A stretch of 64,000 nt of DNA, taken from positions 62,001 to 126,000 of the forward strand of contig CALUUZ010000003.1 of the NCBI GenBank assembly GCA_944324075.1, written 5' to 3'. The stretch comes from Candidatus Mailhella excrementigallinarum (GTDB lineage: Bacteria > Desulfobacterota > Desulfovibrionia > Desulfovibrionales > Desulfovibrionaceae). Positions 1-64,000 of this stretch are shown here, piece after piece. Under the pieces are notes generated by a model that saw only the letters and a list, made by a program, of their open reading frames with translations, was not told the DNA's origin and ran no database searches. Positions within the stretch are counted from its first letter, which is position 1. Each line of letters starts with the position of its first letter. A program made the translations under genes and the position numbers.

Positions 1-1259
1 TAGATTTTCAGCTGATCGAACCCCATGAAGCCAGCTGAATTCTGAATGGCTACCAGACAGCGATACAGCGCATCCTGCTTTTCCTTCAGGGAAGAATCCC
101 GCTCAAGCGAGGTCATGGAGTCCCTGATAATGGCCTGCTGCTGACGCACCGCTGTACGGAACATATCCAGATCATCCTCGTTCCGATCCGCCCCGGCGGC
201 CTGAAGAGGCTCTGCTCCCCGAGCGGAAAGATTCTCCGACGCCCCCCGCAGACTCGGCGGCAGAGCGATGGCTCCCCCGGCCACGGCCTGCTGCAGCTGC
301 GCCAGCAGCTCTCCGGCGTCAAAGGGCGAGGCCGTGCCCGCCGTAGGGTCAATGGAGCCGATCAGGGCATCCATGACATCCACTACAACAAGCAGAAGAT
401 CAACCAGTTCATGCGTCACAGCAAGCTCACCCTGCCGCGCGCGGTTGAGCAGCGTCTCCGCCTCATGGGTGAGCCCGTTAAGTTCCTTGTAGTCGATAAT
501 GCCGCTGTTGCCCTTCAGATTATGAAAATACCGGAACAGGTCGTTGACAAGCTCCTTGTTCTCTCCGGGATTCTTTTCCAGTTCCAGCAGGCCGCTGTTA
601 AGATTTTCGGTATTCTCCCGCGCTTCATCGATAAAATCTTTCAAATGCCCTTCTCCGAAAGAGGTCAGCGTGACTGTCCCCTTGCGCGGCAGCGATTCTA
701 TCCAGTCTGCCGTACTCATGGCGTTGCGTGCGGAACGCGGCGAATCTGGCGCGGATACGGACTCGCCGGAAGCGGACTCCTGCCCCTCAGTTTTTTCAGA
801 CACGGGCAGGGCGGAAACTTCAGGAGAGGACCGTACGGGTTCAGGTGACGGCTGGGAGGCGGACTGTCCGGACATGAGCGCATCAATCTGCGCGATGATA
901 TGCTCAATGGGCACGTCACCTTCAGAATTGGTAGCCTCCAGATTATCAATCATTTGACGCAGAGCATCGGTGGAGGCCAGGATGACATCCATGATTTCGG
1001 GAGTCACGACCATGGTGCCCTTGCGCAGCTCATCCAGAATATTCTCCGAACGATGCGCCAGCAGATTGATGCGGTTCAGGCCGAGAAAGCCGGAAGCTCC
1101 CTTGAGGGAATGCATGGGCCGAAAAATTTCATTCAGCAGATTGAGATTGTCCGGCGCCTTTTCCAGCTCAAGCAGATTGGGCTCGATGGTTTCCAGGTGT
1201 TCCTTGGATTCGATGATAAAATCCGCGATAAGTTCCGGATCGAGAAAATCCTGGCTCAT
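1..1259 (-). CDS. cheA: Chemotaxis histidine kinase CheA, N-terminal part (gene runs off the window start)
   Basis: The visible 419 codons are the phosphotransfer half of a CheA kinase, which takes phosphate from its own ATPase domain (outside the window) and passes it to CheY and CheB. Reading begins MSQDFLDPEL. A first HPt domain carries the phospho-accepting histidine in HSLKG at about residue 50. After a Ser/Pro/Glu-rich linker a second HPt domain has HNLKG at about residue 246. A third related helix bundle begins near residue 340, but valine stands where the histidine should be (QNSAGFMGF region near residue 400). There is no stop before position 1, so the kinase, dimerisation and CheW-like domains are not visible. 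It lies 215 bases downstream of cheY as the last visible gene of the chemotaxis operon. The family call is firm; full length is unknown. Confidence 0.93.
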   Translation of the reverse strand, partial: MSQDFLDPELIADFIIESKEHLETIEPNLLELEKAPDNLNLLNEIFRPMHSLKGASGFLGLNRINLLAHRSENILDELRKGTMVVTPEIMDVILASTDALRQMIDNLEATNSEGDVPIEHIIAQIDALMSGQSASQPSPEPVRSSPEVSALPVSEKTEGQESASGESVSAPDSPRSARNAMSTADWIESLPRKGTVTLTSFGEGHLKDFIDEARENTENLNSGLLELEKNPGENKELVNDLFRYFHNLKGNSGIIDYKELNGLTHEAETLLNRARQGELAVTHELVDLLLVVVDVMDALIGSIDPTAGTASPFDAGELLAQLQQAVAGGAIALPPSLRGASENLSARGAEPLQAAGADRNEDDLDMFRTAVRQQQAIIRDSMTSLERDSSLKEKQDALYRCLVAIQNSAGFMGFDQLKI

Positions 1260-1474
1260 ACATCTCACCTTTCGCGCCGGCCCGAGGCGATGCGCGAGTT
1301 GTAAAATAACAAAACACGACGTCAGTTACCGTTGCTCTTTCCGCAGTCCAGGCAAGACATGCGGCGGAAAACGCAATGTTCCGCATTCCTGACGATCGGA
1401 TAAACAACAAACTGGAACATTATGTCGAACGATGCAATCCAGTTCTGAACACATCTCGATAACACGCTTATCGG

Positions 1475-1843
1475 TCAACCGAGCAGCATCTTTATATTGC
1501 GAACCATTTTCTCCGGTTGTGCGGGCTTGACCATATACAGATTGGCCCCCAGTTGAATGCCTTTCTGGATGTCACGCTCCTCACCTTCCGTGGACAGGAT
1601 GATGATGGGAATATCCTTATAGATATCCTGCTCGCGCACTTGTGCGATAAAGGTAAAACCGTCCATGCGCGGCATATTGATATCGGACAGGATAAGATCT
1701 ACCGATTCCATGGCGTAAAGCTTTTCCAGCCCGTCCAGCCCATCTTCCGCAGTCGTGACCTTGAAGCCTTCCGCCTTGAGAATAAAGGCGACAAGATTAC
1801 GCACTGTCTTGGAGTCATCGACAATAAGAATATGTTTGCTCAT
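1475..1843 (-). CDS. cheY: CheY-type single-domain response regulator
   Basis: A 122-residue stand-alone receiver domain. The acidic pair is in LIVDDS near the N-terminus, the phospho-acceptor aspartate is in LILSDINMPRMDG (about residue 54), the conserved Thr/Ser is in IIILSTEG, and the lysine is in YMVKPAQ. These are all the residues needed to accept phosphate from CheA. It starts 10 bases after the stop of the CheW-like gene and precedes cheA, so it is part of the same operon. The output is either the flagellar switch or, if the cluster controls another behaviour, an unknown target. The presence of fliL-fliQ elsewhere in the window supports a motility role. Confidence 0.95.
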   Translation of the reverse strand: MSKHILIVDDSKTVRNLVAFILKAEGFKVTTAEDGLDGLEKLYAMESVDLILSDINMPRMDGFTFIAQVREQDIYKDIPIIILSTEGEERDIQKGIQLGANLYMVKPAQPEKMVRNIKMLLG

Positions 1844-1852
1844 GGCTATATC

Positions 1853-2788
1853 CTAGCCCTCCAACAGTTTGGCGACCAAGCGCTCGACCGATAAAATTCC
1901 CAGAAGTTTTTCATCCGTTTCCAGCAGCCCGGAAAGAAGTTCCGCGCTGGAACCAAGGTGCAGTTCCGCATTCCAGTTGAACTTGTCCTGCTTCGCCTTG
2001 TGTATGGTATGCAGCCGGGAAACAAGCAGCCCCAGCTTCATGCCCCGCGCCTCACAGATAATGATCAGGCCATGCTCGTCGGGAAGCTCGCCGCCCTGCA
2101 GCGTCAGCAGATCCACCATATTGATGACCGGCAGAATGCTGCCACGCAAATTGACCACTCCAGGCAGGAATGACGGTGCCTGCGGCAGTCGGTGCAGAGC
2201 AGTATAGTGGATGACTTCCAGCACGGAATCAATGGGCACGACAAAGACATCCCGGCCCACATAGAATCCCACCGTCGTCACAGTCTCAAGCGAACGCAGC
2301 CTGTCATCAACCGACTCCCATTCTGCCTCGCTGTCCATGGTCAGTCTTTTCACGGAAAGAGGAACGGCAGGCTCACCCTCCGTTTCCCCTTGCAGGCTGG
2401 TGTCCGTCAGAATTTCAGCATCATGGAAAATTTCAGTGAGACTCTCCTCCTGATGAATGGGGGATTCCGAAGAAAGAGTTCCAGCTTCTCCCGAGAGGGG
2501 GAGATGTTCTGACGCAGCACTTTCTGTCACACAGGGAACGGACTGCGGCTGAACAGAACTCTGCTCTGATCCGCCGGAAGGAGCGGAAGCTCTGATCGTC
2601 AGTACGCTTTCTCCCTCCACTCTGGGCAGAGATGCCATGTCCCGCAGATCGGCCGGGTCGTCCACACCCAGATATTTGCGCAGAAACTGGCGTTCCGCCG
2701 GAGAAATCTCCCGCTGTTCGCCCCCGTGTGCGCTCGACAGAGAAAAATCCTGTTCCTGAAAATATTCCATGGGGGACTTCACTGCCAT
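1853..2788 (-). CDS. Long CheW-domain protein, ParP-like candidate
   Basis: The 311-residue protein has a C-terminal CheW domain (about residues 165-305; GVVNLRGSILPVINM and GLLVSRL are typical). About 160 residues of acidic, Ser/Glu-rich, poorly structured sequence precede it. A plain CheW is about 150-170 residues, and a separate CheW of that size lies at 34262-34738. The gene overlaps the end of the upstream ParA-like gene by 10 bases. In Vibrio, a ParA-like ATPase (ParC) and a protein with a C-terminal CheW-like domain (ParP) are encoded together in the chemotaxis operon and hold arrays at the pole. The size, domain order and coupling here fit that pair. Assignment as ParP rather than an extended CheW adaptor is inference. 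Confidence 0.85.
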   Translation of the reverse strand: MAVKSPMEYFQEQDFSLSSAHGGEQREISPAERQFLRKYLGVDDPADLRDMASLPRVEGESVLTIRASAPSGGSEQSSVQPQSVPCVTESAASEHLPLSGEAGTLSSESPIHQEESLTEIFHDAEILTDTSLQGETEGEPAVPLSVKRLTMDSEAEWESVDDRLRSLETVTTVGFYVGRDVFVVPIDSVLEVIHYTALHRLPQAPSFLPGVVNLRGSILPVINMVDLLTLQGGELPDEHGLIIICEARGMKLGLLVSRLHTIHKAKQDKFNWNAELHLGSSAELLSGLLETDEKLLGILSVERLVAKLLEG

Positions 2789-3555
2789 AGGGCGGCCACC
2801 TCCTCGGCCAACTCTGCATATCCTATCGCGCCCCGGCTGTGAGGGTCGATATCGTAAATTACCTTGCCCTGTGCGCTGGCTTCACGAAAGCGCGTATCCA
2901 TGCTGATCACGGAGGAAAACATGGATGTCCCCAGTTTGCGCGTCAGCATATCCAGAACCTGAGTACAGGCTCTGGCACGCCGATCATACATGGTGGCAAA
3001 GGCTCTGTAACGAATGGGCGAGGGAAGAGCCTGATTCAGCGTGCGGACGGTGTCAAACAGCAGCATCAGCCCGTGCAGGGCCAGGAAATCCGTCTGAATT
3101 GGGATAATGAGCAGATCGGATGCAACCAGGGCATTCGCCATAATCAGCCCCATATGGGGCGGACAGTCCAGCAGAACATAATCGTATTTCTCGCGCAGGC
3201 AGACAAGAGCCCGCTTGAGAATCAAGCCTTTGCCCTTTCTGTCTTTAAGGTCGCCCTCAAGCTCGGAGAGCCGTATACTGCCCGGCCCGAAATCGCAGAT
3301 CTGACCTTCCTGGCGGGTAATGATACGCTTCCAGACATCTTCCCAGCCATCCTCGGCCTGAAAAAGCTCGAACATGGTAGGTGTCGCTTCATCGGGATAA
3401 AAACGCATATGCACCGAAGCGCAGATATGCGGATCAAGATCCAGCAGAAGCACCTTTTCACCCCGACGAGCCAGGGCCGCTCCCAGGGACAGTGTCGTGG
3501 TGGTCTTGCCCACCCCCCCCTTCTGGTTTGCAATGGCAAGAACTTTGGCCTGCAT
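2779..3555 (-). CDS. ParA/Soj-family ATPase in chemotaxis operon (ParC-like)
   Basis: The 258-residue P-loop ATPase is of the ParA/MinD class. The deviant Walker A motif KGGVGKTT is at residues 12-19, the A' motif LLLDLDP is near residue 39, and Walker B is YVLLDCPP near residue 128. Such ATPases position cargo on the nucleoid or pole. There is no parB or parS-like gene next to it. It lies 2 bases downstream of cheR and overlaps the CheW-like gene, so its cargo is most likely the chemosensory array, as for ParC (Vibrio) or PpfA (Rhodobacter). The Walker A codons contain a run of eight G on the coding strand (complement of 3513-3520). General ParA function is clear; the specific role is inferred from context. 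Confidence 0.9.
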   Translation of the reverse strand: MQAKVLAIANQKGGVGKTTTTLSLGAALARRGEKVLLLDLDPHICASVHMRFYPDEATPTMFELFQAEDGWEDVWKRIITRQEGQICDFGPGSIRLSELEGDLKDRKGKGLILKRALVCLREKYDYVLLDCPPHMGLIMANALVASDLLIIPIQTDFLALHGLMLLFDTVRTLNQALPSPIRYRAFATMYDRRARACTQVLDMLTRKLGTSMFSSVISMDTRFREASAQGKVIYDIDPHSRGAIGYAELAEEVAALWQ

Positions 3556-3557
3556 GG

Positions 3558-5033
3558 TTAAACCTGTTTCCGGTAGACAATGGAACCCGCGTAGTGTTCA
3601 GGTTTGAACGCGCGGCTGATATTATGCAGCGACTCGGAATGCCCGATGAGCAGATATCCTCCGGGCAGCAGATTGTCATAAAAGGCGTTGATTACGCTGC
3701 GTTTCATCTCGTCATCAAAATAGATGATGACATTACGGCAAAAAACGATATGCGAACGTTCCACCTTGGCAAGCTGCATTTTATCACTGAGGTTAATCTG
3801 CCCGAATGTCACAAGCTTCTGCAGGGAAGGAGCTATCCGGTACAGATTTCCCTCCCGGGTAAAGTATTTCGCCAGCATATCCGGCGGTGTGGTACGGATG
3901 GCGTAGTCATTATACAGCCCTCTGCGCGCCGAAGCCAGCATGGCCAGAGACAGATCGTTGGCAGTAATTCTGATATCCCAGCTTGAAAGCTCCTGTCGGA
4001 GTACCTCATTCAGGATTATCGCCAAAGTGTAGGGTTCTTCTCCAGAAGAACAGCCTGCTGACCAGATGCGCAACTTGCGTTGTCCTCTGGCCCGCAGCTC
4101 TCCTATAAGCGGCACCAGAACCTTGTCGCGAAAAACATTCAGCTGCGGCCCGTTGCGGAAAAAGCTCGTCTCGTTCGTGGTCATGCTCTCGAACAGCTTG
4201 TTCATTTCCGCTGCACGGTTGGCGTCATAGCGCAGATAATTGTAATATTCCCCGAAGCTCCGCAGTCCAAGTTCACGCAGGCGCGAAGAAAGCCGGTTTT
4301 CTACCAGATATTTGCGATTTTCTGCAATAAATATGCCGCTCTGCTGGTACAGAAAATCCCTCAGTTGAATAAACTCCGTATCCGATACACGCACATCGCG
4401 CTGCCGCAGCGAGGAAAAGCCGGGAGCCGCCGGTCCGGCCGACACCGGCGCACCGAACACGGGCTTTGACGGAAGGTTCTGCGATGCGGGCGGACGACCG
4501 GCGAAAGATGAAGTCCTGATTCCGCCACCTGACTCCGTGCGGCAAACGGGATCACGGGGCGGAAACAGAGGTTTGCCCGGACTCCCCGAACCAGCCGTCC
4601 CCTGGCCAGACGTCTCCCGACGCGGAAATAAAGGTGTGGAGGTATCCCGGGGAGGAAAAAGCGGCGCCCTGGCTTCGCGCGGGGGAAACAACGGCGAACG
4701 GGAGGTTCCCCGCTCTTCCGTCCCGTTCTCCCGCCGGGGGAACAGAGGTTCCCGGTTTTCTCGAGGAGGAAACAGGGGCGCGCGCGGAGGTGTCGCCGGC
4801 GTACCGACGGAGGAAGCTGGATCCCGCCGGGGAAAAACGGGTTTCTGCTCAGGATTCACGGCGAAGGAGCGCAATATCCCCGATGTGCCGGAAGCCGCCG
4901 CGCCATCATCCTTTTCTCCGGGCCGATTTGAAACAATCGGATCACGGGAAGGAAACAGGAGCTTTCTGTCTTTGCCTGCTCCCGAATTTCCATCGCCGTT
5001 ACCGGAAGGAGAATTTCCAAACAGGGTACTCAT
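3558..5033 (-). CDS. cheR: CheR MCP methyltransferase with N-terminal FPxR peptide array
   Basis: The C-terminal 275 residues form a CheR S-adenosylmethionine methyltransferase that methylates receptor glutamates. An N-terminal helical subdomain starts at VSDTEFIQLRDF (about 217), followed by SAGCSSGEEPY (SAM site), ANDLS and FCRNVIIYFD. Typical CheR is about 270-290 residues; this one is 491. The extra 200 N-terminal residues are low-complexity and carry eight copies of a hydrophobic-F-P-x-R-[D/E] peptide (Phe at 27, 67, 88, 98, 116, 126, 136 and 157), for example PLFPPRD and PLFPRRE. The gene overlaps the upstream HEAT-repeat gene by four bases, so the two are translationally coupled. The methyltransferase call is firm; the peptide array has no function I recognise. 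Confidence 0.93.
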   Translation of the reverse strand: MSTLFGNSPSGNGDGNSGAGKDRKLLFPSRDPIVSNRPGEKDDGAAASGTSGILRSFAVNPEQKPVFPRRDPASSVGTPATPPRAPLFPPRENREPLFPRRENGTEERGTSRSPLFPPREARAPLFPPRDTSTPLFPRRETSGQGTAGSGSPGKPLFPPRDPVCRTESGGGIRTSSFAGRPPASQNLPSKPVFGAPVSAGPAAPGFSSLRQRDVRVSDTEFIQLRDFLYQQSGIFIAENRKYLVENRLSSRLRELGLRSFGEYYNYLRYDANRAAEMNKLFESMTTNETSFFRNGPQLNVFRDKVLVPLIGELRARGQRKLRIWSAGCSSGEEPYTLAIILNEVLRQELSSWDIRITANDLSLAMLASARRGLYNDYAIRTTPPDMLAKYFTREGNLYRIAPSLQKLVTFGQINLSDKMQLAKVERSHIVFCRNVIIYFDDEMKRSVINAFYDNLLPGGYLLIGHSESLHNISRAFKPEHYAGSIVYRKQV

Positions 5034-6976
5034 GCCTGCGACTCCTCTTCCCCACGGATGCGATCAATGGCCTCGGCTGCAGCCGCCTGCACCTCGGGGG
5101 ATTCATATGACATGAAGCCGAGCAGAGCCTGAAATGCCATGTCGCCGCCAATCTGGCCGAGAGCTTCGGCAATCTTGAGCTGCACCAGAAGATTCGAATG
5201 TTCCATCATGGTGACCAGCTCCGGCACAGCCGAAGATACACGGTTCCGCCCCAGAGCCTCTACCGCGCGCACACGAACCCAGTCATCGGGATCATGCAGC
5301 GCCTCCAGCAGAAGAGATTCTCCTCCTTCCTCCCCGTATGTCCCCAGAAGCTCCACCGCCAACTGGCGGACATCGCGGCTTTCATCACGCAGGCAGAATT
5401 CCAGGGCGGCAAGCTTTTCCGGAGAGGGCGGCCAGCCGTAGCCGATGGCCTCAAGCCCGACTCTGCGCACTTCCGTCACCGGATCCTGAACCGCCCTGGC
5501 AAGCTGTTCGGCAAAAAGCCCGGCATTGACGTATCCCATGGTATAAACGGCCATACGCCGCAAATCAGGATCCTCATCCTCAGCATGAGCCACAATGGCC
5601 CTGACGGTATCCTCATCCTCAAGCGCCAGACAGGCGGAAAGAGCGGCTTCCTTCACTGCCGGATCCGGATGATGGAGAAGCGCGAGCATGCGCGGAGCTG
5701 ATTCTCTATGGCGCATGTTATTGCCGAGGAATTCAAGCGCCGACCTGAGCACCTGGGCATCTTCCGCAGTATCCATGTGATTGTTGAAAAACGGAATGTC
5801 ACGATCATCGCCGCAGCGGGCCAGAATTTCCATGGCCCGCTGACGCTCCTCGGCAGGCAGGGCATCAAAATGGCGTTTCAAAGCATATTTGCCGGCCCGC
5901 CCCTCGATGTGTCCGCACGCGTCCACCGCCATGCGGCAGACGAGTTCATTCCTGTCCAGCAGAGCCTCTTCCAGAGCCTCATTATATCCGATGCCCACAA
6001 TGCACTGGAAGGCATGCTGAAGAAGCTCCTGCTGCCTGACAGGATCCGTTCTCTCGACCAGCCTGAATACGGCTCTTGTCGCGGTGGGATTCACGCCCGT
6101 GAAAGCCAGCCCCTGCAGAACCACTTTCACGGTGTCCTCATCCTCGTCATCCAGCGCCGCCAGCATGTAGGCCTGCAGCTTGTCCAGCTGCTTCGCGCCG
6201 AGCAGACTCAGGGAATTCGGCCCCAGAATCCGGATGATGGCCTTAAGCGCCTTGATGCGCAGGGGGCCGCTGGATTTGTCGAGATAGGAAAGCAGCATGG
6301 GAGCGCTCTTGACGCTGTTGATCTCCCCCAGTGCGTCCAGCACGGTAGAGGCGACCAGCGGCGAACATCTGTCCAGAGCGTGCACCAGAACATCCACGCA
6401 GGAACCATCCTTGATTTTCGCCAGAGCTTCCATCACGGCGTACTGAACCCATTCCTCATCATCCAGCGCCTGCCGCAGGCTTTCCACAGCCTCCGGGCGG
6501 CGCAGCTCGCCAAGACTCACCGCCGCCTGATAACGCACATTGACTTCCGAATCGTGCAGAAGCACGTCGCACAACGGGGCAAGAGCCATGGAACTGTCGG
6601 AAGACCCCAGAATATCCGCAATGAAAATACGGATGTCGGGATCCTGATCATACAGGAGTCTGGTCAGTGTCGCCAAATCGTCCACCCCAATCTCGCGCAG
6701 AACATCCATGGCGATATTGCGTACCACGGCATCCTGAGACCGCAGCAGCGGGATGACGGCCCGCACCGCCGCGGCGCCGCGAATCTGACGCAATGCCCGT
6801 TCGGACGCCTCCTGCACGCCCACGCTGCTGTTTGCAAAATGCTCCACCAGCAGCGGGACGGCGCTCTCCAGACGCAAGTCTCCGGCATCAAAGGCCGCCT
6901 GCCTTGCCAGAGAGGCATTTTCACTGGCAAGCCGTTTCAGGACGTCCTGTTCTTTCTGCGCATCAACGTCACTCAT
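5030..6976 (-). CDS. HEAT/PBS-lyase-type repeat protein of the chemotaxis operon
   Basis: The 648 residues are almost entirely tandem HEAT-like helical repeats of about 31 residues, recognisable by recurring V-R-x-x-A-x-x-x-L and D-x-x-x-x-V-R patterns (for example DPDIRIFIADIL, DPDDWVRVRAVEALG). No enzymatic domain, signal peptide or membrane segment is seen. HEAT solenoids are protein-binding scaffolds, often for short linear peptides. It is the second gene of the chemotaxis operon, 30 bases after cheB and overlapping cheR by four bases. A scaffold or adaptor role between chemotaxis proteins is likely, and the peptide array on CheR is an obvious candidate ligand. That pairing is inference; no function is established from sequence. 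Confidence 0.88.
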   Translation of the reverse strand: MSDVDAQKEQDVLKRLASENASLARQAAFDAGDLRLESAVPLLVEHFANSSVGVQEASERALRQIRGAAAVRAVIPLLRSQDAVVRNIAMDVLREIGVDDLATLTRLLYDQDPDIRIFIADILGSSDSSMALAPLCDVLLHDSEVNVRYQAAVSLGELRRPEAVESLRQALDDEEWVQYAVMEALAKIKDGSCVDVLVHALDRCSPLVASTVLDALGEINSVKSAPMLLSYLDKSSGPLRIKALKAIIRILGPNSLSLLGAKQLDKLQAYMLAALDDEDEDTVKVVLQGLAFTGVNPTATRAVFRLVERTDPVRQQELLQHAFQCIVGIGYNEALEEALLDRNELVCRMAVDACGHIEGRAGKYALKRHFDALPAEERQRAMEILARCGDDRDIPFFNNHMDTAEDAQVLRSALEFLGNNMRHRESAPRMLALLHHPDPAVKEAALSACLALEDEDTVRAIVAHAEDEDPDLRRMAVYTMGYVNAGLFAEQLARAVQDPVTEVRRVGLEAIGYGWPPSPEKLAALEFCLRDESRDVRQLAVELLGTYGEEGGESLLLEALHDPDDWVRVRAVEALGRNRVSSAVPELVTMMEHSNLLVQLKIAEALGQIGGDMAFQALLGFMSYESPEVQAAAAEAIDRIRGEEESQA

Positions 6977-7006
6977 AAGAAGCTCTCCTGACGGGAGGCA
7001 TGCGCC

Positions 7007-8200
7007 TCAGCGATATAAAGCGTCCTGAATACTGGCTGCGAGGGAATCCACGCCGACGACCTCGTCGGCCAGACCCGCGTCGACCACGGCCTTCGGCATA
7101 CCATATACCACGCAGCTGGCCTCGTTCTGGGCGATGAGATATCCACCCTTTTCCTTAAGAATTCTTGAACCCTCCACGCCGTCGCTGCCCATGCCGGTCA
7201 TGGTGACGCCGACGACCCTGCGGCCCATGCTGTTCCCCGCGCTTTCCATCAGCACGTTGACCGAAGGCTTGTACAGCGCGTCGGCAGGCTCACTCACCAC
7301 GTCAATGAAGGGCAGCGGACCGTGCATGTCCAGACGGAGATGCCTGCCTCCGGGGCATACATACGCGAGCCCCGGGCCGATTTTGTCCCCACCCCGGGCC
7401 TCGGAAACATGAATCTTGCAGACGTTGTCCAGACGCCGTGCAAAAGCTTCGGTAAATGTGGCGGGCATATGCTGCGCAATCAGGATGCAGGCGGGAAAAT
7501 CCGCCGGGAGTGCGGAAAGAACCTTCTGCACGGCGGGCGGTCCTCCCGTGGAAACCCCGATGGCCACAATATCACGCTTCGGGCGTCCCACCCGCGCTGC
7601 GGAGGGCAAGACATGCCCCATGGGGGAAGCTCCCCCGAGCGAATGGGCAGGAAAACGGAACTGCTCGCGAACGCCGGAGGGAGAAGAAACGGCATTCCTG
7701 CTCAGGGAAAATGAAGGGCGGGGTCTGAAGCCGGAGGCAACCGGAACTTCCACCCGCGACCGTGACTCGACACGGGGAGAAGCCAGAGGCCGCATGAAGC
7801 GGCCGCGCCGCGCCACGGCCTTTATCTTGCCGTGCAGCTCCCGCCGCAGGAAGTCAAGGGAATAGCCGCCTTCCTGATATTTTGGAATGAAGTCGAGCGC
7901 CCCTGCTTCCAGCGCGCGGAGCGTGGGCTCCGCTCCTTCAACAGACAGCGAGCTGACGATCAGCACCGGCTTGGGGTTCGTCTTCATCAGACGTTCCAGC
8001 ATGCCGATTCCATCCAGTCGGGGCATTTCCAGATCGAGCGTCACCAGATCGGGGTTCAGCTCCTCCACTTTGCGCAGCCCCTCTTCGCCGTCTCCGGCCT
8101 GCCCGATGACCTTGATCTCGGGATCTTCCTCAAGCATCCGGGTCAACGCGCTGCGCATAAACGCGGAATCATCAACAATCAGGACTTTGATCAAAACCAA
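7007..8200 (-). CDS. cheB: CheB receptor methylesterase/deamidase
   Basis: The 397-residue protein joins a receiver domain (LIVDDSAFMR, phospho-Asp in LVTLDLEMPRLDG) through a long Pro/Arg-rich linker to a CheB esterase domain. The catalytic Ser is in GVSTGGPP, the His in AQHMP and the Asp in TGMGSDG. It removes methyl groups that CheR adds to receptors and is activated by CheA phosphorylation. No ATG is available at the N-terminus: the reading can start at TTG 8200 or TTG 8194, and a GGGAG ribosome site fits the latter best (about 9 bases). It is the first gene of the minus-strand chemotaxis operon. Confidence 0.95.
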   Translation of the reverse strand: MVLIKVLIVDDSAFMRSALTRMLEEDPEIKVIGQAGDGEEGLRKVEELNPDLVTLDLEMPRLDGIGMLERLMKTNPKPVLIVSSLSVEGAEPTLRALEAGALDFIPKYQEGGYSLDFLRRELHGKIKAVARRGRFMRPLASPRVESRSRVEVPVASGFRPRPSFSLSRNAVSSPSGVREQFRFPAHSLGGASPMGHVLPSAARVGRPKRDIVAIGVSTGGPPAVQKVLSALPADFPACILIAQHMPATFTEAFARRLDNVCKIHVSEARGGDKIGPGLAYVCPGGRHLRLDMHGPLPFIDVVSEPADALYKPSVNVLMESAGNSMGRRVVGVTMTGMGSDGVEGSRILKEKGGYLIAQNEASCVVYGMPKAVVDAGLADEVVGVDSLAASIQDALYR

Positions 8201-8291
8201 GTTCTCCCTGCAATCTCAACGAATACGAGACGGTCCGCCGTCAAACCGGGCATTTCGCAGTCTTCCGCACAAAATCATATCAAACATATTT

Positions 8292-8320
8292 TTTTTACCT
8301 GATCGTTCCCGCTTTGACAA
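8292..8320 (-). promoter_or_regulatory. Candidate promoter of the chemotaxis operon
   Basis: On the minus strand TTGTCA (8320-8315) and TAAAAA (8297-8292) are 17 bases apart, about 95 bases ahead of the cheB start. The -35 is good and the -10 is weak. This is the best sigma-70-like pair seen in the gap between cheB and the divergent tRNA gene. Confidence 0.4.
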
Positions 8321-8400
8321 GCAAACGCCCGGCACAGCCCCCTGAAATCCCGCGCGGTTAAAAAAATATGCCTTTTCTTTCCGAATCCCCCCTTCAGGGC

Positions 8401-8429
8401 TTGCCAAACAAGATTTGATTATGTATATC
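8401..8429 (+). promoter_or_regulatory. Promoter of tRNA-Pro
   Basis: TTGCCA (8401-8406) and TATATC (8424-8429) are separated by 17 bases, and the -10 ends 13 bases before the tRNA 5' end. This suits a stable RNA gene with a very short 5' leader. Confidence 0.6.
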
Positions 8430-8442
8430 CCATCTTCGTCAT

Positions 8443-8520
8443 CGGGATGTGGCTCAGTTTGGCTAGAGCGCAGCGTTCGGGACGCTGAGGCCGGAGGTTC
8501 AAATCCTCTCATCCCGACCA
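8443..8520 (+). tRNA. tRNA-Pro(CGG)
   Basis: A full cloverleaf folds by eye. The 7-bp acceptor stem pairs CGGGATG with CATCCCG. The D arm is GCTC/GAGC. The anticodon stem CAGCG/CGCTG encloses loop TTCGGGA, giving anticodon CGG (proline, codon CCG). The T arm holds TTCAAAT, and the 3' CCA is encoded. It is followed at once by a hairpin that can act as terminator. Confidence 0.95.
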
Positions 8521-8530
8521 GTGAAATCAC

Positions 8531-8553
8531 AACCACCCGTTATGCGGGTGGTT
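8531..8553 (+). terminator. Hairpin after tRNA-Pro (terminator or IS200-like end)
   Basis: A perfect 9-bp stem AACCACCCG/CGGGTGGTT with a 5-base loop is followed by TGTTTCGG. It can terminate the tRNA transcript. A related hairpin (9187-9104 region, centred near 9195) also followed by GTTTCGG lies on the other side of the transposase remnant, so this hairpin may instead be the subterminal palindrome of the IS200-like element. Confidence 0.55.
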
Positions 8554-8634
8554 TGTTTCGGCCCTATAAAGGCTTACTACCGGCCAGCGCCTGAATGACG
8601 CTGGCTTTCATTTTATTCAAGCCAAGTGCCGTTG

Positions 8635-9109
8635 TCACCCCGGCTTACCCCCTGAAGTGGCGGCATACTCACGGGGTGTCAGTTTGTCTTGCATGGCATC
8701 ATGCCTTTCCTGTTGCTGGATATACTTTTTGACAGTGGCCTCGCTCAAGCCCACGGTGCCTGCATAGCCCCCCCCTGCCCAAAATTCTCTGTTGCCGAAC
8801 TTATATTGTCAGATTGGCATGCTTATCAAAAATCATCAGAGAGGTTTTCCCTTTCAGATACCCCATAAAACTCGACACGCTGATTTTGGGCGGGATGCCT
8901 ACCAGCAGATGTACATGGTCCGGCATCAAATGGCCTTCTAAAATTTCCACGCCTTTGTATCTGCACAAGTCGCGCAGGATTTCTCCTGTACTTGCTCGCA
9001 GGTCTGCAAAGATTATCCTTTTCCTGCATTTAGAAGCAAAGACGATGTGATGCTTGCACAACCATTTCGCATGAGCCAGGCTCCGAGCCTTCAATCCCAT
9101 AAAAAACAC
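8635..9109 (-). pseudogene. tnpA: IS200/IS605-family TnpA transposase, frameshifted
   Basis: Residues 1-98 read as a Y1 single-strand transposase (MFFMGLKARSLAH, FASKCRKR, and the metal-binding HUH motif as PDHVHLLVG). After KHAN-L the frame shifts by one base near 8803-8812. The family C-terminus then continues in the next frame: KFGNREFWAG, with the catalytic-Tyr region VGLSEATVKKYIQQQ, ending with a stop at 8635. An eight-G run on the coding strand (8768-8775 on the plus strand) follows the frameshift. The protein as written would lack its catalytic tyrosine helix, so the element is probably dead unless slippage restores the frame. Confidence 0.85.
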
Positions 9110-9254
9110 CTTTCATTTGATTTGTGCGCTGATCCTGAACAACTTCAGCGTAATGGAAAAGTGTTTTTTGTGTAGAACATTTGTCACCCCCGCATAGCGG
9201 GTGGCTGTCTGTTTCGGAAGCTACGCTTCCTCAACAGGCTGAAGCCTTAAACAG

Positions 9255-9285
9255 GAAAGGCCACATAGTCGCTATGCGGCCTTTC
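9255..9285. terminator. Strong two-part hairpin
   Basis: GAAAGGCC pairs with GGCCTTTC, and inside it CATAG pairs with CTATG around a TCG loop, giving an almost continuous 13-bp stem. It lies 95 bases beyond the lipoprotein stop and could end that minus-strand transcript, or it could be part of the outer edge of the IS200-like remnant. There is no long T run on either strand. Confidence 0.45.
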
Positions 9286-9379
9286 TCCATTAACTCTCCG
9301 AAAAAACTTTAAAAAGTCAGATCGAGAATTCCATTTCGCTCAATTCCACTACTGAAATCATTACCATCCTACTGCGAAA

Positions 9380-9598
9380 CTAAATGGAATGCATCTGCTT
9401 GACATCACCACGAGGAAGAGTGACCGCGTCACCGTTTTCATCTTCAAAAGTTATCGTATCCGCATCTGGATCAACAACAGGTTTGCTCGTAGCTATATGT
9501 ACGGCATAATCCTCGGTAACAACAAAGTAGCGTTGCGATCCACATGCCGTGAGAGCCAGAACAACCCCCAGCATACATACAGTCCGGAATATCTTCAT
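9380..9598 (-). CDS. Small YgdI/YgdR-type lipoprotein (DUF903-like)
   Basis: A 72-residue protein with a lipoprotein signal (hydrophobic segment then lipobox LTAC, mature Cys at about residue 19). The mature part, with SQRYFVVTEDYAV and DADTITFEDENG, matches the short SH3-like fold of YgdI/YgdR lipoproteins. A strong GGGGAGGA ribosome site precedes the ATG. It is probably anchored in the inner or outer membrane facing the periplasm; the function of the family is unknown. It stands alone between the IS remnant and a 500-base gap. Confidence 0.8.
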   Translation of the reverse strand: MKIFRTVCMLGVVLALTACGSQRYFVVTEDYAVHIATSKPVVDPDADTITFEDENGDAVTLPRGDVKQMHSI

Positions 9599-9688
9599 AA
9601 CATCCTCCCCTTGATTTATACGTTATAAAGAAGAAAACTTGGACTTGGAAAAAATTTATCATATTGTTACAAAAAGTCAAAGAAGATT

Positions 9689-9719
9689 TTGACCAAAATC
9701 ATGCCGTACTTGCTATAGT
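9689..9719 (+). promoter_or_regulatory. Candidate promoter upstream of yqeB
   Basis: TTGACC (9689-9694) and TATAGT (9714-9719) are 19 bases apart, and the -10 carries an extended TG (TGCTATAGT), which tolerates a poor -35 spacing. It would give a leader of about 380 bases before yqeB. Confidence 0.4.
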
Positions 9720-10106
9720 TCAATAATTTCTATTTAAAACAGATAAAATTTAAGTTCATACACGACCTGAACTGTAATCCCGACGATCTGTTTTTTGCCT
9801 GAAGCCTGAACATCGCAATACGCGAAATCCCGATGCCCAGTCCGGACACCGCTGGTCCTTCGGCAGATACAGCCAGCGGTCCTCCTGCCGGGCCATTGGA
9901 ACCAGCCAATATGCGCGCTTTTTCCCGAACTTGCCTTTTCATCCCTTCTCCCCCTATTCTTGAGAGCCTTTTCTTCCCATGGGGGTTTTGGACGCGGATC
10001 ATTTTCATGACCGCAGGGTCAAATCGTTCCGGCTCAAGGGTTCCGCCAATGTTCCCTGCCGAACCTCCCCAAAGGGATGTTCCGAAACCTCAGCCGGAGA
10101 TATGCC
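9720..10106. other. 387-base gap with no convincing gene
   Basis: On the plus strand this is the leader between a candidate promoter and yqeB. It contains an imperfect hairpin (GGACACCGCTGG near 9855 pairing with CCAGCGGTCC near 9885). On the minus strand a 70-codon frame starting MKRQVREKAR has a good GGGGGAG ribosome site but no recognisable family or domain. Either a structured leader or a small unknown gene is possible; neither is supported enough to call. Confidence 0.4.
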
Positions 10107-10934
10107 ATGCCGAATATTGCAGATCTTAATATTGTCTTCCGGGGAGCGGGAGACGTTGCAAGCGGAGCGGCGCTCCGTCTGTACAATGCGGGCCTGCGCC
10201 GCATCATCATGCTGGAAATTCCCCGGCCCATGGCTGTCCGCAGAACGGTGAGCTTTTCGGAGGCGGTGTACGACGGAGAAGTCACGGTAGAGGGCGTCAG
10301 GGCGAAGCTCGCCGTATCCTCCACAGATATTCCCGCTCTCTGGAAGGAAGAGGTTCTGCCTGTCCTGGTCGATCCGGAAGGACTTCTCATCCGCAACATG
10401 AAACCGGATGTCGTCATAGAAGCCACCATTGCCAAACGCAACATCGGCGTCAGCATGGCGGACGCGCCACTGGTCATCGGCGTAGGGCCGGGCTTTACCG
10501 CCGGAAAAGACGTCCATTGCGTCATTGAAACAAATCGCGGATTCACGATGGGCCGCCTGTACCGTTCCGGATCAGCCGCTCCCAATACGGGAAACCCCGG
10601 CATTGTGATGGGTTACAGCGTGGAACGCGTACTGCGCGCCCCCTGCTCCGGACGCTTTGAAACAAATCTGGACATAGGTGATCGCGTTGAGGCAGGGGCA
10701 TCTGTCGGCACAGTGAACGGGCAGCCCGTGATTTCCCAGATAGGAGGGATTCTGCGCGGCTTGCTGAGAGCGGGGCTGGATGTGGAAAAGGGAGCAAAAA
10801 TGGGTGATGTGGAACCTCGTGACGATATCGGGTTCAACAGATGCTCTGACAAGGGCATGGCAGTCGGCGGAGCCCTGCTGGAAGCCATCATTGCTTATGC
10901 GCTGAACCGGGAACCGAATTGCAGAGAGGCATAG
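10107..10934 (+). CDS. yqeB: YqeB: selenium-dependent molybdenum hydroxylase system protein (EF2563 family)
   Basis: The 276-residue protein matches the EF2563/YqeB family, which accompanies selenium-dependent molybdenum hydroxylases and is thought to help cofactor maturation. Typical stretches are VFRGAGDVASGAALRLYNAG at the N-terminus (nucleotide-binding-like), MLEIPRPMAVRRTVSF and VYDGEVTVEGV. The C-terminal half has a biotinyl/lipoyl-like stretch around IGDRVEAGASVGTV. I place the start at 10107 (MPNIADLN) because GGAG lies 7 bases upstream; an in-frame ATG at 10077 has no such site. The neighbouring Mop-domain gene supports a molybdenum link. No hydroxylase subunit is in the window. Confidence 0.85.
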   Translation: MPNIADLNIVFRGAGDVASGAALRLYNAGLRRIIMLEIPRPMAVRRTVSFSEAVYDGEVTVEGVRAKLAVSSTDIPALWKEEVLPVLVDPEGLLIRNMKPDVVIEATIAKRNIGVSMADAPLVIGVGPGFTAGKDVHCVIETNRGFTMGRLYRSGSAAPNTGNPGIVMGYSVERVLRAPCSGRFETNLDIGDRVEAGASVGTVNGQPVISQIGGILRGLLRAGLDVEKGAKMGDVEPRDDIGFNRCSDKGMAVGGALLEAIIAYALNREPNCREA

Positions 10935-10936
10935 TC

Positions 10937-10964
10937 CGGAATTTTCCTCACATGGGAAATTCCG
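10937..10964 (+). terminator. Hairpin after yqeB
   Basis: CGGAATTTTCC (10937-10947) pairs with GGGAAATTCCG (10954-10964) with one mismatch, starting 2 bases after the yqeB stop. There is no T run, so efficiency is uncertain. Confidence 0.45.
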
Positions 10965-10993
10965 AAGGATATGCTTTCCCCGGCAGGTACCCT

Positions 10994-11182
10994 GAGCATT
11001 TCGCCATTGGAGTGCTTCGTGGAGGCGAGCGGGACGAGACTTGCCTCCGTTCTCCCTATCCGCAAGGCGTTCCGCGCTCACGGCCAGGGACAGACGCCGC
11101 CCTGCCCCCTGTCCGGTGTCGTCGCAGGCCAACTGCAGGTCAGAAAACAGGATCTGGCTGGCAGATATGTTCGCTCACAAAG
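10994..11182 (-). repeat. Dispersed intergenic repeat, copy 1
   Basis: Member of the window's repeat family, read on the minus strand. It contains the family blocks ATATCTGCCAGCCAGATCC, CTGCGACGACACCGG and AAGTCTCGTCCC, and ends with CCAATGGCGAAATGCTC. It lies between the convergent yqeB and mop genes. Confidence 0.7.
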
Positions 11183-11216
11183 CGCGCCGGAACAGAAATT
11201 TTCAGAGAACTGAAAA

Positions 11217-11258
11217 GGGCACGAAAAAGGCCGCATTGATGCGGCCTTTTTCGTGCCC
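11217..11258. terminator. Perfect bidirectional terminator
   Basis: An 18-bp perfect stem (GGGCACGAAAAAGGCCGC and its complement) with a 6-base loop. A and T runs lie inside the stem, so it can work both ways between the convergent yqeB and mop transcripts. It separates two copies of the dispersed repeat. Confidence 0.75.
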
Positions 11259-11261
11259 GAC

Positions 11262-11468
11262 CGGAGCATGTTCGTCCAGAAAATGCTCTCCGAGTCAAGC
11301 ACGGCAGAACCCCGCCGTCTCCCTGCCCGGTGTCGCCGCAATTCGCTTGCACCATTCTTCGTTGAAGAGCGCAGAACATGGACGGCAGAGCATCGCTCCG
11401 ACTTCAGGCCTGGAACAGGCAGGGCAGAAGCTGGTTCCGTCCGGCAAAGCTTTTTGTTGCAGAATGCC
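11262..11468 (-). repeat. Dispersed intergenic repeat, copy 2
   Basis: Minus-strand copy. It has GCATTCTGCAACAAAA, GCCGGACGGAACC, TTCTGCCCTGCCTG, GCCTGAAGTCGGAGC and AATTGCGGCGACACCGGG in family order, ending at GGAGAGCATTTT. It lies in the same convergent gap as copy 1, with the terminator at 11217-11258 between them. Confidence 0.75.
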
Positions 11469-11507
11469 CTGTGACGCTTTCAGCGGAAACAGCCCGCCGA
11501 ACATCCT

Positions 11508-11936
11508 CTACTTGTCAACGGCAACGAGTACATTGCAGGGATTGATGACGGCCGTCACCTCAGAGCCTTCTTCAAGACGGAGACGGTTGACGCCGTCAAG
11601 AGTGATAATAGCGGTAATCTGCGCGCCCCCCGGCAGTTCCAGCACCACTTCGCCATTGACAAAGCCACGGGTCAGCTTCCTGATTTTACCCGTAAACTGA
11701 TTGGGGGTGGACAGCTTGTGCTGCGCGGCATCGGCCAGGATAATCATGTTGCTGGCCTTCAGCACCACATACGCCGCCCTGCCGATTTCAAGCCCCATGT
11801 TTTCAGCGGCAGCCTTGCAGATCGTGGCAACGACCTGCTGACCGCCCTCAAGAGTCACCACCACATCATCATTGACCGCGCCGGAAGAAAGAGCAGTAAT
11901 TTTACCAAGAAAAGTGTTGCGTGCGCTGGCTTGCAT
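11508..11936 (-). CDS. Tandem Mop/TOBE molybdate-binding protein (molbindin-like)
   Basis: 142 residues made of two Mop (TOBE) domains of about 65 residues each. ARNTFLGKITALSSGAVND opens the first and NQFTGKIRKLTRGFVNGEV the second; each ends in the typical EVTAVI or ASNMIIL stretch. Proteins of this shape (ModG, molbindins) bind molybdate or tungstate oxyanions and buffer them in the cytoplasm. The start at 11936 has AAGGAG 7 bases upstream; the longer in-frame reading to 12080 has no family support. It faces the molybdenum-linked yqeB and lies 88 bases after the ligA stop. No DNA-binding domain is present, so it is not a ModE regulator. Confidence 0.85.
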   Translation of the reverse strand: MQASARNTFLGKITALSSGAVNDDVVVTLEGGQQVVATICKAAAENMGLEIGRAAYVVLKASNMIILADAAQHKLSTPNQFTGKIRKLTRGFVNGEVVLELPGGAQITAIITLDGVNRLRLEEGSEVTAVINPCNVLVAVDK

Positions 11937-12024
11937 CAACGAACTCCTTAAAAAGTTTTTTGGAACTCTAATAGTAATCCCCGAAAACATCAATATTATA
12001 GCCTCAGGGCTGAGGCTGACAGTT

Positions 12025-14313
<2,289 letters not shown>

Positions 14314-14348
14314 TCAAGGGAGGGGTTGCAAAAAAGAAAGGCGCGTCT

Positions 14349-14504
14349 GGAGCGTTTTGCGTTCGAAAATATATGTCAGTCAGATCCCGAGTTCTGGCCC
14401 GCAGGTCTCACACCTGAAGCCGGAGCTATACACCGCAGGTGAATTGCGGCGACACCGGAGGAGCAGGGGCGCGGCGGAGTCTCGCTTCGCTCATGAAATG
14501 CTCT
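14349..14504 (+). repeat. Dispersed intergenic repeat, copy 3
   Basis: Plus-strand copy and one of the clearest. Family blocks in order are GGAGCGTTTTGCGTTCGAAA, TTCTGGCCCGCAGG, CACCTGAAGCCGGAGC, GCAGGTGAATTGCGGCGACA, GGAGTCTCGC and GAAATGCTC. Its right end overlaps the last four codons of the glycosyltransferase gene. Confidence 0.8.
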
Positions 14505-15266
14505 GGCGCGTGAGATCCAGCGGAGCCGCCGTGTCTTCAAACGTTTCGATGCAGGCGCGCACAATGTCCGCCGCGCGAGGCAGAACACACTCAGCGAGTG
14601 CGCGTTTGCGTTCAGCCTGCAGCAGCGGACGGAAGCGCAGAGAAGAACTCAGCCCACCCAGTTCCATATAGGATGCCACAAAGGGCAGCAGAGCCAGATT
14701 ATCCGGAGTCAGACGCTCCGCGACAAAGGCGAAATCCCCGGCAATGCGGTAGGAACTGTCAAAACGCGCGCTCCTGAACAGAGTCGAACGGAAGAACACG
14801 GCAGGAGTGAGCAGCGGCATGCCGCAGATAAACTGGCGGAAAATCTCCGCTCTGCTGCGGGCGACGCGTTCCCGTACCCTTCCGCCACGGCCCAGCTCGA
14901 GCCCGGCCTGAGCGAAGCCGATGTCTTCAGGAACGCGGTCCAGAACGCGCGCAGCCTGCGCCAGCACATGCGGCGCGGCCAACGCGTCGTCCGCGCCGAG
15001 GAACATGACCCAACGACTCGCCGGGGATATCCGGTCAAGCGCCCGGTTCCATGCATCGTATACGCCGCTGTCCGCCTCGCAAACGACATTCAGTCGTTCA
15101 TCAGGACGAGCGGCAAGGATATCCGCCGTGCCGTCCTCCGAAAGAGCATCCTGAATCAGACACTCCCACTCCGCGTGCGTCTGGGAAAACAACGAATCCA
15201 GTGCACGCGGCAGTGTGGCGGCTCCATTGCGCACGGCAATGATCACGGAAAAGAGGCATCGTGGTT

Positions 15267-15270
<4 letters not shown>
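14491..15270 (-). CDS. Family 2 glycosyltransferase
   Basis: The 259-residue GT-A fold protein begins with [20 protein letters not shown]. It shows [25 protein letters not shown] and the acidic pair [11 protein letters not shown] that stands where the metal-binding DxD is usually found. There are no membrane helices, so it should work in the cytoplasm on a membrane lipid or protein acceptor. The substrate cannot be told. It overlaps the stop of uvrB by four bases. The final codons lie in a copy of the dispersed repeat, so its C-terminus may have been altered by that element. No other sugar genes are nearby. Confidence 0.88.
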
Positions 15271-17420
<2,150 letters not shown>

Positions 17421-17425
17421 GGGCG

Positions 17426-18466
17426 TCAGACGCGCGGAGGCGTGAAGTTGAAGCCGCCCACATTGACCGGGGCGCCGCCATTCCCGTTTTCGGCGGCCTC
17501 CTTTCTCGCACCGGCGGAAGAAGTCTGCACAGAACTTCCCCCGTCATGCCGGATCACACTGGTGAGCCCCGCCACAATGCCGGAAAGATTCGCCAAATCC
17601 TGCGGTATGATCATGGTGGTCCCCGTCTTGGCCAGAGCGCCGAACTGCTGCACCCAGCTCTCGGCCACGCGCAGGTTCGCCGCCGCCACGCCGCCGGGAA
17701 GCGCCATCTGTTCCGACACCAGGCGCAGCCCTTCCGCCGTGGCCTGCGCCACGGTTTCGATCAGCGCGGCCTCGCCCTGCGCCTGATTCTTGAGAGACTG
17801 CATCTTGCCTTCGGACTCAGCAATGGCGGCCTGCTTGGCACCTTCCGCACGGTTAATCTGCGACTGCATCTCCCCTTCGGACTGGGCGATAACGGCGCGC
17901 TTTTCGCGCTCGGCCCGCATCTGCTTTTCCATGGCCTGCATGACCGTGGCCGGAGGAGTGATGTCCCGTATCTCATACCGCAGCACCTTGATTCCCCAGG
18001 GAGAGGTGGCGGCGTCCAGAGCGGCGACAACTTCCTGATTGATGGTGGAGCGTTCCTCAAAGGTCTTATCCAGTTCAAGCTTGCCGATGGCGGAACGGAG
18101 CGCCGTCTGCGCCAATTGCACGGCCCCGAAAAGGTAGTCGCTGATCCCATAGGCCGATTTTTCCGGAGCGATAACCTGAAGATAAAGCACACCGTCGATA
18201 TCCACGCTTACGTTGTCTCTGGTGATGCAGGTCTGTTTGGGCACATCCAGCACCTGCTCCTTGAGCGAACGCTTGTATGCAACGACATCCAGAAAGGGAA
18301 TGAGCAGATGGAACCCCGCATACAGCACTGTGCGGAACTTTCCGAGACGCTCCACCACATAGGCCTGCTGGTTGGGCACGACTTTGGCAGTCTTCAGCAG
18401 AATGACGATCAGCAGTATGGCCAACAGCACCAGAATGACAATGGAAGTGGGAATAAATGTGGACAT
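17426..18466 (-). CDS. SPFH/stomatin-like membrane protein (QmcA-like)
   Basis: 346 residues. One N-terminal membrane helix (about residues 7-26) is followed by an SPFH/band-7 domain ([37 protein letters not shown]) and a long coiled coil rich in E, A and K ([18 protein letters not shown]). This is the QmcA/stomatin arrangement: oligomers form membrane microdomains and modulate proteases. The NfeD-like gene directly upstream is its usual partner. No protease domain is present. The C-terminal 40 residues are Gly/Ser-rich. Confidence 0.92.
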
Positions 18467-18525
18467 GTGACATCCTTGTATTCAGATATACGAGGGAAGT
18501 TCCTCAAATCCATGAAAAGCTGAAC

Positions 18526-18987
18526 TCACTGAACAGCTTCAACTTCCAGGACAAGCATGTCTGCCGGGGAAGGGCCCTTCACCCGTACGCGCGAACCCGC
18601 GGGAGCCGCCATGGAAGAACTTGCCCGCCAGAAACTTCCGCCGAGTTCGATTTCGCCTATGCCCCCGGCGGGGATATCTTTTGTTACTTCCGCAAACGCT
18701 CCCGTATGGACGAATTCCGGCGCGCCTCCGCTCCCGGATGCCGTTGCGGAGGCATCCGCCTTGTTTCCGCGAAACACCGTGACCAGACGGCGGCGCAAAA
18801 AAAGAAGAGAAGCCAGAGATACCAGCAGAAAGGCCGCCAGTTCCTGCTCAGGCCCCGGGTGAACGGCGGCGACCAGTGCGGCGGCCCAGGCCCCCGCGCC
18901 GAAAAAGACCACCACAAAGGATGCGGTAAACAGCTCTCCCGCCATACAGGCGACCCCGATAGCAAACCAGATGACGATCGGATTCAC
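18526..18987 (-). CDS. NfeD-like membrane protein
   Basis: 153 residues: hydrophobic N-terminal half with about three helices (VIWFAIGVACMAGELF, FVVVFFGAGAWAAALVAA, AFLLVSLASLLFL) and a C-terminal OB-fold (GAFAEVTKDIPAGGIGEIEL ... GSRVRVKG). This is the short NfeD class that pairs with SPFH proteins such as the QmcA-like gene 59 bases downstream. The long class with an attached protease is excluded by length. Confidence 0.9.
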   Translation of the reverse strand: MNPIVIWFAIGVACMAGELFTASFVVVFFGAGAWAAALVAAVHPGPEQELAAFLLVSLASLLFLRRRLVTVFRGNKADASATASGSGGAPEFVHTGAFAEVTKDIPAGGIGEIELGGSFWRASSSMAAPAGSRVRVKGPSPADMLVLEVEAVQ

Positions 18988-19106
18988 GAGTCTCCTCCTC
19001 CCCGGTCGGAAACCACGATGCTGCGCACCATGCGGCCGGAAACACGCAAACCATACAGAGGAAAGCTTTTCCTGTCCATGAGAGGAACATTCCCGCGCAT
19101 TAAATG

Positions 19107-19137
19107 ACCAAAAGGGAGGAAGCCTGAACCTCCTCCC
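19107..19137 (-). terminator. Terminator downstream of rpsT
   Basis: On the minus strand GGGAGGA (19137-19131) pairs with TCCTCCC (19120-19114) and is followed by TTTTGG. It lies about 200 bases past the rpsT stop, beyond a repeat copy, and just ahead of nfeD. Confidence 0.6.
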
Positions 19138-19151
19138 TCAAGGGCAAAAAT

Positions 19152-19322
19152 CAGAACATTCTGACTCAAGTACTCCCGGCGCAGCCGCAGTAAACCCCGC
19201 CATAAAACCGGAACAACCGCAATCCACTTGCAGCACAGGACTCTGACATCACATGAGACCTGCGCCCCCCGGAATGCGGAAGGCCGACCGGCAGACACTT
19301 TCAACAGCAGAATACGCGTCCA
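19152..19322 (-). repeat. Dispersed intergenic repeat, copy 4 (degenerate)
   Basis: Minus-strand, clearly decayed copy between rpsT and nfeD. Family blocks still visible are GTTGAAAGTGTCTGCCGGTC, GGGCGCAGGTCTCA, CTGCAAGTGGATTGCGG and TTCCGG. The right end is not sharp. Confidence 0.55.
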
Positions 19323-19335
19323 GCGCGGGACAGCC

Positions 19336-19602
19336 TTACGCTTCGAGCGCGTTGACAGCCTTGGCCAGACGGGAAACCTTACGAGCGGCTTTCTTCCAGT
19401 GAATGACCCCCTTGCCCGCGACCTTGTCCAGCGTGGACGTGGCATAGGTCAGGGCCTTCTGAGCGCCTTCCTTGTCGTTATTCAGAATGGCGGCGCGCAC
19501 CTGTTTGACCACGTTCTTCACGCGGGTACGGGCGGCACGGTTGCGGGTGTTACGCTTGATGCTCTGCTTATGGCGCTTGATAGCGGACTTGTGGTTGGCC
19601 AC
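19336..19602 (-). CDS. rpsT: Ribosomal protein S20
   Basis: 88-residue basic protein starting [14 protein letters not shown], the S20 signature, with [20 protein letters not shown] at the C-terminus. It binds 16S rRNA at the base of the 30S subunit. It has its own promoter at 19685-19713 and is flanked on both sides by dispersed repeats, so it appears to be a single-gene transcript. Confidence 0.98.
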
Positions 19603-19684
19603 GGACTCCTCCGATGCTGATGAAATTATAAAAAAGCGGGGCGGCAGGGCGCCCGTTGTGATACCCGTATTACTGAAACAGTAA

Positions 19685-19713
19685 TTTTTATCCCGTCATG
19701 CTGGGTCTGTCAA
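19685..19713 (-). promoter_or_regulatory. rpsT promoter
   Basis: On the minus strand a perfect TTGACA (19713-19708) and TAAAAA (19690-19685) are 17 bases apart, about 83 bases before the rpsT start. This fits a strong ribosomal-protein promoter with a short leader. Confidence 0.65.
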
Positions 19714-19908
19714 GGCAAAAACCTGCGGCGCTCTGTTGTAGAACCGTGTTGATGGCGCTGCGCGTGACGTGCGGTTCCGTTCCGGCTGTGAGGCGACGAG
19801 CATGCGTTACCGCAGGGACAGCCCGGGTTCCACACAGCGAAAGGCACCGTTATCCACGGTCGGCTCGCTCGCGCCTCCGGCGGTCAACGTTATGTTCAAC
19901 ACGATTCC

Positions 19909-20091
19909 AGAGCATTTCGCCATTGAAATGCTCTACTTCAGTCGAACAGGGCGAGACTGAAGCCGCGACGCCCCCTCTTCTCCGGCATCGCCGCAATTCA
20001 CTTGCGGCGTCTGGCTCCGGCGGAGGCGTGAAATCCGCGGACCGGAACATAGGGTCTGGCCGGCAGATATTTTCGAGAGCAAAGTACTCTG
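19909..20091 (-). repeat. Dispersed intergenic repeat, copy 5
   Basis: Minus-strand copy, nearly complete. Blocks are GAAAATATCTGCCGGCCAGA, TTTCACGCCT, GCCGGAGCC, CGCAAGTGAATTGCGGCGAT, GTCTCGCCCTGTTCGACT and a terminal palindrome (AGAGCATTTC ... GAAATGCTCT at 19909-19934). It lies between glyS and rpsT. The remaining gap bases (19714-19908 and 20092-20219) show no gene. Confidence 0.8.
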
Positions 20092-20219
20092 AACAGAACG
20101 ACACCTGCGGTCAAAGGCAGATCGTGCCGATAGCGCTGCACCGGGGTAAAACCGCGTATGCAGCGTATCGGCAGCCTTTCTCTCCGGCCGAGCGGCCATG
20201 TACCGCAGCCGTGTCCGAC

Positions 20220-22322
20220 TCATATCTGCAGAGCGGAAAAATCGGCCAGTCTTCCCATCCGGGCCAGCAACGCATGAAGAAGATTCAGGCGGTTCTCCCG
20301 CAGTGTCTCGTCCTCAGCCATCACCATGACACCGTCAAAAAAGGCGTCCACCGTAGGCCGGACATCGTCCATCAGGGTCATGATCTCGGTGAAACGGTCA
20401 GCGGCCCACAGCTCGTCGAATCGGCTGGCCATGCCGCGCAGCGCGGAGGCCAGCTCCTTTTCCGCCGCTTCCTGAAGCAGCGCGTCGTTCCACACCTCAC
20501 ACGGCTCGCCCTTGCGCTTCCGGAGAATATTGGCCACGCGCTTGAAGGTTCGCGCGTTGTCGGCAAAACCCGGCTTGCGGCTTTCCTCTTCCAGCGCGGC
20601 CAGACGCTGTCCGGCGGCCCATACATCGTCATGTCCCGCGCCAAGCGCGGCTTCCACCAGCAGGGTATCGCCACCGCGCGTCAGAAAAAGATTCTTCAGG
20701 CGTCCGGCAAAGAATTCATCCAGTTTCTCCAGCGTTTCCTCCCGCCCGAACTTCCAGCGGATGCCGTCCGCATAGAAAGACAGTGCCGCGGCAAACAGCT
20801 CGCGTACGGATATGCGGTATCCCCGTTCCAGCAGAATGCGGGCTATTCCAAGGGCCGCACGGCGCAGCGCGTAAGGATCCGCCGCGCCGGTGGGAATATT
20901 GCCCAGTCCGAAGCAGCCCGCCAGGGTATCCGCCTTGTCCGCAAGGGAAAGCAGCGCTCCCGCATCAGTGGAGGGCACCGGGGTATCCGGTCCGGCGGGC
21001 AGGTACTGTTCCGCCAGAGCGGAGGCCACATATTCCCCCATTCCCATTCTGCGGGCGTAAATGCCTCCCATGATCCCCTGGAGCGTATCAAATTCGCCCA
21101 CCATCTGGGATACGAGGTCGGCCTTGGCCACGCGGCCCGCCCTGGAGGCTTCCTCCACGGGCAGCGGGGCCTTCAGGCTCGCCCTGACTCCCTCCAGCCC
21201 GGCCAGCCAGCCGCACAGACGTTCCAGGCGGCGGCACTTGTCTCCCATCGAGCCGAGAGGACCAAGGAATATGACGTGATCCAGAGCTTCCGTCCAGGGA
21301 GCGAATCCGGCACGAAGATCGGTATTCCAGTAAAAACGCGCATCTTCAAGACGGGCGCGCAGTACGCGTTCCCATCCCTTTTTCACCACAGCCCGATCTT
21401 CGGGCTCAAGATTGAGTACGGTGAGAAAGTGCGGCATGAGACGCCCATCCGCACTTTCAATGCCAAAGCTCTTCTGGTGGGTTTCCATGCTGGTAATCAA
21501 CACTTCGCGCGGCAACTCCAGAAAGGCGGGGTCAAAATCCCCGAGCAGGGGAACCGGGTGTTCCGCCAGCCCTTCCACTTCACCCAGCAGCGCCTCATTC
21601 CAGAGTACCCGGCCGCCCGCCTTGTCAGCCAGGGAGTTGCCCCCGGCGATGATGATTTCCCGCCGCGTCGCGTCGGATGCGGTAACACGGCACTTTTCGG
21701 CCAGCACAGCATCCATGTCGTCCGCATGCGCCACTTCAAAGGGGCCGGGGCCATGTACCCGATGGCCGCGCGTCATGCGGCCCGACTCCACCATTCCCAC
21801 TCTGAACGGTATCACTTCGCCGCCGAGCAGGGCGACAATCCAGTGCATGGGCCGGGCATAGGCAAAGCCGCCTTCTCCCCAGCGCATGCGCTTGGGGAAG
21901 GAAAGCGCGGCGATGATGGAGGGGACGGTATCTTTCAGCACATCCAGGGCGGACGCTCCTCCCACGGTCCTGCGCGCCGCGACGTAGACGCCTTTTTCCG
22001 TCTCCTGCGTGAACAGGGCGGCAACGTCCACCCCCTGACCGCGCGCGAACCCCTGCGCAGCTCTGGAGGGTCTGCCCTCTGCGTCATACGCCGCCTTGAG
22101 CGAAGGCCCCAGCGCCACCTCCTCGCGCACGGGCTGCATGTCGGCAAGACCGTACACATGCAGCAGCGTGCGACGGGGCGTGGCGCAGACGGCCATTCCG
22201 TCAAAACTCAGATCCGCCTCGTTCAGAGAGGCGGAGAAACGCTCGGCAAGCTCTTTTTCCAGAGGGGCCAGAAAACGGGAAGGCAGTTCTTCCGTGCCGA
22301 TTTCAAGAACAAAGTGACTCAT
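20220..22322 (-). CDS. glyS: Glycyl-tRNA synthetase beta subunit
   Basis: 700 residues, the tRNA-recognising subunit of the alpha2-beta2 glycyl-tRNA synthetase. [15 protein letters not shown] at the N-terminus is diagnostic, followed by GFARGQGV, the HD-like helical region, [20 protein letters not shown] and a C-terminal DALR-type anticodon-binding domain. It overlaps glyQ by four bases. Length is normal for the family. Confidence 0.98.
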
Positions 22323-23209
22323 TTGCCGCCTTCCTTGGACATGGACTTGAGCATGGGGAAATTCAGCGCCTCGCGCTGCGCCACATACAGCCGGGCCACG
22401 CCGGAGGCCAGATTGCGCACGCGGCCGATATAGCCGGCGCGTTCCGTGATGGAAATGGCTCCGCGCGCGTCGAGCAGATTAAACGTATGCGAACATTTCA
22501 GACAGTAATCGTAGGCAGGCAGAGGAAGCCCAAGCTCGATGAGACGGCTGCATTCCTTTTCAAAGTCGTTGAAGTGGGCAAGCAGCATGCCCGCGTCGCT
22601 CTCGTCGAAATTGTAGCGCGACTGCTCCACCTCATTCTGATGATAGACATCGCCGTAACTGATGCTGTCGTTCCAGGCAATATCATAAACCGACTCTCTG
22701 CCCTGCAGATACATGGTCAGCCGCTCGAGCCCGTAGGTCAGTTCCACGCTGATCGGCGCAAGCTCAATGCCGCCGACCTGCTGAAAATAGGTGAACTGCG
22801 ACACTTCCATGCCGTTCAGCCAGACTTCCCAGCCCAGCCCCCAGGCTCCGAGAGTGGGGGATTCCCAGTCGTCTTCCACAAAGCGGATATCATGGCGGGC
22901 GGGGTCCAGGCCCAGAGCGCGCAGACTGCCGAGATACAGATCCTGCACGTTTTCAGGGGAAGGCTTGAGAATGACCTGGAACTGGAAATAATGCTGCAGA
23001 CGGTTGGGGTTATCCCCATAGCGGCCGTCTGTGGGACGCCGGGAGGGCTCGACATACGCAGCCTTCCATGGTTCCGGCCCCAGTACACGCAGGAAGGTGG
23101 AAGGATTGAAGGTGCCCGCCCCGCATTCCAGATCCACGGGCTGTACAATGGCGCAGCCCTGTGCGGCCCAGTAGTTCTGCAAGGTCAAAATCACATTCTG
23201 AAAATTCAT
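22319..23209 (-). CDS. glyQ: Glycyl-tRNA synthetase alpha subunit
   Basis: 296 residues from [10 protein letters not shown]. The catalytic class II core is seen in [59 protein letters not shown] and [19 protein letters not shown]. It makes glycyl-adenylate and works with GlyS. I start at 23209 because AGGAG lies just upstream; this ATG overlaps the recO stop by four bases, coupling the genes. Confidence 0.98.
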
Positions 23210-23955
23210 GAATTTCTCCTGAAACGGCCGTTTACCCACTCCAGACCAAGATGATAACGCACAAAGGCATCAATGAGCCGTCCGGCCTCGCGCCTGCTGT
23301 CAGGCGAAGGTTCAAGCGCGGCCCACCGGCTGGGGGAGTATTCCTGAACTTTGCGCAGTACGTCAAGTGATTCCTGCCCCAGCGCGAGACTCATCCCTCC
23401 GCGCGGACGGCAGTCGGGGCAGCATGCCAGCCCCTCCCCCACGAGAACATATGCTCTCTCGAATGAATCCAGCGGTTTTCCGCAGCGGAAGCAGCCGCGC
23501 AGATCCGGGGCGTACCCCTGCTCCGCCGCCAGCCGGAAACGAAAAAAAAGAGGCGCAAGCTCCGGAGGGCGTTCCTCATTCTCCAGCAGACCCAGAAGTT
23601 CCCGCAACAGGGAAAAACTGAACGGAGACGCGTCCGGCGGCACGCCCAGCGCCTCCATGAATCGCACACAGTTGGCAGCCATGCCCTGACGCCGCCAGTC
23701 CCGGCGCAGGCGTTCAGGCCCTTCCAGCAGGGTGGATTCCTGCATATTAAGAAACTGGCCGTCGCGTGACGCGGTAACCCGCGCCCGGATCACGTTAAAT
23801 ACGTCAAGGCAGCCGGTGAAGCGGCGGCGGCTCCGGCTGCCTCCGAACGCGAACACCGTAACCAGCCCCTGCTCGAGAGCAAGGAGGCGAACCCAGAGAT
23901 CCGCCTCCCTGAACCTGCCTACATGAAGCACAAGAGCCGTATCCGTCCATTCCAT
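23206..23955 (-). CDS. recO: DNA repair protein RecO
   Basis: 249 residues from ATG 23955 ([10 protein letters not shown]); a GTG five codons upstream at 23970 is an alternative start. An N-terminal OB-fold ([15 protein letters not shown]) and a helical C-terminal domain with a four-Cys zinc site (CFRCGK ... CCPDC) are the RecO hallmarks. It loads RecA on SSB-coated DNA with RecR. It is the first gene of a recO-glyQ-glyS operon and is preceded by a repeat copy and a terminator. Confidence 0.92.
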
Positions 23956-24004
23956 AGCGTTTCCGGCCACCCCGCATGTTCCGCCGGGGAGCCTGGGTTA
24001 TGAT

Positions 24005-24298
24005 TGAAATGCCTTCGGAGCATGTTGGCCGCGGCTTTGCCGCATCGTAACCTGAACATTTTGCTATTGGACATATCCCGCTTCCAGCCCCTGTGTTCTG
24101 CCCCGCAGGCTCCCCGCCTGAAACCGGATCTGCGCGCGCAGGTGAATTGCGGCGAATCGGACGGAGGGCGCCGCTGCGGATTTTCACATCTTTCCCTCAA
24201 GCCGCTCTGGCGGACTGGACGGCACAAACCCCGCAAAGCGGGGTTTGTCATCAGCCTGGAAATGCCCTTGGAGCATTTCAGCCCTGAACATGCTCCCG
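24005..24298 (+). repeat. Dispersed intergenic repeat, copy 6 (long variant)
   Basis: Plus-strand copy, longer than the others. Blocks are AACATTTTGC, TGTTCTGCCCCGCAGGCT, CGCCTGAAACCGGATC and GCAGGTGAATTGCGGCGA. It then contains a terminator (24224-24248) and ends with GGAAATGCCCTTGGAGCATT. GAAATGCC at 24007 may be its left end. It fills the gap between rodZ and recO. Confidence 0.7.
24224..24248. terminator. Terminator downstream of rodZ
   Basis: A perfect 11-bp stem ACAAACCCCGC/GCGGGGTTTGT with a 3-base loop. It works in both directions but is placed to end the minus-strand mfd-to-rodZ transcript. It sits inside a repeat copy. Confidence 0.7.
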
Positions 24299-24313
24299 GA
24301 ATTGCGGAAGGCT

Positions 24314-25390
24314 TCAACGCGGCGGAAAAGTCACTGTCATGACGCCGCCACGTTTGCCGGGTCCGGTCTGTCTGACACCGTCATAAAATACGTCGACGCC
24401 GCCGGCGTTGCCAAGGCGAAGAGTCAGACGGTCATTGAATTCCGCCGTGAATGTTTCCCCCTTGCGCAGGGTGCCGCCCTTGCGGGCGGCGTCCGCATCC
24501 GCACTGGCTGAAAGCCAGCAGTCCTCACGCGCGGAGATCACCAGCCTGTGCCGTGTGCCTGCCGGGGAACGCAAGGTCCAGCGTTCACTGGAAACCGGGA
24601 CAGCAGGTGCTTTTTCCGCAGAAGGGGAGTTTTCCTCACGGGCGGAGCTTTCAGTACCTTCCGTGGCCGGCGATTCTTCCTGTCGATCCGCTCCCGTTCC
24701 CATCTCTTCAGGGCCGGCAGCCTCGCCCAGGGGCGCGGGCTCCGGAGAAATTTCCCCGGTCGGAGGGATCTGACTGACGGCGTCTTCTCCGGACACCTGC
24801 GGCGCGGCGGGTTCACCCCAGGGATTTTCTGCCGCGGACTCCGCCCCGGCATTCGTGCCGCGCGGCATATCCTCCGCCGGAGCTGCATGTTCCGCTGTTC
24901 CCGCCCCCGGCGTATTCATCCCGGATGAGTCCGGAGAGGACTCCGGGAGTGACGCGACTGGCCGATCCGCCCCGAACCGGAGTACCGAGGGCATCTCCTC
25001 GCGATAGGTGGTGGTATAGTAAACGTATCCGCCCACGCCAATCAGGGCAAGCAGCAGAAGCTTGAGCAGCAGTCCTCCGCCGTGCCCTCTTTCCCCTTCC
25101 ATCTGGGATTCCATCATTCCCTTGGGTCTGATGGGCTGGGGGACAGCTCCGCCATCGTCCAGAGCGGCCAGCATACCGGCAAGCTCATCCGGAGCGATGC
25201 CGAGCAGCGCTCCGCCGCTTTTCACAAAGCTGCGGATGTAGACGGCATGGGGCAGTTCATCCCGCCGCCCCTCCTCGATAGCCTTGAGCACACGAGGAGG
25301 AACCTTCAGCCGGGAGGCAATATCTTCAATGGAAAAGCCCTGTTCCATGCGCCTTTCACGCAGACGGGCTCCCAGTTCTTCCAATGTCAT
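24314..25390 (-). CDS. rodZ: RodZ-like cell-shape protein
   Basis: 358 residues. An N-terminal helix-turn-helix of the RodZ type (LGARLRERRMEQGFSIEDIA, YIRSFVKSGG) is followed by one membrane helix at about 106-125, a Pro/Glu/Ala-rich periplasmic linker, and a C-terminal beta domain (DUF4115; ISAREDCWLSASADADAARK, FTAEFNDRLTLRLGNAGGV). RodZ links MreB filaments to the membrane. The first 25 residues also fit a DNA-binding HTH, but RodZ uses this domain to bind MreB. It is the last gene of the mfd-ppiC-surA-rodZ run. Confidence 0.9.
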   Translation of the reverse strand: MTLEELGARLRERRMEQGFSIEDIASRLKVPPRVLKAIEEGRRDELPHAVYIRSFVKSGGALLGIAPDELAGMLAALDDGGAVPQPIRPKGMMESQMEGERGHGGGLLLKLLLLALIGVGGYVYYTTTYREEMPSVLRFGADRPVASLPESSPDSSGMNTPGAGTAEHAAPAEDMPRGTNAGAESAAENPWGEPAAPQVSGEDAVSQIPPTGEISPEPAPLGEAAGPEEMGTGADRQEESPATEGTESSAREENSPSAEKAPAVPVSSERWTLRSPAGTRHRLVISAREDCWLSASADADAARKGGTLRKGETFTAEFNDRLTLRLGNAGGVDVFYDGVRQTGPGKRGGVMTVTFPPR

Positions 25391-25509
25391 GACATTCCTG
25401 CCTTAGAAAATTTCATCATTGATTCCTGTCCGGCGGACCTGCTGTTCCTGCCCGGACACAGGCATACACCTGCACTGTGGACGCAGCGGGACACCTCCCG
25501 CAAAGCCGT

Positions 25510-26466
25510 CTAATAACGGATATCCACCAGCGCCCTGCTTCTCAGCTCACGGAGGTAGTCTGCCAGACGTGCCTGCAGGCGGGGCTGGGCCAGTACTTCC
25601 TCAATCCGGGCGCGGGTGGCGTCATCCGGTCCGGATGAGTTGCCTGTTTCATCCTCGCCCTCGGCACGATCAAGCAGGCAGATCTGGGCCTGGCTCACCT
25701 GAGTGGCGAACAGGGGAGACACCTGCCCCTCTTTCAGCTCGGAAACGGCCATGCGCAGGGCGGGGGCCAGGTCAGCCACATCCATGAACCCCATGTCGCC
25801 GCCGCCTTCCTGATTCGGGCCAACGGTAATCTTACGGGCAGCCTCAAGAAACCTGTCCCTGTCATTGCCGATGCGCCGCGCCCAATCCTCGGCATCCGCG
25901 TCGGAAGGGTAAATCAGCAGAGCGATCCGTACCCGCCCTGACGGCATGACCCCCGAATGCTCACGATAATAGGCATCGACCTCGTCACGCGTGACCACTA
26001 CCTTGTTCAGAACCATGCGGCGTACAAGACTCTGACTGACAAGCCCGTTGCGAAGGCGTTCCCGGAATTCTTCCTCATTCAGCCCCTGCGCGGCGATCTG
26101 CCTCCGGAATTCCTCCTCGGAAAGCTGACTGTCACGCATCGCGCCCTGAAACGCCGCATCCACCTGTTCGTCAGAAACCGTGATGCCCAGCTTCTGGGCT
26201 GCCTGAAGCATAATCTTTTCATTAATCATGCTGTCCAGAACGCCTTTCCTTATCCGATCGATCTCTCCGGCATCGCCGGCTTTCGCCGGGCTCAGTCCTT
26301 CCTTTGCAAGCTGGGGCGCGGCAGCCTTGTCCAGTTCCCGTTCGGTAATCATGTCACCGTTGACGACGGCGACAACCCGGGCAAGCGGAACAGCCTGCGC
26401 GGCCCCGTACAGCTGGCCGGCCAGCAGAGCAGCGGCAAACAAGACACTGAAAGAATTTCTGCTCAT
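25510..26466 (-). CDS. SurA-like periplasmic peptidyl-prolyl isomerase
   Basis: 318 residues from ATG 26466, which has GAGG 5 bases upstream. A signal peptide (VLFAAALLAGQLYGAAQA) is followed by a SurA-type N-terminal helical chaperone domain (VNGDMITERELDKAA, MINEKIMLQAAQKLGI) and one parvulin domain (GGDMGFMDVADLAPALRMAV, LKEGQVSPLF). SurA assists outer-membrane protein folding. E. coli SurA has two parvulin domains; this has one. A related lipoprotein foldase is the next gene upstream. Confidence 0.88.
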   Translation of the reverse strand: MSRNSFSVLFAAALLAGQLYGAAQAVPLARVVAVVNGDMITERELDKAAAPQLAKEGLSPAKAGDAGEIDRIRKGVLDSMINEKIMLQAAQKLGITVSDEQVDAAFQGAMRDSQLSEEEFRRQIAAQGLNEEEFRERLRNGLVSQSLVRRMVLNKVVVTRDEVDAYYREHSGVMPSGRVRIALLIYPSDADAEDWARRIGNDRDRFLEAARKITVGPNQEGGGDMGFMDVADLAPALRMAVSELKEGQVSPLFATQVSQAQICLLDRAEGEDETGNSSGPDDATRARIEEVLAQPRLQARLADYLRELRSRALVDIRY

Positions 26467-26624
26467 CATATCCTCGAAGTCTCCGGAAAAAACCGGTTCG
26501 GCAATGCTGTCATCATCCGCCCTGTCATGTTCCGGACGGAGAAAAACGCTCAATCAATGTGTTATCCGATACCGTCTTTTCACGTCGGACGCAACAAATG
26601 ATGAAAAAGGTTCCGGCCGGGACA

Positions 26625-27758
26625 TCACTCATCCTGCCCCCCCATCAGCGCATTTTCGTCATCATTCCCATGTTCTGGCTCGGGAAGGGGACGGGGGGCC
26701 GGACGAGGTACATTGCGGGGCAGCAGATGCGGAGATATTCTGATCCGCGAGTTCTTCACCGCTTCATCCAGCCATGCGTCATACAAAGCGGGCAGGAGTT
26801 CCCGGCGAAGAGCCTCCTGCGCGCAGGCGAAAACCTCAAGCGCACGCTTGGGATGAGCCTCCTCCTTTTCCAGAAGGATCACATAGCCCCACTGCTCCCC
26901 CTCGCCCTGCACGGGAAGGCTCTGCCCCGGACGGATTTCCTCCAGCGCAGCCACAAGTGAAGGCGGAAGATCCGCCGCAGTGTCCTCCAGCCTTTCCACA
27001 GTCAGCCCCTGTTTTTCCAGAGCGGCCGGGTCGCTTTTTCCCCCGTTGCGCGCAGCATCGACCCTGGCCTTCACGGGGCCGCTGACGGAAAGGTATGTAT
27101 AGCGCGCAGGTTCCTCCGCCAGTTCGGGATGCTCCCGCATGAATGCGGAGACATCCTCCGGCGAGGGGCTGATACCCGCAGCCAGCGTAGTCTGCCACAG
27201 TTCCAGCTCAAGACGCGCGGACATCTGTTCCCTCCACAGGGCAGGGTCGATGCCCTCATCTCTGACAAAAGCGTCAAATTCCGCGCCAGGTTCCACTCCG
27301 TATCCGGCGCTGACCCGGCGTTCCTCCCGGAGCCTTTCCGCTTCGGAAACGGCCAGTCCGCGCCTTTCCAGCTCTTCATGGACAAGCCTCTGGGCCACGA
27401 GCGTCCACAGGCAGGACGCATAGTCCGCCCGCAGTTCGTCAAGCGAAAGCGCCTGTGCCGCCTCGCTTCCGGCCGTGCGCATGTCATACAGGGCTTCCAC
27501 CTGCCGGAGCGATACGGCATGGCCATTCACCACGGCCAGCGTGCCGGGCGCCGCGCCGTCCAGACCGACGACACGCCGGATTTCATCACGGGCGGAGTTC
27601 AGGAGCCTTTCTCCCCGATCCGTCAGCCAGCTTTTCGCCTCCTCAAGCAGTGCCGCGCCGCCGGACTCCGGAGCGGATTCCTCCGCCGGAGAGCAGCCGG
27701 GCAGGCAGTACGCGCCGACTGTCAGAAGCAACGCCAGCGCAGGAAAACTCTTTTTCAT
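26625..27758 (-). CDS. SurA/PpiC-type foldase lipoprotein
   Basis: 377 residues with a lipoprotein signal (lipobox LPGC, Cys at about 22). A SurA N-like helical region (LAVVNGHAVSLRQVEALYD, LVAQRLVHEELERRGLAVSE) precedes a weak parvulin-like region near 250-305 (SLPVQGEGEQWGYVILLE), in which the usual GGDLG core is not seen. The C-terminus is proline-rich. It is probably a membrane-anchored periplasmic chaperone that has lost isomerase activity. Its ATG overlaps the mfd stop by one base (TGATG). Confidence 0.82.
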   Translation of the reverse strand: MKKSFPALALLLTVGAYCLPGCSPAEESAPESGGAALLEEAKSWLTDRGERLLNSARDEIRRVVGLDGAAPGTLAVVNGHAVSLRQVEALYDMRTAGSEAAQALSLDELRADYASCLWTLVAQRLVHEELERRGLAVSEAERLREERRVSAGYGVEPGAEFDAFVRDEGIDPALWREQMSARLELELWQTTLAAGISPSPEDVSAFMREHPELAEEPARYTYLSVSGPVKARVDAARNGGKSDPAALEKQGLTVERLEDTAADLPPSLVAALEEIRPGQSLPVQGEGEQWGYVILLEKEEAHPKRALEVFACAQEALRRELLPALYDAWLDEAVKNSRIRISPHLLPRNVPRPAPRPLPEPEHGNDDENALMGGQDE

Positions 27759-30700
27759 CAGGTTCCCGTTTCTTTATATTTGGAATGATTGCCTGCACAG
27801 GGGCGTTCAAGGCGCGCGGGCTGCTCTCCGCCCTGTTCCACGCTCTTTTCCCCATCGGAAGCAGCCTCGGCGGAGGCGGCCCCGGACGGGAGCAGCGATG
27901 CAAGCAGACTGCGGGCGTCATCCAGCCGGAGCGGCAGAGACAAGGAAACGTCGAGCCGCAGTTCCATGCTGGCCGGAGGAAAAAGGCGGGCACGCTCCGC
28001 ATGAGCGGTAATCAGGCGCACCAGAGCCTCGGGCCGGACGCAGCTCTGGCCATCGGCCCAGGTAACGCGAATTCTGTCCGGAAAAAGATCCGCCCGGGCG
28101 ATGCCAAGCCGGTTGACCTGCCACTTGAACGCCAGCACCGAGACAAAGGTTTCCAGCTCCTCTGGCAGCGGACCGAAACGGTCGCGCAGTTCCATGACAA
28201 CTTCCTGCCGGGCACTGCCGTCCGGAGCGGAAGACAGCATCTTGTAGTACTTGAGGCGCTCCCGACCGTCTCCGATGTAGGTGTCGGGAATATGGGCGGG
28301 CAGTCCGAGATTCATTTCCGTTTCCGTCCGCAGCGTCTCGCCTTCACCCTTCAGGCGGGTGACGGCATCCTCCAGCATTTCCAGATAGAGCTCGATGCCT
28401 ACCCGCGCCATGTGGCCGGACTGCGCCTCGCCGAGGATATTGCCCGCGCCCCGCAGGCGCAGATCCTCCATGGCTACCTGAAAGCCCGCACCAAGGTAAT
28501 CCATCTCCATGATCACCCGCATGCGCTCACGCACCTGTTCCGGCATATTGTCGATATCCGGCACAACAAAGACCGCATACGCCTGACGATCCGAGCGCCC
28601 CACCCTGCCGCGCAACTGGTACAGTTGTCCCAGCCCGAACATCTGGGCCTGATCGACTATCAGCGTGTTGGCCCGGGGAAAATCCAGCCCGGACTCCACA
28701 ATGGCCGTACAGACCAGCACATCAAGCTCACCGTGCCAGAACCTGTGCATGGCGTCTTCCAGCTCTTTTTCCCCCATCTGGCCATGAGCCATGCCGATGC
28801 GGGCCTGCGGCACCAGATCGCGCACGAAGGCAACGGTCCTTTCCATCTGCTGCACCCGGTTGTGCACCCAGAAGACCTGTCCTTCGCGGGCGATTTCCCT
28901 CTCCACGATCTGGCGCAGCGCGGCCGCGTCACGGTTCATGAGCATGCTTGCCACGGGTTTGCGTTCAGCCGGGGCGGTTTCAATGACAGAAAGCTCGCGG
29001 ATGCCGGACATGGAAAGCTGAAGCGTGCGGGGAATGGGAGTGGCCGTCAACGTCAGGGCATCCACATTCTTTCTGAGCTGTTTGAGCTTTTCCTTGTGAC
29101 GCACCCCGAAACGCTGCTCCTCGTCCAGAATGAGCAGTCCGAGGTTGGGCAGGATCACGTCCTGGGAAAGCAGGCGGTGAGTGCCGATGAGAATGTCGAT
29201 CTGCCCCTTTTCCGCCGCCCGCAACGTTTCCTGCTGGCGCGCTCTGGGCACGAAACGGCTCAGCAGCCCCACATTGACGGGAAAGCCCGCCAAACGGGCC
29301 CGGAAGGTCTGATAATGCTGTTCAGCGAGAACGGTGGTCGGGCACAGCAGAGCAACCTGCCTCCCGTCGCAGGCCGCGCGGAAGGCCGCCCGCAGAGCCA
29401 CTTCCGTTTTGCCGAAGCCGACATCCCCGCACACCAGCCGATCCATGGGCACGGGTTTTTCCATATCAGCCAGCACTTCCTGAATCGCCCTGGCCTGATC
29501 CGGCGTCTCCTCAAACCCGAAGGAAGCCTCGAATTCCCGGTACATCTCGCCCAGCGGCGAATAGGAAAAGCCTTTGGCAACCTTGCGCCAGGCATACATT
29601 TCCACCAGGTCGGCGGCAATCTTCTCCACCGCCCTGCGCGCCTTCTCCCGGCTGCTCGTCCAGGCCGTCCCGCCCAGCCGATCCACGGCAGGTTCCGGTC
29701 CGTCCCCGGATGCCTTGAACCGCTGCACCACGGACAGCCTGTCCACAGGCAGGTACAGTTTGGCATCGTCGGCGTATTCCAGCAAAAGATAGTCGTTGTC
29801 CACGCCCCCGAGATTCATGCGGTGCAGGCCGCCGAAACGTCCGATGCCGTAATCCCTGTGAACCAGCAGATCACCCGGCTTCAGTTCGTCATAGCTGTTC
29901 AGCCCCCTGAACGCGCCTGCCGCCGAGCTTCTGCCGCGCCGGGCGCGGGGCTGGAGAATTTCCTCGCCCAGAACCAGGCAGGAATCCCACACCAGTTCCG
30001 CTCCCTGCTGGAAGGGGGCGACCAGCGCGAAAAGGCCCCGTCCTGCAGGGTCGTAGCGCAAAGCAGGGTAAAGACCATCCTGCTCTGCCAGCTTCAGGAA
30101 CTTGCGCCTGCCCCGCTCGGAAGCAAAGGCCAGAAGCACCTGCCGCTTTTCTCCCAGCCAGTTGCGCAGCCCCGCAACAAGCTGCTGCCACGGACGATCC
30201 GGATCCGGCCTGCCGGGAAACAGCTCGCTGAAGGAATGACAGGCGCGTTCGGGCAGTTCCACCCCCTTCGTCTCCGTCCCCATGAGCAGCGGCTCCATAT
30301 GGGCGCGGGGAAAAGTCTCCAGCGCCCGTGCCGCGTCGTCGGCACGGCGCGCCGTCAGATGCTCCGGCTGTTCCAGCCGCGTTTCTTCCGCATCCTTCAG
30401 GATATCCTCGCCCCATTGCAGTTCCGCGCGGCGCAGGCTTTCCTCAAGCTCCCGCGCCCCGGGCAGCAGCCACAGGGCGTCTCCTGTCCAGTTTTCCAGA
30501 GAGGCGGGGCTGTCGTACGCGCAGCCGGGCATGAGGCGCATATCCCCCTGTTCCAGCGCGCGGGTCATGGAAGCCTCGGCGAACTCGCTCATGACGCCCC
30601 GCTGGAACAGCCGCGCCCAGTGGCCGCGCATGGCCTTCCGGCCCGGTGCATCCTGCCGGAGCGGACTGACGGGGAGCAGCGTCACCTCGTCGATTCCCCC

Positions 30701-31360
30701 CACCGATCGCTGGGTATGAGGATCGAAAATCCGCATCTCGTCCACAGTATCGCCGAAAAACTCAATCCGCACCGGCCTGTCGTATCCGGGGGGCAGCACA
30801 TCCAGGATGTCTCCGCGCCGGGCCATATCTCCCGCGCGGGAAACCATGCTCTCCCGCCGATACCCCCACTCCGCAAGCTGCTCCAGCACCAGATCGGGCG
30901 AGAGTTCCTCGTTTCTGCGGATGACGATTTCCCGCCCCGCGAAAAAATCCACAGGAGGCAGAAAGGGCAGCAGGTTATCCGCCGTCATGATGATGCCCCT
31001 GCTTGTCCCATGTCTCAGGGCGTACAGCGCGGCCATGCGGGCAGACCACCCATCCCGCGACAACGAACGGTGATTGAAGGAGGGGAGGGCAATCCACGTC
31101 CTTTCCCAGAGAGGTCCTTCCGGAGCGGTTCCCGCGCCCGGAGCCGGAACGTCGGGACGCCCCACGGACATCTCGGGCGAGAACAGCGTCACCAGACCGC
31201 GCATGAGGGTCAGCTCCTCGCGGGAACGCACCACCAGCGCGACGCGACGGCCGGCACGCGCGGCCTCGCAGGCAAGACGCGCCGCCGTGGCAGGACCGCC
31301 GCGGGTGATGACAAGGGGGCTCTCCGCGCTGAAGCGGGCAAGCAAGGCAGAAATATCCAT
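27758..31360 (-). CDS. mfd: Transcription-repair coupling factor
   Basis: 1200 residues from ATG 31360 (MDISALLARF); a GTG at 31384 is an alternative, and neither has a clear ribosome site. The UvrB-homology region is N-terminal. The RNA-polymerase-interacting CarD-like domain is at about 510-560 (GDLLVHRDYGIGRFGGL). The RecG-type helicase motor has Walker A GDVGFGKTEVAL and DEEQRFGVRHK. The TRCF C-terminal domain ends the protein. It pushes stalled RNA polymerase off DNA and recruits UvrA. Length is normal and all domains are intact. It heads the operon with two foldases and rodZ. Confidence 0.97.
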   Translation of the reverse strand: MDISALLARFSAESPLVITRGGPATAARLACEAARAGRRVALVVRSREELTLMRGLVTLFSPEMSVGRPDVPAPGAGTAPEGPLWERTWIALPSFNHRSLSRDGWSARMAALYALRHGTSRGIIMTADNLLPFLPPVDFFAGREIVIRRNEELSPDLVLEQLAEWGYRRESMVSRAGDMARRGDILDVLPPGYDRPVRIEFFGDTVDEMRIFDPHTQRSVGGIDEVTLLPVSPLRQDAPGRKAMRGHWARLFQRGVMSEFAEASMTRALEQGDMRLMPGCAYDSPASLENWTGDALWLLPGARELEESLRRAELQWGEDILKDAEETRLEQPEHLTARRADDAARALETFPRAHMEPLLMGTETKGVELPERACHSFSELFPGRPDPDRPWQQLVAGLRNWLGEKRQVLLAFASERGRRKFLKLAEQDGLYPALRYDPAGRGLFALVAPFQQGAELVWDSCLVLGEEILQPRARRGRSSAAGAFRGLNSYDELKPGDLLVHRDYGIGRFGGLHRMNLGGVDNDYLLLEYADDAKLYLPVDRLSVVQRFKASGDGPEPAVDRLGGTAWTSSREKARRAVEKIAADLVEMYAWRKVAKGFSYSPLGEMYREFEASFGFEETPDQARAIQEVLADMEKPVPMDRLVCGDVGFGKTEVALRAAFRAACDGRQVALLCPTTVLAEQHYQTFRARLAGFPVNVGLLSRFVPRARQQETLRAAEKGQIDILIGTHRLLSQDVILPNLGLLILDEEQRFGVRHKEKLKQLRKNVDALTLTATPIPRTLQLSMSGIRELSVIETAPAERKPVASMLMNRDAAALRQIVEREIAREGQVFWVHNRVQQMERTVAFVRDLVPQARIGMAHGQMGEKELEDAMHRFWHGELDVLVCTAIVESGLDFPRANTLIVDQAQMFGLGQLYQLRGRVGRSDRQAYAVFVVPDIDNMPEQVRERMRVIMEMDYLGAGFQVAMEDLRLRGAGNILGEAQSGHMARVGIELYLEMLEDAVTRLKGEGETLRTETEMNLGLPAHIPDTYIGDGRERLKYYKMLSSAPDGSARQEVVMELRDRFGPLPEELETFVSVLAFKWQVNRLGIARADLFPDRIRVTWADGQSCVRPEALVRLITAHAERARLFPPASMELRLDVSLSLPLRLDDARSLLASLLPSGAASAEAASDGEKSVEQGGEQPARLERPCAGNHSKYKETGT

Positions 31361-31615
31361 GGCAGATAACGGGTAAGGTATCACAGGGCAACAAAACAGG
31401 GGCCTGTTATAGCCTGTCGGCCCTCGTGTTTCAAGTTCCGCCGGAACCGACAGGAACCATCGGCGCGCTCACATCCCCGATACCCGGACTGCCCCGCGAA
31501 GGCCCCCCAAACAGGAAAAGCCTTCTTTCCGTCATATACGCCCGGCGGCGGACATGCTATGTTTTCCGGCGGATGCGCATCCTTCCATGACAACCCCGCC
31601 GCATTGAGGCCGAAC

Positions 31616-33403
31616 ATGACCCTGCTTGAGCTTTTCCGCAACATCCGCCCCTACGCCCGCCCTTACCGCGGGCTCATCGCTCTGACGCTGGGCATGACCT
31701 GTGTGGCGTCCTTCACTGCGCAGGTCAACGCCTGGGTGCTCCGCCATACCGTGGACTCCATCAGTTCGCTTGTTGCCGCGCACAAGAGCCTGATCGACGG
31801 CCTGCCGCTGCTGACCGCCATTTCCGCCATTCTGGTCGGCACGGAAATCATCAACGTGCTGATCAGCTTCGGCCAGAAGTATTCCGGCGAGAAACTGCGC
31901 ATACTGCTCTCCCGTGACATGGCGCAGAGCGTCATTGAGCGCGTTCTCACCTACCGGCTGGCCTTCCACAGCGTGGACGAGAACCAGCCCGGCAGACTTC
32001 AGACCCGTATCGACCGGGGGGTGGAAAGTCTGGCCAGACTGGTGCAGAATTTCTTCATCGACATCCTGCCCATGTTCGCCAGTGCGGCCGTGGCTCTGGC
32101 CATGATGTTCCAGGCCAATTTCTATGTGGGGCTCACGGCCTTCTGCATCGTGCCCGTCTATTACTGCGTGAGCCGGACGCAGGCCGCGCGCATGGCCGGC
32201 TCACGCCGCATGATCAAGCGTCTGAGGGAAAACAAGAGTCAGGGAATTCTCGGCATTCTGGAATCCATGCCCGTCATCAAGTCCTTTCTGCGTGAAGATA
32301 TTGAGGAAAGCAAGCAGCTCAGCCTCCAGGACGCCCTGACAGACACCCAGATGCGCATCCGCAAGACAAGCTTCCTCTTTGACGGAATGAAAAGCTTCAT
32401 GGAGCAAATCGGCGCGGTGGCCATCATCCTGCTCACCACCTATTTCGTGCTGACCGGAAGCATGAGCGTGGGCGCGATCATGTTTCATCTGCTGCTCTTC
32501 AACAATGTCACCGCGCCCATCCGCCGCCTGCATCTGCTCTACGACCAGATGAACGACGCCCTGATCTACGCGGAAGGTTTCTTTGAGGTACTCCATGCCG
32601 ACGCGCAGGTGGAGGAAAGCGGCACCTACATTCCGCCCCGCGTGGAAGGACGCTTCACCCTGCGCGGCGTGGACTTCACCTATCCCGCCAATGCCACCCC
32701 CACTCTGCGCGGCATCGACATGGATATCGAGCCGGGCCGCATCACTGCGCTGGTGGGGCTGTCGGGCGCGGGCAAAAGCACGCTCATCAACCTGCTGGAC
32801 AAGTTCTACCAGCCGGACTCCGGCGAGATTCTGCTGGATGGAGTTTCCCTGCGCGACTATGATACGCGCGCCCTGCGCGCCAATATCGGCCTGGTACTCC
32901 AGAAAAATCACATCTTCCCCGGCTCTGTGGCCGAGAATATCCTCTACGGCAAACCGTCCGCCACACGGGAAGAAGTGATGGAAGCCGCGCGCTGCGCCTT
33001 TCTGCACGATCAGATCATGGCCCTGCCCCTGGGCTATGAAAGCCCGGCGGCAAAACTCTCCGGCGGGCAGCAGCAGAAAATCGCTCTTGCCCGCATGTTC
33101 CTCAAGAACCCTCCCATCGTCTTTCTGGATGAACCCACAGCCAGCCTTGACGCCGTGGCAGCAGAGCAGATCAAGCTGGGCATGGACGCAATCAAGAAAG
33201 ACCGCACGGTGATCATCATCTCGCACAGCATCTCGCAGATTATCGACGCGGACAGTATCTACGTCATGCGCGACGGCCGGATCGTCGAACACGGCACCCA
33301 CCGGGAACTGTTCAACAGCGGCGGGGAATACCATGATATTTTCGCAGCCATGGCCCGCAGCCTGAACATGGACAAAATCGCCCGCACCCTGGACAGGGCG
33401 TAG
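31616..33403 (+). CDS. ABC exporter half-transporter (permease fused to ATPase)
   Basis: 595 residues from ATG 31616 with GAGG 6 bases upstream. The N-terminal 320 residues hold six membrane helices of the type I exporter fold. The ATPase domain has Walker A GLSGAGKST, Q-loop LQKNHIFPGSVAENI, signature KLSGGQQQKIALARM, Walker B IVFLDEP and H-loop IISHSIS. It should act as a homodimer exporting a lipid, peptide or drug; the substrate is unknown. The gene stands alone and its neighbours give no clue. Confidence 0.93.
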   Translation: MTLLELFRNIRPYARPYRGLIALTLGMTCVASFTAQVNAWVLRHTVDSISSLVAAHKSLIDGLPLLTAISAILVGTEIINVLISFGQKYSGEKLRILLSRDMAQSVIERVLTYRLAFHSVDENQPGRLQTRIDRGVESLARLVQNFFIDILPMFASAAVALAMMFQANFYVGLTAFCIVPVYYCVSRTQAARMAGSRRMIKRLRENKSQGILGILESMPVIKSFLREDIEESKQLSLQDALTDTQMRIRKTSFLFDGMKSFMEQIGAVAIILLTTYFVLTGSMSVGAIMFHLLLFNNVTAPIRRLHLLYDQMNDALIYAEGFFEVLHADAQVEESGTYIPPRVEGRFTLRGVDFTYPANATPTLRGIDMDIEPGRITALVGLSGAGKSTLINLLDKFYQPDSGEILLDGVSLRDYDTRALRANIGLVLQKNHIFPGSVAENILYGKPSATREEVMEAARCAFLHDQIMALPLGYESPAAKLSGGQQQKIALARMFLKNPPIVFLDEPTASLDAVAAEQIKLGMDAIKKDRTVIIISHSISQIIDADSIYVMRDGRIVEHGTHRELFNSGGEYHDIFAAMARSLNMDKIARTLDRA

Positions 33404-33434
33404 TCCTATTTCCAGACGACGGAAAGCCGGAGCC

Positions 33435-34187
33435 TTACGCTTCCCTTTCGTTTTCCCGCAGGGCGGCGCGGAACCCGAGTATCCGCTCCCGTTCCCTGCC
33501 CTTCACGCGGCGCGACTCAAGTATCTTGCGCAGCGTCATGCCCAGCGTCTCCCGATCCGGCGCGCCGCTTCGCAGGTACTCCAGAGTCTCCCCGGGAAAA
33601 CGCATGTAGCAGACGGAAAGCGCCCAGGCCACGCCCATTCTGGCGTAGTACCCCGGATGCCGGGCCGCGTCGAGGCTTTCAAGAGCCCAGGCAAGATACT
33701 CCCGCTCGGGAAAGTACATCATGATCATGACCGCGCCGAAACGCGCTTCAAACTCGCGTTCCGAACGGGGATACGGGGCAAGAGCCTCCCGCAGGGCCTC
33801 GCGGTCGAGCGCAAGGGCTTTCAGCCCCGAACAGAAGGAATCGCATACCGACCAGTTGGTAATTTTTGGCACGAAGGCACGCGCCAGAGATGTGCGCTTG
33901 CGCCAGGCATTTCCGGGAGAGGACGATTCCATGTCCACACAGCCGATAACCATGCCCTGGAGCATGACTTCCTCGAAGTACTCCTCCGGATGGGAAACGC
34001 GCAGGCATTCCTCCAGCCAGTTCCGCCAGCTCTTCCGCGCCGCAATCCTCCCGGCGAACGCCCGCAGACGGGGCAGCCGCACGCCGATGATGCGTTCGAC
34101 GCCGGGCAGCAATCCGGAACTGAACGCACGGTATTCCGGCTCGCCCATGCTCTCCAGTTCCCGTCTGATTTCATCCCGCAGCGACAT
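33435..34187 (-). CDS. DNA alkylation repair (AlkD-like HEAT) protein
   Basis: 250 residues from ATG 34187, chosen for the strong GGGAGGGA upstream. The fold is all-helical with patterns of the DNA alkylation repair family (VRLPRLRAFAGRIA, NWLEECLRVSHPEEYFEE, NWSVCDSFCSGLK, FEARFGAVMIMMYF, ARMGVAWALSVCYM). AlkD-type glycosylases remove bulky or cationic lesions without base flipping. Several proteins of this family lack known activity, so the repair role is from family only. It lies 74 bases downstream of cheW. Confidence 0.85.
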   Translation of the reverse strand: MSLRDEIRRELESMGEPEYRAFSSGLLPGVERIIGVRLPRLRAFAGRIAARKSWRNWLEECLRVSHPEEYFEEVMLQGMVIGCVDMESSSPGNAWRKRTSLARAFVPKITNWSVCDSFCSGLKALALDREALREALAPYPRSEREFEARFGAVMIMMYFPEREYLAWALESLDAARHPGYYARMGVAWALSVCYMRFPGETLEYLRSGAPDRETLGMTLRKILESRRVKGRERERILGFRAALRENEREA

Positions 34188-34261
34188 GACGTCCCTCCCC
34201 GCCCTGCCCGGCGCTTCGGGCTTTCGGGCGGAGTCCGAGAACAGGCAACACACAAAGCGCT

Positions 34262-34738
34262 CTATATTCCCGCCAGGTTTTCCATGTCTTCGGAAGAGAG
34301 CAGCTTATCAAGATCAAGCAGAATGAGCAGACGATCCTCCAGCTTGCCCACTCCGCTAATATAGTCCGAATCCAGCCCGGATACCACGGCGGGCGCGGGT
34401 TCCACGGTATTGGCGGGGATACGCAGCACCTCGGATACGGAATCCACCACAAAGCCCACTGTCATGCCGTTGATTTCGATCACGATAATGCGCGTATCCG
34501 TATCCCCTGCCTTGGGTTCGAGGCCGAAGCGGCGGCGCAGATCGATAATCGGAATAACCGTGCCGCGCAGGTTGATCACGCCCTCCACAAATTCGGGAGC
34601 CTTCGGCACCTTGGTGATTTCCATGGTGCGGATAATCTCCATGACTTTCAGAATGTCGACGCCGAACTCCTCCCCGCCGATGCTGAAGGTCACCAGTTGG
34701 TAGATATCACCGTCTCTCTTGTCCTTTTCACTGGCCAT
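34262..34738 (-). CDS. cheW: CheW chemotaxis coupling protein
   Basis: A 158-residue stand-alone CheW (YQLVTFSIGGEEFGVDILKV, GVINLRGTVIPIIDLRRRFG, GFVVDSVSEVLRI). It couples receptors to CheA in the array. It is of usual size, unlike the 311-residue CheW-domain protein at 1853-2788. It is far from the other chemotaxis genes and has AAGGAG upstream. Confidence 0.96.
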   Translation of the reverse strand: MASEKDKRDGDIYQLVTFSIGGEEFGVDILKVMEIIRTMEITKVPKAPEFVEGVINLRGTVIPIIDLRRRFGLEPKAGDTDTRIIVIEINGMTVGFVVDSVSEVLRIPANTVEPAPAVVSGLDSDYISGVGKLEDRLLILLDLDKLLSSEDMENLAGI

Positions 34739-34913
34739 GCCTGCCGCTCCTTATGGTAACTTCGTATGGATCGCGCCGCCGGAACCGCGCGGCTCCATGA
34801 GCCTTTTCAGTCTGAAAGCACTCCGGCATGACGCCGTTACCGGCGCTTTTCCGGGAAAGCCCTGCCCTGTACGGAAAAAGTTCCGCTTTTCCCCACCATG
34901 GCGCACGGGGCGC

Positions 34914-36158
34914 TCATACGTCAAGGAATATCATTTCCGCTTCCGGCGTGGAACGGGTCAGCACACAGCCTCCGGCTTCCGTCACTTCAAAGGTATCTTC
35001 CACTCCCACCATGCCGAATCCGGGAATGCCGATCTTCGGCTCCAGCGCGACGACCATGCCCTTTTCCAGCGGCATGTCAAACCCTTCGGCAATGGCGGGA
35101 TATTCGTCGATGGTAAGGCCGAGGCTGTGTCCGAGGAAGGGAACAGCATTTTCTCCCAGCCCCATGAATCCGTCCGCGAACGGCGTTTTCGCCGCACGCG
35201 CCAGCGCGTCGCGCCAGATTGCGGAAGGCGGCGTTCCCGGACGGAGCTTTTCCGCCGCGCGGCTCTGTACCTCGCGGCACAGTTCAAAGGCGGCGCGGGC
35301 CGCATCCGGCAGGGTCGACGCCTTTCCGCCCCAGAAACACTGGGTCTTGTCCGTCACATAACCGTTATGGCAGAACCCCATATCCACTGTCAGCGGCGCT
35401 TCCTGCCGCCAGATCGTGTTCCCGCCCAGACAGGGCAGCGCAGGGTGCTCCCCGCGAAACCCCATGGGGCCGTTATAGTAATGCGGATAATTGCCGGAGT
35501 CGTCCGCCGCGACATGTCCGTAAAAAATCTCCTCGCCCGGCGCGCTCATGCGCATCAGCCCGCCGTGGCCGAGATCAAGCATGATATCCACACAGCGGCG
35601 GGCGATCTCCCTTTCCGTCATGCCGGGGGAAATGGCCTTCGGCAGGCGAACGCCCAGAGCTTCCCCGTGCCTCTGTCCGGCTTCCCGGATCAGAAGCAGC
35701 TCGCACTGAGTCTTGACCGCGCGGGCAAGGCGCAGGGCCGCGTCTCCGGGCACAAAACGGATACCGCACATCCTGCTTTGCAGCAGATTCGCCATGTCCC
35801 ACGGCAGACCGCCCATTTCCACCGCCGCGACTTCACCCGGAGGGCACCCCGCCTCGCCCAGCAGCCCGATCACCTCCCGGAAGGAACGATACGGGGCAAT
35901 ATATGCAAGCGGGCTTTCCATGCACGCCCGCTCCCGCCCCTTGCGCACAAGCAGCGCGCCCTCTCCTTCGAGGGGCAGCCAGTACAGACCGCAGGCCATG
36001 GTTCCCGTCAGATAATAAATATTGACGCGGGAAAAAACCAGAAGCCCGGAAGCCTCCGGCGCCGTTTCACGCAGTTTTTCCCGCACCTTCGCGCGGCGCA
36101 GTCCGGCCTCTTCCGGAGAAAGACGCTCCAGCGGCGTATAGCGATGCAGTGTTTCCAT
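34914..36158 (-). CDS. M24-family aminopeptidase (Xaa-Pro dipeptidase-like)
   Basis: 414 residues: a creatinase-like N-terminal domain (about 1-165) and a pita-bread catalytic domain. All five metal ligands can be seen: Asp in TVDMGF, Asp in VTDKTQCF, His in LGHSLG, Glu in ALEPKIG and Glu in VEDTFEV. It cleaves dipeptides or N-terminal residues before proline, in the cytoplasm (no signal peptide). Exact specificity is not readable. A single gene flanked downstream by cheW and upstream by a repeat copy. Confidence 0.9.
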   Translation of the reverse strand: METLHRYTPLERLSPEEAGLRRAKVREKLRETAPEASGLLVFSRVNIYYLTGTMACGLYWLPLEGEGALLVRKGRERACMESPLAYIAPYRSFREVIGLLGEAGCPPGEVAAVEMGGLPWDMANLLQSRMCGIRFVPGDAALRLARAVKTQCELLLIREAGQRHGEALGVRLPKAISPGMTEREIARRCVDIMLDLGHGGLMRMSAPGEEIFYGHVAADDSGNYPHYYNGPMGFRGEHPALPCLGGNTIWRQEAPLTVDMGFCHNGYVTDKTQCFWGGKASTLPDAARAAFELCREVQSRAAEKLRPGTPPSAIWRDALARAAKTPFADGFMGLGENAVPFLGHSLGLTIDEYPAIAEGFDMPLEKGMVVALEPKIGIPGFGMVGVEDTFEVTEAGGCVLTRSTPEAEMIFLDV

Positions 36159-36170
36159 GCTTTTCCCCCT

Positions 36171-36397
36171 GGAGAGTTTTGCTCCTGAAAATACCTGCCA
36201 GTCGGAACCGTGCCCGACTCGCAGGTTTCACGCCTGGAGCCGTCGCTTGGCTGCTGTCCATGCCTGTACGCCCTGCGGGCGCGGCCTTTCGGCCGCCCGT
36301 CGGGGGCAGCGCCGCAGGTGAACCGCAGATACTCCGACGTCACGCGGAGACTCGCCCTGCTCGACTCCGCAAAGCGCTTCACCTGTGAAAAGCTCTA
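36171..36397 (+). repeat. Dispersed intergenic repeat, copy 7
   Basis: Plus-strand copy with an internal GC-rich insert. Blocks are GGAGAGTTTTGCTCCTGAAA, ACCTGCCAGTCGGAACC, GCAGGTTTCACGCCTGGAGC, CGCAGGTGAACCGC and GAGACTCGCCCTGCTCGACT, ending AAAAGCTCT. It fills the gap between the MerR regulator and the M24 peptidase. Confidence 0.75.
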
Positions 36398-36425
36398 AAC
36401 TCTTCCGTCCCGGAGGACAAGCTCT

Positions 36426-37238
36426 TTACTCCACCCGCACAATGTATTTGGCAACGTATGCCGCGCCTGATCCGGTCAGAAAACAGCTCATCTGATCATA
36501 AATATAGGCATCGCCACAAGCGCGAAGACCTTTTTTCCCCACTTCAGCAGCCATGAACCTGAAGGCTTCCGCCTGGCCGGCGACCTCTCCCCTGTGGAAG
36601 AGTACAGCGTACCGACCGCCAGGAATTTCCCGCACATCGCCCGGCCCGCCTTCCTCCGCGCGCGTAAAAAAATGACATGGCCAGAATTCGCCCCGGCAGG
36701 CGTTTCTTTCCGGAATGACCATGCCGAGGGGCGGATCCGCAACATTTCCCCGCTGCATGTCCCAGGCAAGGCAGTCCGCATAACATTCGACGGCATTTCC
36801 GCCGCTGCCGAGAATTTTCTCCGGTTTCGTCGGCACGACGGCAACCCACTCCGGCTTTCGCTCTTCAAAAAGCAGGGTATCATACTCCGCGGCAAGGGCC
36901 TCTTCCGTCAGGGCGACGAGTTTTTCCAGCATGGCTTCACGCCGGGCAAGGCGCGCCTGTTCCTCCCGCAGAACCCCGGCGCGCTCCCGGAGCAGGCGCA
37001 GATACGCGCAGGGGTCGCGGGCTTCCCGGTAGTTCCGTATTTCCCCGAGCGTGCTGCCGGTTTCCCTGAGCAGGGAAATCAGATCAAAGTCGAAGTACTG
37101 CTTTATGCCGTAATGACGGTATCCGTTGGCCGAAACATGTTCAGGCTTGAGTATCCCCTCCCGATCGTAGTGGAAAAGGGTCTCCTTCGTCGTGCGGCAC
37201 AGGCGGGCAAATTCTCCGGTTTTCAAAAACGTTTTCAT
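36426..37238 (-). CDS. MerR-family regulator with GyrI-like effector domain
   Basis: 270 residues from ATG 37238 (GAAGGA 5 bases upstream). The N-terminal winged helix is MerR type (LKTGEFARLCRTTKETLFHYDREGIL, YRHYGIKQYFDFDLISLLRE), followed by a coiled-coil dimerisation helix (about 75-125). The 150-residue C-terminal domain (GGRYAVLFHRGEVAGQAEAF) resembles the GyrI-like ligand-binding domain of BltR/BmrR. It is divergent from an MFS transporter whose promoter has the 19-base spacer typical of MerR targets, so it is the likely activator of that transporter. Confidence 0.9.
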   Translation of the reverse strand: MKTFLKTGEFARLCRTTKETLFHYDREGILKPEHVSANGYRHYGIKQYFDFDLISLLRETGSTLGEIRNYREARDPCAYLRLLRERAGVLREEQARLARREAMLEKLVALTEEALAAEYDTLLFEERKPEWVAVVPTKPEKILGSGGNAVECYADCLAWDMQRGNVADPPLGMVIPERNACRGEFWPCHFFTRAEEGGPGDVREIPGGRYAVLFHRGEVAGQAEAFRFMAAEVGKKGLRACGDAYIYDQMSCFLTGSGAAYVAKYIVRVE

Positions 37239-37254
37239 TTTTATCCTTCTTCCC

Positions 37255-37285
37255 TTGACCCTTGGGTTACACCATACTTTATAGT
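37255..37285 (+). promoter_or_regulatory. MerR-type promoter of the MFS transporter
   Basis: TTGACC (37255-37260) and TATAGT (37280-37285) are separated by 19 bases, the overlong spacer that MerR-family activators correct by twisting the DNA. The spacer holds only an imperfect dyad. It lies between the divergent regulator and transporter genes. Confidence 0.6.
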
Positions 37286-37429
37286 ACTTCGCTGCGCCTG
37301 AAAAGCCCGCGTATCGGGGCGCGGCTTTTCCGCCGCGCACAGTGGATCGGAACCTTTCGGGCATTTTCAGGATGCTCCCGGAACAGGTTCCGACGCCCTT
37401 CCTCTCTTCCCCGAAAAGGAACATGCACA

Positions 37430-38587
37430 ATGAAACTGTCGGAATTCACCGTCGCCCGCGCTGCCTGCGCGTATTTTTTCCTTGGTCCCGGACTGGCCTA
37501 CGGCATGCTGACTTCGCGTCTGCCCGCGCTGAAAATCCAGACCGGCGCGGACGAGATGCAGATCGGACTTATTCTTCTCTGTCTCGGACTGGCCGCTCTG
37601 GTCACCCTTCTCAGCGGTTCATGGCTCATTGCCCGCTGGGGCAGCAGAACCATGCTCCGTCTCGGCTCCGCCGCCCTGCTGCCGGCTCTCCCTCTCTGCG
37701 GCTTGGCCGCCACGCCTTTTCACCTTGGACTGGCCTGCGGGTTGTTCGGACTCAGTGTGGGTCTGACGGACATTTCCATGAACGCTCAGGGAATACAGCT
37801 CGAGCGGCGTCATCGCTCACCGTGCATGTCTCTCCTGCATGCCTCGTACAGCCTCGGCTGCGTTCTTGCCTCTCTGACCGGCGCTCTGTTCGCCGCGCTG
37901 GAAATCAGTCCCTTCATCCATTTTTCCTGTATCCTGGCACTGTACGCCTGCCTCCGCCCCTTGGCCGTACCGCGCATCCTGCGGGATGTCGCGGAGGAAA
38001 GAACGGCCCGGGAACGGTCTTCCCGCATCCCGCCGTTCTTCATCATGGCATGCGGACTGCTTGCCATGTGCACCTATGCCGCGGAAGGTTCAGCCGCGGA
38101 ATGGGGCAGCCTGCTGCTCTTCACCGCAAAAGGAGCCGGCGAGCATACATCAGCTCTGGTACTCGGCGTCTTTGCGGCATCCACCGCCCTTTTCCGCCTG
38201 ATCGGAGACTGGCTGCGGAACCGGGTGGGCGACTTCCGGCTGGCATTCGGCGGCTCGCTGCTGGCGGCCCTCGCCATGGGCGTTGTTCTGGCTTCTCCCT
38301 GGCCCGGCCTCTGTCTTGCGGGATACGCCTGCATGGGCGCGGGGCTTTCCATCATCATACCCATTCTTTTCAGCCGTGCCGGAACATATCCGGGCGTCAC
38401 CCCCGGTGAAGCCAGCGCCGTGATATCCGTTCTTGCCTACAGCGGCCTGCTGTTTTTCCCACCCACGCTGGGCTGGATCGCACACAGGGCAGGCCTGGCC
38501 AACGCGCTTCTTGCGGTGTTCGCATTGTGCTGGGTGCTGTGCGCTGGAACCCTCCTGCTGAGAACCGGGAAAAGGCGGCCTTCCTGA
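37430..38587 (+). CDS. MFS transporter
   Basis: 385 residues from ATG 37430 (AGGA 9 bases upstream). There are about 12 hydrophobic helices, with the short cytoplasmic signature after helix 2 (SGSWLIARWGSRTMLRLG) and a charged central loop (RILRDVAEERTARERS). It belongs to the sugar-efflux or drug-efflux-like MFS group; the substrate is not readable. Its promoter and the divergent MerR regulator with a ligand-binding domain suggest induction by the compound it exports. Confidence 0.9.
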   Translation: MKLSEFTVARAACAYFFLGPGLAYGMLTSRLPALKIQTGADEMQIGLILLCLGLAALVTLLSGSWLIARWGSRTMLRLGSAALLPALPLCGLAATPFHLGLACGLFGLSVGLTDISMNAQGIQLERRHRSPCMSLLHASYSLGCVLASLTGALFAALEISPFIHFSCILALYACLRPLAVPRILRDVAEERTARERSSRIPPFFIMACGLLAMCTYAAEGSAAEWGSLLLFTAKGAGEHTSALVLGVFAASTALFRLIGDWLRNRVGDFRLAFGGSLLAALAMGVVLASPWPGLCLAGYACMGAGLSIIIPILFSRAGTYPGVTPGEASAVISVLAYSGLLFFPPTLGWIAHRAGLANALLAVFALCWVLCAGTLLLRTGKRRPS

Positions 38588-38637
38588 ACCCGGAATGTCA
38601 GCGGCAGGCAACAGGGCGTCCCCTTCCGCTCCTCTCT

Positions 38638-38673
38638 GCCCCCGGTCCGGAGCATGGCTCCGAATCCGGGGGC
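38638..38673 (+). terminator. Terminator after the MFS gene
   Basis: GCCCCCGG (38638-38645) pairs with CCGGGGGC (38666-38673), with an inner CGGAGC/GCTCCG stem, followed by TTTC. It lies 50 bases after the transporter stop. Confidence 0.65.
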
Positions 38674-38862
38674 TTTCATGCTCCGAAGCTCACGGCGTCC
38701 CTGTGCCATCAAATCCATATCTGTTTCCCGGCGGGACTCCCGGCGCAAGATTGCTAAAAAGAGTCTTCCGGTGTATTGTATTTCCGTTTTTTGTCCCGAA
38801 TTTTCTTGTACCTTATTTCCGCTTCGCCTTGCGGAGCGACCATCCTGACGCAAGGACACCTC

Positions 38863-39768
38863 ATGTTGTTTGACGACAGGCTGCGTGATCTGCTGAGCGC
38901 GGCCCAGAGCATCGCCATTGTCGGCGCGAAGGACAGGCCCGGTTCACCTGTGGAACATGTGGGGCGCTATCTGCTGGAAGCGGGATACCGGATATTCCCC
39001 GTGCATCCTGTACGCCGGGAAGTCTGGGGGCTGCCCGCGTTCCGTTCTCTCGGCGAGCTTCCCGCTTCCCCGGACGTTGTCTGCCTGTTCCGCGCCCCGC
39101 AGTACTGTCCGGAACACGCGCGTGAGGTTCTGACGCTGACGCGCCTTCCCCTTCTGTTCTGGATGCAGGAGGGCATACGCAGCCCCGAGGCAGGACAGAT
39201 CATGGCCGACGCCGGAGTTCCCGTGGTGGAGGATATGTGTATGGAAACCGTACACAGACGCCTTTTTCCCTCCTCTTCCCGCTGTTTTTCCTGCCGCCGC
39301 TGCGGACACTGCTGTTCCGGACGCGGAGGTATTGTTGTCGGGCCGCGGGATCTGCTCCGTCTGGCCGATTTCTTCCGCATGAGCGCGGAGGAATTTCTGG
39401 AACGCCATACGGAAAACATGAGAGGCAAAACCATGCTTAAAACAGGTCAGGACGGTTTCTGCGCCTTTTTTTCATCCGACAGCGGCTGCACCGTGCATGT
39501 GGTCCGTCCCGATGTATGCCGTGCATGGCCCTACTTCCGGGGCAATCTTGTGGATCATGTCAGTTATGCCCTGGCCCGGGAAGACTGTCCCGGCATCTCG
39601 TCCAATTGCGTGCATCCGGTTTTTGCGCGGGAGGGCTTTGCCTACCTGAACGCGCACAAACTGCTGGCTCGTGATTCAGCCCGGGAGGGACACGCGCTTG
39701 TGGTTCATGAGGATGAACTGCCGCCTGCTCCGGAAGCTCCCGCATACACCGGGGAATATTCGGCATGA
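38863..39768 (+). CDS. CoA-binding domain fused to YkgJ-type cysteine-cluster domain
   Basis: 301 residues from ATG 38863 (AAGGA upstream). The first 125 residues are a CoA-binding Rossmann domain (SIAIVGAKDRPGSPVEHVGR, YRIFPVHPVRREVWG, PLLFWMQEGIRS). The second half is a YkgJ-type zinc/iron-chelating domain: CFSCRRCGHCCSGRGG, CAFF and CTVHVVRPDVCRAWPYF, with conserved cysteines. Each domain is common alone; the fusion is unusual. No function is known for the pair. It overlaps the following dnaJ-domain gene by four bases (ATGA). Confidence 0.88.
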   Translation: MLFDDRLRDLLSAAQSIAIVGAKDRPGSPVEHVGRYLLEAGYRIFPVHPVRREVWGLPAFRSLGELPASPDVVCLFRAPQYCPEHAREVLTLTRLPLLFWMQEGIRSPEAGQIMADAGVPVVEDMCMETVHRRLFPSSSRCFSCRRCGHCCSGRGGIVVGPRDLLRLADFFRMSAEEFLERHTENMRGKTMLKTGQDGFCAFFSSDSGCTVHVVRPDVCRAWPYFRGNLVDHVSYALAREDCPGISSNCVHPVFAREGFAYLNAHKLLARDSAREGHALVVHEDELPPAPEAPAYTGEYSA

Positions 39769-40898
39769 AATCCGCCGCTCCCAGCCTTGCGGAATGTTAC
39801 CGCATCCTCGGCGTGCCCCAGGGCGCAAGCCTGGACGAAATCAAGCACGCCTATCGAACCAAGGCATTCGCGCTGCACCCTGATCTCAATCCCAGCGCGG
39901 GCGCGAGCCGTCAGTTCCAGCAGCTCAATGAAGCCTATGTCATCCTGATCCGTCTTCTCGACTCCCGTGCCGGAGGCAGGAAAGCCTCTGGCGCATCCCC
40001 CTCTCCGGACGAACGTACCAGCCGCAAGGGGCGGGAAGCATACAGGGAGCAGCAGGAGCGCGAACGGAAGGAAAAGGAACGCCGGGAATGGCAGGAAGCC
40101 GAGCGGCAGGCCCGAGAGAGAGAGGCGCGGCAGGAGAAGGAGCGGCGAGAGGCTGAACGCCGCGAATGGCTGCGCCGGGAAATAGAGCGGCAGGAAGCCG
40201 AACGTCTGGCCCGGCAGGAGCAGGCGCGGCAGGAAAAAATCCGCCAGCAGGAAGCCCGCGCGGCGGCGGAGCGGGAACGGGAGGAAAAGCTGCGCCAGGC
40301 CGGCGAACAGAAGCGCCCCGAAACTTACCGCCGCAGCTACTCCCGGACGCATGCGGCCCCGGACGCGCCTGGAAACGCGGGGGACGCCTCCGCCCATGCG
40401 AATCACATGGCCTTCAATACGCGCTTTGACGCCGCCGGAAGCGAGGAGGACGCCGGAGACGGAACAAAACGGGAAACGCTGCTGCGGGATCTGCTTGAAG
40501 ATCCTTTTGCCCGCCGCGTCTATGAAGATATCTACAGCGAAATCCAGCAGCGTAAAAATGCCCCGGCCGATCCCCCGAAACCGAAAAAGCTCAGTATGGA
40601 ATGGGGCAACAAGAACTTCCAGCTTGATCTGACGGATGGCCTCGGCGGCGCGATCAAAGACTGGATGCGCGGACAAATCGATGAGGAACAGGAGTTGTAT
40701 TTCCCGGCTTCATCCCTTTTTCCCGGCGCCCGCGTCCGCCTGCAGATCAGGCAGGGCTTTTCCCGTAAGCCGCGTACCCTGGAAGTCACCCTGCCTCAGG
40801 ATTTTGTCGTGGGCAAACCTGTCCGTCTGAAAGGCATGGGCAAAAAAATCGGGCGCTGGCAGGGAGATCTGTATCTGACTTTCCGGGTCAAAAAATAG
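39765..40898 (+). CDS. DnaJ-domain co-chaperone with long charged linker
   Basis: 377 residues. The J domain is at about 8-70 (ECYRILGVPQGASLDEIKHA, HPD motif in FALHPDLNPS). About residues 85-190 form a very charged Arg/Glu/Gln-rich stretch predicted to be one long helix or coiled coil. The C-terminal 100 residues resemble the DnaJ/CbpA substrate-binding C-terminal domain (FPGARVRLQIRQGFSRKP, GDLYLTFRVKK). There is no Gly/Phe region or zinc finger, so this is not canonical DnaJ. It should stimulate DnaK on specific clients. Coupled to the upstream CoA/Cys-cluster gene. Confidence 0.88.
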   Translation: MKSAAPSLAECYRILGVPQGASLDEIKHAYRTKAFALHPDLNPSAGASRQFQQLNEAYVILIRLLDSRAGGRKASGASPSPDERTSRKGREAYREQQERERKEKERREWQEAERQAREREARQEKERREAERREWLRREIERQEAERLARQEQARQEKIRQQEARAAAEREREEKLRQAGEQKRPETYRRSYSRTHAAPDAPGNAGDASAHANHMAFNTRFDAAGSEEDAGDGTKRETLLRDLLEDPFARRVYEDIYSEIQQRKNAPADPPKPKKLSMEWGNKNFQLDLTDGLGGAIKDWMRGQIDEEQELYFPASSLFPGARVRLQIRQGFSRKPRTLEVTLPQDFVVGKPVRLKGMGKKIGRWQGDLYLTFRVKK

Positions 40899-41043
40899 TT
40901 TCCGGCATGTGTCCGCGCCCTGGATTGCTCTTGCTGACGGTAAAGGTTAAGACAAGCCGGAGAACAGGCTCCCGAGCGCCGGAAGGCGGAAGTGCGGCGG
41001 CATCAATCAGTTTTGCAACAGTTCCATAACAAAGGATGAAGGG

Positions 41044-41718
41044 ATGAATCTTCTCATTTTCGGACCCAATGGCAGCGGCAAGGGAACACAGGGCGCTTTG
41101 CTCATGGAAAAATACGGCGTGGCCCATATTGAATCCGGCGCGGTATTCCGCCAGCATGTGGGGCAGGGTACGGAGCTGGGCAAAAAGGCCAAGGAATATA
41201 TGGATCGCGGCGAACTGGTGCCCGACGACATCACCATTCCCATGATCCTCGACATCCTGAGCAGGCAGGGCGACAAGGGCTGGCTGCTGGACGGCTTTCC
41301 GCGCAACATGGAACAGGCCCGCAAGCTGCATGAGGCACTGGACAAGGCCGGAATGCACCTTGATTATGTGGTGGAAATCCTCCTGCCCCGCCAGGTGGCG
41401 AAAAACCGCATCATGGGCCGCCGCCTCTGCGCGGTCAACAACAACCATCCCAATAACATCTTCATTGACGCCATCAAGCCTGAAGGCGACAAATGCCGTG
41501 TATGCGGCGGAGCACTTTCCGCACGCGCCGACGACCAGAATGAAGAGGCCATCAACAAGCGCCACGACATCTACTACAATGACGTGGACGGCACTCTTGC
41601 CGCGGCCCACTATTTTAAAAAACTGGCCGGGCAGGAGCCCCGCATGACCTATATCGAACTGAATGGAGAGGGGAGCATAGACAGCATCCGGGAAACGCTG
41701 CTTTCCAGGCTGAACTAA
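41044..41718 (+). CDS. adk: Adenylate kinase, metal-binding Desulfovibrio type
   Basis: 224 residues. The P-loop is FGPNGSGKGTQ, with the AMP-binding region GAVFRQHVGQGT and the LLDGFPRN motif. The LID carries C129, H135, C151 and C154, the same numbering as the Cys-His-Cys-Cys metal site described for the Zn/Co/Fe adenylate kinase of Desulfovibrio gigas. It interconverts AMP plus ATP with two ADP in the cytoplasm. A strong terminator follows directly. The residue match is seen in the sequence; which metal is bound cannot be told. Confidence 0.96.
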   Translation: MNLLIFGPNGSGKGTQGALLMEKYGVAHIESGAVFRQHVGQGTELGKKAKEYMDRGELVPDDITIPMILDILSRQGDKGWLLDGFPRNMEQARKLHEALDKAGMHLDYVVEILLPRQVAKNRIMGRRLCAVNNNHPNNIFIDAIKPEGDKCRVCGGALSARADDQNEEAINKRHDIYYNDVDGTLAAAHYFKKLAGQEPRMTYIELNGEGSIDSIRETLLSRLN

Positions 41719-41731
41719 AGGTTTTCCGCCC

Positions 41732-41775
41732 TTAAATGCATAATGCCGGACATTTTTCCGGCATTATGCATTTAA
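41732..41775 (+). terminator. Terminator after adk
   Basis: A perfect 19-bp stem, beginning TTAAATGCATAATGCCGGA, with a 6-base loop, starting 13 bases past the adk stop. The stem itself provides the T/A-rich end; it could also stop the converging ruvC transcript. Confidence 0.75.
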
Positions 41776-41776
41776 A

Positions 41777-41868
41777 GAGCGTTTCCGCTTTGAGCATGCT
41801 CCCGAAAACGTTTCAGGGGCTGAACGGGACGAGATTCACCCTGCCGGTGTCGCCCCAATTCACTGGCT
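41777..41868 (-). repeat. Dispersed intergenic repeat, copy 8 (truncated)
   Basis: Minus-strand right half of the family: GTGAATTGGGGCGACACCGG, ATCTCGTCCCGTTC, GGGAGCATGCTC. The left half is missing and is replaced by a duplicate of the ruvC 3' end. Confidence 0.65.
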
Positions 41869-41870
41869 GC

Positions 41871-41966
41871 GCGCCCTGTCGAACGGCGGGACGGACGCGC
41901 TCATGCTGTTCCTGCAAGTGACGGCAACGACGCAGGGTCAGACGGCAAATAGCCATGTCCGGCGCG
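41871..41966 (-). repeat. Duplicate of the ruvC 3' end (outer copy)
   Basis: About 96 bases that match 42048-42143 with about six differences. The matched part encodes the last residues of RuvC. There is no start or frame of its own here, so it is a dead duplicate. Confidence 0.85.
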
Positions 41967-42043
41967 GCTCTCCATGACGCCCGGCCTCGCAATGCCTGGC
42001 ACGGCTCTCGCTTGCGTTTTGCGCGGAAAACGCTGCGCTCGCG

Positions 42044-42595
42044 CTACGCGCCCCGCCGAACGGCGGGACGGACGCGCTCATGCTGTTCCTGCAAGTGACG
42101 GTAACGACGCAGGGTCAGATGGCAAATAGCCATGCCCAGCGCGTCCGTGGTATCCGGCGCCCAGTTGTCGGTGGAATAGCCGAGCATCTGCCCCACCATG
42201 AACGCCACCTGCGATTTATCCGCTCTGCCGTTTCCCACCAGCGATTTTTTCACCAGCGTGGGCGCGTATCCGTTTATCCGCAGGGCACGGGACGCGCATG
42301 CCGCAATGGCCACTCCTCTGGCCTGCCCCAGCTTCAGTGCGCTGGAAACATTTTTGGATGTGAACACCTGTTCCACGGCGGCCTCTTCCGGTTTCCACCT
42401 GTCCAGCACCCCGCACAACTCATGATAGATGCCTGCCAGACGCTCCGGAAAATCTCCCGTCCCGGCCCTGATATCACCACAGGCCACCAGCTCCAGCACA
42501 CCGGAACGCTCGCGCACCACTCCCCATCCCGTCACCCTTGAGCCGGGGTCGATACCGATTACCGTTACCGTATTCAATCCGCTGTTGTCCTGCAC
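42044..42595 (-). CDS. ruvC: Holliday junction endonuclease RuvC
   Basis: 183 residues from GTG 42595, chosen because GGAGG lies 7 bases upstream. The catalytic acidic residues are seen in VIGIDPGSRVTGWG, AAVEQVF and DTTDALGMAICH. RuvC resolves Holliday junctions with RuvAB, whose genes are not next to it. The C-terminal tail (QEQHERVRPAVRRGA) lies in a segment that is duplicated 177 bases further on, so the end of the protein may differ from relatives. Confidence 0.94.
   Translation of the reverse strand: MQDNSGLNTVTVIGIDPGSRVTGWGVVRERSGVLELVACGDIRAGTGDFPERLAGIYHELCGVLDRWKPEEAAVEQVFTSKNVSSALKLGQARGVAIAACASRALRINGYAPTLVKKSLVGNGRADKSQVAFMVGQMLGYSTDNWAPDTTDALGMAICHLTLRRYRHLQEQHERVRPAVRRGA
42048..42143 (-). 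repeat. ruvC 3' end (inner copy of the direct repeat)
   Basis: The in-gene copy of the 96-base direct repeat also found at 41871-41966, offset 177 bases. Confidence 0.85.
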
Positions 42596-42677
42596 GCGTA
42601 TCCCTCCCCTGATATACGACACATTACTGAAAACATGGCGGCACTCTTTCAGAAAAGCGCGCGGCAGACAAGAGTTT

Positions 42678-42686
42678 CCCCCCCCC
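42678..42686. repeat. Run of nine C between ruvC and larA
   Basis: A homopolymer in the shared gap of two divergent genes, 83 bases upstream of the ruvC start. Slippage could change promoter spacing, but no promoter was recognised around it. Confidence 0.7.
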
Positions 42687-42718
42687 GTTCCCCCGCTCTT
42701 TTCTGAGCCGCCCACTCC

Positions 42719-42804
42719 CGGAGCATTCTGCAACTGAAAATCCGCCGGCCAGTCACTCTTCTCTGCCCCGCAGGCTTCACGCTTTTTCAAAACGGAGAAG
42801 CTCC
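42719..42804 (+). repeat. Dispersed intergenic repeat, copy 9 (left half)
   Basis: Plus-strand left half: GGAGCATTCTGCAACTGAAA, CCGCCGGCCAGTC, TTCTCTGCCCCGCAGG, CTTCACGC. The right half is missing. It lies in the divergent gap between ruvC and larA. The rest of that gap shows no gene. Confidence 0.7.
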
Positions 42805-42908
42805 AAATCGCCGCCGCGCACAAATGCTTGCCTGAGCGCCATCCGGCCGTTAAGCTGTGCATGCCTCCTCCGACATCCTCACATCACTACTTGCAAAAGG
42901 AAACAGGC

Positions 42909-44210
42909 ATGGCGCAACATCTTTTAAAATACGGAGAGCTTGAATGGAGCGTGGACGTGAATCCTGCCCGTCTTGTGGCGGTGCTGGAACCCAATCCCAT
43001 CCCGCTGCCTTCCGTAACGGCGGAACAGGCCGTACGGCAGGCGCTGGACGCCCCCATCCAGTCGCCGCCGCTGAGCGAGCAGGTTAAATCCGGGGACAAA
43101 GTCTGTCTGCTCGTGCCGGACGTGACGCGGTCATGGCAGTCACCCAGCGTCTACGTCCCCGTCATGGTTGACGCCCTCAAGCGATGCGGCATACCGGATC
43201 GGGATATCACCATTCTCAGCGCTACGGGTACCCACCGCCGCCAGACAAGGGAAGAGCATGTGCGGCTGGTGGGCGACGACATACTGCGCCGCGTCGCCGT
43301 GACAGATCACCAGTGCCGCGACGAACGGGATATGGTTCATGTGGGAGAAACTTCCCGCGGAACACCTGTAAAATTCAACCGCCATGCGGTGGAAGCGGAC
43401 AAGATAGTCTCCTGCTGCGGCGTAGCCTACCATTTTCTGGCAGGATACGGCGGGGGCGGCAAAATGCTTCTGCCCGGCATCGCGGCCTATGACACCATCC
43501 AGCATCACCATAACAGGGCGCTGAATGAAGGCTTCGGTAACGGCACCAACCCCATGGTATGCAGCGGCAATCTGGAGAACAGCAACGTCTTTCAGGCGGA
43601 TCTGCTGGAAGCCGCGGCCATGCTTCCCCCCTGTTTCTCTCTCAATGTGGTGGTCAACGATCAGTTCCGCATCGTCAAGGCCTTTGCCGGAAACTGGCTG
43701 GCCGCCCACCGCAGGGCCTGCAGCCTGGTGGAATCAATCGACGGCGTCACGATTCCCGAAACTGCGCCGCTGGTCATCGCCAGCGCGGGCGGCTACCCCA
43801 AGGACATCAACTTTTACCAGACCATCAAGCTGCTGAGCAACGCGCTTGCCGCGGCCTCTCCCGAAGCCACGATCATTCTGCTTTCACGCTGTCATGACGG
43901 CTTCGGTGATGCAGACTGCCAAAGCCAGATCTGCGACTTCTCCAGCATGGAAGAACGGGAACGCGCCCTGCGGACGGACTTTTCCATCGGCGCATATGTG
44001 GGGTTCCTGTTTGCCGAAGCGGCGGAAAAGCACAAACTGATTCTGGTAACCGACATGGCCCCTGACAATTTTATCCGGACGGACATCAAGGCGGTCAGAA
44101 CACTGGACGAAGCGCTTGAAGCCGCCCGGACACTGAACGGCGGCACTCTGGATATGAAAACCATACTTATGCCCCACGGCGCGTCTACCCTGCCCAAGGT
44201 GGGGAACTGA
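42909..44210 (+). CDS. larA: LarA-family nickel-pincer racemase (lactate racemase-like)
   Basis: 433 residues from ATG 42909 (AAGGA upstream). The residues of Lactiplantibacillus LarA are all present with a one-residue offset: H109 (ATGTH), H175 and K185 spaced by ten in AYHFLAGYGGGGK, and H201 after DTIQ. The lysine carries the NPN nickel cofactor and the histidines bind nickel or catalyse. It would racemise lactate or another alpha-hydroxy acid. The cofactor genes larB, larC and larE are not in the window. The substrate is uncertain because many LarA homologs act on other 2-hydroxy acids. Confidence 0.9.
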   Translation: MAQHLLKYGELEWSVDVNPARLVAVLEPNPIPLPSVTAEQAVRQALDAPIQSPPLSEQVKSGDKVCLLVPDVTRSWQSPSVYVPVMVDALKRCGIPDRDITILSATGTHRRQTREEHVRLVGDDILRRVAVTDHQCRDERDMVHVGETSRGTPVKFNRHAVEADKIVSCCGVAYHFLAGYGGGGKMLLPGIAAYDTIQHHHNRALNEGFGNGTNPMVCSGNLENSNVFQADLLEAAAMLPPCFSLNVVVNDQFRIVKAFAGNWLAAHRRACSLVESIDGVTIPETAPLVIASAGGYPKDINFYQTIKLLSNALAAASPEATIILLSRCHDGFGDADCQSQICDFSSMEERERALRTDFSIGAYVGFLFAEAAEKHKLILVTDMAPDNFIRTDIKAVRTLDEALEAARTLNGGTLDMKTILMPHGASTLPKVGN

Positions 44211-44224
44211 AGAGCGCCTGCGGA

Positions 44225-45004
44225 TCAGTTTCCGTCCAGTCTGTATTTTCCGGCATAACCGCGCGGGGTGAGCATGCGCCCGCCCCGCCCGTCTTCCATG
44301 ATCCGGGTGGAGGCATTGCCGATGATCAGGATGGAAAGCATGTCCACCTCGACGGGGTCCAGTTCTCCCAGACGCATGACGCGCACGCTCTGCTCCGGCC
44401 GGAATGCCTGCCGTACCAGCCCCACCGGGGTTTGCGGGCCGCGCAGGGAAAGAGCGAGAGAAAGCGTTTCCTCCAGCTGGCTTGTCCGCCTGCGCGAACG
44501 GGGATTGTAGATCCCCAGGACAAAATCCGCTCCAAGCGCGGCTTCCAGCCTTTTCCGGATAAGTTCCCACGGCGTGAGCAGATCGCTCAGACTCACGCAG
44601 GCGAAATCATGTGTCAGAGGCGCGCCCAGCAGGGCGGCCGCCGCGCACAGCGCCGGGATGCCCGGCACGATTTCCACTGTCAGCCGTTCCGCAAGGCCTC
44701 GCGCTTCCAGCAGCTCCAGCACCAGCCCGGCCAGGGCGTACACGCCGGGATCGCCGGAACAGACCAGAGCTGTTCGCCTGCCTGCCAGAGCAGCGTCAAT
44801 GGCCTGGCCGCAGCGTTCGACCTCTCCCATCATTCCGGTGGAAAGACAGGTCTTGCCTTCCTTCAGCCCTGCAGGCACCATCTCCATGTAGGCAGAATAT
44901 CCCGCAAGGACGTCAGCTTCCTCCAGCGCGGCGCGGGCCTGGGGCGCAAGCAGCCCGACGTCGCCGGGGCCCAGTCCAACTACTCGCAGAAACACGTCAT
45001 TCAT
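44225..45004 (-). CDS. cobJ: Precorrin-3B/cobalt-factor III C17-methyltransferase
   Basis: 259 residues, a tetrapyrrole methyltransferase (VVGLGPGDVGLLAPQAR, GYSAYMEMV, LVCSGDPGVYALAGLV, VEIVPGIPALCAAAALLGAP, FVLGIYNPRSRRRTSQL). CobJ/CbiH contracts the corrin ring by methylating C17 during B12 synthesis. The pairing with cbiG upstream indicates the anaerobic, early-cobalt route. Its stop lies 14 bases from the converging larA stop. Confidence 0.94.
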   Translation of the reverse strand: MNDVFLRVVGLGPGDVGLLAPQARAALEEADVLAGYSAYMEMVPAGLKEGKTCLSTGMMGEVERCGQAIDAALAGRRTALVCSGDPGVYALAGLVLELLEARGLAERLTVEIVPGIPALCAAAALLGAPLTHDFACVSLSDLLTPWELIRKRLEAALGADFVLGIYNPRSRRRTSQLEETLSLALSLRGPQTPVGLVRQAFRPEQSVRVMRLGELDPVEVDMLSILIIGNASTRIMEDGRGGRMLTPRGYAGKYRLDGN

Positions 45005-45086
45005 GGCATCGCTCCAATGTATTTCAATGGCGGAACAGTCACAGAACCGCTTGCCGACTCAAAGTTTAAATACCGCCATAATTAAA

Positions 45087-45276
45087 ACATGCTCCAAAAT
45101 GCTGCCGCAGTCGAGAGGGACAGGTCCCATCTCTGTTCTACCTGTCCGCAAAGCGTTCCGCGTTCCGGCATCGCCCCGGTTCACCTGCGGCATAAGGCTC
45201 CTGCTTCAGGCGCGAACACTGTGAACCGGACCCGGGAACCTGGCCGACAGGAATTTGCAGTCATAGCATGCTCCGG
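45087..45276 (-). repeat. Dispersed intergenic repeat, copy 10
   Basis: Minus-strand copy: CTGTCGGCCAGG, GTTCGCGCCTGAAGCAGGAG, CGCAGGTGAACCGGGGCGAT, TGCCGGAACGC, ending TTTTGGAGCATGTT; GGAGCATGC starts the other end. It fills the gap between cobJ and cbiG. Confidence 0.75.
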
Positions 45277-45293
45277 ATTTTCCCCGCCCCCGC

Positions 45294-46511
45294 TCACGCC
45301 AGAGCTACGGCCACCGTGTAGGTTTCATGACGGGTCTTGGGCAGAATCAAGTGCGGAACCTTCCGCGCGGACGCCCCGAACCCCCGGGCGGCGGAAAGCA
45401 GCGCCGCGCCTTCCGCCACGCTGATCCCTTCGCGTCCCAGGAGCTCCGAAGCTCTGACCGAAGGATGCGGCACAGGCATGCCTGCCAGTTCATCCGGCGA
45501 AAAAAACAACAGGGGAAGCCCCAGTTCAGCAGCAACAAACCGAATGGCCGGGTCATCTTTTTTAATGTCCGAAGTCGCCACCGCGGACAAGGCGTTCCGC
45601 TCCAGTCCCGCCGCGTCCAGAGCATCAAGCAGGCCGCGCAGCAGAACTTCCGCCGGGACTCCCCTGCGCCAGCCCAGCCCCGCGTGCAGACGGCGGGCGT
45701 AAAGCCGCAAGCGCCCCGACGCGGGCGGCACGGCATGAACCCCCACCACCACCTGCGGCGCGGGCGACATCGCGTCCGGGGAGGTGTCAAGCGTCTCCCG
45801 CTCCAGAAAAAGTGAAGCCCGCTCCTCCGCAGACAGGGACAGAAAATGCCGAGGATCAACGAGCAGAGGTCTGCGCCCTGCCAGAATGGCTGCCGTGACA
45901 AGTTTGAGGTTTTCAGGATCAGCCACATGGCAATGGGCAATATCGGCCAGCACATCCAGCGCAGGCAGCCCCTCGCTGTCCGTAGCCGTCGTGATCACCG
46001 CCGTGCCTCCCGTGCGGGCCGCCAGATTGCGGGTCAGGGCATTGGCACCGCCCACATGCCCGGAAAGCAGGCTGATGACAAAACGCCCGTGAATTTCGCA
46101 CACCACCACGGCAGGATCCACGGTCTTGCCCCTGAGATACGGCGCCACCGCCCGCACTGCGATACCCGTCGCGCCAATGAACACATGCGCGGGGTATGCA
46201 TGAAACTGCTCTTCCATCATCTCTGACAGAGAAGAAAAACTCCGCACCGGCCAGACCGGAGACCCCACTCTCTGTCCCGGCAGTATGCCCGCCGTGCCTT
46301 CCCTCGCGGCAATTTCACCGAAGGTCAGGCCCTCTGCATCTCCATGAACAGGCCCGGATGCGGAACATGCTCCCCCGCCCTCTTCTGTCGTCCGCAACAG
46401 TCGATCAGGCGCGAAGAGATCTCCCTCCATATCCCTGGCAAGCCGCATACCCAGCGTCAGCCCCTGCGGACTGAACGCATAAAAGGCGATGGAATGCCGC
46501 GCGGCGGACAT
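45294..46511 (-). CDS. cbiG: Cobalt-precorrin-5A hydrolase CbiG
   Basis: 405 residues with an N-terminal CbiG domain (IAFYAFSPQGLTLGMRLAR), the central region (HAYPAHVFIGATGIAVRAVA, GRFVISLLSGHVGGANALTR) and a C-terminal domain (GVHAVPPASGRLRLY, ATSDIKKDDPAIRF). It opens the lactone of cobalt-precorrin-5A with loss of acetaldehyde in anaerobic B12 synthesis. The ribosome site AAGGAGTCAGCATGTC is the same as that of hemL. A repeat copy separates it from cobJ. Confidence 0.94.
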   Translation of the reverse strand: MSAARHSIAFYAFSPQGLTLGMRLARDMEGDLFAPDRLLRTTEEGGGACSASGPVHGDAEGLTFGEIAAREGTAGILPGQRVGSPVWPVRSFSSLSEMMEEQFHAYPAHVFIGATGIAVRAVAPYLRGKTVDPAVVVCEIHGRFVISLLSGHVGGANALTRNLAARTGGTAVITTATDSEGLPALDVLADIAHCHVADPENLKLVTAAILAGRRPLLVDPRHFLSLSAEERASLFLERETLDTSPDAMSPAPQVVVGVHAVPPASGRLRLYARRLHAGLGWRRGVPAEVLLRGLLDALDAAGLERNALSAVATSDIKKDDPAIRFVAAELGLPLLFFSPDELAGMPVPHPSVRASELLGREGISVAEGAALLSAARGFGASARKVPHLILPKTRHETYTVAVALA

Positions 46512-46605
46512 GCTGACTCCTTTCCGGCGCGTTTCGTGCCCACTGGATTTTGGCGGACAGCTCCGGAATCATTTTCAAAACGAACATGCTCTGCGTCGGC
46601 AGACA

Positions 46606-47880
46606 CTACAAGGATACTGACCGGGCAGCATCCAGAGCAGTCTCAAAATCCTCGTCGCTGTGGGCGAAGGATACCATGTTGGCCTCAAACGCGGATGGCG
46701 CGAGAAAAACGCCTCTCTCCCGCATCTGCTTGTAAAAGCTCTCGAACAGTTCCCTGTTCACTGTCTGCGTGCTGGCAAAATCCCGCAGGGGCGCATCGGT
46801 GAAATACACGGTGAACATGGAAGCGATATGCGGAATCTGTACCGGCACACCCTTGCCGCGCAGAATGCTCTCCAGTTCCGCGACGAAAACATCCACCCTG
46901 TGTTCAAGAGCGGTGTAGTCGGAATGTCGGAGAACAGCCAGCGTGGCAAGCCCCGCGGCCATGGCAAGAGGATTGCCCGAAAGTGTTCCCGCCTGGTATA
47001 CATCGCCCTGCGGGGCGATACGTTCCATGAACGCCGCCCTTCCCCCGTACGCGCCTACGGGCAGTCCGCCGCCGATGATTTTGCCGAAGGTGGTGAGATC
47101 GGGCATAATGTCAAAACGTCCCTGCGCCCCGGCATAGGAAAGCCGGAAGCCAGTGATCACTTCATCAAACACCAGCAGCGCGCCGTGCAGCGTGCACAGG
47201 TCGCGCAGCCCATGAAGGAAACCGGGCTGCGGCAGCACCAGCCCCATGTTGCCCGCTACCGGCTCCACAAAAAGCGCCGCTACCTGCCCGGGGTTGTTTT
47301 CAAACAGTATCCGTACCGCGTCCAGATCATTATATGGGGCGAGAAGCGTATCCCGCACCGTGCTTTCCGGCACACCCGGCGTACCCGGAATGGAAAAGGT
47401 GGCCAACCCTGAACCTGCGCTGGCCAGAAAGGCGTCTCCATGCCCGTGGTAACCGCCGATGAACTTGATCACCTTGTCACGTCCCGTCACTCCGCGTGCG
47501 AGGCGCAGGGCGCTCATGGTGGCTTCCGTACCGGAATTGACCATGCGCACCATCTCCACGGAAGGCAGAGCTGCGCAGACTTCCTCTGCAAGACGCACCT
47601 CGTCCTCACAGGGCGCGCCGTAGCTGGTGCCGCGCAATGCAGCCTGCTGCACGGCGCGGGTCACTTCAGGATGCGCATGCCCCAGCAGCATCGGCCCCCA
47701 CGAGCCGACGAAATCGATCATGCTCCTCCCGTCTGCCGTCAGCAGATGCGCCCCCTGAGCGGAAGCAATGAACAGGGGATCACAATGGACGTTGCGGCAG
47801 GCCCGCACGGGGCTGTTGACCCCTCCGGGGATAACCCTGCGGGCGCGGGCAAACAATTCCTGGGAACGGGTTGAGGACAT
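46606..47880 (-). CDS. hemL: Glutamate-1-semialdehyde 2,1-aminomutase
   Basis: 424 residues from ATG 47880 (AGGAG upstream). Class III PLP aminotransferase fold with GGVNSPVRA, the pyrophosphate region [24 protein letters not shown] and the PLP lysine in [18 protein letters not shown]. It makes 5-aminolevulinate, the entry compound for heme, siroheme and B12. Between ahbB and cbiG, it belongs to a tetrapyrrole gene group. Confidence 0.97.
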
Positions 47881-47930
47881 GCTGACTCCTTTTTGATTCC
47901 GGAGCTCCGGACGGCGCAAACGGGCTTTCT

Positions 47931-48032
47931 GGAGCGTTTTGCGTTTGAAAATATCTGCCGGCCGGGACCCTGTGTTCCGGCTCGAATGAATTGCGGCTGC
48001 TCCGGCGCCGCGGCTGAGTCTCGCCCAGCTCT
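47931..48032 (+). repeat. Dispersed intergenic repeat, copy 11
   Basis: Plus-strand, shortened in the middle: GGAGCGTTTTGCGTTTGAAA, ATATCTGCCGGCCGGGACC, TGTGTTCCGGC, GAATGAATTGCGGC, GAGTCTCGCCCAGCTCT. Its right end touches the ahbB stop codon; its left end lies 50 bases before hemL. Confidence 0.75.
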
Positions 48033-48522
48033 ACTTCCCGTCGTGCGGTTCGGGGAAATAGGTCATGGAAATTTTCTTGAGTTCACGCAGGCTTTCCAGT
48101 ATGACGTGCTCCCCGAAGGGGGGCTCCTTTTCCAGCTCCGCCACGGTTTCCAGACACTCCTCGGCGCTGCGGCCATGTATCATGGTGTACAGGGTATACG
48201 GCCAGTCCACCGCCGCCGAGGGGCGGTAATAGCAGTGAGAAATGCGGGCATGCCGGGCCGCGACAGGACCGGCGATATCGGCCTCTTCTTCCGTCATTTT
48301 CCATGCGACCATGGCGTTATGCTTCCATCCGGTGCGGTGATGCTTGATGCTCGCGCCGAAACGGCGAATAGTACCGTCATCTCTGAGACGCGAAAGCAGA
48401 GCGATGACATCGTCCTCCGAAACGCCTGCTTCACGGGCAATATCCGCATAAGGAGTGAGAGTATCCGGCAGGTTGGACTGCACGATGCGCAAAACCGTTT
48501 CTTCCTGTTCCGTAAATCGCAT
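48031..48522 (-). CDS. ahbB: Siroheme decarboxylase subunit AhbB (Lrp/AsnC fold)
   Basis: 163 residues. An N-terminal winged helix of Lrp/AsnC type ([39 protein letters not shown]) is followed by an AsnC-like ligand domain ([20 protein letters not shown]). This is the AhbB/NirD-like family, which with AhbA decarboxylates siroheme to didecarboxysiroheme in the alternative heme pathway. The RRFGA and HCYYRP stretches are family marks. The partner ahbA is not adjacent. Neighbouring hemL supports the pathway. Confidence 0.88.
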
Positions 48523-48689
48523 GGACCCACCATTGTGTTTTATCTTTCGCTTATCCGGAAATCTGCCGCTTCACGACCGCCCCGGAACCGGTTTCAGGCC
48601 TGCGGGATAAACGCCGCTGTCATCTTCCGGCAGGATTTCAGGGAAGCCCTGGCCGCCCTTCCCCTCCCGTACAGCCGGAGCGGCGCAAT

Positions 48690-48959
48690 TCAGCGTACAT
48701 AGTCAGGCAAGTTGAGAAAAAGATTGATCGTGAAGGTATTGAGCTTGTCCATGATCCAGGGGAAGGAAATGAGCAGCGCGGTAAAGATTGCCACCAGCTT
48801 GGGAATGAAGGTCAGTGTCATTTCCTGAATCTGCGTTGCCGCCTGAATGACGCTCACGAACACCCCCACGCCCAAGCCCACCAGCAGCATGGGTAAAGCG
48901 ATGGAAAGTGTCAGCTCAATGGCCTGCCGCACAAATCCTATCACAAATTCCGGGGTCAT
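48690..48959 (-). CDS. fliQ: Flagellar export apparatus protein FliQ
   Basis: 89 residues with two membrane helices (LSIALPMLLVGLGVGVFVSVI and LVAIFTALLISFPWIM) and the family stretch QAATQIQEMTLTFIPK. It is part of the FliPQR export gate. It is the last flagellar gene of the operon; the usual neighbour fliR does not follow. Confidence 0.96.
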   Translation of the reverse strand: MTPEFVIGFVRQAIELTLSIALPMLLVGLGVGVFVSVIQAATQIQEMTLTFIPKLVAIFTALLISFPWIMDKLNTFTINLFLNLPDYVR

Positions 48960-48980
48960 GACCGCTCCTTTCCGAACCTC

Positions 48981-49781
48981 TCAGATCATAAAACTGTTGA
49001 CCAGCGACCCCACCAGCAGATTCCAGCCGTCCACCATGACAAAAAGCAGCAGCTTGAACGGCATGGATACCATCATGGGCGGCAGCATCATCATACCCAT
49101 GGCAAGCAGGATGCTGGACACCACCATGTCAACAATAAGAAAGGGAATATAAATGAGAAAACCGATGCTGAACCCGGTTTTAAGCTCGCTGAGCACATAG
49201 GCCGCGGCCAGCATGGTGGTAGGCACTTCGTCCTTGCTGCGAGGCTGATCCATTTTGGCAATGGAGTAGAAGATGGAAATATCCTTTTCCCTTGTGTGCT
49301 TGAACATGAAGGATCGCAGAGGTACCTGCGCCCTGTCCAGCGCCTCGTTGAAGTCTATCTGCTCCGCCAGATAGGGCTGAAGCGCCGTGTCGTTGATCTC
49401 CCTGCCCACCGGGTACATGATGATCAATGTCATGAAAATGGCGAGACTGGCCAGAATCTGTGTGGGCGGCAGCTGCTGAATCCCCATGGCCTGCCGCACG
49501 AAATGGAATACGATGATGATGCGCGTAAAGCTGGTTACGGTCATCATGATGGCCGGAGCCAGAGACAGCACGGTCAGGAGGAAGAGAATCTCCAGTGCCA
49601 GAGACACCTTGTCCGGCTCAGTCATGCCGCCGGCGAGGCTCAGCTGAATCGCGGGGACGTCATCTCCCGGCGCCGCCAGAGCCAGAACCGGAAGCAGAAC
49701 CATCGCCAGAAACGCCGGCAGCGCAGTCGGCAGAAGTCTGCTCCAGCACCCGCCGGAACTCGGAAACTTTGCATTCATCAT
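48981..49781 (-). CDS. fliP: Flagellar export gate protein FliP
   Basis: 266 residues from ATG 49781. Alternatives are ATG 49778 and TTG 49814, and no start has an ideal ribosome site. A signal peptide (AFLAMVLLPVLALAA) precedes the FliP core (VTSFTRIIIVFHFVRQAMG, IFMTLIIMYPVG, FLIYIPFLIVDMVVSSILLAMGMMMLPP). FliP forms the central ring of the export gate. With the start at 49781 it overlaps fliO by 122 bases, which is unusually long. Confidence 0.94.
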   Translation of the reverse strand: MMNAKFPSSGGCWSRLLPTALPAFLAMVLLPVLALAAPGDDVPAIQLSLAGGMTEPDKVSLALEILFLLTVLSLAPAIMMTVTSFTRIIIVFHFVRQAMGIQQLPPTQILASLAIFMTLIIMYPVGREINDTALQPYLAEQIDFNEALDRAQVPLRSFMFKHTREKDISIFYSIAKMDQPRSKDEVPTTMLAAAYVLSELKTGFSIGFLIYIPFLIVDMVVSSILLAMGMMMLPPMMVSMPFKLLLFVMVDGWNLLVGSLVNSFMI

Positions 49782-50217
49782 GAGGGGTATCGCCTTCCGT
49801 ATCGTCCGTATCAAGCAGCGTTATCCGCTGTTCAGTCACGCCCAGCAACAGCCGTTTGTCAAGATAACGCACCACATAAAGGCTTCGATTCCGACCAAGG
49901 GGAAGCTGAGCTTCCAGCCGGAGATCCCGACGCGTAAAGCCGGTATTTGCGGGCAAAAAACGCCCTGCGCCGACCTTGCGGATCAGGCGCAGAACAAACC
50001 AGAACAACACCAGCAAGGCTATCAGAATTCCAATAGCCTGAAAATAGGCTCCCCAGGCGAATGTTCCGCCAGCCCCTTCCAGGGGCAGATGCGGAACCCG
50101 GGTTTCGGAATGCAGCGAGGACTCCGCCCGCTGCGCCTCGACAGCGGGCGTCGTAATCAAAGGAGTCCCCTCTTCCCGGATCTCTCCTCCGCTCCTCGGC
50201 GGCATTTCGCTGTTCAT
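49660..50217 (-). CDS. fliO: Flagellar biosynthesis protein FliO
   Basis: 185 residues: a variable N-terminal segment, one membrane helix (about 57-80, IGILIALLVLFWFVLRLI), then the FliO cytoplasmic domain (LRLEAQLPLGRNRSLYVVRY, KRLLLGVTEQRITLLD). The C-terminal end is Ser/Gly-rich and lies in the region overlapping fliP. FliO helps assemble the FliP ring. It begins 2 bases after the fliN stop. Confidence 0.88.
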   Translation of the reverse strand: MNSEMPPRSGGEIREEGTPLITTPAVEAQRAESSLHSETRVPHLPLEGAGGTFAWGAYFQAIGILIALLVLFWFVLRLIRKVGAGRFLPANTGFTRRDLRLEAQLPLGRNRSLYVVRYLDKRLLLGVTEQRITLLDTDDTEGDTPHDECKVSEFRRVLEQTSADCAAGVSGDGSASGSGSGGAGR

Positions 50218-50219
50218 GT

Positions 50220-50813
50220 TCAGCCCAGTTGCTTGACGCGTTCAATGGGACTGATGATATCCGTCAACCGTACGCCGAATTTTTCGTTGATGACCACGGC
50301 TTCGCCGCGGGCTACCAGCTTGCCGTTAACATAAACTTCAAGCGGTTCTCCGGCCAGCTTGTTGAGTTCCACCACCGACCCCTGACCAAGCTGAAGCAGC
50401 TCATTGATGAGCAGGCGGGTACGACCGAGTTCGGCCGAAACATCCAGGGGGATATCAAGAATAAAATCAAGCTCACGCCGTTCTCCATCGGGCCGGGGAG
50501 CCTTGTAGGCTTCCGTCATGTCCTTGAATCGGGCATCCAGCGCACTGGGGGCGAGCTTTTTCTCCCGCTCGTCCTCCATGGCCTGCTGTTCGTCCCCGGC
50601 AAGGGCTGCGGCCCAGTCCGCGGCCAGCCTGTCATCATCTGTCTGCGCCTTGTCCGCTCCGGCGGAGGGCTTGCTGTCATCCCCCGCAAGAGCGGCTTCC
50701 CACTCGGCGGCCAGCTTGTCATCATCTGCGCCGTCCGGGGCATCTTCCCCCCCCCCGGCCATTGCCGCAAGCTGGCGATCCAGTTCGTCCTGATCCATAG
50801 TTTCGTTGCTCAT
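50220..50813 (-). CDS. fliN: Flagellar switch protein FliN with repeated N-terminal peptides
   Basis: 197 residues; the C-terminal 85 are the SpoA domain of FliN (LDFILDIPLDVSAELGRTRL, VVELNKLAGEPLEVYVNG), which forms the C-ring. The N-terminus carries DQDELDRQLAAM, resembling the EIDALL-type CheY-binding peptide of FliM/FliY, and two near-identical 16-mers (residues 30-45 and 59-74, DDDKLAAEWEAALAGD-like). Codons 20-23 contain ten G in a row, so slippage would shift the frame after the first peptide. Plain FliN is about 100-140 residues. Confidence 0.93.
   Translation of the reverse strand: MSNETMDQDELDRQLAAMAGGGEDAPDGADDDKLAAEWEAALAGDDSKPSAGADKAQTDDDRLAADWAAALAGDEQQAMEDEREKKLAPSALDARFKDMTEAYKAPRPDGERRELDFILDIPLDVSAELGRTRLLINELLQLGQGSVVELNKLAGEPLEVYVNGKLVARGEAVVINEKFGVRLTDIISPIERVKQLG
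50747..50756 (-). repeat. Ten-G homopolymer in fliN
   Basis: Ten C on the plus strand, reading as ten G in codons 20-23 of fliN. It is the longest homopolymer noticed in the window and lies at the 5' part of a motility gene, the usual position of phase-variable tracts. Confidence 0.9.
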
Positions 50814-50825
50814 AGCGCGACCTCG

Positions 50826-51401
50826 TTACTGCACGACGAATTCGGTAAAATAAATGCGGATCACGCGCGGCGTGCCCAGAATCTGATTCAGCCTCGCCGC
50901 GACTTCGTTTTTCAGAAGCATCTTGCCGTCAGCGGTGGAAAGTTCGGCATATGTCTTGCCGGAAAGCAGAATGATGATGGCGTCCCTCACCTTGGGCGCC
51001 TGAGCGTCAAGCTCTCTGACCGCGTCCGGCGTACTCACTTCCACTTCCATTCCCACACGCAGATAGCGATCCCCGGCGGCATCAGCCAGATTGACCATGA
51101 CCGAAGGCAGCGTTGCCATGCTCGTGGCCGGACGGGGCATATCCGTGACGGGCTGACTCTGCGCGGGCTGCGGGGCTTGTCCGGCCTGGGCGTTCCCGGC
51201 CGGCGCGGCTTCCTGTCTCACGGCCGCGGCAGGCGTGCCGGATGCGGGCATCAGCCCCTCGCCGGGCTGACGCAGCTGGAACCACCAGAAGGCAATGGCC
51301 CCGCCGATCAACAGGATAATGAGAAACAGAATAATGAGGATAATCTTCAGTTTTGACCGTCTGGGCCTTTCGCCCGCGTTTTCCTTGTCCTTTGCCGCCA
51401 T
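50826..51401 (-). CDS. fliL: Flagellar basal body protein FliL
   Basis: 191 residues. A basic cytoplasmic N-terminus is followed by one membrane helix (IILIILFLIILLIGGAIAFWW), an Ala/Pro/Gln-rich periplasmic linker, and a FliL domain (MVNLADAAGDRYLRVGMEVE, VRDAIIILLSGKTYAELST, VIRIYFTEFVVQ). It supports stator function around the motor. It is the first gene of the fliL-fliN-fliO-fliP-fliQ operon. Confidence 0.94.
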   Translation of the reverse strand: MAAKDKENAGERPRRSKLKIILIILFLIILLIGGAIAFWWFQLRQPGEGLMPASGTPAAAVRQEAAPAGNAQAGQAPQPAQSQPVTDMPRPATSMATLPSVMVNLADAAGDRYLRVGMEVEVSTPDAVRELDAQAPKVRDAIIILLSGKTYAELSTADGKMLLKNEVAARLNQILGTPRVIRIYFTEFVVQ

Positions 51402-51699
51402 ATGCTCTCCTCAGAATATCGAAGCGCCGCTCCGTTTCGTCCGTGCGGGAAACCGGCGGACGCGAGCGCCGCCCGAAAGACATACCCCGCAGGATACCGG
51501 GCCGACAACGCGGCCCGACGAAAAAAATACCCGAACATGGGATGAATGCAAGGCACCCCCAGCCCGCCTGTACGGGCAACCATCTTTTCGGCCGAAAGCC
51601 CGGATACTTAAGGAACCGCCGCTCACTCATCCAGCGGGAAACGCTCCAGTCAGCGTCTTCCCATGTCCGGATTCCTCCCCCCGCTGATGCCGGAACCGA
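51402..51699. other. 298-base gap between yggS and fliL
   Basis: No gene, repeat copy or clear hairpin is seen. It should hold the promoter of the fliL operon, but no convincing sigma-70, sigma-54 or sigma-28 site was recognised. Confidence 0.5.
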
Positions 51700-52425
51700 T
51701 CAGATTTCCGGCCGCGGGGGCCTCGGCCCGAAAATATCCGTTCCTACCCGTACCAGCGTCGCACCCTCTTCCACCGCCTGCCGGTAGTCCCCCGACATTC
51801 CCATGGACAAATGCGGCAGACGGCGCCCAAGACGGGGCTCAAGACTGTCACGCAGCTCGCGCATGCGGACGAACCAGGGACGGGCGGCCTCACCTTCCCC
51901 GCAGCGCGGCGGCAGGCACATAAGTCCGATCAGACGCACACCTTCCACATTTTCGACCTGTTCCGCCAGTTGCGCCAGCCCGGAAGGGGAAACCCCCGCC
52001 TTCTGCGGCTCTTCCCCTACGTTGACCTGCAGCAGAATATCCTGCCGCCGGCCTTCAGGCATGCGCCGGGCAAGAGCTTCGGCCAGCTTCAGCGAGTCAA
52101 CGGAATGCACAAGCGCGAAATGCCCCGCCGCATCCCTGGCCTTGTTGGTCTGAAGCGCTCCTATGGCATGCCAGCGCACGTCCGGACAGAAGGGGCTTTT
52201 TGCAAGCTCAGCCTGCTTGGCACGGGCTTCCTGCATGTAGTTCTCCCCGAAATCCCGCTGCCCGAGCGCGGCAAGTTCCCTGATGGCGTCCGCCGGGTGA
52301 AATTTCGACACGGCAACAAGAAGGACCTCGTCCGATGCGCGCCCCGCAGCCCGGATCGCGCTCTCAAGCCCATCACGTACCGCCAGCCAGCGTTCACGCA
52401 AAGTGGGGGCAAGTTCATGCGGCAT
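51700..52425 (-). CDS. yggS: YggS/PROSC family PLP-binding protein
   Basis: 241 residues from ATG 52425; an in-frame ATG at 52446 is an alternative, and neither has a good ribosome site. The PLP lysine is in LLVAVSKFHPADAI. FGENYMQEARAK, WHAIGALQTNKA, VNVGEEPQKAGV and LSMGMSGDYRQAVEEGAT are all family hallmarks. It keeps vitamin B6 balance in the cytoplasm rather than catalysing a known reaction. It lies 33 bases after era. Confidence 0.95.
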   Translation of the reverse strand: MPHELAPTLRERWLAVRDGLESAIRAAGRASDEVLLVAVSKFHPADAIRELAALGQRDFGENYMQEARAKQAELAKSPFCPDVRWHAIGALQTNKARDAAGHFALVHSVDSLKLAEALARRMPEGRRQDILLQVNVGEEPQKAGVSPSGLAQLAEQVENVEGVRLIGLMCLPPRCGEGEAARPWFVRMRELRDSLEPRLGRRLPHLSMGMSGDYRQAVEEGATLVRVGTDIFGPRPPRPEI

Positions 52426-52458
52426 ACTGCAACCATCACGTAACATCAAAAATTCAGC

Positions 52459-53403
52459 CTATTCATCCAGCCCGAGGCCAAGATCATGCAGCAGGCCGGT
52501 ATCTTCCGACCAGTTTTCCTTGACCTTGACCCACAGTTCAAGATGTACCTTGCCGCCCACAAGATTCTGGATATCCTTGCGCGCCTCCGTGCCGATTTCC
52601 TTGATGGTCGCCCCGGCCCGGCCTATGACCATGGCCTTGTGCGAAGGACGGGCGACATAAATCACGGCATGAACCACAGTCTGTCCGCGGCTTTCATCCT
52701 CCTCCCATGATTCGATGTCCACGGCAGTGGAATACGGAACCTCCTGACGCAGCCGTTCAAACAGCTTTTCGCGCACGATTTCGGCCACCAGAAAGCGCAG
52801 GGGGGCAGTCGAGAGCTGGTCTTCGGGAAACTGCGAAGGGGCGGCAGGCAGCCTGGAAGCTATAAGCGTCTTTAAATCTTCCACTCCGTCCTTCTGCAGA
52901 GCAGACATGGGAAAAATCTCGGCCCGGGGCAGATCTTCCTGCAGCTTTGCCAGCAGAGGGAGCATGCGGGACTTGTCATGAAACAGATCGACCTTGTTCG
53001 CCACGACAATGAGAGGGCGGCCGTCATCGGCCAGCGCGTCGCGCAGAGCAGCAATGTCCCTGTCCAGAAATTCCGGCTTGCGCAGATACAGATCAGCATC
53101 CAGCACAAGCATGATGCAATGCGCGGAAGCCATGCTCTGCCAGGCTGCCTGAAGCATCATCTTGCCCAGATGCCCGCGCATCTGATTACGGGCATGGTGC
53201 AGACCGGGCGTATCCATGAATATGATCTGCGCGCCGGGTTCGGACAAGATGCCCACAATACGATTGCGCGTGGTCTGGGGCCGGGGAGTGACAATACTCA
53301 CCTTCTGGCCCAGCATGGCATTGAGGAGAGTGGACTTTCCCGCGTTGGGCGGCCCCATCAGGGCTACCCAGCCGCAACGATGTTCACGGTGCTTTCCGCT
53401 CAT
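52459..53403 (-). CDS. era: GTPase Era
   Basis: 314 residues. GTPase motifs: G1 GPPNAGKST, switch region [13 protein letters not shown]3 FMDTPG, G4 VANKVD. The C-terminal KH domain has [20 protein letters not shown]. Era binds the 3' end of 16S rRNA and helps 30S assembly. The partner gene ybeY lies just upstream in the same direction. Confidence 0.98.
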
Positions 53404-53544
53404 ACAAACTCCATAAAAAACCCGCCGCTGCCGACGGAAAAATCTTTTCGGAACAGTCTCCGTGTGCCGTTCCGCGCAAATGCACCCTCAGACCGCGGTC
53501 GGACGGCATCAGGAAAGGAACAGTTCCACACCCCGCCGCCGCAG

Positions 53545-54030
53545 TCAAGCCGTACAGGAAGATGCTTCGGCGGATTTCTCCAGCAGAAACGCACAGCATT
53601 CATCCATTGCCGGGCCATGATCGTGCCCCAAAAGATGGGCCAGTCCATGCGCCAGCAGATGCCGCGCATGCTCCTCCGTTTCCTGTCCGTACAGCGTCGC
53701 CTCCCTCAGCCATGTCTCCACGCCAAGGGCCAGCACTCCCAGTCCCGCCTCCTCCGGCGAAGCGGGAAAACTGAGGATATTCGTCGGTCCCGCGCAGCCG
53801 AGATGCGCGGCATTCAGCACCGCGATTTCCGCGTCATGCATCAGGGCCAGTTCCACCAGCATGTCATCGCGGCAGGCCCGCAGCTTCCGTTCCGCTCCGG
53901 CGCATTCCGGCGCGGAACAGACCCTGCCGGGCTGCATGGCGATCCGTTCCAGCATGACAGTCAGCCAGCCCCGCCATTCGGAGCGGGGAACGGGACAGCC
54001 GGCAACAGATGAAACCTGAACCCTGTTCAC
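53545..54030 (-). CDS. ybeY: Endoribonuclease YbeY
   Basis: 161 residues with the zinc motif HGLAHLLGHDH (three His in the HxxxHxxxxxH pattern) and TNILSFPA. It acts in 16S rRNA 3' end maturation and ribosome quality control. It overlaps the pgpH-type gene by four bases. The C-terminal residues are few, as is usual. Confidence 0.95.
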   Translation of the reverse strand: MNRVQVSSVAGCPVPRSEWRGWLTVMLERIAMQPGRVCSAPECAGAERKLRACRDDMLVELALMHDAEIAVLNAAHLGCAGPTNILSFPASPEEAGLGVLALGVETWLREATLYGQETEEHARHLLAHGLAHLLGHDHGPAMDECCAFLLEKSAEASSCTA

Positions 54031-56648
54031 AGGGCATCCCCCTGCCCGGGAGCATGACTGTTCGCGGACGTCCTGTCCGCCTCCTCCACTGAACCGCTTT
54101 CCGGGAGAACGGGAGATGCGGACGCTTCGCCCGCCTCTCCGGCTGAATCGTTCCTCACACCGGGGACACTGGCGCCTTCTCCGCCATGAGGAAGGATATC
54201 ACACTTGGGATACACGATGCGCTGATGGAAAAGTCCGGTCAGAATGCGCGAAAAACTTTCGATAATCTTGCTGATATCACGGAACGTCAGTTCAGTTTCA
54301 TCCAACTGACGTTCAGCGTAGATACCCTTGATGATATTTTCGACCAGCGTACGGATCCGGGCGGGCGTGGGGTCCACCAGTGTGCGGCTGGCGGCCTCCA
54401 CGGAATCCGCCATCATCACAATGGCCGCCTCACGGCTCTGAGGCTTCTGATTAGGATAGCTGTAGTCTTCAGGCCGGGGATTTTCTCCCATCTCCTTGGC
54501 CTTGCTGAAGAAATACTGAATAATGCGGTTGCCGTGATGCTGCGCGATAATCTGGCTGATGCGGTCGCCCAGCCTGAACTCCTCCGCCAGCTCCACTCCC
54601 CGTTTGACGTGTGAGCAGAGCACAAGCGCACTCATGGCGGGAGAAAGGCGATCATGGGGATTAGGGCCGCCGAACTGGTTTTCCACGAAATAGTCCGGCC
54701 GCTGGAGTTTTCCGATGTCGTGATACAGAGCGCCCACCTTGCAGAGCAGACTGTTCGCCCCCACGGCGGAAGCCCCGGCCTCCACGAGGTTGGAAACAAC
54801 AAGCGAATGATGATAGGTGCCCGGCACATTCATCATCAGTTCCTGCAGCAGAGGCTGCTCCAGATTCATAAGCTCCATGAGACGGAAACGGGTGGTATAC
54901 CCCAGCACTGCTTCCAGAATGGGACTCAGTGCGAAGAGCAGCAGTACGGAAAGCAGCGCATTGAAGGCCAGAGCCAGGAACAGGACGGGAATATGCGCAA
55001 GATCAATCCGGGCGAAAAAGGCCGCCCCGAAGCCGGACAGCAGCAGCCAGCCGAACAGGGGCAGTCCCGCCCACACCGCGTCATGCCGGCTCTGCGCGTG
55101 TATGACCAGGCGGGTATTGGCCACGGCGGCCAGAAAATAGAAGCAGAAAAGGCCCACGCCGCCATGAAACATGATGGTGCAGAAAAATGCCAGCAGCAGG
55201 GAAATGACGCAGTAGTGGCGGGAAGAGAAAATGAGCGCCGCCAGCCCGGCTCCGCCCGCGACGGGATAGGCATACACCAGCATCATCGCGGAGTTCGGCC
55301 CGGGCACTCCGTGCAGCAGACCGGAGATTCCCCAGGACGCTCCGCCGAACGCCAGCAGAAGCAGCGCGATAAACAGCTCATCTCTGGTATTCAGCACATC
55401 TTCCCGTGAAGCAGCGGGCAGAAGGAACAGCCCAAGTCCGAGCAGACAGGCCAGCACGAACACCCCCGGCGCGAATATCCAGTCCACCAGCCCGGGGCCG
55501 GGACCAGCCAGGGCCTGCATCTTGAGCTGCTGTTCGCTGCTGACGACATCCCCCGAACGCACCACGACCTCCCCGCGCTGCACGCGATGCAGCACCGGCT
55601 TGACGGCGCGCTGGATAACCGCGTCGCGCTGGCGGGTTGCCTCCGGATTAAATGTCAGGGTCGGCATGATGAAACGGGGCAGGATACGGGCCAGAGCCGC
55701 CCGCTCCGCCTCGTCCACGCCGGGAAGGGTATGCAGATAAAGCCCCAGTTCCACATCCAGGGAGCGTACATCATGCAGGCCGTCCGCCTGCCTGCGCAGG
55801 ATTTCCAGCCGACTTCCCGGATCCCGCACGATGATCGCGTTCTGGCCCGCCACCTGGCGGATATCGGGCAATACCCCCTCGGCCAGACGGGTCTCCATCC
55901 AGGGCAGAATCTCTTTCAGCACCGTCATCCGGATATCCGGCGTGAAAAGCATATCAAAATCAGGCTCCGCAATGCGCAGCCCGTATCGGGCGTTAAATCC
56001 GCGAAGAGCCGAACCTGCGCTTTCGATTCCGGCTTTCTTTGCGTTTTCCCGCCCGGACTCCCTGCCGGATCGCATATCCGGAAGAACGGAGTCCCCCGCG
56101 CCGCCGCTCCCGGCATTTTCTCCTGCCGGCCCCTGCGCGTCGGGAGTTTCCGGCGCGGCAGAGCCGCTCCCGGAGGCATGAGGAACCTCATCCTCCCCAT
56201 TCCATCCGTTTTCTCCGGAAGGAACCGGAGAATCGTCTTTCCCCGCAGCGACGGCTTCCGCCTTATCCGATGCGGCGGCAAGCTCCGCTGCCAGCTCTGC
56301 CGTCCTCAAAAGCGTCAGCGTTTCCTCCCGGAAACGCAGCAGGGCCGCCCTGTCCACATCAAAAATACGCGGCTGTATCGCAGCGAGCTGTTCGCGCCGC
56401 ATCCGGGTGGCGTGTTCATCTTCCACCAGCAGTTCGCGATCCGCCGTCACATCCTGCGACGCGATTTCTCCGGCAAGATACAGATCGGGATGACCGCCCT
56501 GAAACAGACCGGCCAGGATGGAAAGAAAGGCAAAAGTACAGATCAGGGCGAACAGGCCCCATCCACGATCATGCGTACGCCAGCGCCTCCGCAGGACAGC
56601 CAGCAGTTCAGCGCCGTTCAGCGCGGACGAACATTTGCATTTTATCAT
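54027..56648 (-). CDS. pgpH: 7TM HD-domain phosphodiesterase (PgpH-like, cyclic-di-AMP)
   Basis: 873 residues from ATG 56648 (AGGA 8 bases upstream). It has an N-terminal helix, a large extracytoplasmic 7TMR-HDED domain containing a Ser/Gly/Glu-rich insert (about 120-205), about seven membrane helices, and a cytoplasmic HD domain (HHSLVVSNLVEAGA, LYHDIGKLQRPDYFVENQ, IAQHHGNRIIQYFF). PgpH-type proteins cleave cyclic-di-AMP. The C-terminal tail is acidic and Ser-rich. The phoH-pgpH-ybeY-era order is common. The nucleotide specificity is from family only. Confidence 0.92.
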   Translation of the reverse strand: MIKCKCSSALNGAELLAVLRRRWRTHDRGWGLFALICTFAFLSILAGLFQGGHPDLYLAGEIASQDVTADRELLVEDEHATRMRREQLAAIQPRIFDVDRAALLRFREETLTLLRTAELAAELAAASDKAEAVAAGKDDSPVPSGENGWNGEDEVPHASGSGSAAPETPDAQGPAGENAGSGGAGDSVLPDMRSGRESGRENAKKAGIESAGSALRGFNARYGLRIAEPDFDMLFTPDIRMTVLKEILPWMETRLAEGVLPDIRQVAGQNAIIVRDPGSRLEILRRQADGLHDVRSLDVELGLYLHTLPGVDEAERAALARILPRFIMPTLTFNPEATRQRDAVIQRAVKPVLHRVQRGEVVVRSGDVVSSEQQLKMQALAGPGPGLVDWIFAPGVFVLACLLGLGLFLLPAASREDVLNTRDELFIALLLLAFGGASWGISGLLHGVPGPNSAMMLVYAYPVAGGAGLAALIFSSRHYCVISLLLAFFCTIMFHGGVGLFCFYFLAAVANTRLVIHAQSRHDAVWAGLPLFGWLLLSGFGAAFFARIDLAHIPVLFLALAFNALLSVLLLFALSPILEAVLGYTTRFRLMELMNLEQPLLQELMMNVPGTYHHSLVVSNLVEAGASAVGANSLLCKVGALYHDIGKLQRPDYFVENQFGGPNPHDRLSPAMSALVLCSHVKRGVELAEEFRLGDRISQIIAQHHGNRIIQYFFSKAKEMGENPRPEDYSYPNQKPQSREAAIVMMADSVEAASRTLVDPTPARIRTLVENIIKGIYAERQLDETELTFRDISKIIESFSRILTGLFHQRIVYPKCDILPHGGEGASVPGVRNDSAGEAGEASASPVLPESGSVEEADRTSANSHAPGQGDAL

Positions 56649-56739
56649 AAATTGTTCCTGAAGGAGGCCGATGCCGCAGGCATGCTTTCGCTCCGGCCCT
56701 GCGGCTTTGCGAAAGGACGGCGGAATCGGCCGCGCCGGG

Positions 56740-57762
56740 CTAGTTCGCCGCCTCCGGTCGGGCGGGACTCCCTTCGTTGCGATCATACGCGTCGACAATG
56801 CGTCCCACCAGCGGATGCCGCACCACGTCGGCATTGCCGAAATGGTGAAAGGCTATGCCGCGCACGCCGCGCAGCACGGCAAGGGCATGCACAAGCCCCG
56901 ATCGGGTTTCCCCTTCCCTCTCTCCCTCCCGCAGCATGGCGCGGTGCACGGGCGGCAGATCGATCTGCGTCACATCTCCGGTGATAACCGCACGGGAGCC
57001 GAACCCCAGACGGGTGAGAAACATCTTCATCTGCTCGCGGGTGGTGTTCTGGGCTTCATCCAGAATGAGAAAGGCGTCGTTGAGAGTACGCCCGCGCATG
57101 AAAGCCAGCGGCGCGACTTCAATGATTCCGGTCTCCTGACGAGCGGCAAGCGCGGAAGGCCCGAGCATGTCTCCCAGAGCGTCATACAGGGGACGCAGGT
57201 AGGGGTTGACCTTGTCTTCCATGTCACCGGGCAGGAAACCGAGCTTTTCACCGGCTTCCACGGCGGGCCGGGTCAGAACAAGCCGCTTGACCCGCTTGGA
57301 CGCCAGCATGGAAAGGGCCATGGCCACAGCCAGATACGTCTTGCCCGTGCCGGCAGGCCCCACGCCGAAAACCACCTCATGGGAGCGCAAGGCATCAATG
57401 TAGGCCCGCTGCGCCGTATTTCGTGCCAGAATATGCTTGCGCGGAGCGACAATGACGCCGGCTTCGCGAAACAGTTCCTTCAAATCGGCATGGGGATCGC
57501 GCCGCAGAGCCTCATATCCCTGCAGCAAATCCTCTCCGCGCAGCTTGCTGCCGCTCTTGAGCAGGGCATACGCCTGGGTGAACAACCGCAAAAGAATCTC
57601 ACGCATGCCGGGGTCAGACGACGTGACGGCAAGCTCCGTTCCCCGCGTCGAGAATTCGGCGCCCGAAGCGTCAGCCACAAGCTCAAGATGGGCATTCAGC
57701 GGCCCGAACAGCTCTCCGGCCAGGCCGGAATCATCAAAGGCCAGAATTTCCGTTAAAGACAT
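56740..57762 (-). CDS. phoH: PhoH-like ATPase
   Basis: 340 residues from ATG 57762 (MSLTEILAFDD); a TTG three codons upstream has GGAGG 9 bases before it and may be the true start. An N-terminal KH-like domain precedes the ATPase (GVGPAGTGKTYLAVA, FLILDEAQNTT, GFGSRAVITGDVTQIDLPP). PhoH-like proteins are RNA-linked ATPases grouped with ybeY. It is the first gene of the phoH-pgpH-ybeY-era-yggS run. Confidence 0.95.
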   Translation of the reverse strand: MSLTEILAFDDSGLAGELFGPLNAHLELVADASGAEFSTRGTELAVTSSDPGMREILLRLFTQAYALLKSGSKLRGEDLLQGYEALRRDPHADLKELFREAGVIVAPRKHILARNTAQRAYIDALRSHEVVFGVGPAGTGKTYLAVAMALSMLASKRVKRLVLTRPAVEAGEKLGFLPGDMEDKVNPYLRPLYDALGDMLGPSALAARQETGIIEVAPLAFMRGRTLNDAFLILDEAQNTTREQMKMFLTRLGFGSRAVITGDVTQIDLPPVHRAMLREGEREGETRSGLVHALAVLRGVRGIAFHHFGNADVVRHPLVGRIVDAYDRNEGSPARPEAAN

Positions 57763-57910
57763 GGCTTCCAAACAAGCTTTCCTCCGCCGCGGCTCAGTAA
57801 GGTGTGCCCGAAAAAGCGCCCTGCAGGACGGCGCGAACAATACCGGCTTCGGGATACGCCGGATTTCTAGCGCAAAAAGTGCGCCTCGTCCACCGTACGC
57901 TGTGTCTTGC

Positions 57911-57927
57911 CCGGCATGAATCTTGCT
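57911..57927 (+). promoter_or_regulatory. Candidate sigma-54 promoter
   Basis: CCGGCATGAATCTTGCT has the invariant GG (57913-57914) and GC (57925-57926) exactly 10 bases apart, close to the -24/-12 consensus. It lies about 100 bases ahead of the gene at 58029, on the same strand. Confidence 0.55.
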
Positions 57928-58028
57928 AGGGAAAACATGCTCGCTGAAGCGGCGCGGGCGGAACAGGATGCCGCATCCCGCGTTTTTACCCCGTCAATTC
58001 CACCAGATACGCACAAAAGGAGCGAATC

Positions 58029-58670
58029 ATGAGTATTTCTTCCATATACGGCAGCTATGCAAATAACGCGTCGGTCTGGAACTTCGAGTCCCTTGCCGCG
58101 GAAAAAAATTCCGCAAGGGAGTACTCAGCAAATGCCGCCAGGGAAAATCCGGCCGCCGCATCCGGAGGAAAAAACTCCCATGCAGGCATGAGTTCCAACC
58201 TTGATACTCTCGCTTCCGCCCTTTCCGGCATCATGGACGACATGAATCTCGGAGCGAACGACAAGATTTCCTTCCGGACTCTCGCGGAATACCGGGAAAA
58301 GCTGCAGAACTCGTTCACGGAGCAGGTCAAGAGCGATCTGCGCGAACTGGGTCTGGACGAAAACACGAAATTCAGTCTGACGACAGGAGCGGACGGCACA
58401 AGCGTGAATGTGGTCTGTGATGATGCCGATGCGAAGGCCGTCATTGAAAAATATCTCAAGGACAACCCCGATGTCGTGACGACATTCAAAAAGATTCAGA
58501 GTCTGAACAAACTGGAGGAGAGCCGAAAAAGCCGCAAGATCGACGTTGATGCAATTCGTGACCGCCTCCAGGTGGAATCCATGACCGCATGGTTTTCCAC
58601 AACCAGCTCCATCGCCTCTTTCTACAGCGGTGGTGCTGCTTATTACAGCGGCATCAATGCCATAGCCTGA
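58029..58670 (+). CDS. Unknown protein, possibly flagellum- or secretion-linked
   Basis: 213 residues with no domain I recognise. It has AAGGAG 6 bases before ATG. The N-terminus (MSISSIYGSYANNASVWNFE) is Ser/Asn-rich without a signal peptide. The middle (about 60-150) has alternating helices with DKISFRTLAEYREKLQN and a run DENTKFSLTTGADGTSVNVV. The C-terminus is Ser/Tyr/Gly-rich (SIASFYSGGAAYYSG). The lack of a signal peptide, the Ser/Asn-rich ends and a sigma-54-like promoter recall proteins exported through the flagellar system, but this is only a guess. It is a single-gene unit with its own terminator. Confidence 0.8.
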   Translation: MSISSIYGSYANNASVWNFESLAAEKNSAREYSANAARENPAAASGGKNSHAGMSSNLDTLASALSGIMDDMNLGANDKISFRTLAEYREKLQNSFTEQVKSDLRELGLDENTKFSLTTGADGTSVNVVCDDADAKAVIEKYLKDNPDVVTTFKKIQSLNKLEESRKSRKIDVDAIRDRLQVESMTAWFSTTSSIASFYSGGAAYYSGINAIA

Positions 58671-58696
58671 AGACGCCCTGTACGGAAACATATTGA

Positions 58697-58737
58697 GTCG
58701 CCGCGCCGTGCATACGGCATCGCACGGCTCAGGCGAC
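58697..58737 (+). terminator. Terminator after the unknown gene
   Basis: GTCGCC (58697-58702) pairs with GGCGAC (58732-58737), with an inner GCCGTGC/GCACGGC stem, followed by GATTTTAATT. It is 27 bases past the stop. Confidence 0.75.
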
Positions 58738-58947
58738 GATTTTAATTAACCGCCAGAGGCGGCCGAAATACCCGATCCTGCCGACACCCTCATCCGCAGG
58801 TTTCATGTCTCGTCACCCCGGCTGCGAACGCTCCCGCTTCCGTCACTGCTGCCGGACTTTCCATGAGAACCCGAGGCATTCCTCCTTTGCTCAGATAAAA
58901 TCAGAACTCCCGGAGCCGCGGAAAAATGCAGCCCGTAACAGACGGCA

Positions 58948-59457
58948 CTACATTTTGTAAGGGCTGGCGGCCTCCATGCTCTGGAGCACCCTGACCGCCT
59001 CCGGGCTGGCAGGATCATCCGGCATGAAGGTTGTCACCATGTCCTCTCCCCGGCGGCGAGTCCGCGATCTGGCCGTGGCCTCAAGAATTTCCTCGGCCAC
59101 ACGGATAGGCGCATGCCCGCGCACGGCAAGGGCTATGCCGTCCGATGGACGGCAGTCCAGCCGCAGTGTTTCCGAGCCGGAAACAATCTCCATCTCGGCC
59201 AGATAGGTTCCGTCGCGCAGTTCGGTGATGTTCACCCCCGCAATGGACGCGCCGAGTCCGTCAAGCGCACGAAACATGGTTTCATGCGTCAGAGGCCGGT
59301 CAAGCGTCTTGCCGTTAAGAGCCAGCGATATGGACAGAGCTTCGGACGCGCCGATCCAGATGGGCAGGATTTCCGCCCCTCCCTTTTCCTGCAGCACAAG
59401 AATGGGGGTGTTGTTCTCCCCTTCCATCGTGAGACCAAGCACTTTCATATCCACCAT
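58948..59457 (-). CDS. Bifunctional nuclease-domain protein (DUF151)
   Basis: 169 residues: BFN domain (VLGLTMEGENNTPILVLQE, LPIWIGASEALSISLALN, RPLTHETMFRALDGLGA, RLDCRPSDGIALAVRGHAPI). Members have been reported to have DNase and RNase activity in plants; the bacterial role is unclear. The start at 59457 has GGGGAGG 5 bases upstream. It follows miaB by 24 bases. Confidence 0.92.
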   Translation of the reverse strand: MVDMKVLGLTMEGENNTPILVLQEKGGAEILPIWIGASEALSISLALNGKTLDRPLTHETMFRALDGLGASIAGVNITELRDGTYLAEMEIVSGSETLRLDCRPSDGIALAVRGHAPIRVAEEILEATARSRTRRRGEDMVTTFMPDDPASPEAVRVLQSMEAASPYKM

Positions 59458-59481
59458 GCCATCCTCCCCTGAATGTCTGAA

Positions 59482-60852
59482 TCACGCAAGTCCTGCCCCT
59501 GATCCCGTGACTTCCGCCATCAATGAATGTTTCCCGGCTGCCGTAAAACGAACGGGGACAAACAGGCCTGGACGCCCCGTTCCGGCGGGCAGCACCAGAT
59601 TCACCGTATCGCCCCAGGGGTCGTGCCCCTGCCATGTTTCCGCTGCGTCATCCGATTCTCCGGCTTCCCTGCGGCTGCGCCCCTCCAGAAGCACAGAGGA
59701 CTCCATGCCCACCCGTCCGGCAAGCCATGCCTCTGCCCGGTCGTTCTGAAGGCTCTGCAGACGCTCCAGCCTCTTCAGCTGTTCTTCGCGGGGGATCTTG
59801 AAAGGCATGGACGATGCCCTTGTTCCTGGGCGATCCGAATAGCAGAAGGAAAAGCTGGCCATGAACCCTGCCGCGTCCACCGCGCGCAGCGTGTCTTCAA
59901 ATTCCTTTTCCGTCTCGCCGGGAAACCCCACAATGAGATCGGTGGACAACGCCATATCCGGTCTGGCGCGGCGCAGCCCGGAAACCAGATCCAGATAGCG
60001 GGCCATATCATAACCCCGCCCCATGCGGGCCAGCACGGAATCCGACCCTGACTGCAAAGGCAGATGCAGACGGGGGCAAAGCTGGGGCAGTTCCGCAAAA
60101 GCTGCCACTGTTTCTTCCGAAAAATCCCGGGGATGCGGTGTGACAAAACGCAGCCGCTCAAGACCTGGCAACGCCGCCACCTTGCGCAGCAGCTCAGGAA
60201 AGGTGGTTCCGTCTCCTCCATCGTCGCATCCGAAGACATTGACATTCTGTCCCAGCAGGGTGATATCTCCCGCGCCTCGTGCCAGCCATGCGCGGCACTC
60301 ATCCAGTATGGCGGAGGATGGGCGCGACTTGCGCGGCCCCCGCGTGAACGGCACGATACAGTAAGCACAGAAGTTGTCACAGCCCTGCATGATATTCACA
60401 AATGCCACGGGCGTGACATCGTCTCCCGCCTCTTCGTCCAGACAGGGATCCCGATCCGGATACCCGGCGGTAAAGTCAAGGTAGCTCAAACGCAGCCCTT
60501 CTTCCTCCAGCAGGCGGACAAAGGCGTCCGGAACATGGACAATGCCGTCACTGCCTGCCACGAGACGTACCTGGGCATGACGCTTCATGAGGTCTTCGCC
60601 AAGCTGCTGCGCCACGCAGCCGCCCACGCCCACCACGGCGCGCGGATTGATCTGCCTGATCCGCCCGAGCGCACTGTGCACCTTCAGTTCCGGCTTTTCC
60701 CGCACGGAGCAGGTATTCAGAAACACCACATCGGCCTTCTCCAGCGGGCACTCGGCAAAACCGCGCCGGACAAGAGCGCGGGCAACCCACCGGGAGTCGT
60801 TGACGTTCATCTGACAACCAAAGGTCAGGCAATGAAATCCGGGCTGAGACAT
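59482..60852 (-). CDS. miaB: tRNA-2-methylthio-N6-isopentenyladenosine synthase MiaB
   Basis: 456 residues from ATG 60852 (AAGGA upstream). The N-terminal MTTase domain has three cysteines (TFGCQMNVNDS, LNTCSVREK, GGCVAQQ) for one iron-sulfur cluster. The radical SAM motif CDNFCAYCIVP holds the second. A C-terminal TRAM domain with an insert ends the protein. It adds methylthio to i6A37 of tRNAs. A TerC-type gene lies upstream and a nuclease-domain gene downstream. Confidence 0.96.
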   Translation of the reverse strand: MSQPGFHCLTFGCQMNVNDSRWVARALVRRGFAECPLEKADVVFLNTCSVREKPELKVHSALGRIRQINPRAVVGVGGCVAQQLGEDLMKRHAQVRLVAGSDGIVHVPDAFVRLLEEEGLRLSYLDFTAGYPDRDPCLDEEAGDDVTPVAFVNIMQGCDNFCAYCIVPFTRGPRKSRPSSAILDECRAWLARGAGDITLLGQNVNVFGCDDGGDGTTFPELLRKVAALPGLERLRFVTPHPRDFSEETVAAFAELPQLCPRLHLPLQSGSDSVLARMGRGYDMARYLDLVSGLRRARPDMALSTDLIVGFPGETEKEFEDTLRAVDAAGFMASFSFCYSDRPGTRASSMPFKIPREEQLKRLERLQSLQNDRAEAWLAGRVGMESSVLLEGRSRREAGESDDAAETWQGHDPWGDTVNLVLPAGTGRPGLFVPVRFTAAGKHSLMAEVTGSGAGLA

Positions 60853-61024
60853 ATTCCTTCCTGCGGCAGGACGCCGGCACATGCCGGAGCCCTGTTCTTG
60901 CTGAGATGCATCGGACGAACCCCCGTTAAACATTAGGGGGGAGGGAAGCCCGTTTCTTCCGGGCAGGTTTGAGCATGCGGCAAAAAAGTCCGTGCCGCAA
61001 GCATTTGACGTGTTCCCGAAATTT

Positions 61025-62584
61025 TTATCCCTCTGCTGCGGACTCACCTTCCCGTCGCAGGCCGAGACGCGCGATGCGCAGACCGTCCATGCCCAGCACG
61101 CGCCATCTCCATCCTCCCCAGGAAAAGCTTTCACCCTCGTGAGGAATGCGGCCCAGAATCTCCAGAACCATACCGGCAAGAGTTTCCGACCGGAAATCTT
61201 CACCATGTTCAAGCTTCAGCGCGCTCACGGCCTCGGGCAACGGCATGCCTCCCGCAAGAACAAGTTCGGTTCCGGAGAGCTTCGCTTCCTCCCGGTTTTC
61301 CGCGCCGCCAGCCAGGGCGCGTACCACATGCTCCGGGGTGACGATGCCGGCGGGCCTGCCGTATTCATCCAGCACTACGGCCAGCGGCCCGGCAGCGTCG
61401 GCCAGAATATCCCACATGTCGGTGACATGGGTATGTTCCAGCACCACGGGTACGGGCCGCGCAAGTTCCGCCGCACGCAGTCCCGCGCTCTTCCGCTCCC
61501 GCGCAATCATGTCCTGCGGAAATACTGCGCCCAGCACATCGTCCGATGCCTCATCAAAAACCGGAATGCATGCCTGCAGTGAATGCCCGGCTGCCACCTT
61601 CATTTCTTCCCACGAGGCCGAAGCATGTATCTTGTCGACATTGCGCCAGGGTATCATGATCGTCCGGACGCTCAATCCTCCCAGACGCAGGATGCGCGCC
61701 AGCAGCTCACGTTCCTTTTTTGCGCAGACGCCGGCCTTTCCGGCATCCGCCGCCAGAGCCGCCATCTCCAGTTGAGCCTCGCCGGAGGACAGTTCTCCCA
61801 GGCTCAGCAGACGCGACACGGCGTCCGCCAGCGCACCGCGCGAATCCCGCGTGACGCGTCGCGATCGCCTCCTCCGCACCATGAGCTGTCTGAACGCCTC
61901 CACAAACAGGGAAAACAAAACCGCCGCGTAGAGGTATCCCCTGGGCACGGGCAGTCCCATGCCGTCCATGATGAGGCTTCCGCCGACCATCATCATGAAG
62001 CCGAGACACATCACCACAATCGAAGGGTAACGCTCCACAAAGGCGGAAAGAAAGGAGGCGGCGCGCAGCATGATCGCCATGGCCACCGCCACGGCGGTCA
62101 TCATCATGGTCACGTCGTTCGCCATACCCACTGCGGTCAGCACCGAATCAAAGGAAAAAAAGGCATCCAGCGCCGCAATCTGGATGACAACAATCCAGAA
62201 TCCGGCCCCACCGCCCGAGTTTTCTCCGTGATCTCCGGCATCCTCAAGCTTGTCATGCAGTTCCTGAGACCCTTTGAAGAGCAGAAACACGCCCCCTGCC
62301 ACCAGAATGATATCGCGCACGGCGAAGCCCCGGCCCAGCATTGTGAACAGCGGTTCCCGCAGTCCCATGAGCCAGGCCATCATGGACAGCAGTGCAAAAC
62401 GCTGGATCAGGGCAAGTCCCATGCCCATGCGGAAGGCTTTTTTCCGGCTGTTTCTGGGCAAACGCCCCGCCAGAAGCGAAATAAACAGCAGGTTGTCGAT
62501 GCCGAGCGCCAACTCCAGCAGAATAAGCACGCCCAGACCGACCCAGGCGGAGGGGTCCGCCACCCAGGCAAAATCCCAGTTCAT
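61025..62584 (-). CDS. TerC-family membrane protein with CBS and CorC/HlyC domains
   Basis: 519 residues. The TerC domain (about 1-235) has seven or so membrane helices and the acidic GIDNLLFISLLAGRLP and LDAFFSFDSVLTAVGM stretches. A basic loop is followed by a CBS pair (about 290-425; RTIMIPWRNVDKIHAS, GPLAVVLDEYGRPAGIVTPE) and a C-terminal CorC/HlyC transporter-associated domain. This YegH/YoaE-like arrangement is linked to metal-ion homeostasis or export. The ion is unknown. A promoter, short leader and terminator lie directly before the ribosome site (GAAAGGA), implying regulated expression. Confidence 0.92.
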   Translation of the reverse strand: MNWDFAWVADPSAWVGLGVLILLELALGIDNLLFISLLAGRLPRNSRKKAFRMGMGLALIQRFALLSMMAWLMGLREPLFTMLGRGFAVRDIILVAGGVFLLFKGSQELHDKLEDAGDHGENSGGGAGFWIVVIQIAALDAFFSFDSVLTAVGMANDVTMMMTAVAVAMAIMLRAASFLSAFVERYPSIVVMCLGFMMMVGGSLIMDGMGLPVPRGYLYAAVLFSLFVEAFRQLMVRRRRSRRVTRDSRGALADAVSRLLSLGELSSGEAQLEMAALAADAGKAGVCAKKERELLARILRLGGLSVRTIMIPWRNVDKIHASASWEEMKVAAGHSLQACIPVFDEASDDVLGAVFPQDMIARERKSAGLRAAELARPVPVVLEHTHVTDMWDILADAAGPLAVVLDEYGRPAGIVTPEHVVRALAGGAENREEAKLSGTELVLAGGMPLPEAVSALKLEHGEDFRSETLAGMVLEILGRIPHEGESFSWGGWRWRVLGMDGLRIARLGLRREGESAAEG

Positions 62585-62608
62585 CAGGTATTCCTTTCAG
62601 GTTTAAAT

Positions 62609-62655
62609 AAAAAAAGGCGACTCCGGAAACTTCATGGGAAGCTTCCGGACTCGCC
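62609..62655 (-). terminator. Strong terminator directly ahead of the TerC gene
   Basis: On the minus strand GGCGAGTCCGGAA pairs with TTCCGGAGTCGCC (a stem of about 13 bp with one bulge) and is followed by seven T (62615-62609). It ends 25 bases before the TerC start codon. It ends the upstream radical SAM transcript and/or the short leader transcript from the promoter at 62709-62737. Confidence 0.8.
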
Positions 62656-62708
62656 CGGACATAACAGAAAAAAACTACTTCGAGGAACGTCGTCCATAGA
62701 TGGGAAAC

Positions 62709-62737
62709 AGATTAACCATATGCGGCCCGGCTGTCAA
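62709..62737 (-). promoter_or_regulatory. Promoter of the TerC leader
   Basis: On the minus strand a perfect TTGACA (62737-62732) and TAATCT (62714-62709) are 17 bases apart, starting 19 bases after the radical SAM stop. Transcription would begin near 62702, giving about 90 bases before the terminator's T run. Confidence 0.7.
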
Positions 62738-62755
62738 ACAGGGCGCGGGCAGAAC

Positions 62756-64000
62756 TCAGAAATACTGCGCCAGCTTGAACAGATCTATATCCGCATCATC
62801 CAGCCAGGGAGAAACCGCCTTGATCAGGGTCAATGGGGAAAGATACCTGTCCCGCCAGTTCAGAGTCAGAAACATCTCTCCGCCCGGCCGCCGCTCGCAG
62901 GCCGCCAGCAGGGGGCGAATGTTTTCCGTTTTCATCACGCCTTTCCTGTTCTCCCTTTCCAGATCCCGAACATCCGAAGCGGCAAAGCTCCTCCAGTCCG
63001 CGTCCAGGCGTTCCTCCCAGCCGGCGAGGCGCGCAGGTTCCCGCCTTGCCGCCTTTTCCGCCACCCGCAGGCGGTACAACTCCTCCACGGGCATGGCAAG
63101 CCTGCCGACAAGGGGCATGAGTTCCGCCCGAACCGGCTCCATACCTTCCAGCATGCAGGGGGCGAGACGTTCCAGCACCTCACGTTCGCGAAGAGGCGCC
63201 CGCAAGGTAACGACGAACCACTCCGCCATGCTTCCCACCCCTACGGGCAGCGCCCGTCCGAAGGAAAGCAACGGCAGGGGGTGAAAGCCCTGCGAGAAGG
63301 CCAGCGGCAGTTCCGCGCGGCGCAGCGCCCGCTCCAGCAGGGACTGCATCTCAAGCTGACTGATCCAGGCGGAACCTCCTTCCTTGCGATGCCATATGCG
63401 GTAACGGACAACCCGGCGGGTCAGCGCCTCGTCTATGCGTGGAGGCTCTTTCTTCCGTCCCGGCTCAAAGCGGGGAATCTCCGGGACAGGACCAAAATCC
63501 TCCTGATCACGCGTCGGGAAGTTGAGCCTCGTCCTCAGCTCGGGATCGGCATCGCTCACGCGCAGCAGGGAAGGTCCGGCCTTGGTGTCGCACGCTCCGC
63601 AGTGACGGCAGGCCTCATAACGGCAGTCCCCGGTCACGGTTCCCCGCATGGCGCGCTCGCGCTCTCTGAGAAGGAACTCCCGGCTCACGCCTGTCTGAAG
63701 GTGATCCCAGGGCAGACGGGATTCAGTATCCCTGCCCCCGGTCCAGTCCCCGGGCGTCATGCCGCACTCGTCCAGGGCTTCCAGCCACGGTTCAAGGCTG
63801 AACCCCTCTACCCAGCTGCTGAAAATGCCGCCCTTGCGGTAGGCTTTTTCCACCACATCGGCAAGGCGGCGATCTCCGCGCGAAAGTATGCCTTCCAGGT
63901 GGCTCATGGCCGGCTCATGCCAGCGCAGACTGACATTCTTGTGCTGGCGCACCGCGTCGCGCAGGTAAAAAATCCGCTCCTTCATCTCCTCCAGGGAAAT
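62756..64000 (-). CDS. B12-binding radical SAM protein with DUF2344, C-terminal part (runs off the window end)
   Basis: The visible 414 codons are the C-terminal half of a long radical SAM protein of the TIGR03960 type. A post-SAM region has a Cys cluster (YEACRHCGACD), then a DUF2344/TIGR03936 domain (YRIWHRKEGGSAWISQLEMQ, LPLAFSQGFHPLPLLSFGRA) follows to the C-terminus (DIDLFKLAQYF). The frame is open to position 64000, so the B12-binding and radical SAM cores lie outside. The family is common near RNase E/G genes; the reaction is unknown. Confidence 0.88.
   Translation of the reverse strand: MSLEEMKERIFYLRDAVRQHKNVSLRWHEPAMSHLEGILSRGDRRLADVVEKAYRKGGIFSSWVEGFSLEPWLEALDECGMTPGDWTGGRDTESRLPWDHLQTGVSREFLLRERERAMRGTVTGDCRYEACRHCGACDTKAGPSLLRVSDADPELRTRLNFPTRDQEDFGPVPEIPRFEPGRKKEPPRIDEALTRRVVRYRIWHRKEGGSAWISQLEMQSLLERALRRAELPLAFSQGFHPLPLLSFGRALPVGVGSMAEWFVVTLRAPLREREVLERLAPCMLEGMEPVRAELMPLVGRLAMPVEELYRLRVAEKAARREPARLAGWEERLDADWRSFAASDVRDLERENRKGVMKTENIRPLLAACERRPGGEMFLTLNWRDRYLSPLTLIKAVSPWLDDADIDLFKLAQYF

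Follow-up and report, generated by a model that had tools for sequence, protein, structure and literature searches.

The chemotaxis methyltransferase CheR of a Mailhella-like gut bacterium carries eight copies of a short Phe motif in a disordered N-terminal extension, and on sequence comparison this array looks like a lineage-specific multiplication of a short Phe motif that stands at the CheR start of Desulfovibrio relatives. The gene lies in a window of 64,000 nucleotides, the whole stretch of DNA that was analysed, within a 3.7-Mb genome whose closest named relative is 'Candidatus Mailhella merdavium' (L077). The features considered are as follows.

3558–5033, minus strand: cheR, 491 aa, with the extension at residues 1–215 and methyltransferase domains at 220–478 (Pfam PF03705, PF01739)
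4389–5033, minus strand: disordered N-terminal extension of CheR, residues 1–215, with 13 Phe, 8 of them within PLFPx[RK][DE] copies
4547–4967, minus strand: stretch covering all eight [LV]FPxR[DE] copies, with Phe at 27, 67, 88, 98, 116, 126, 136 and 157
5007–5033, minus strand: MSTLFGNSP, the CheR N-terminus, with the retained ancestral LF motif (relatives: MSSLFSK...)
5030–6976, minus strand: HEAT-repeat alpha-solenoid of 648 aa, its gene sharing 4 bp with cheR; conservation peaks in alternate helices of residues 52–219
7007–8200, minus strand: cheB, receiver plus methylesterase, with an inter-domain linker that is likewise long and contains F and R
2779–3555, minus strand: ParA-family ATPase, assigned at Pfam level
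1853–2788, minus strand: long CheW, ParP-like by position, with a conserved N-terminal block
1475–1843, minus strand: cheY
3–1268, minus strand: start of cheA, which runs past the window end and is placed as in relatives

The gene order cheB-HEAT-cheR-parA-cheW(long)-cheY-cheA is the same in most sampled loci, and in gene content and order this is the conserved cheA3-type operon of Desulfovibrio and the Desulfovibrionia. Here parA also stands next to the gene of a CheW-domain protein extended at its N-terminus, as in array positioning of the ParC/ParP type; AIF-domain function and tethering to a polar anchor would be putative. The original prediction knew of no described chemotaxis system of this shape, which was too strong, as the operon shares its class-conserved gene order with the D. 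vulgaris cheA3 operon, which is conserved in Desulfovibrio, includes a parA homolog, ends in cheA (DVU2072) and is needed for motility halos (PMC3944678). The text of that study covers neither the HEAT protein nor CheR. We found no description in the open-access literature of extended CheR tails, of the LF motif or of a HEAT protein in the cheA3 operon.

In the window CheR, CheR_N begins at residue 220 (PF03705, E 4.5e-15) and CheR at 287 (PF01739, E 8.4e-55), leaving ~215 extra residues ahead of the Pfam domains, so that the long N-terminal addition first read from the translation was borne out. AlphaFold2 modeling with a 58-sequence alignment gave residues 1–215 a pLDDT of about 40–60 and no helices or strands, compared with mostly 71–98 for the catalytic part, and showed no motif copy docked onto CheR itself. 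Methyltransferase core residues were invariant among the 58 aligned sequences, and a PF01739 search of the genome returned cheR as its sole match, that is, one CheR per cell.

Scanning the extension with the pattern [LIVMF]FP.R[DE] recovered all eight predicted copies, each Phe at exactly the position given. When the extension was shuffled 20,000 times, a single copy turned up in 82 cases and two copies in none. F, P and R are unchanged in all eight copies, while synonymous variation is extensive (four codons for Leu plus one Val, three for the Pro at +1, four for Arg). Because the copies use different synonymous codons, the repeat is selected as peptide, and we regard the copies as beyond chance, genuine and under selection at the protein level. 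A two-copy DNA pattern matched the genome three times within cheR and once at C5, where the two halves are mutually out of frame, so this search found no further in-frame array in the genome. The single-motif DNA pattern was too degenerate for a genome search (302 matches vs. 139 in the control) and was set aside.

The array was found in three genomes, with 8 (L001), 11 (L002/L077) and 5 (L003/L078) copies; the HEAT protein is 89% identical in G006/L002, and the L002 CheR is the same as that of L077. The third genome of the Mailhella clade, L003, carries LFPSRT, LFPPRA, LFPPKS, LFPPRP and LFPRKD. Over the 24 copies in the three genomes, F and P are present in 24 of 24, R or K in 24 of 24 and D or E in 19 of 24. 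The motif core, as read from these copies, is therefore P-L-F-P-x-[RK]; of the hydrophobic-F-P-x-R-[D/E] unit originally described, the F, P and R/K positions stood and the acidic residue fell outside the core. A two-copy Mailhella peptide reads REPLFPRRENGTEERGTSRSPLFPPREA. CheR accordingly presents a repeated, selectively conserved motif within a disordered region, features of a candidate multivalent short-linear-motif scaffold, in which the motif would bind a folded partner.

We assessed the distribution of the HEAT protein and CheR across the family (288 genomes) and the class (247 genomes), and found a full-length HEAT ortholog in 230/288 and 201/247, respectively. HEAT adjoins this type of cheR in the class loci examined, almost wherever either was looked at, and we take the DVU2072–2078 region of D. 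vulgaris to hold the same two genes, as gene order in Nitratidesulfovibrio and Desulfovibrio loci also indicates. Most genomes with HEAT encode a CheR tail of just ~18 residues before the first domain, MSSLFSKTISLRKELKISD or near it, and nearly all short tails have one N-terminal LF[S/P]x. Such a tail, 18 residues long with a single LF motif, is that of CheR of the Nitratidesulfovibrio type, which differs from Mailhella in having no array. By script, 102 of 107 distinct CheR N-termini had F at residues 3–15 (one via a late F only), with L at −1 in 70, S or P at +1 in 66 and K at +2 in 43. The residues that follow vary (SKTISLRKE, STSGAVGGE, PTSTSSVPS). The D. vulgaris-type N-terminal peptide is MSSLFSNSITLRKE, and some Desulfovibrio CheRs start SSLFPPK, PTLFPKS or IFPPKK, each close to the Mailhella unit but present once, at the N-terminus. 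These comparisons show, at the level of sequence, that an N-terminal [S/A/P]-L-F-[S/P]-x motif is nearly universal in CheR of the Desulfovibrionia. It is lost or degenerate in clade f5 (L007/L008), L059, L067 and L011/L211, all of which keep HEAT and CheR, which argues that the motif is not essential everywhere.

The Mailhella extension opens with MSTLFGNSP and closes with SSLRQRDVRVSD, which correspond to the first and the second half of the ancestral tail MSSLFSKTISLRKELKISD. Since these halves flank the extension, the array is an insertion inside the ancestral CheR peptide: up to about 250 residues with 5–11 copies of P-L-F-P-x-[R/K] lie between the LF motif and the old linker 'LRKELKIS' in the Mailhella clade.

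On a HEAT tree built by a quick method, CheR extensions of more than 45 residues call for four changes or more; they occur in Mailhella plus its sister genus g51, the Desulfovibrio group, L132 and L121/L124. The residues flanking F differ by group (PLFPxR; SPFRS/SAFRP/SPFGKP; PSFGQNRPTFGQ), and together these patterns indicate a repeated, convergent origin of F-rich CheR tails whose flanks are not alike. In 41 extensions F makes up 4.7% of residues and W plus Y 0.3%, so that F is nearly the sole aromatic; S stands at −2 in 52% of cases (3.6-fold), P or L at −1, and R/K is enriched from +1 to +3. Other linkers of the operon contain 0.1% F (CheA), 3.2% (long CheW) and 3.8% (CheB, a small sample). 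Enrichment of F is strong against the CheA linker but modest against the other two, so F content alone is not decisive; what counts is the regular order of the motif and the scarcity of W and Y. Outside Mailhella the F-rich tails have flanks of lower regularity, and in a few of them F falls to 1–3%. Such low-complexity tails could partly reflect drift, above all outside Mailhella.

What would such an extension do? The genome has 19 matches to receptor-domain genes, and none of the receptor C-termini read among them ended in xWxxF. Opposite the GTGP pentapeptide loop of Salmonella CheR the Mailhella protein has a 4-residue gap, and of the Salmonella pentapeptide-site residues Q182, R187, G188, G190, G194 and R197 (PMC2577667), Q182 and the glycines are unmatched. 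As the receptors offer no pentapeptide, we tentatively read the extension as a disordered, multivalent tether on the CheR side with a putative partner, a reading that seems the best one to us but falls a little short of probable. CheR, and not its receptors, would supply the tether; several copies would raise avidity and reach, and one CheR could stay in the array and methylate neighboring receptors, with 19 receptor-domain genes to serve. Against this, the function is itself deduced from sequence, and many CheRs function without any tether.

Candidates for the partner are the members that stay when parA and parP are lost, namely HEAT, CheB, CheA or the receptors; taken singly, HEAT comes first, though solely on gene linkage. 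Within these limits, the motif possibly binds CheB, CheA, CheW, a receptor or a polar landmark while HEAT has a different, older job, although we would not expect so. This reading draws on the same evidence as the tether and on a HEAT-CheR pairing that predates the motif: in several other Desulfobacterota families, full-length HEAT homologs (25–33%) abut a CheR whose tail has no F motif, so the pairing is the older of the two. Clade f5 no longer has cheB in the operon and has lost the motif entirely, but f5 is a single clade and one event, and L059, L067 and L211 keep cheB yet have a lost or weakened motif. A column test for proteins that change with loss of the F motif gave no clear partner, and no array member stood out.

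In the original prediction the array serves the HEAT solenoid as a multivalent ligand, and the solenoid acts as an adaptor that concentrates CheR at the chemoreceptor array. The two genes are as described, with a 648-residue HEAT protein encoded at 6976–5030 and overlapping cheR by four bases. The protein matches PF13646 (E 1.5e-66) and is modeled by AF2 as an all-helical solenoid of ~39 helices (mean pLDDT 94.9), whose nearest folds in the PDB are HEAT folds, large solenoids such as karyopherin beta-2 included. Alternate helices of residues 52–219 form a run of high conservation, as expected for a ligand groove, and a groove at this place in the model is plausible. Tight pairing of the cheR and HEAT genes, almost throughout the class loci examined, and the selected, multivalent motif speak for the proposal, as does the retention of HEAT in operons that lost parA/parP. 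The 30 genomes without a HEAT ortholog are also consistent with it: 20 lack any CheR match at E 1e-10, nine contain distant CheRs only (27–39% identical), and only G146 has a CheR of the window type (55% identical), a divergent copy whose tail, MGLLTSSSL, has no F. G145, from the same genus as G146, has both HEAT and a CheR tail of MASLFSKT; the CheRs of G146 and G145 are only 53% identical, however, so they are not a simple ortholog pair, and G146 is weakened as a clean case of joint loss of HEAT and the F motif.

The array does not follow HEAT when cheR-HEAT pairs are compared, as the prediction would have it, since it occurs in three genomes and HEAT in 230/288; most genomes with HEAT are thus missing the array, an outcome that the prediction itself had named as refuting. 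Moreover, 45 of the 118 class-conserved HEAT positions (N87, F118, D121, N146 and W176 included) are common to the homologs in other Desulfobacterota families, so a good part of the groove is older than the motif. Nor does any HEAT column clearly follow the loss of F, the conserved groove persisting where F is lost. Adjacency of genes is weak evidence of contact, and no HEAT-CheR fusion was found among the unusually long HEAT frames, whose candidates proved to be shadow reading frames. We therefore grade HEAT binding of the CheR motif as possible but unsupported, and consider the proposal of an array-bound HEAT adaptor rather unlikely. Less likely again is its broadest form, in which an ancient single LF[SP]x[K/R] on CheR would be read by HEAT, gut lineages would repeatedly have made multivalent F-motif arrays from it, and the whole would invert the textbook tether and replace the receptor pentapeptide, as a bacterial analogue of the FG-repeat/karyopherin system.

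The extension could also be a largely passive linker, repeat slippage having lengthened a disordered tail with little function. Recent tandem copies of 28 residues in L002 fit this, as do the varying lengths and sequences of CheR tails in gut lineages, but conservation of F, P and R/K over the three genomes despite much synonymous variation, together with recurrent gains of F in tails almost free of Tyr and Trp, makes it distinctly unlikely. We give slightly less weight still to homotypic stickers, in which F and R would drive self-association or condensation of CheR at the pole: the aromatics are F only, R/K lies nearby and the linkers are long and made of S, P, G and A, a composition typical of sticker-and-spacer regions, but self-association would not call for an order as regular and specific as the P-L-F-P-x-[RK] of Mailhella, and the ancestral tail has 18 residues with one copy only. 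Finally, the ParA/ParP-like pair, also proposed earlier as the ligand and encoded directly downstream of cheR as parA and the long cheW, is disfavored as a required partner (ParP by operon content) to the point of being highly improbable, because parA is absent from 11 genomes (10 sampled plus G021; best matches 33–37% or marginal vs. 57–62% in three controls) that keep HEAT and a CheR with a single F motif or an F-rich tail, and the long cheW is likewise missing from the ten sampled parA-less operons.

The CheR-side tether would resemble the receptor tether of Tar and Tsr, in which xWxxF on a flexible linker holds CheR near its substrates (PMC2577667, PMC10561060), in combining a short motif with a flexible chain; in Mailhella the motif is on CheR, repeated and of other sequence, and the receptor pentapeptide and the CheR beta-loop are absent. 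The CheR-TPR fusions WspC and FrzF (PMC3447774) likewise associate CheR with an alpha-solenoid protein-binding module, whereas the Mailhella solenoid is a HEAT protein from a separate gene, and its CheR has a disordered motif array and no fused domain. Haloarchaea, too, have a HEAT protein that is encoded in the che region and is needed for taxis, the HEAT_PBS protein OE2401F (PMC2666748). Its partners are CheD and a DUF439 protein close to the archaeal motor switch, it has no link to CheR, and the comparison is one of role. Scaffolds of the CsoS2 type (PMC11365436) are disordered bacterial proteins with repeated short motifs as well, but differ in sequence, size and process, and their partner binding is demonstrated, whereas the Mailhella motif is a candidate ligand.

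For bacteria that have no pentapeptides, a motif on the enzyme CheR itself, conserved class-wide and multiplied several times, is a testable candidate answer to the question of how adaptation enzymes find their receptors. An unstudied HEAT protein accompanies CheR across the Desulfobacterota, and D. vulgaris, in which the cheA3 of this operon is known to be needed for motility halos, offers a tractable relative. The main interest lies in the conserved N-terminal motif of CheR and its repeated multiplication.

Besides CheR with its motif array, the window's chemotaxis operon and its flank hold the following features (window coordinates):
about 7870-7600, minus strand: inter-domain linker of CheB, long, with F/R segments
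2788-2660, minus strand: N-terminal block of the long, ParP-like CheW, conserved class-wide
9109-8801, minus strand: short ORF resembling, by eye, an IS200-type transposase fragment; it neighbours the operon

Across the Mailhella clade, the group whose CheR carries the motif array, the CheB linker spans 79-82 aa and contains the F/R segments SGFRPRPSFSLSR and REQFRFPAHS, such that F-containing disordered stretches occur in both adaptation enzymes, CheB and CheR. The N-terminus of the ParP-like CheW follows the pattern M.K[ST]P..YF.....F...AE..F..KYLG across Desulfovibrionia and is a candidate ParA-contact segment.

We found that several lineages lack parA and long cheW in the operon while keeping its other genes (sampled loci L079, L091, L094-L096, L101, L102, L105, L107, L108, L110, L113, L117, L154-L156, L212). 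A genome-wide check for parA found it absent in 11 of these genomes. Within the genus g1 (genomes G001-G018), the HEAT ortholog was absent in 16 of 18 genus mates and CheR of the operon's type was found in none of the 11 checked, which suggests that this chemotaxis system was lost in most of the genus.

Other Desulfobacterota families (L260, L262-L271) also have full-length HEAT homologs, encoded beside or close to cheR and cheY. Gene neighbourhood thus indicates a HEAT partner of CheR, apparently not studied before, that is phylum-wide.
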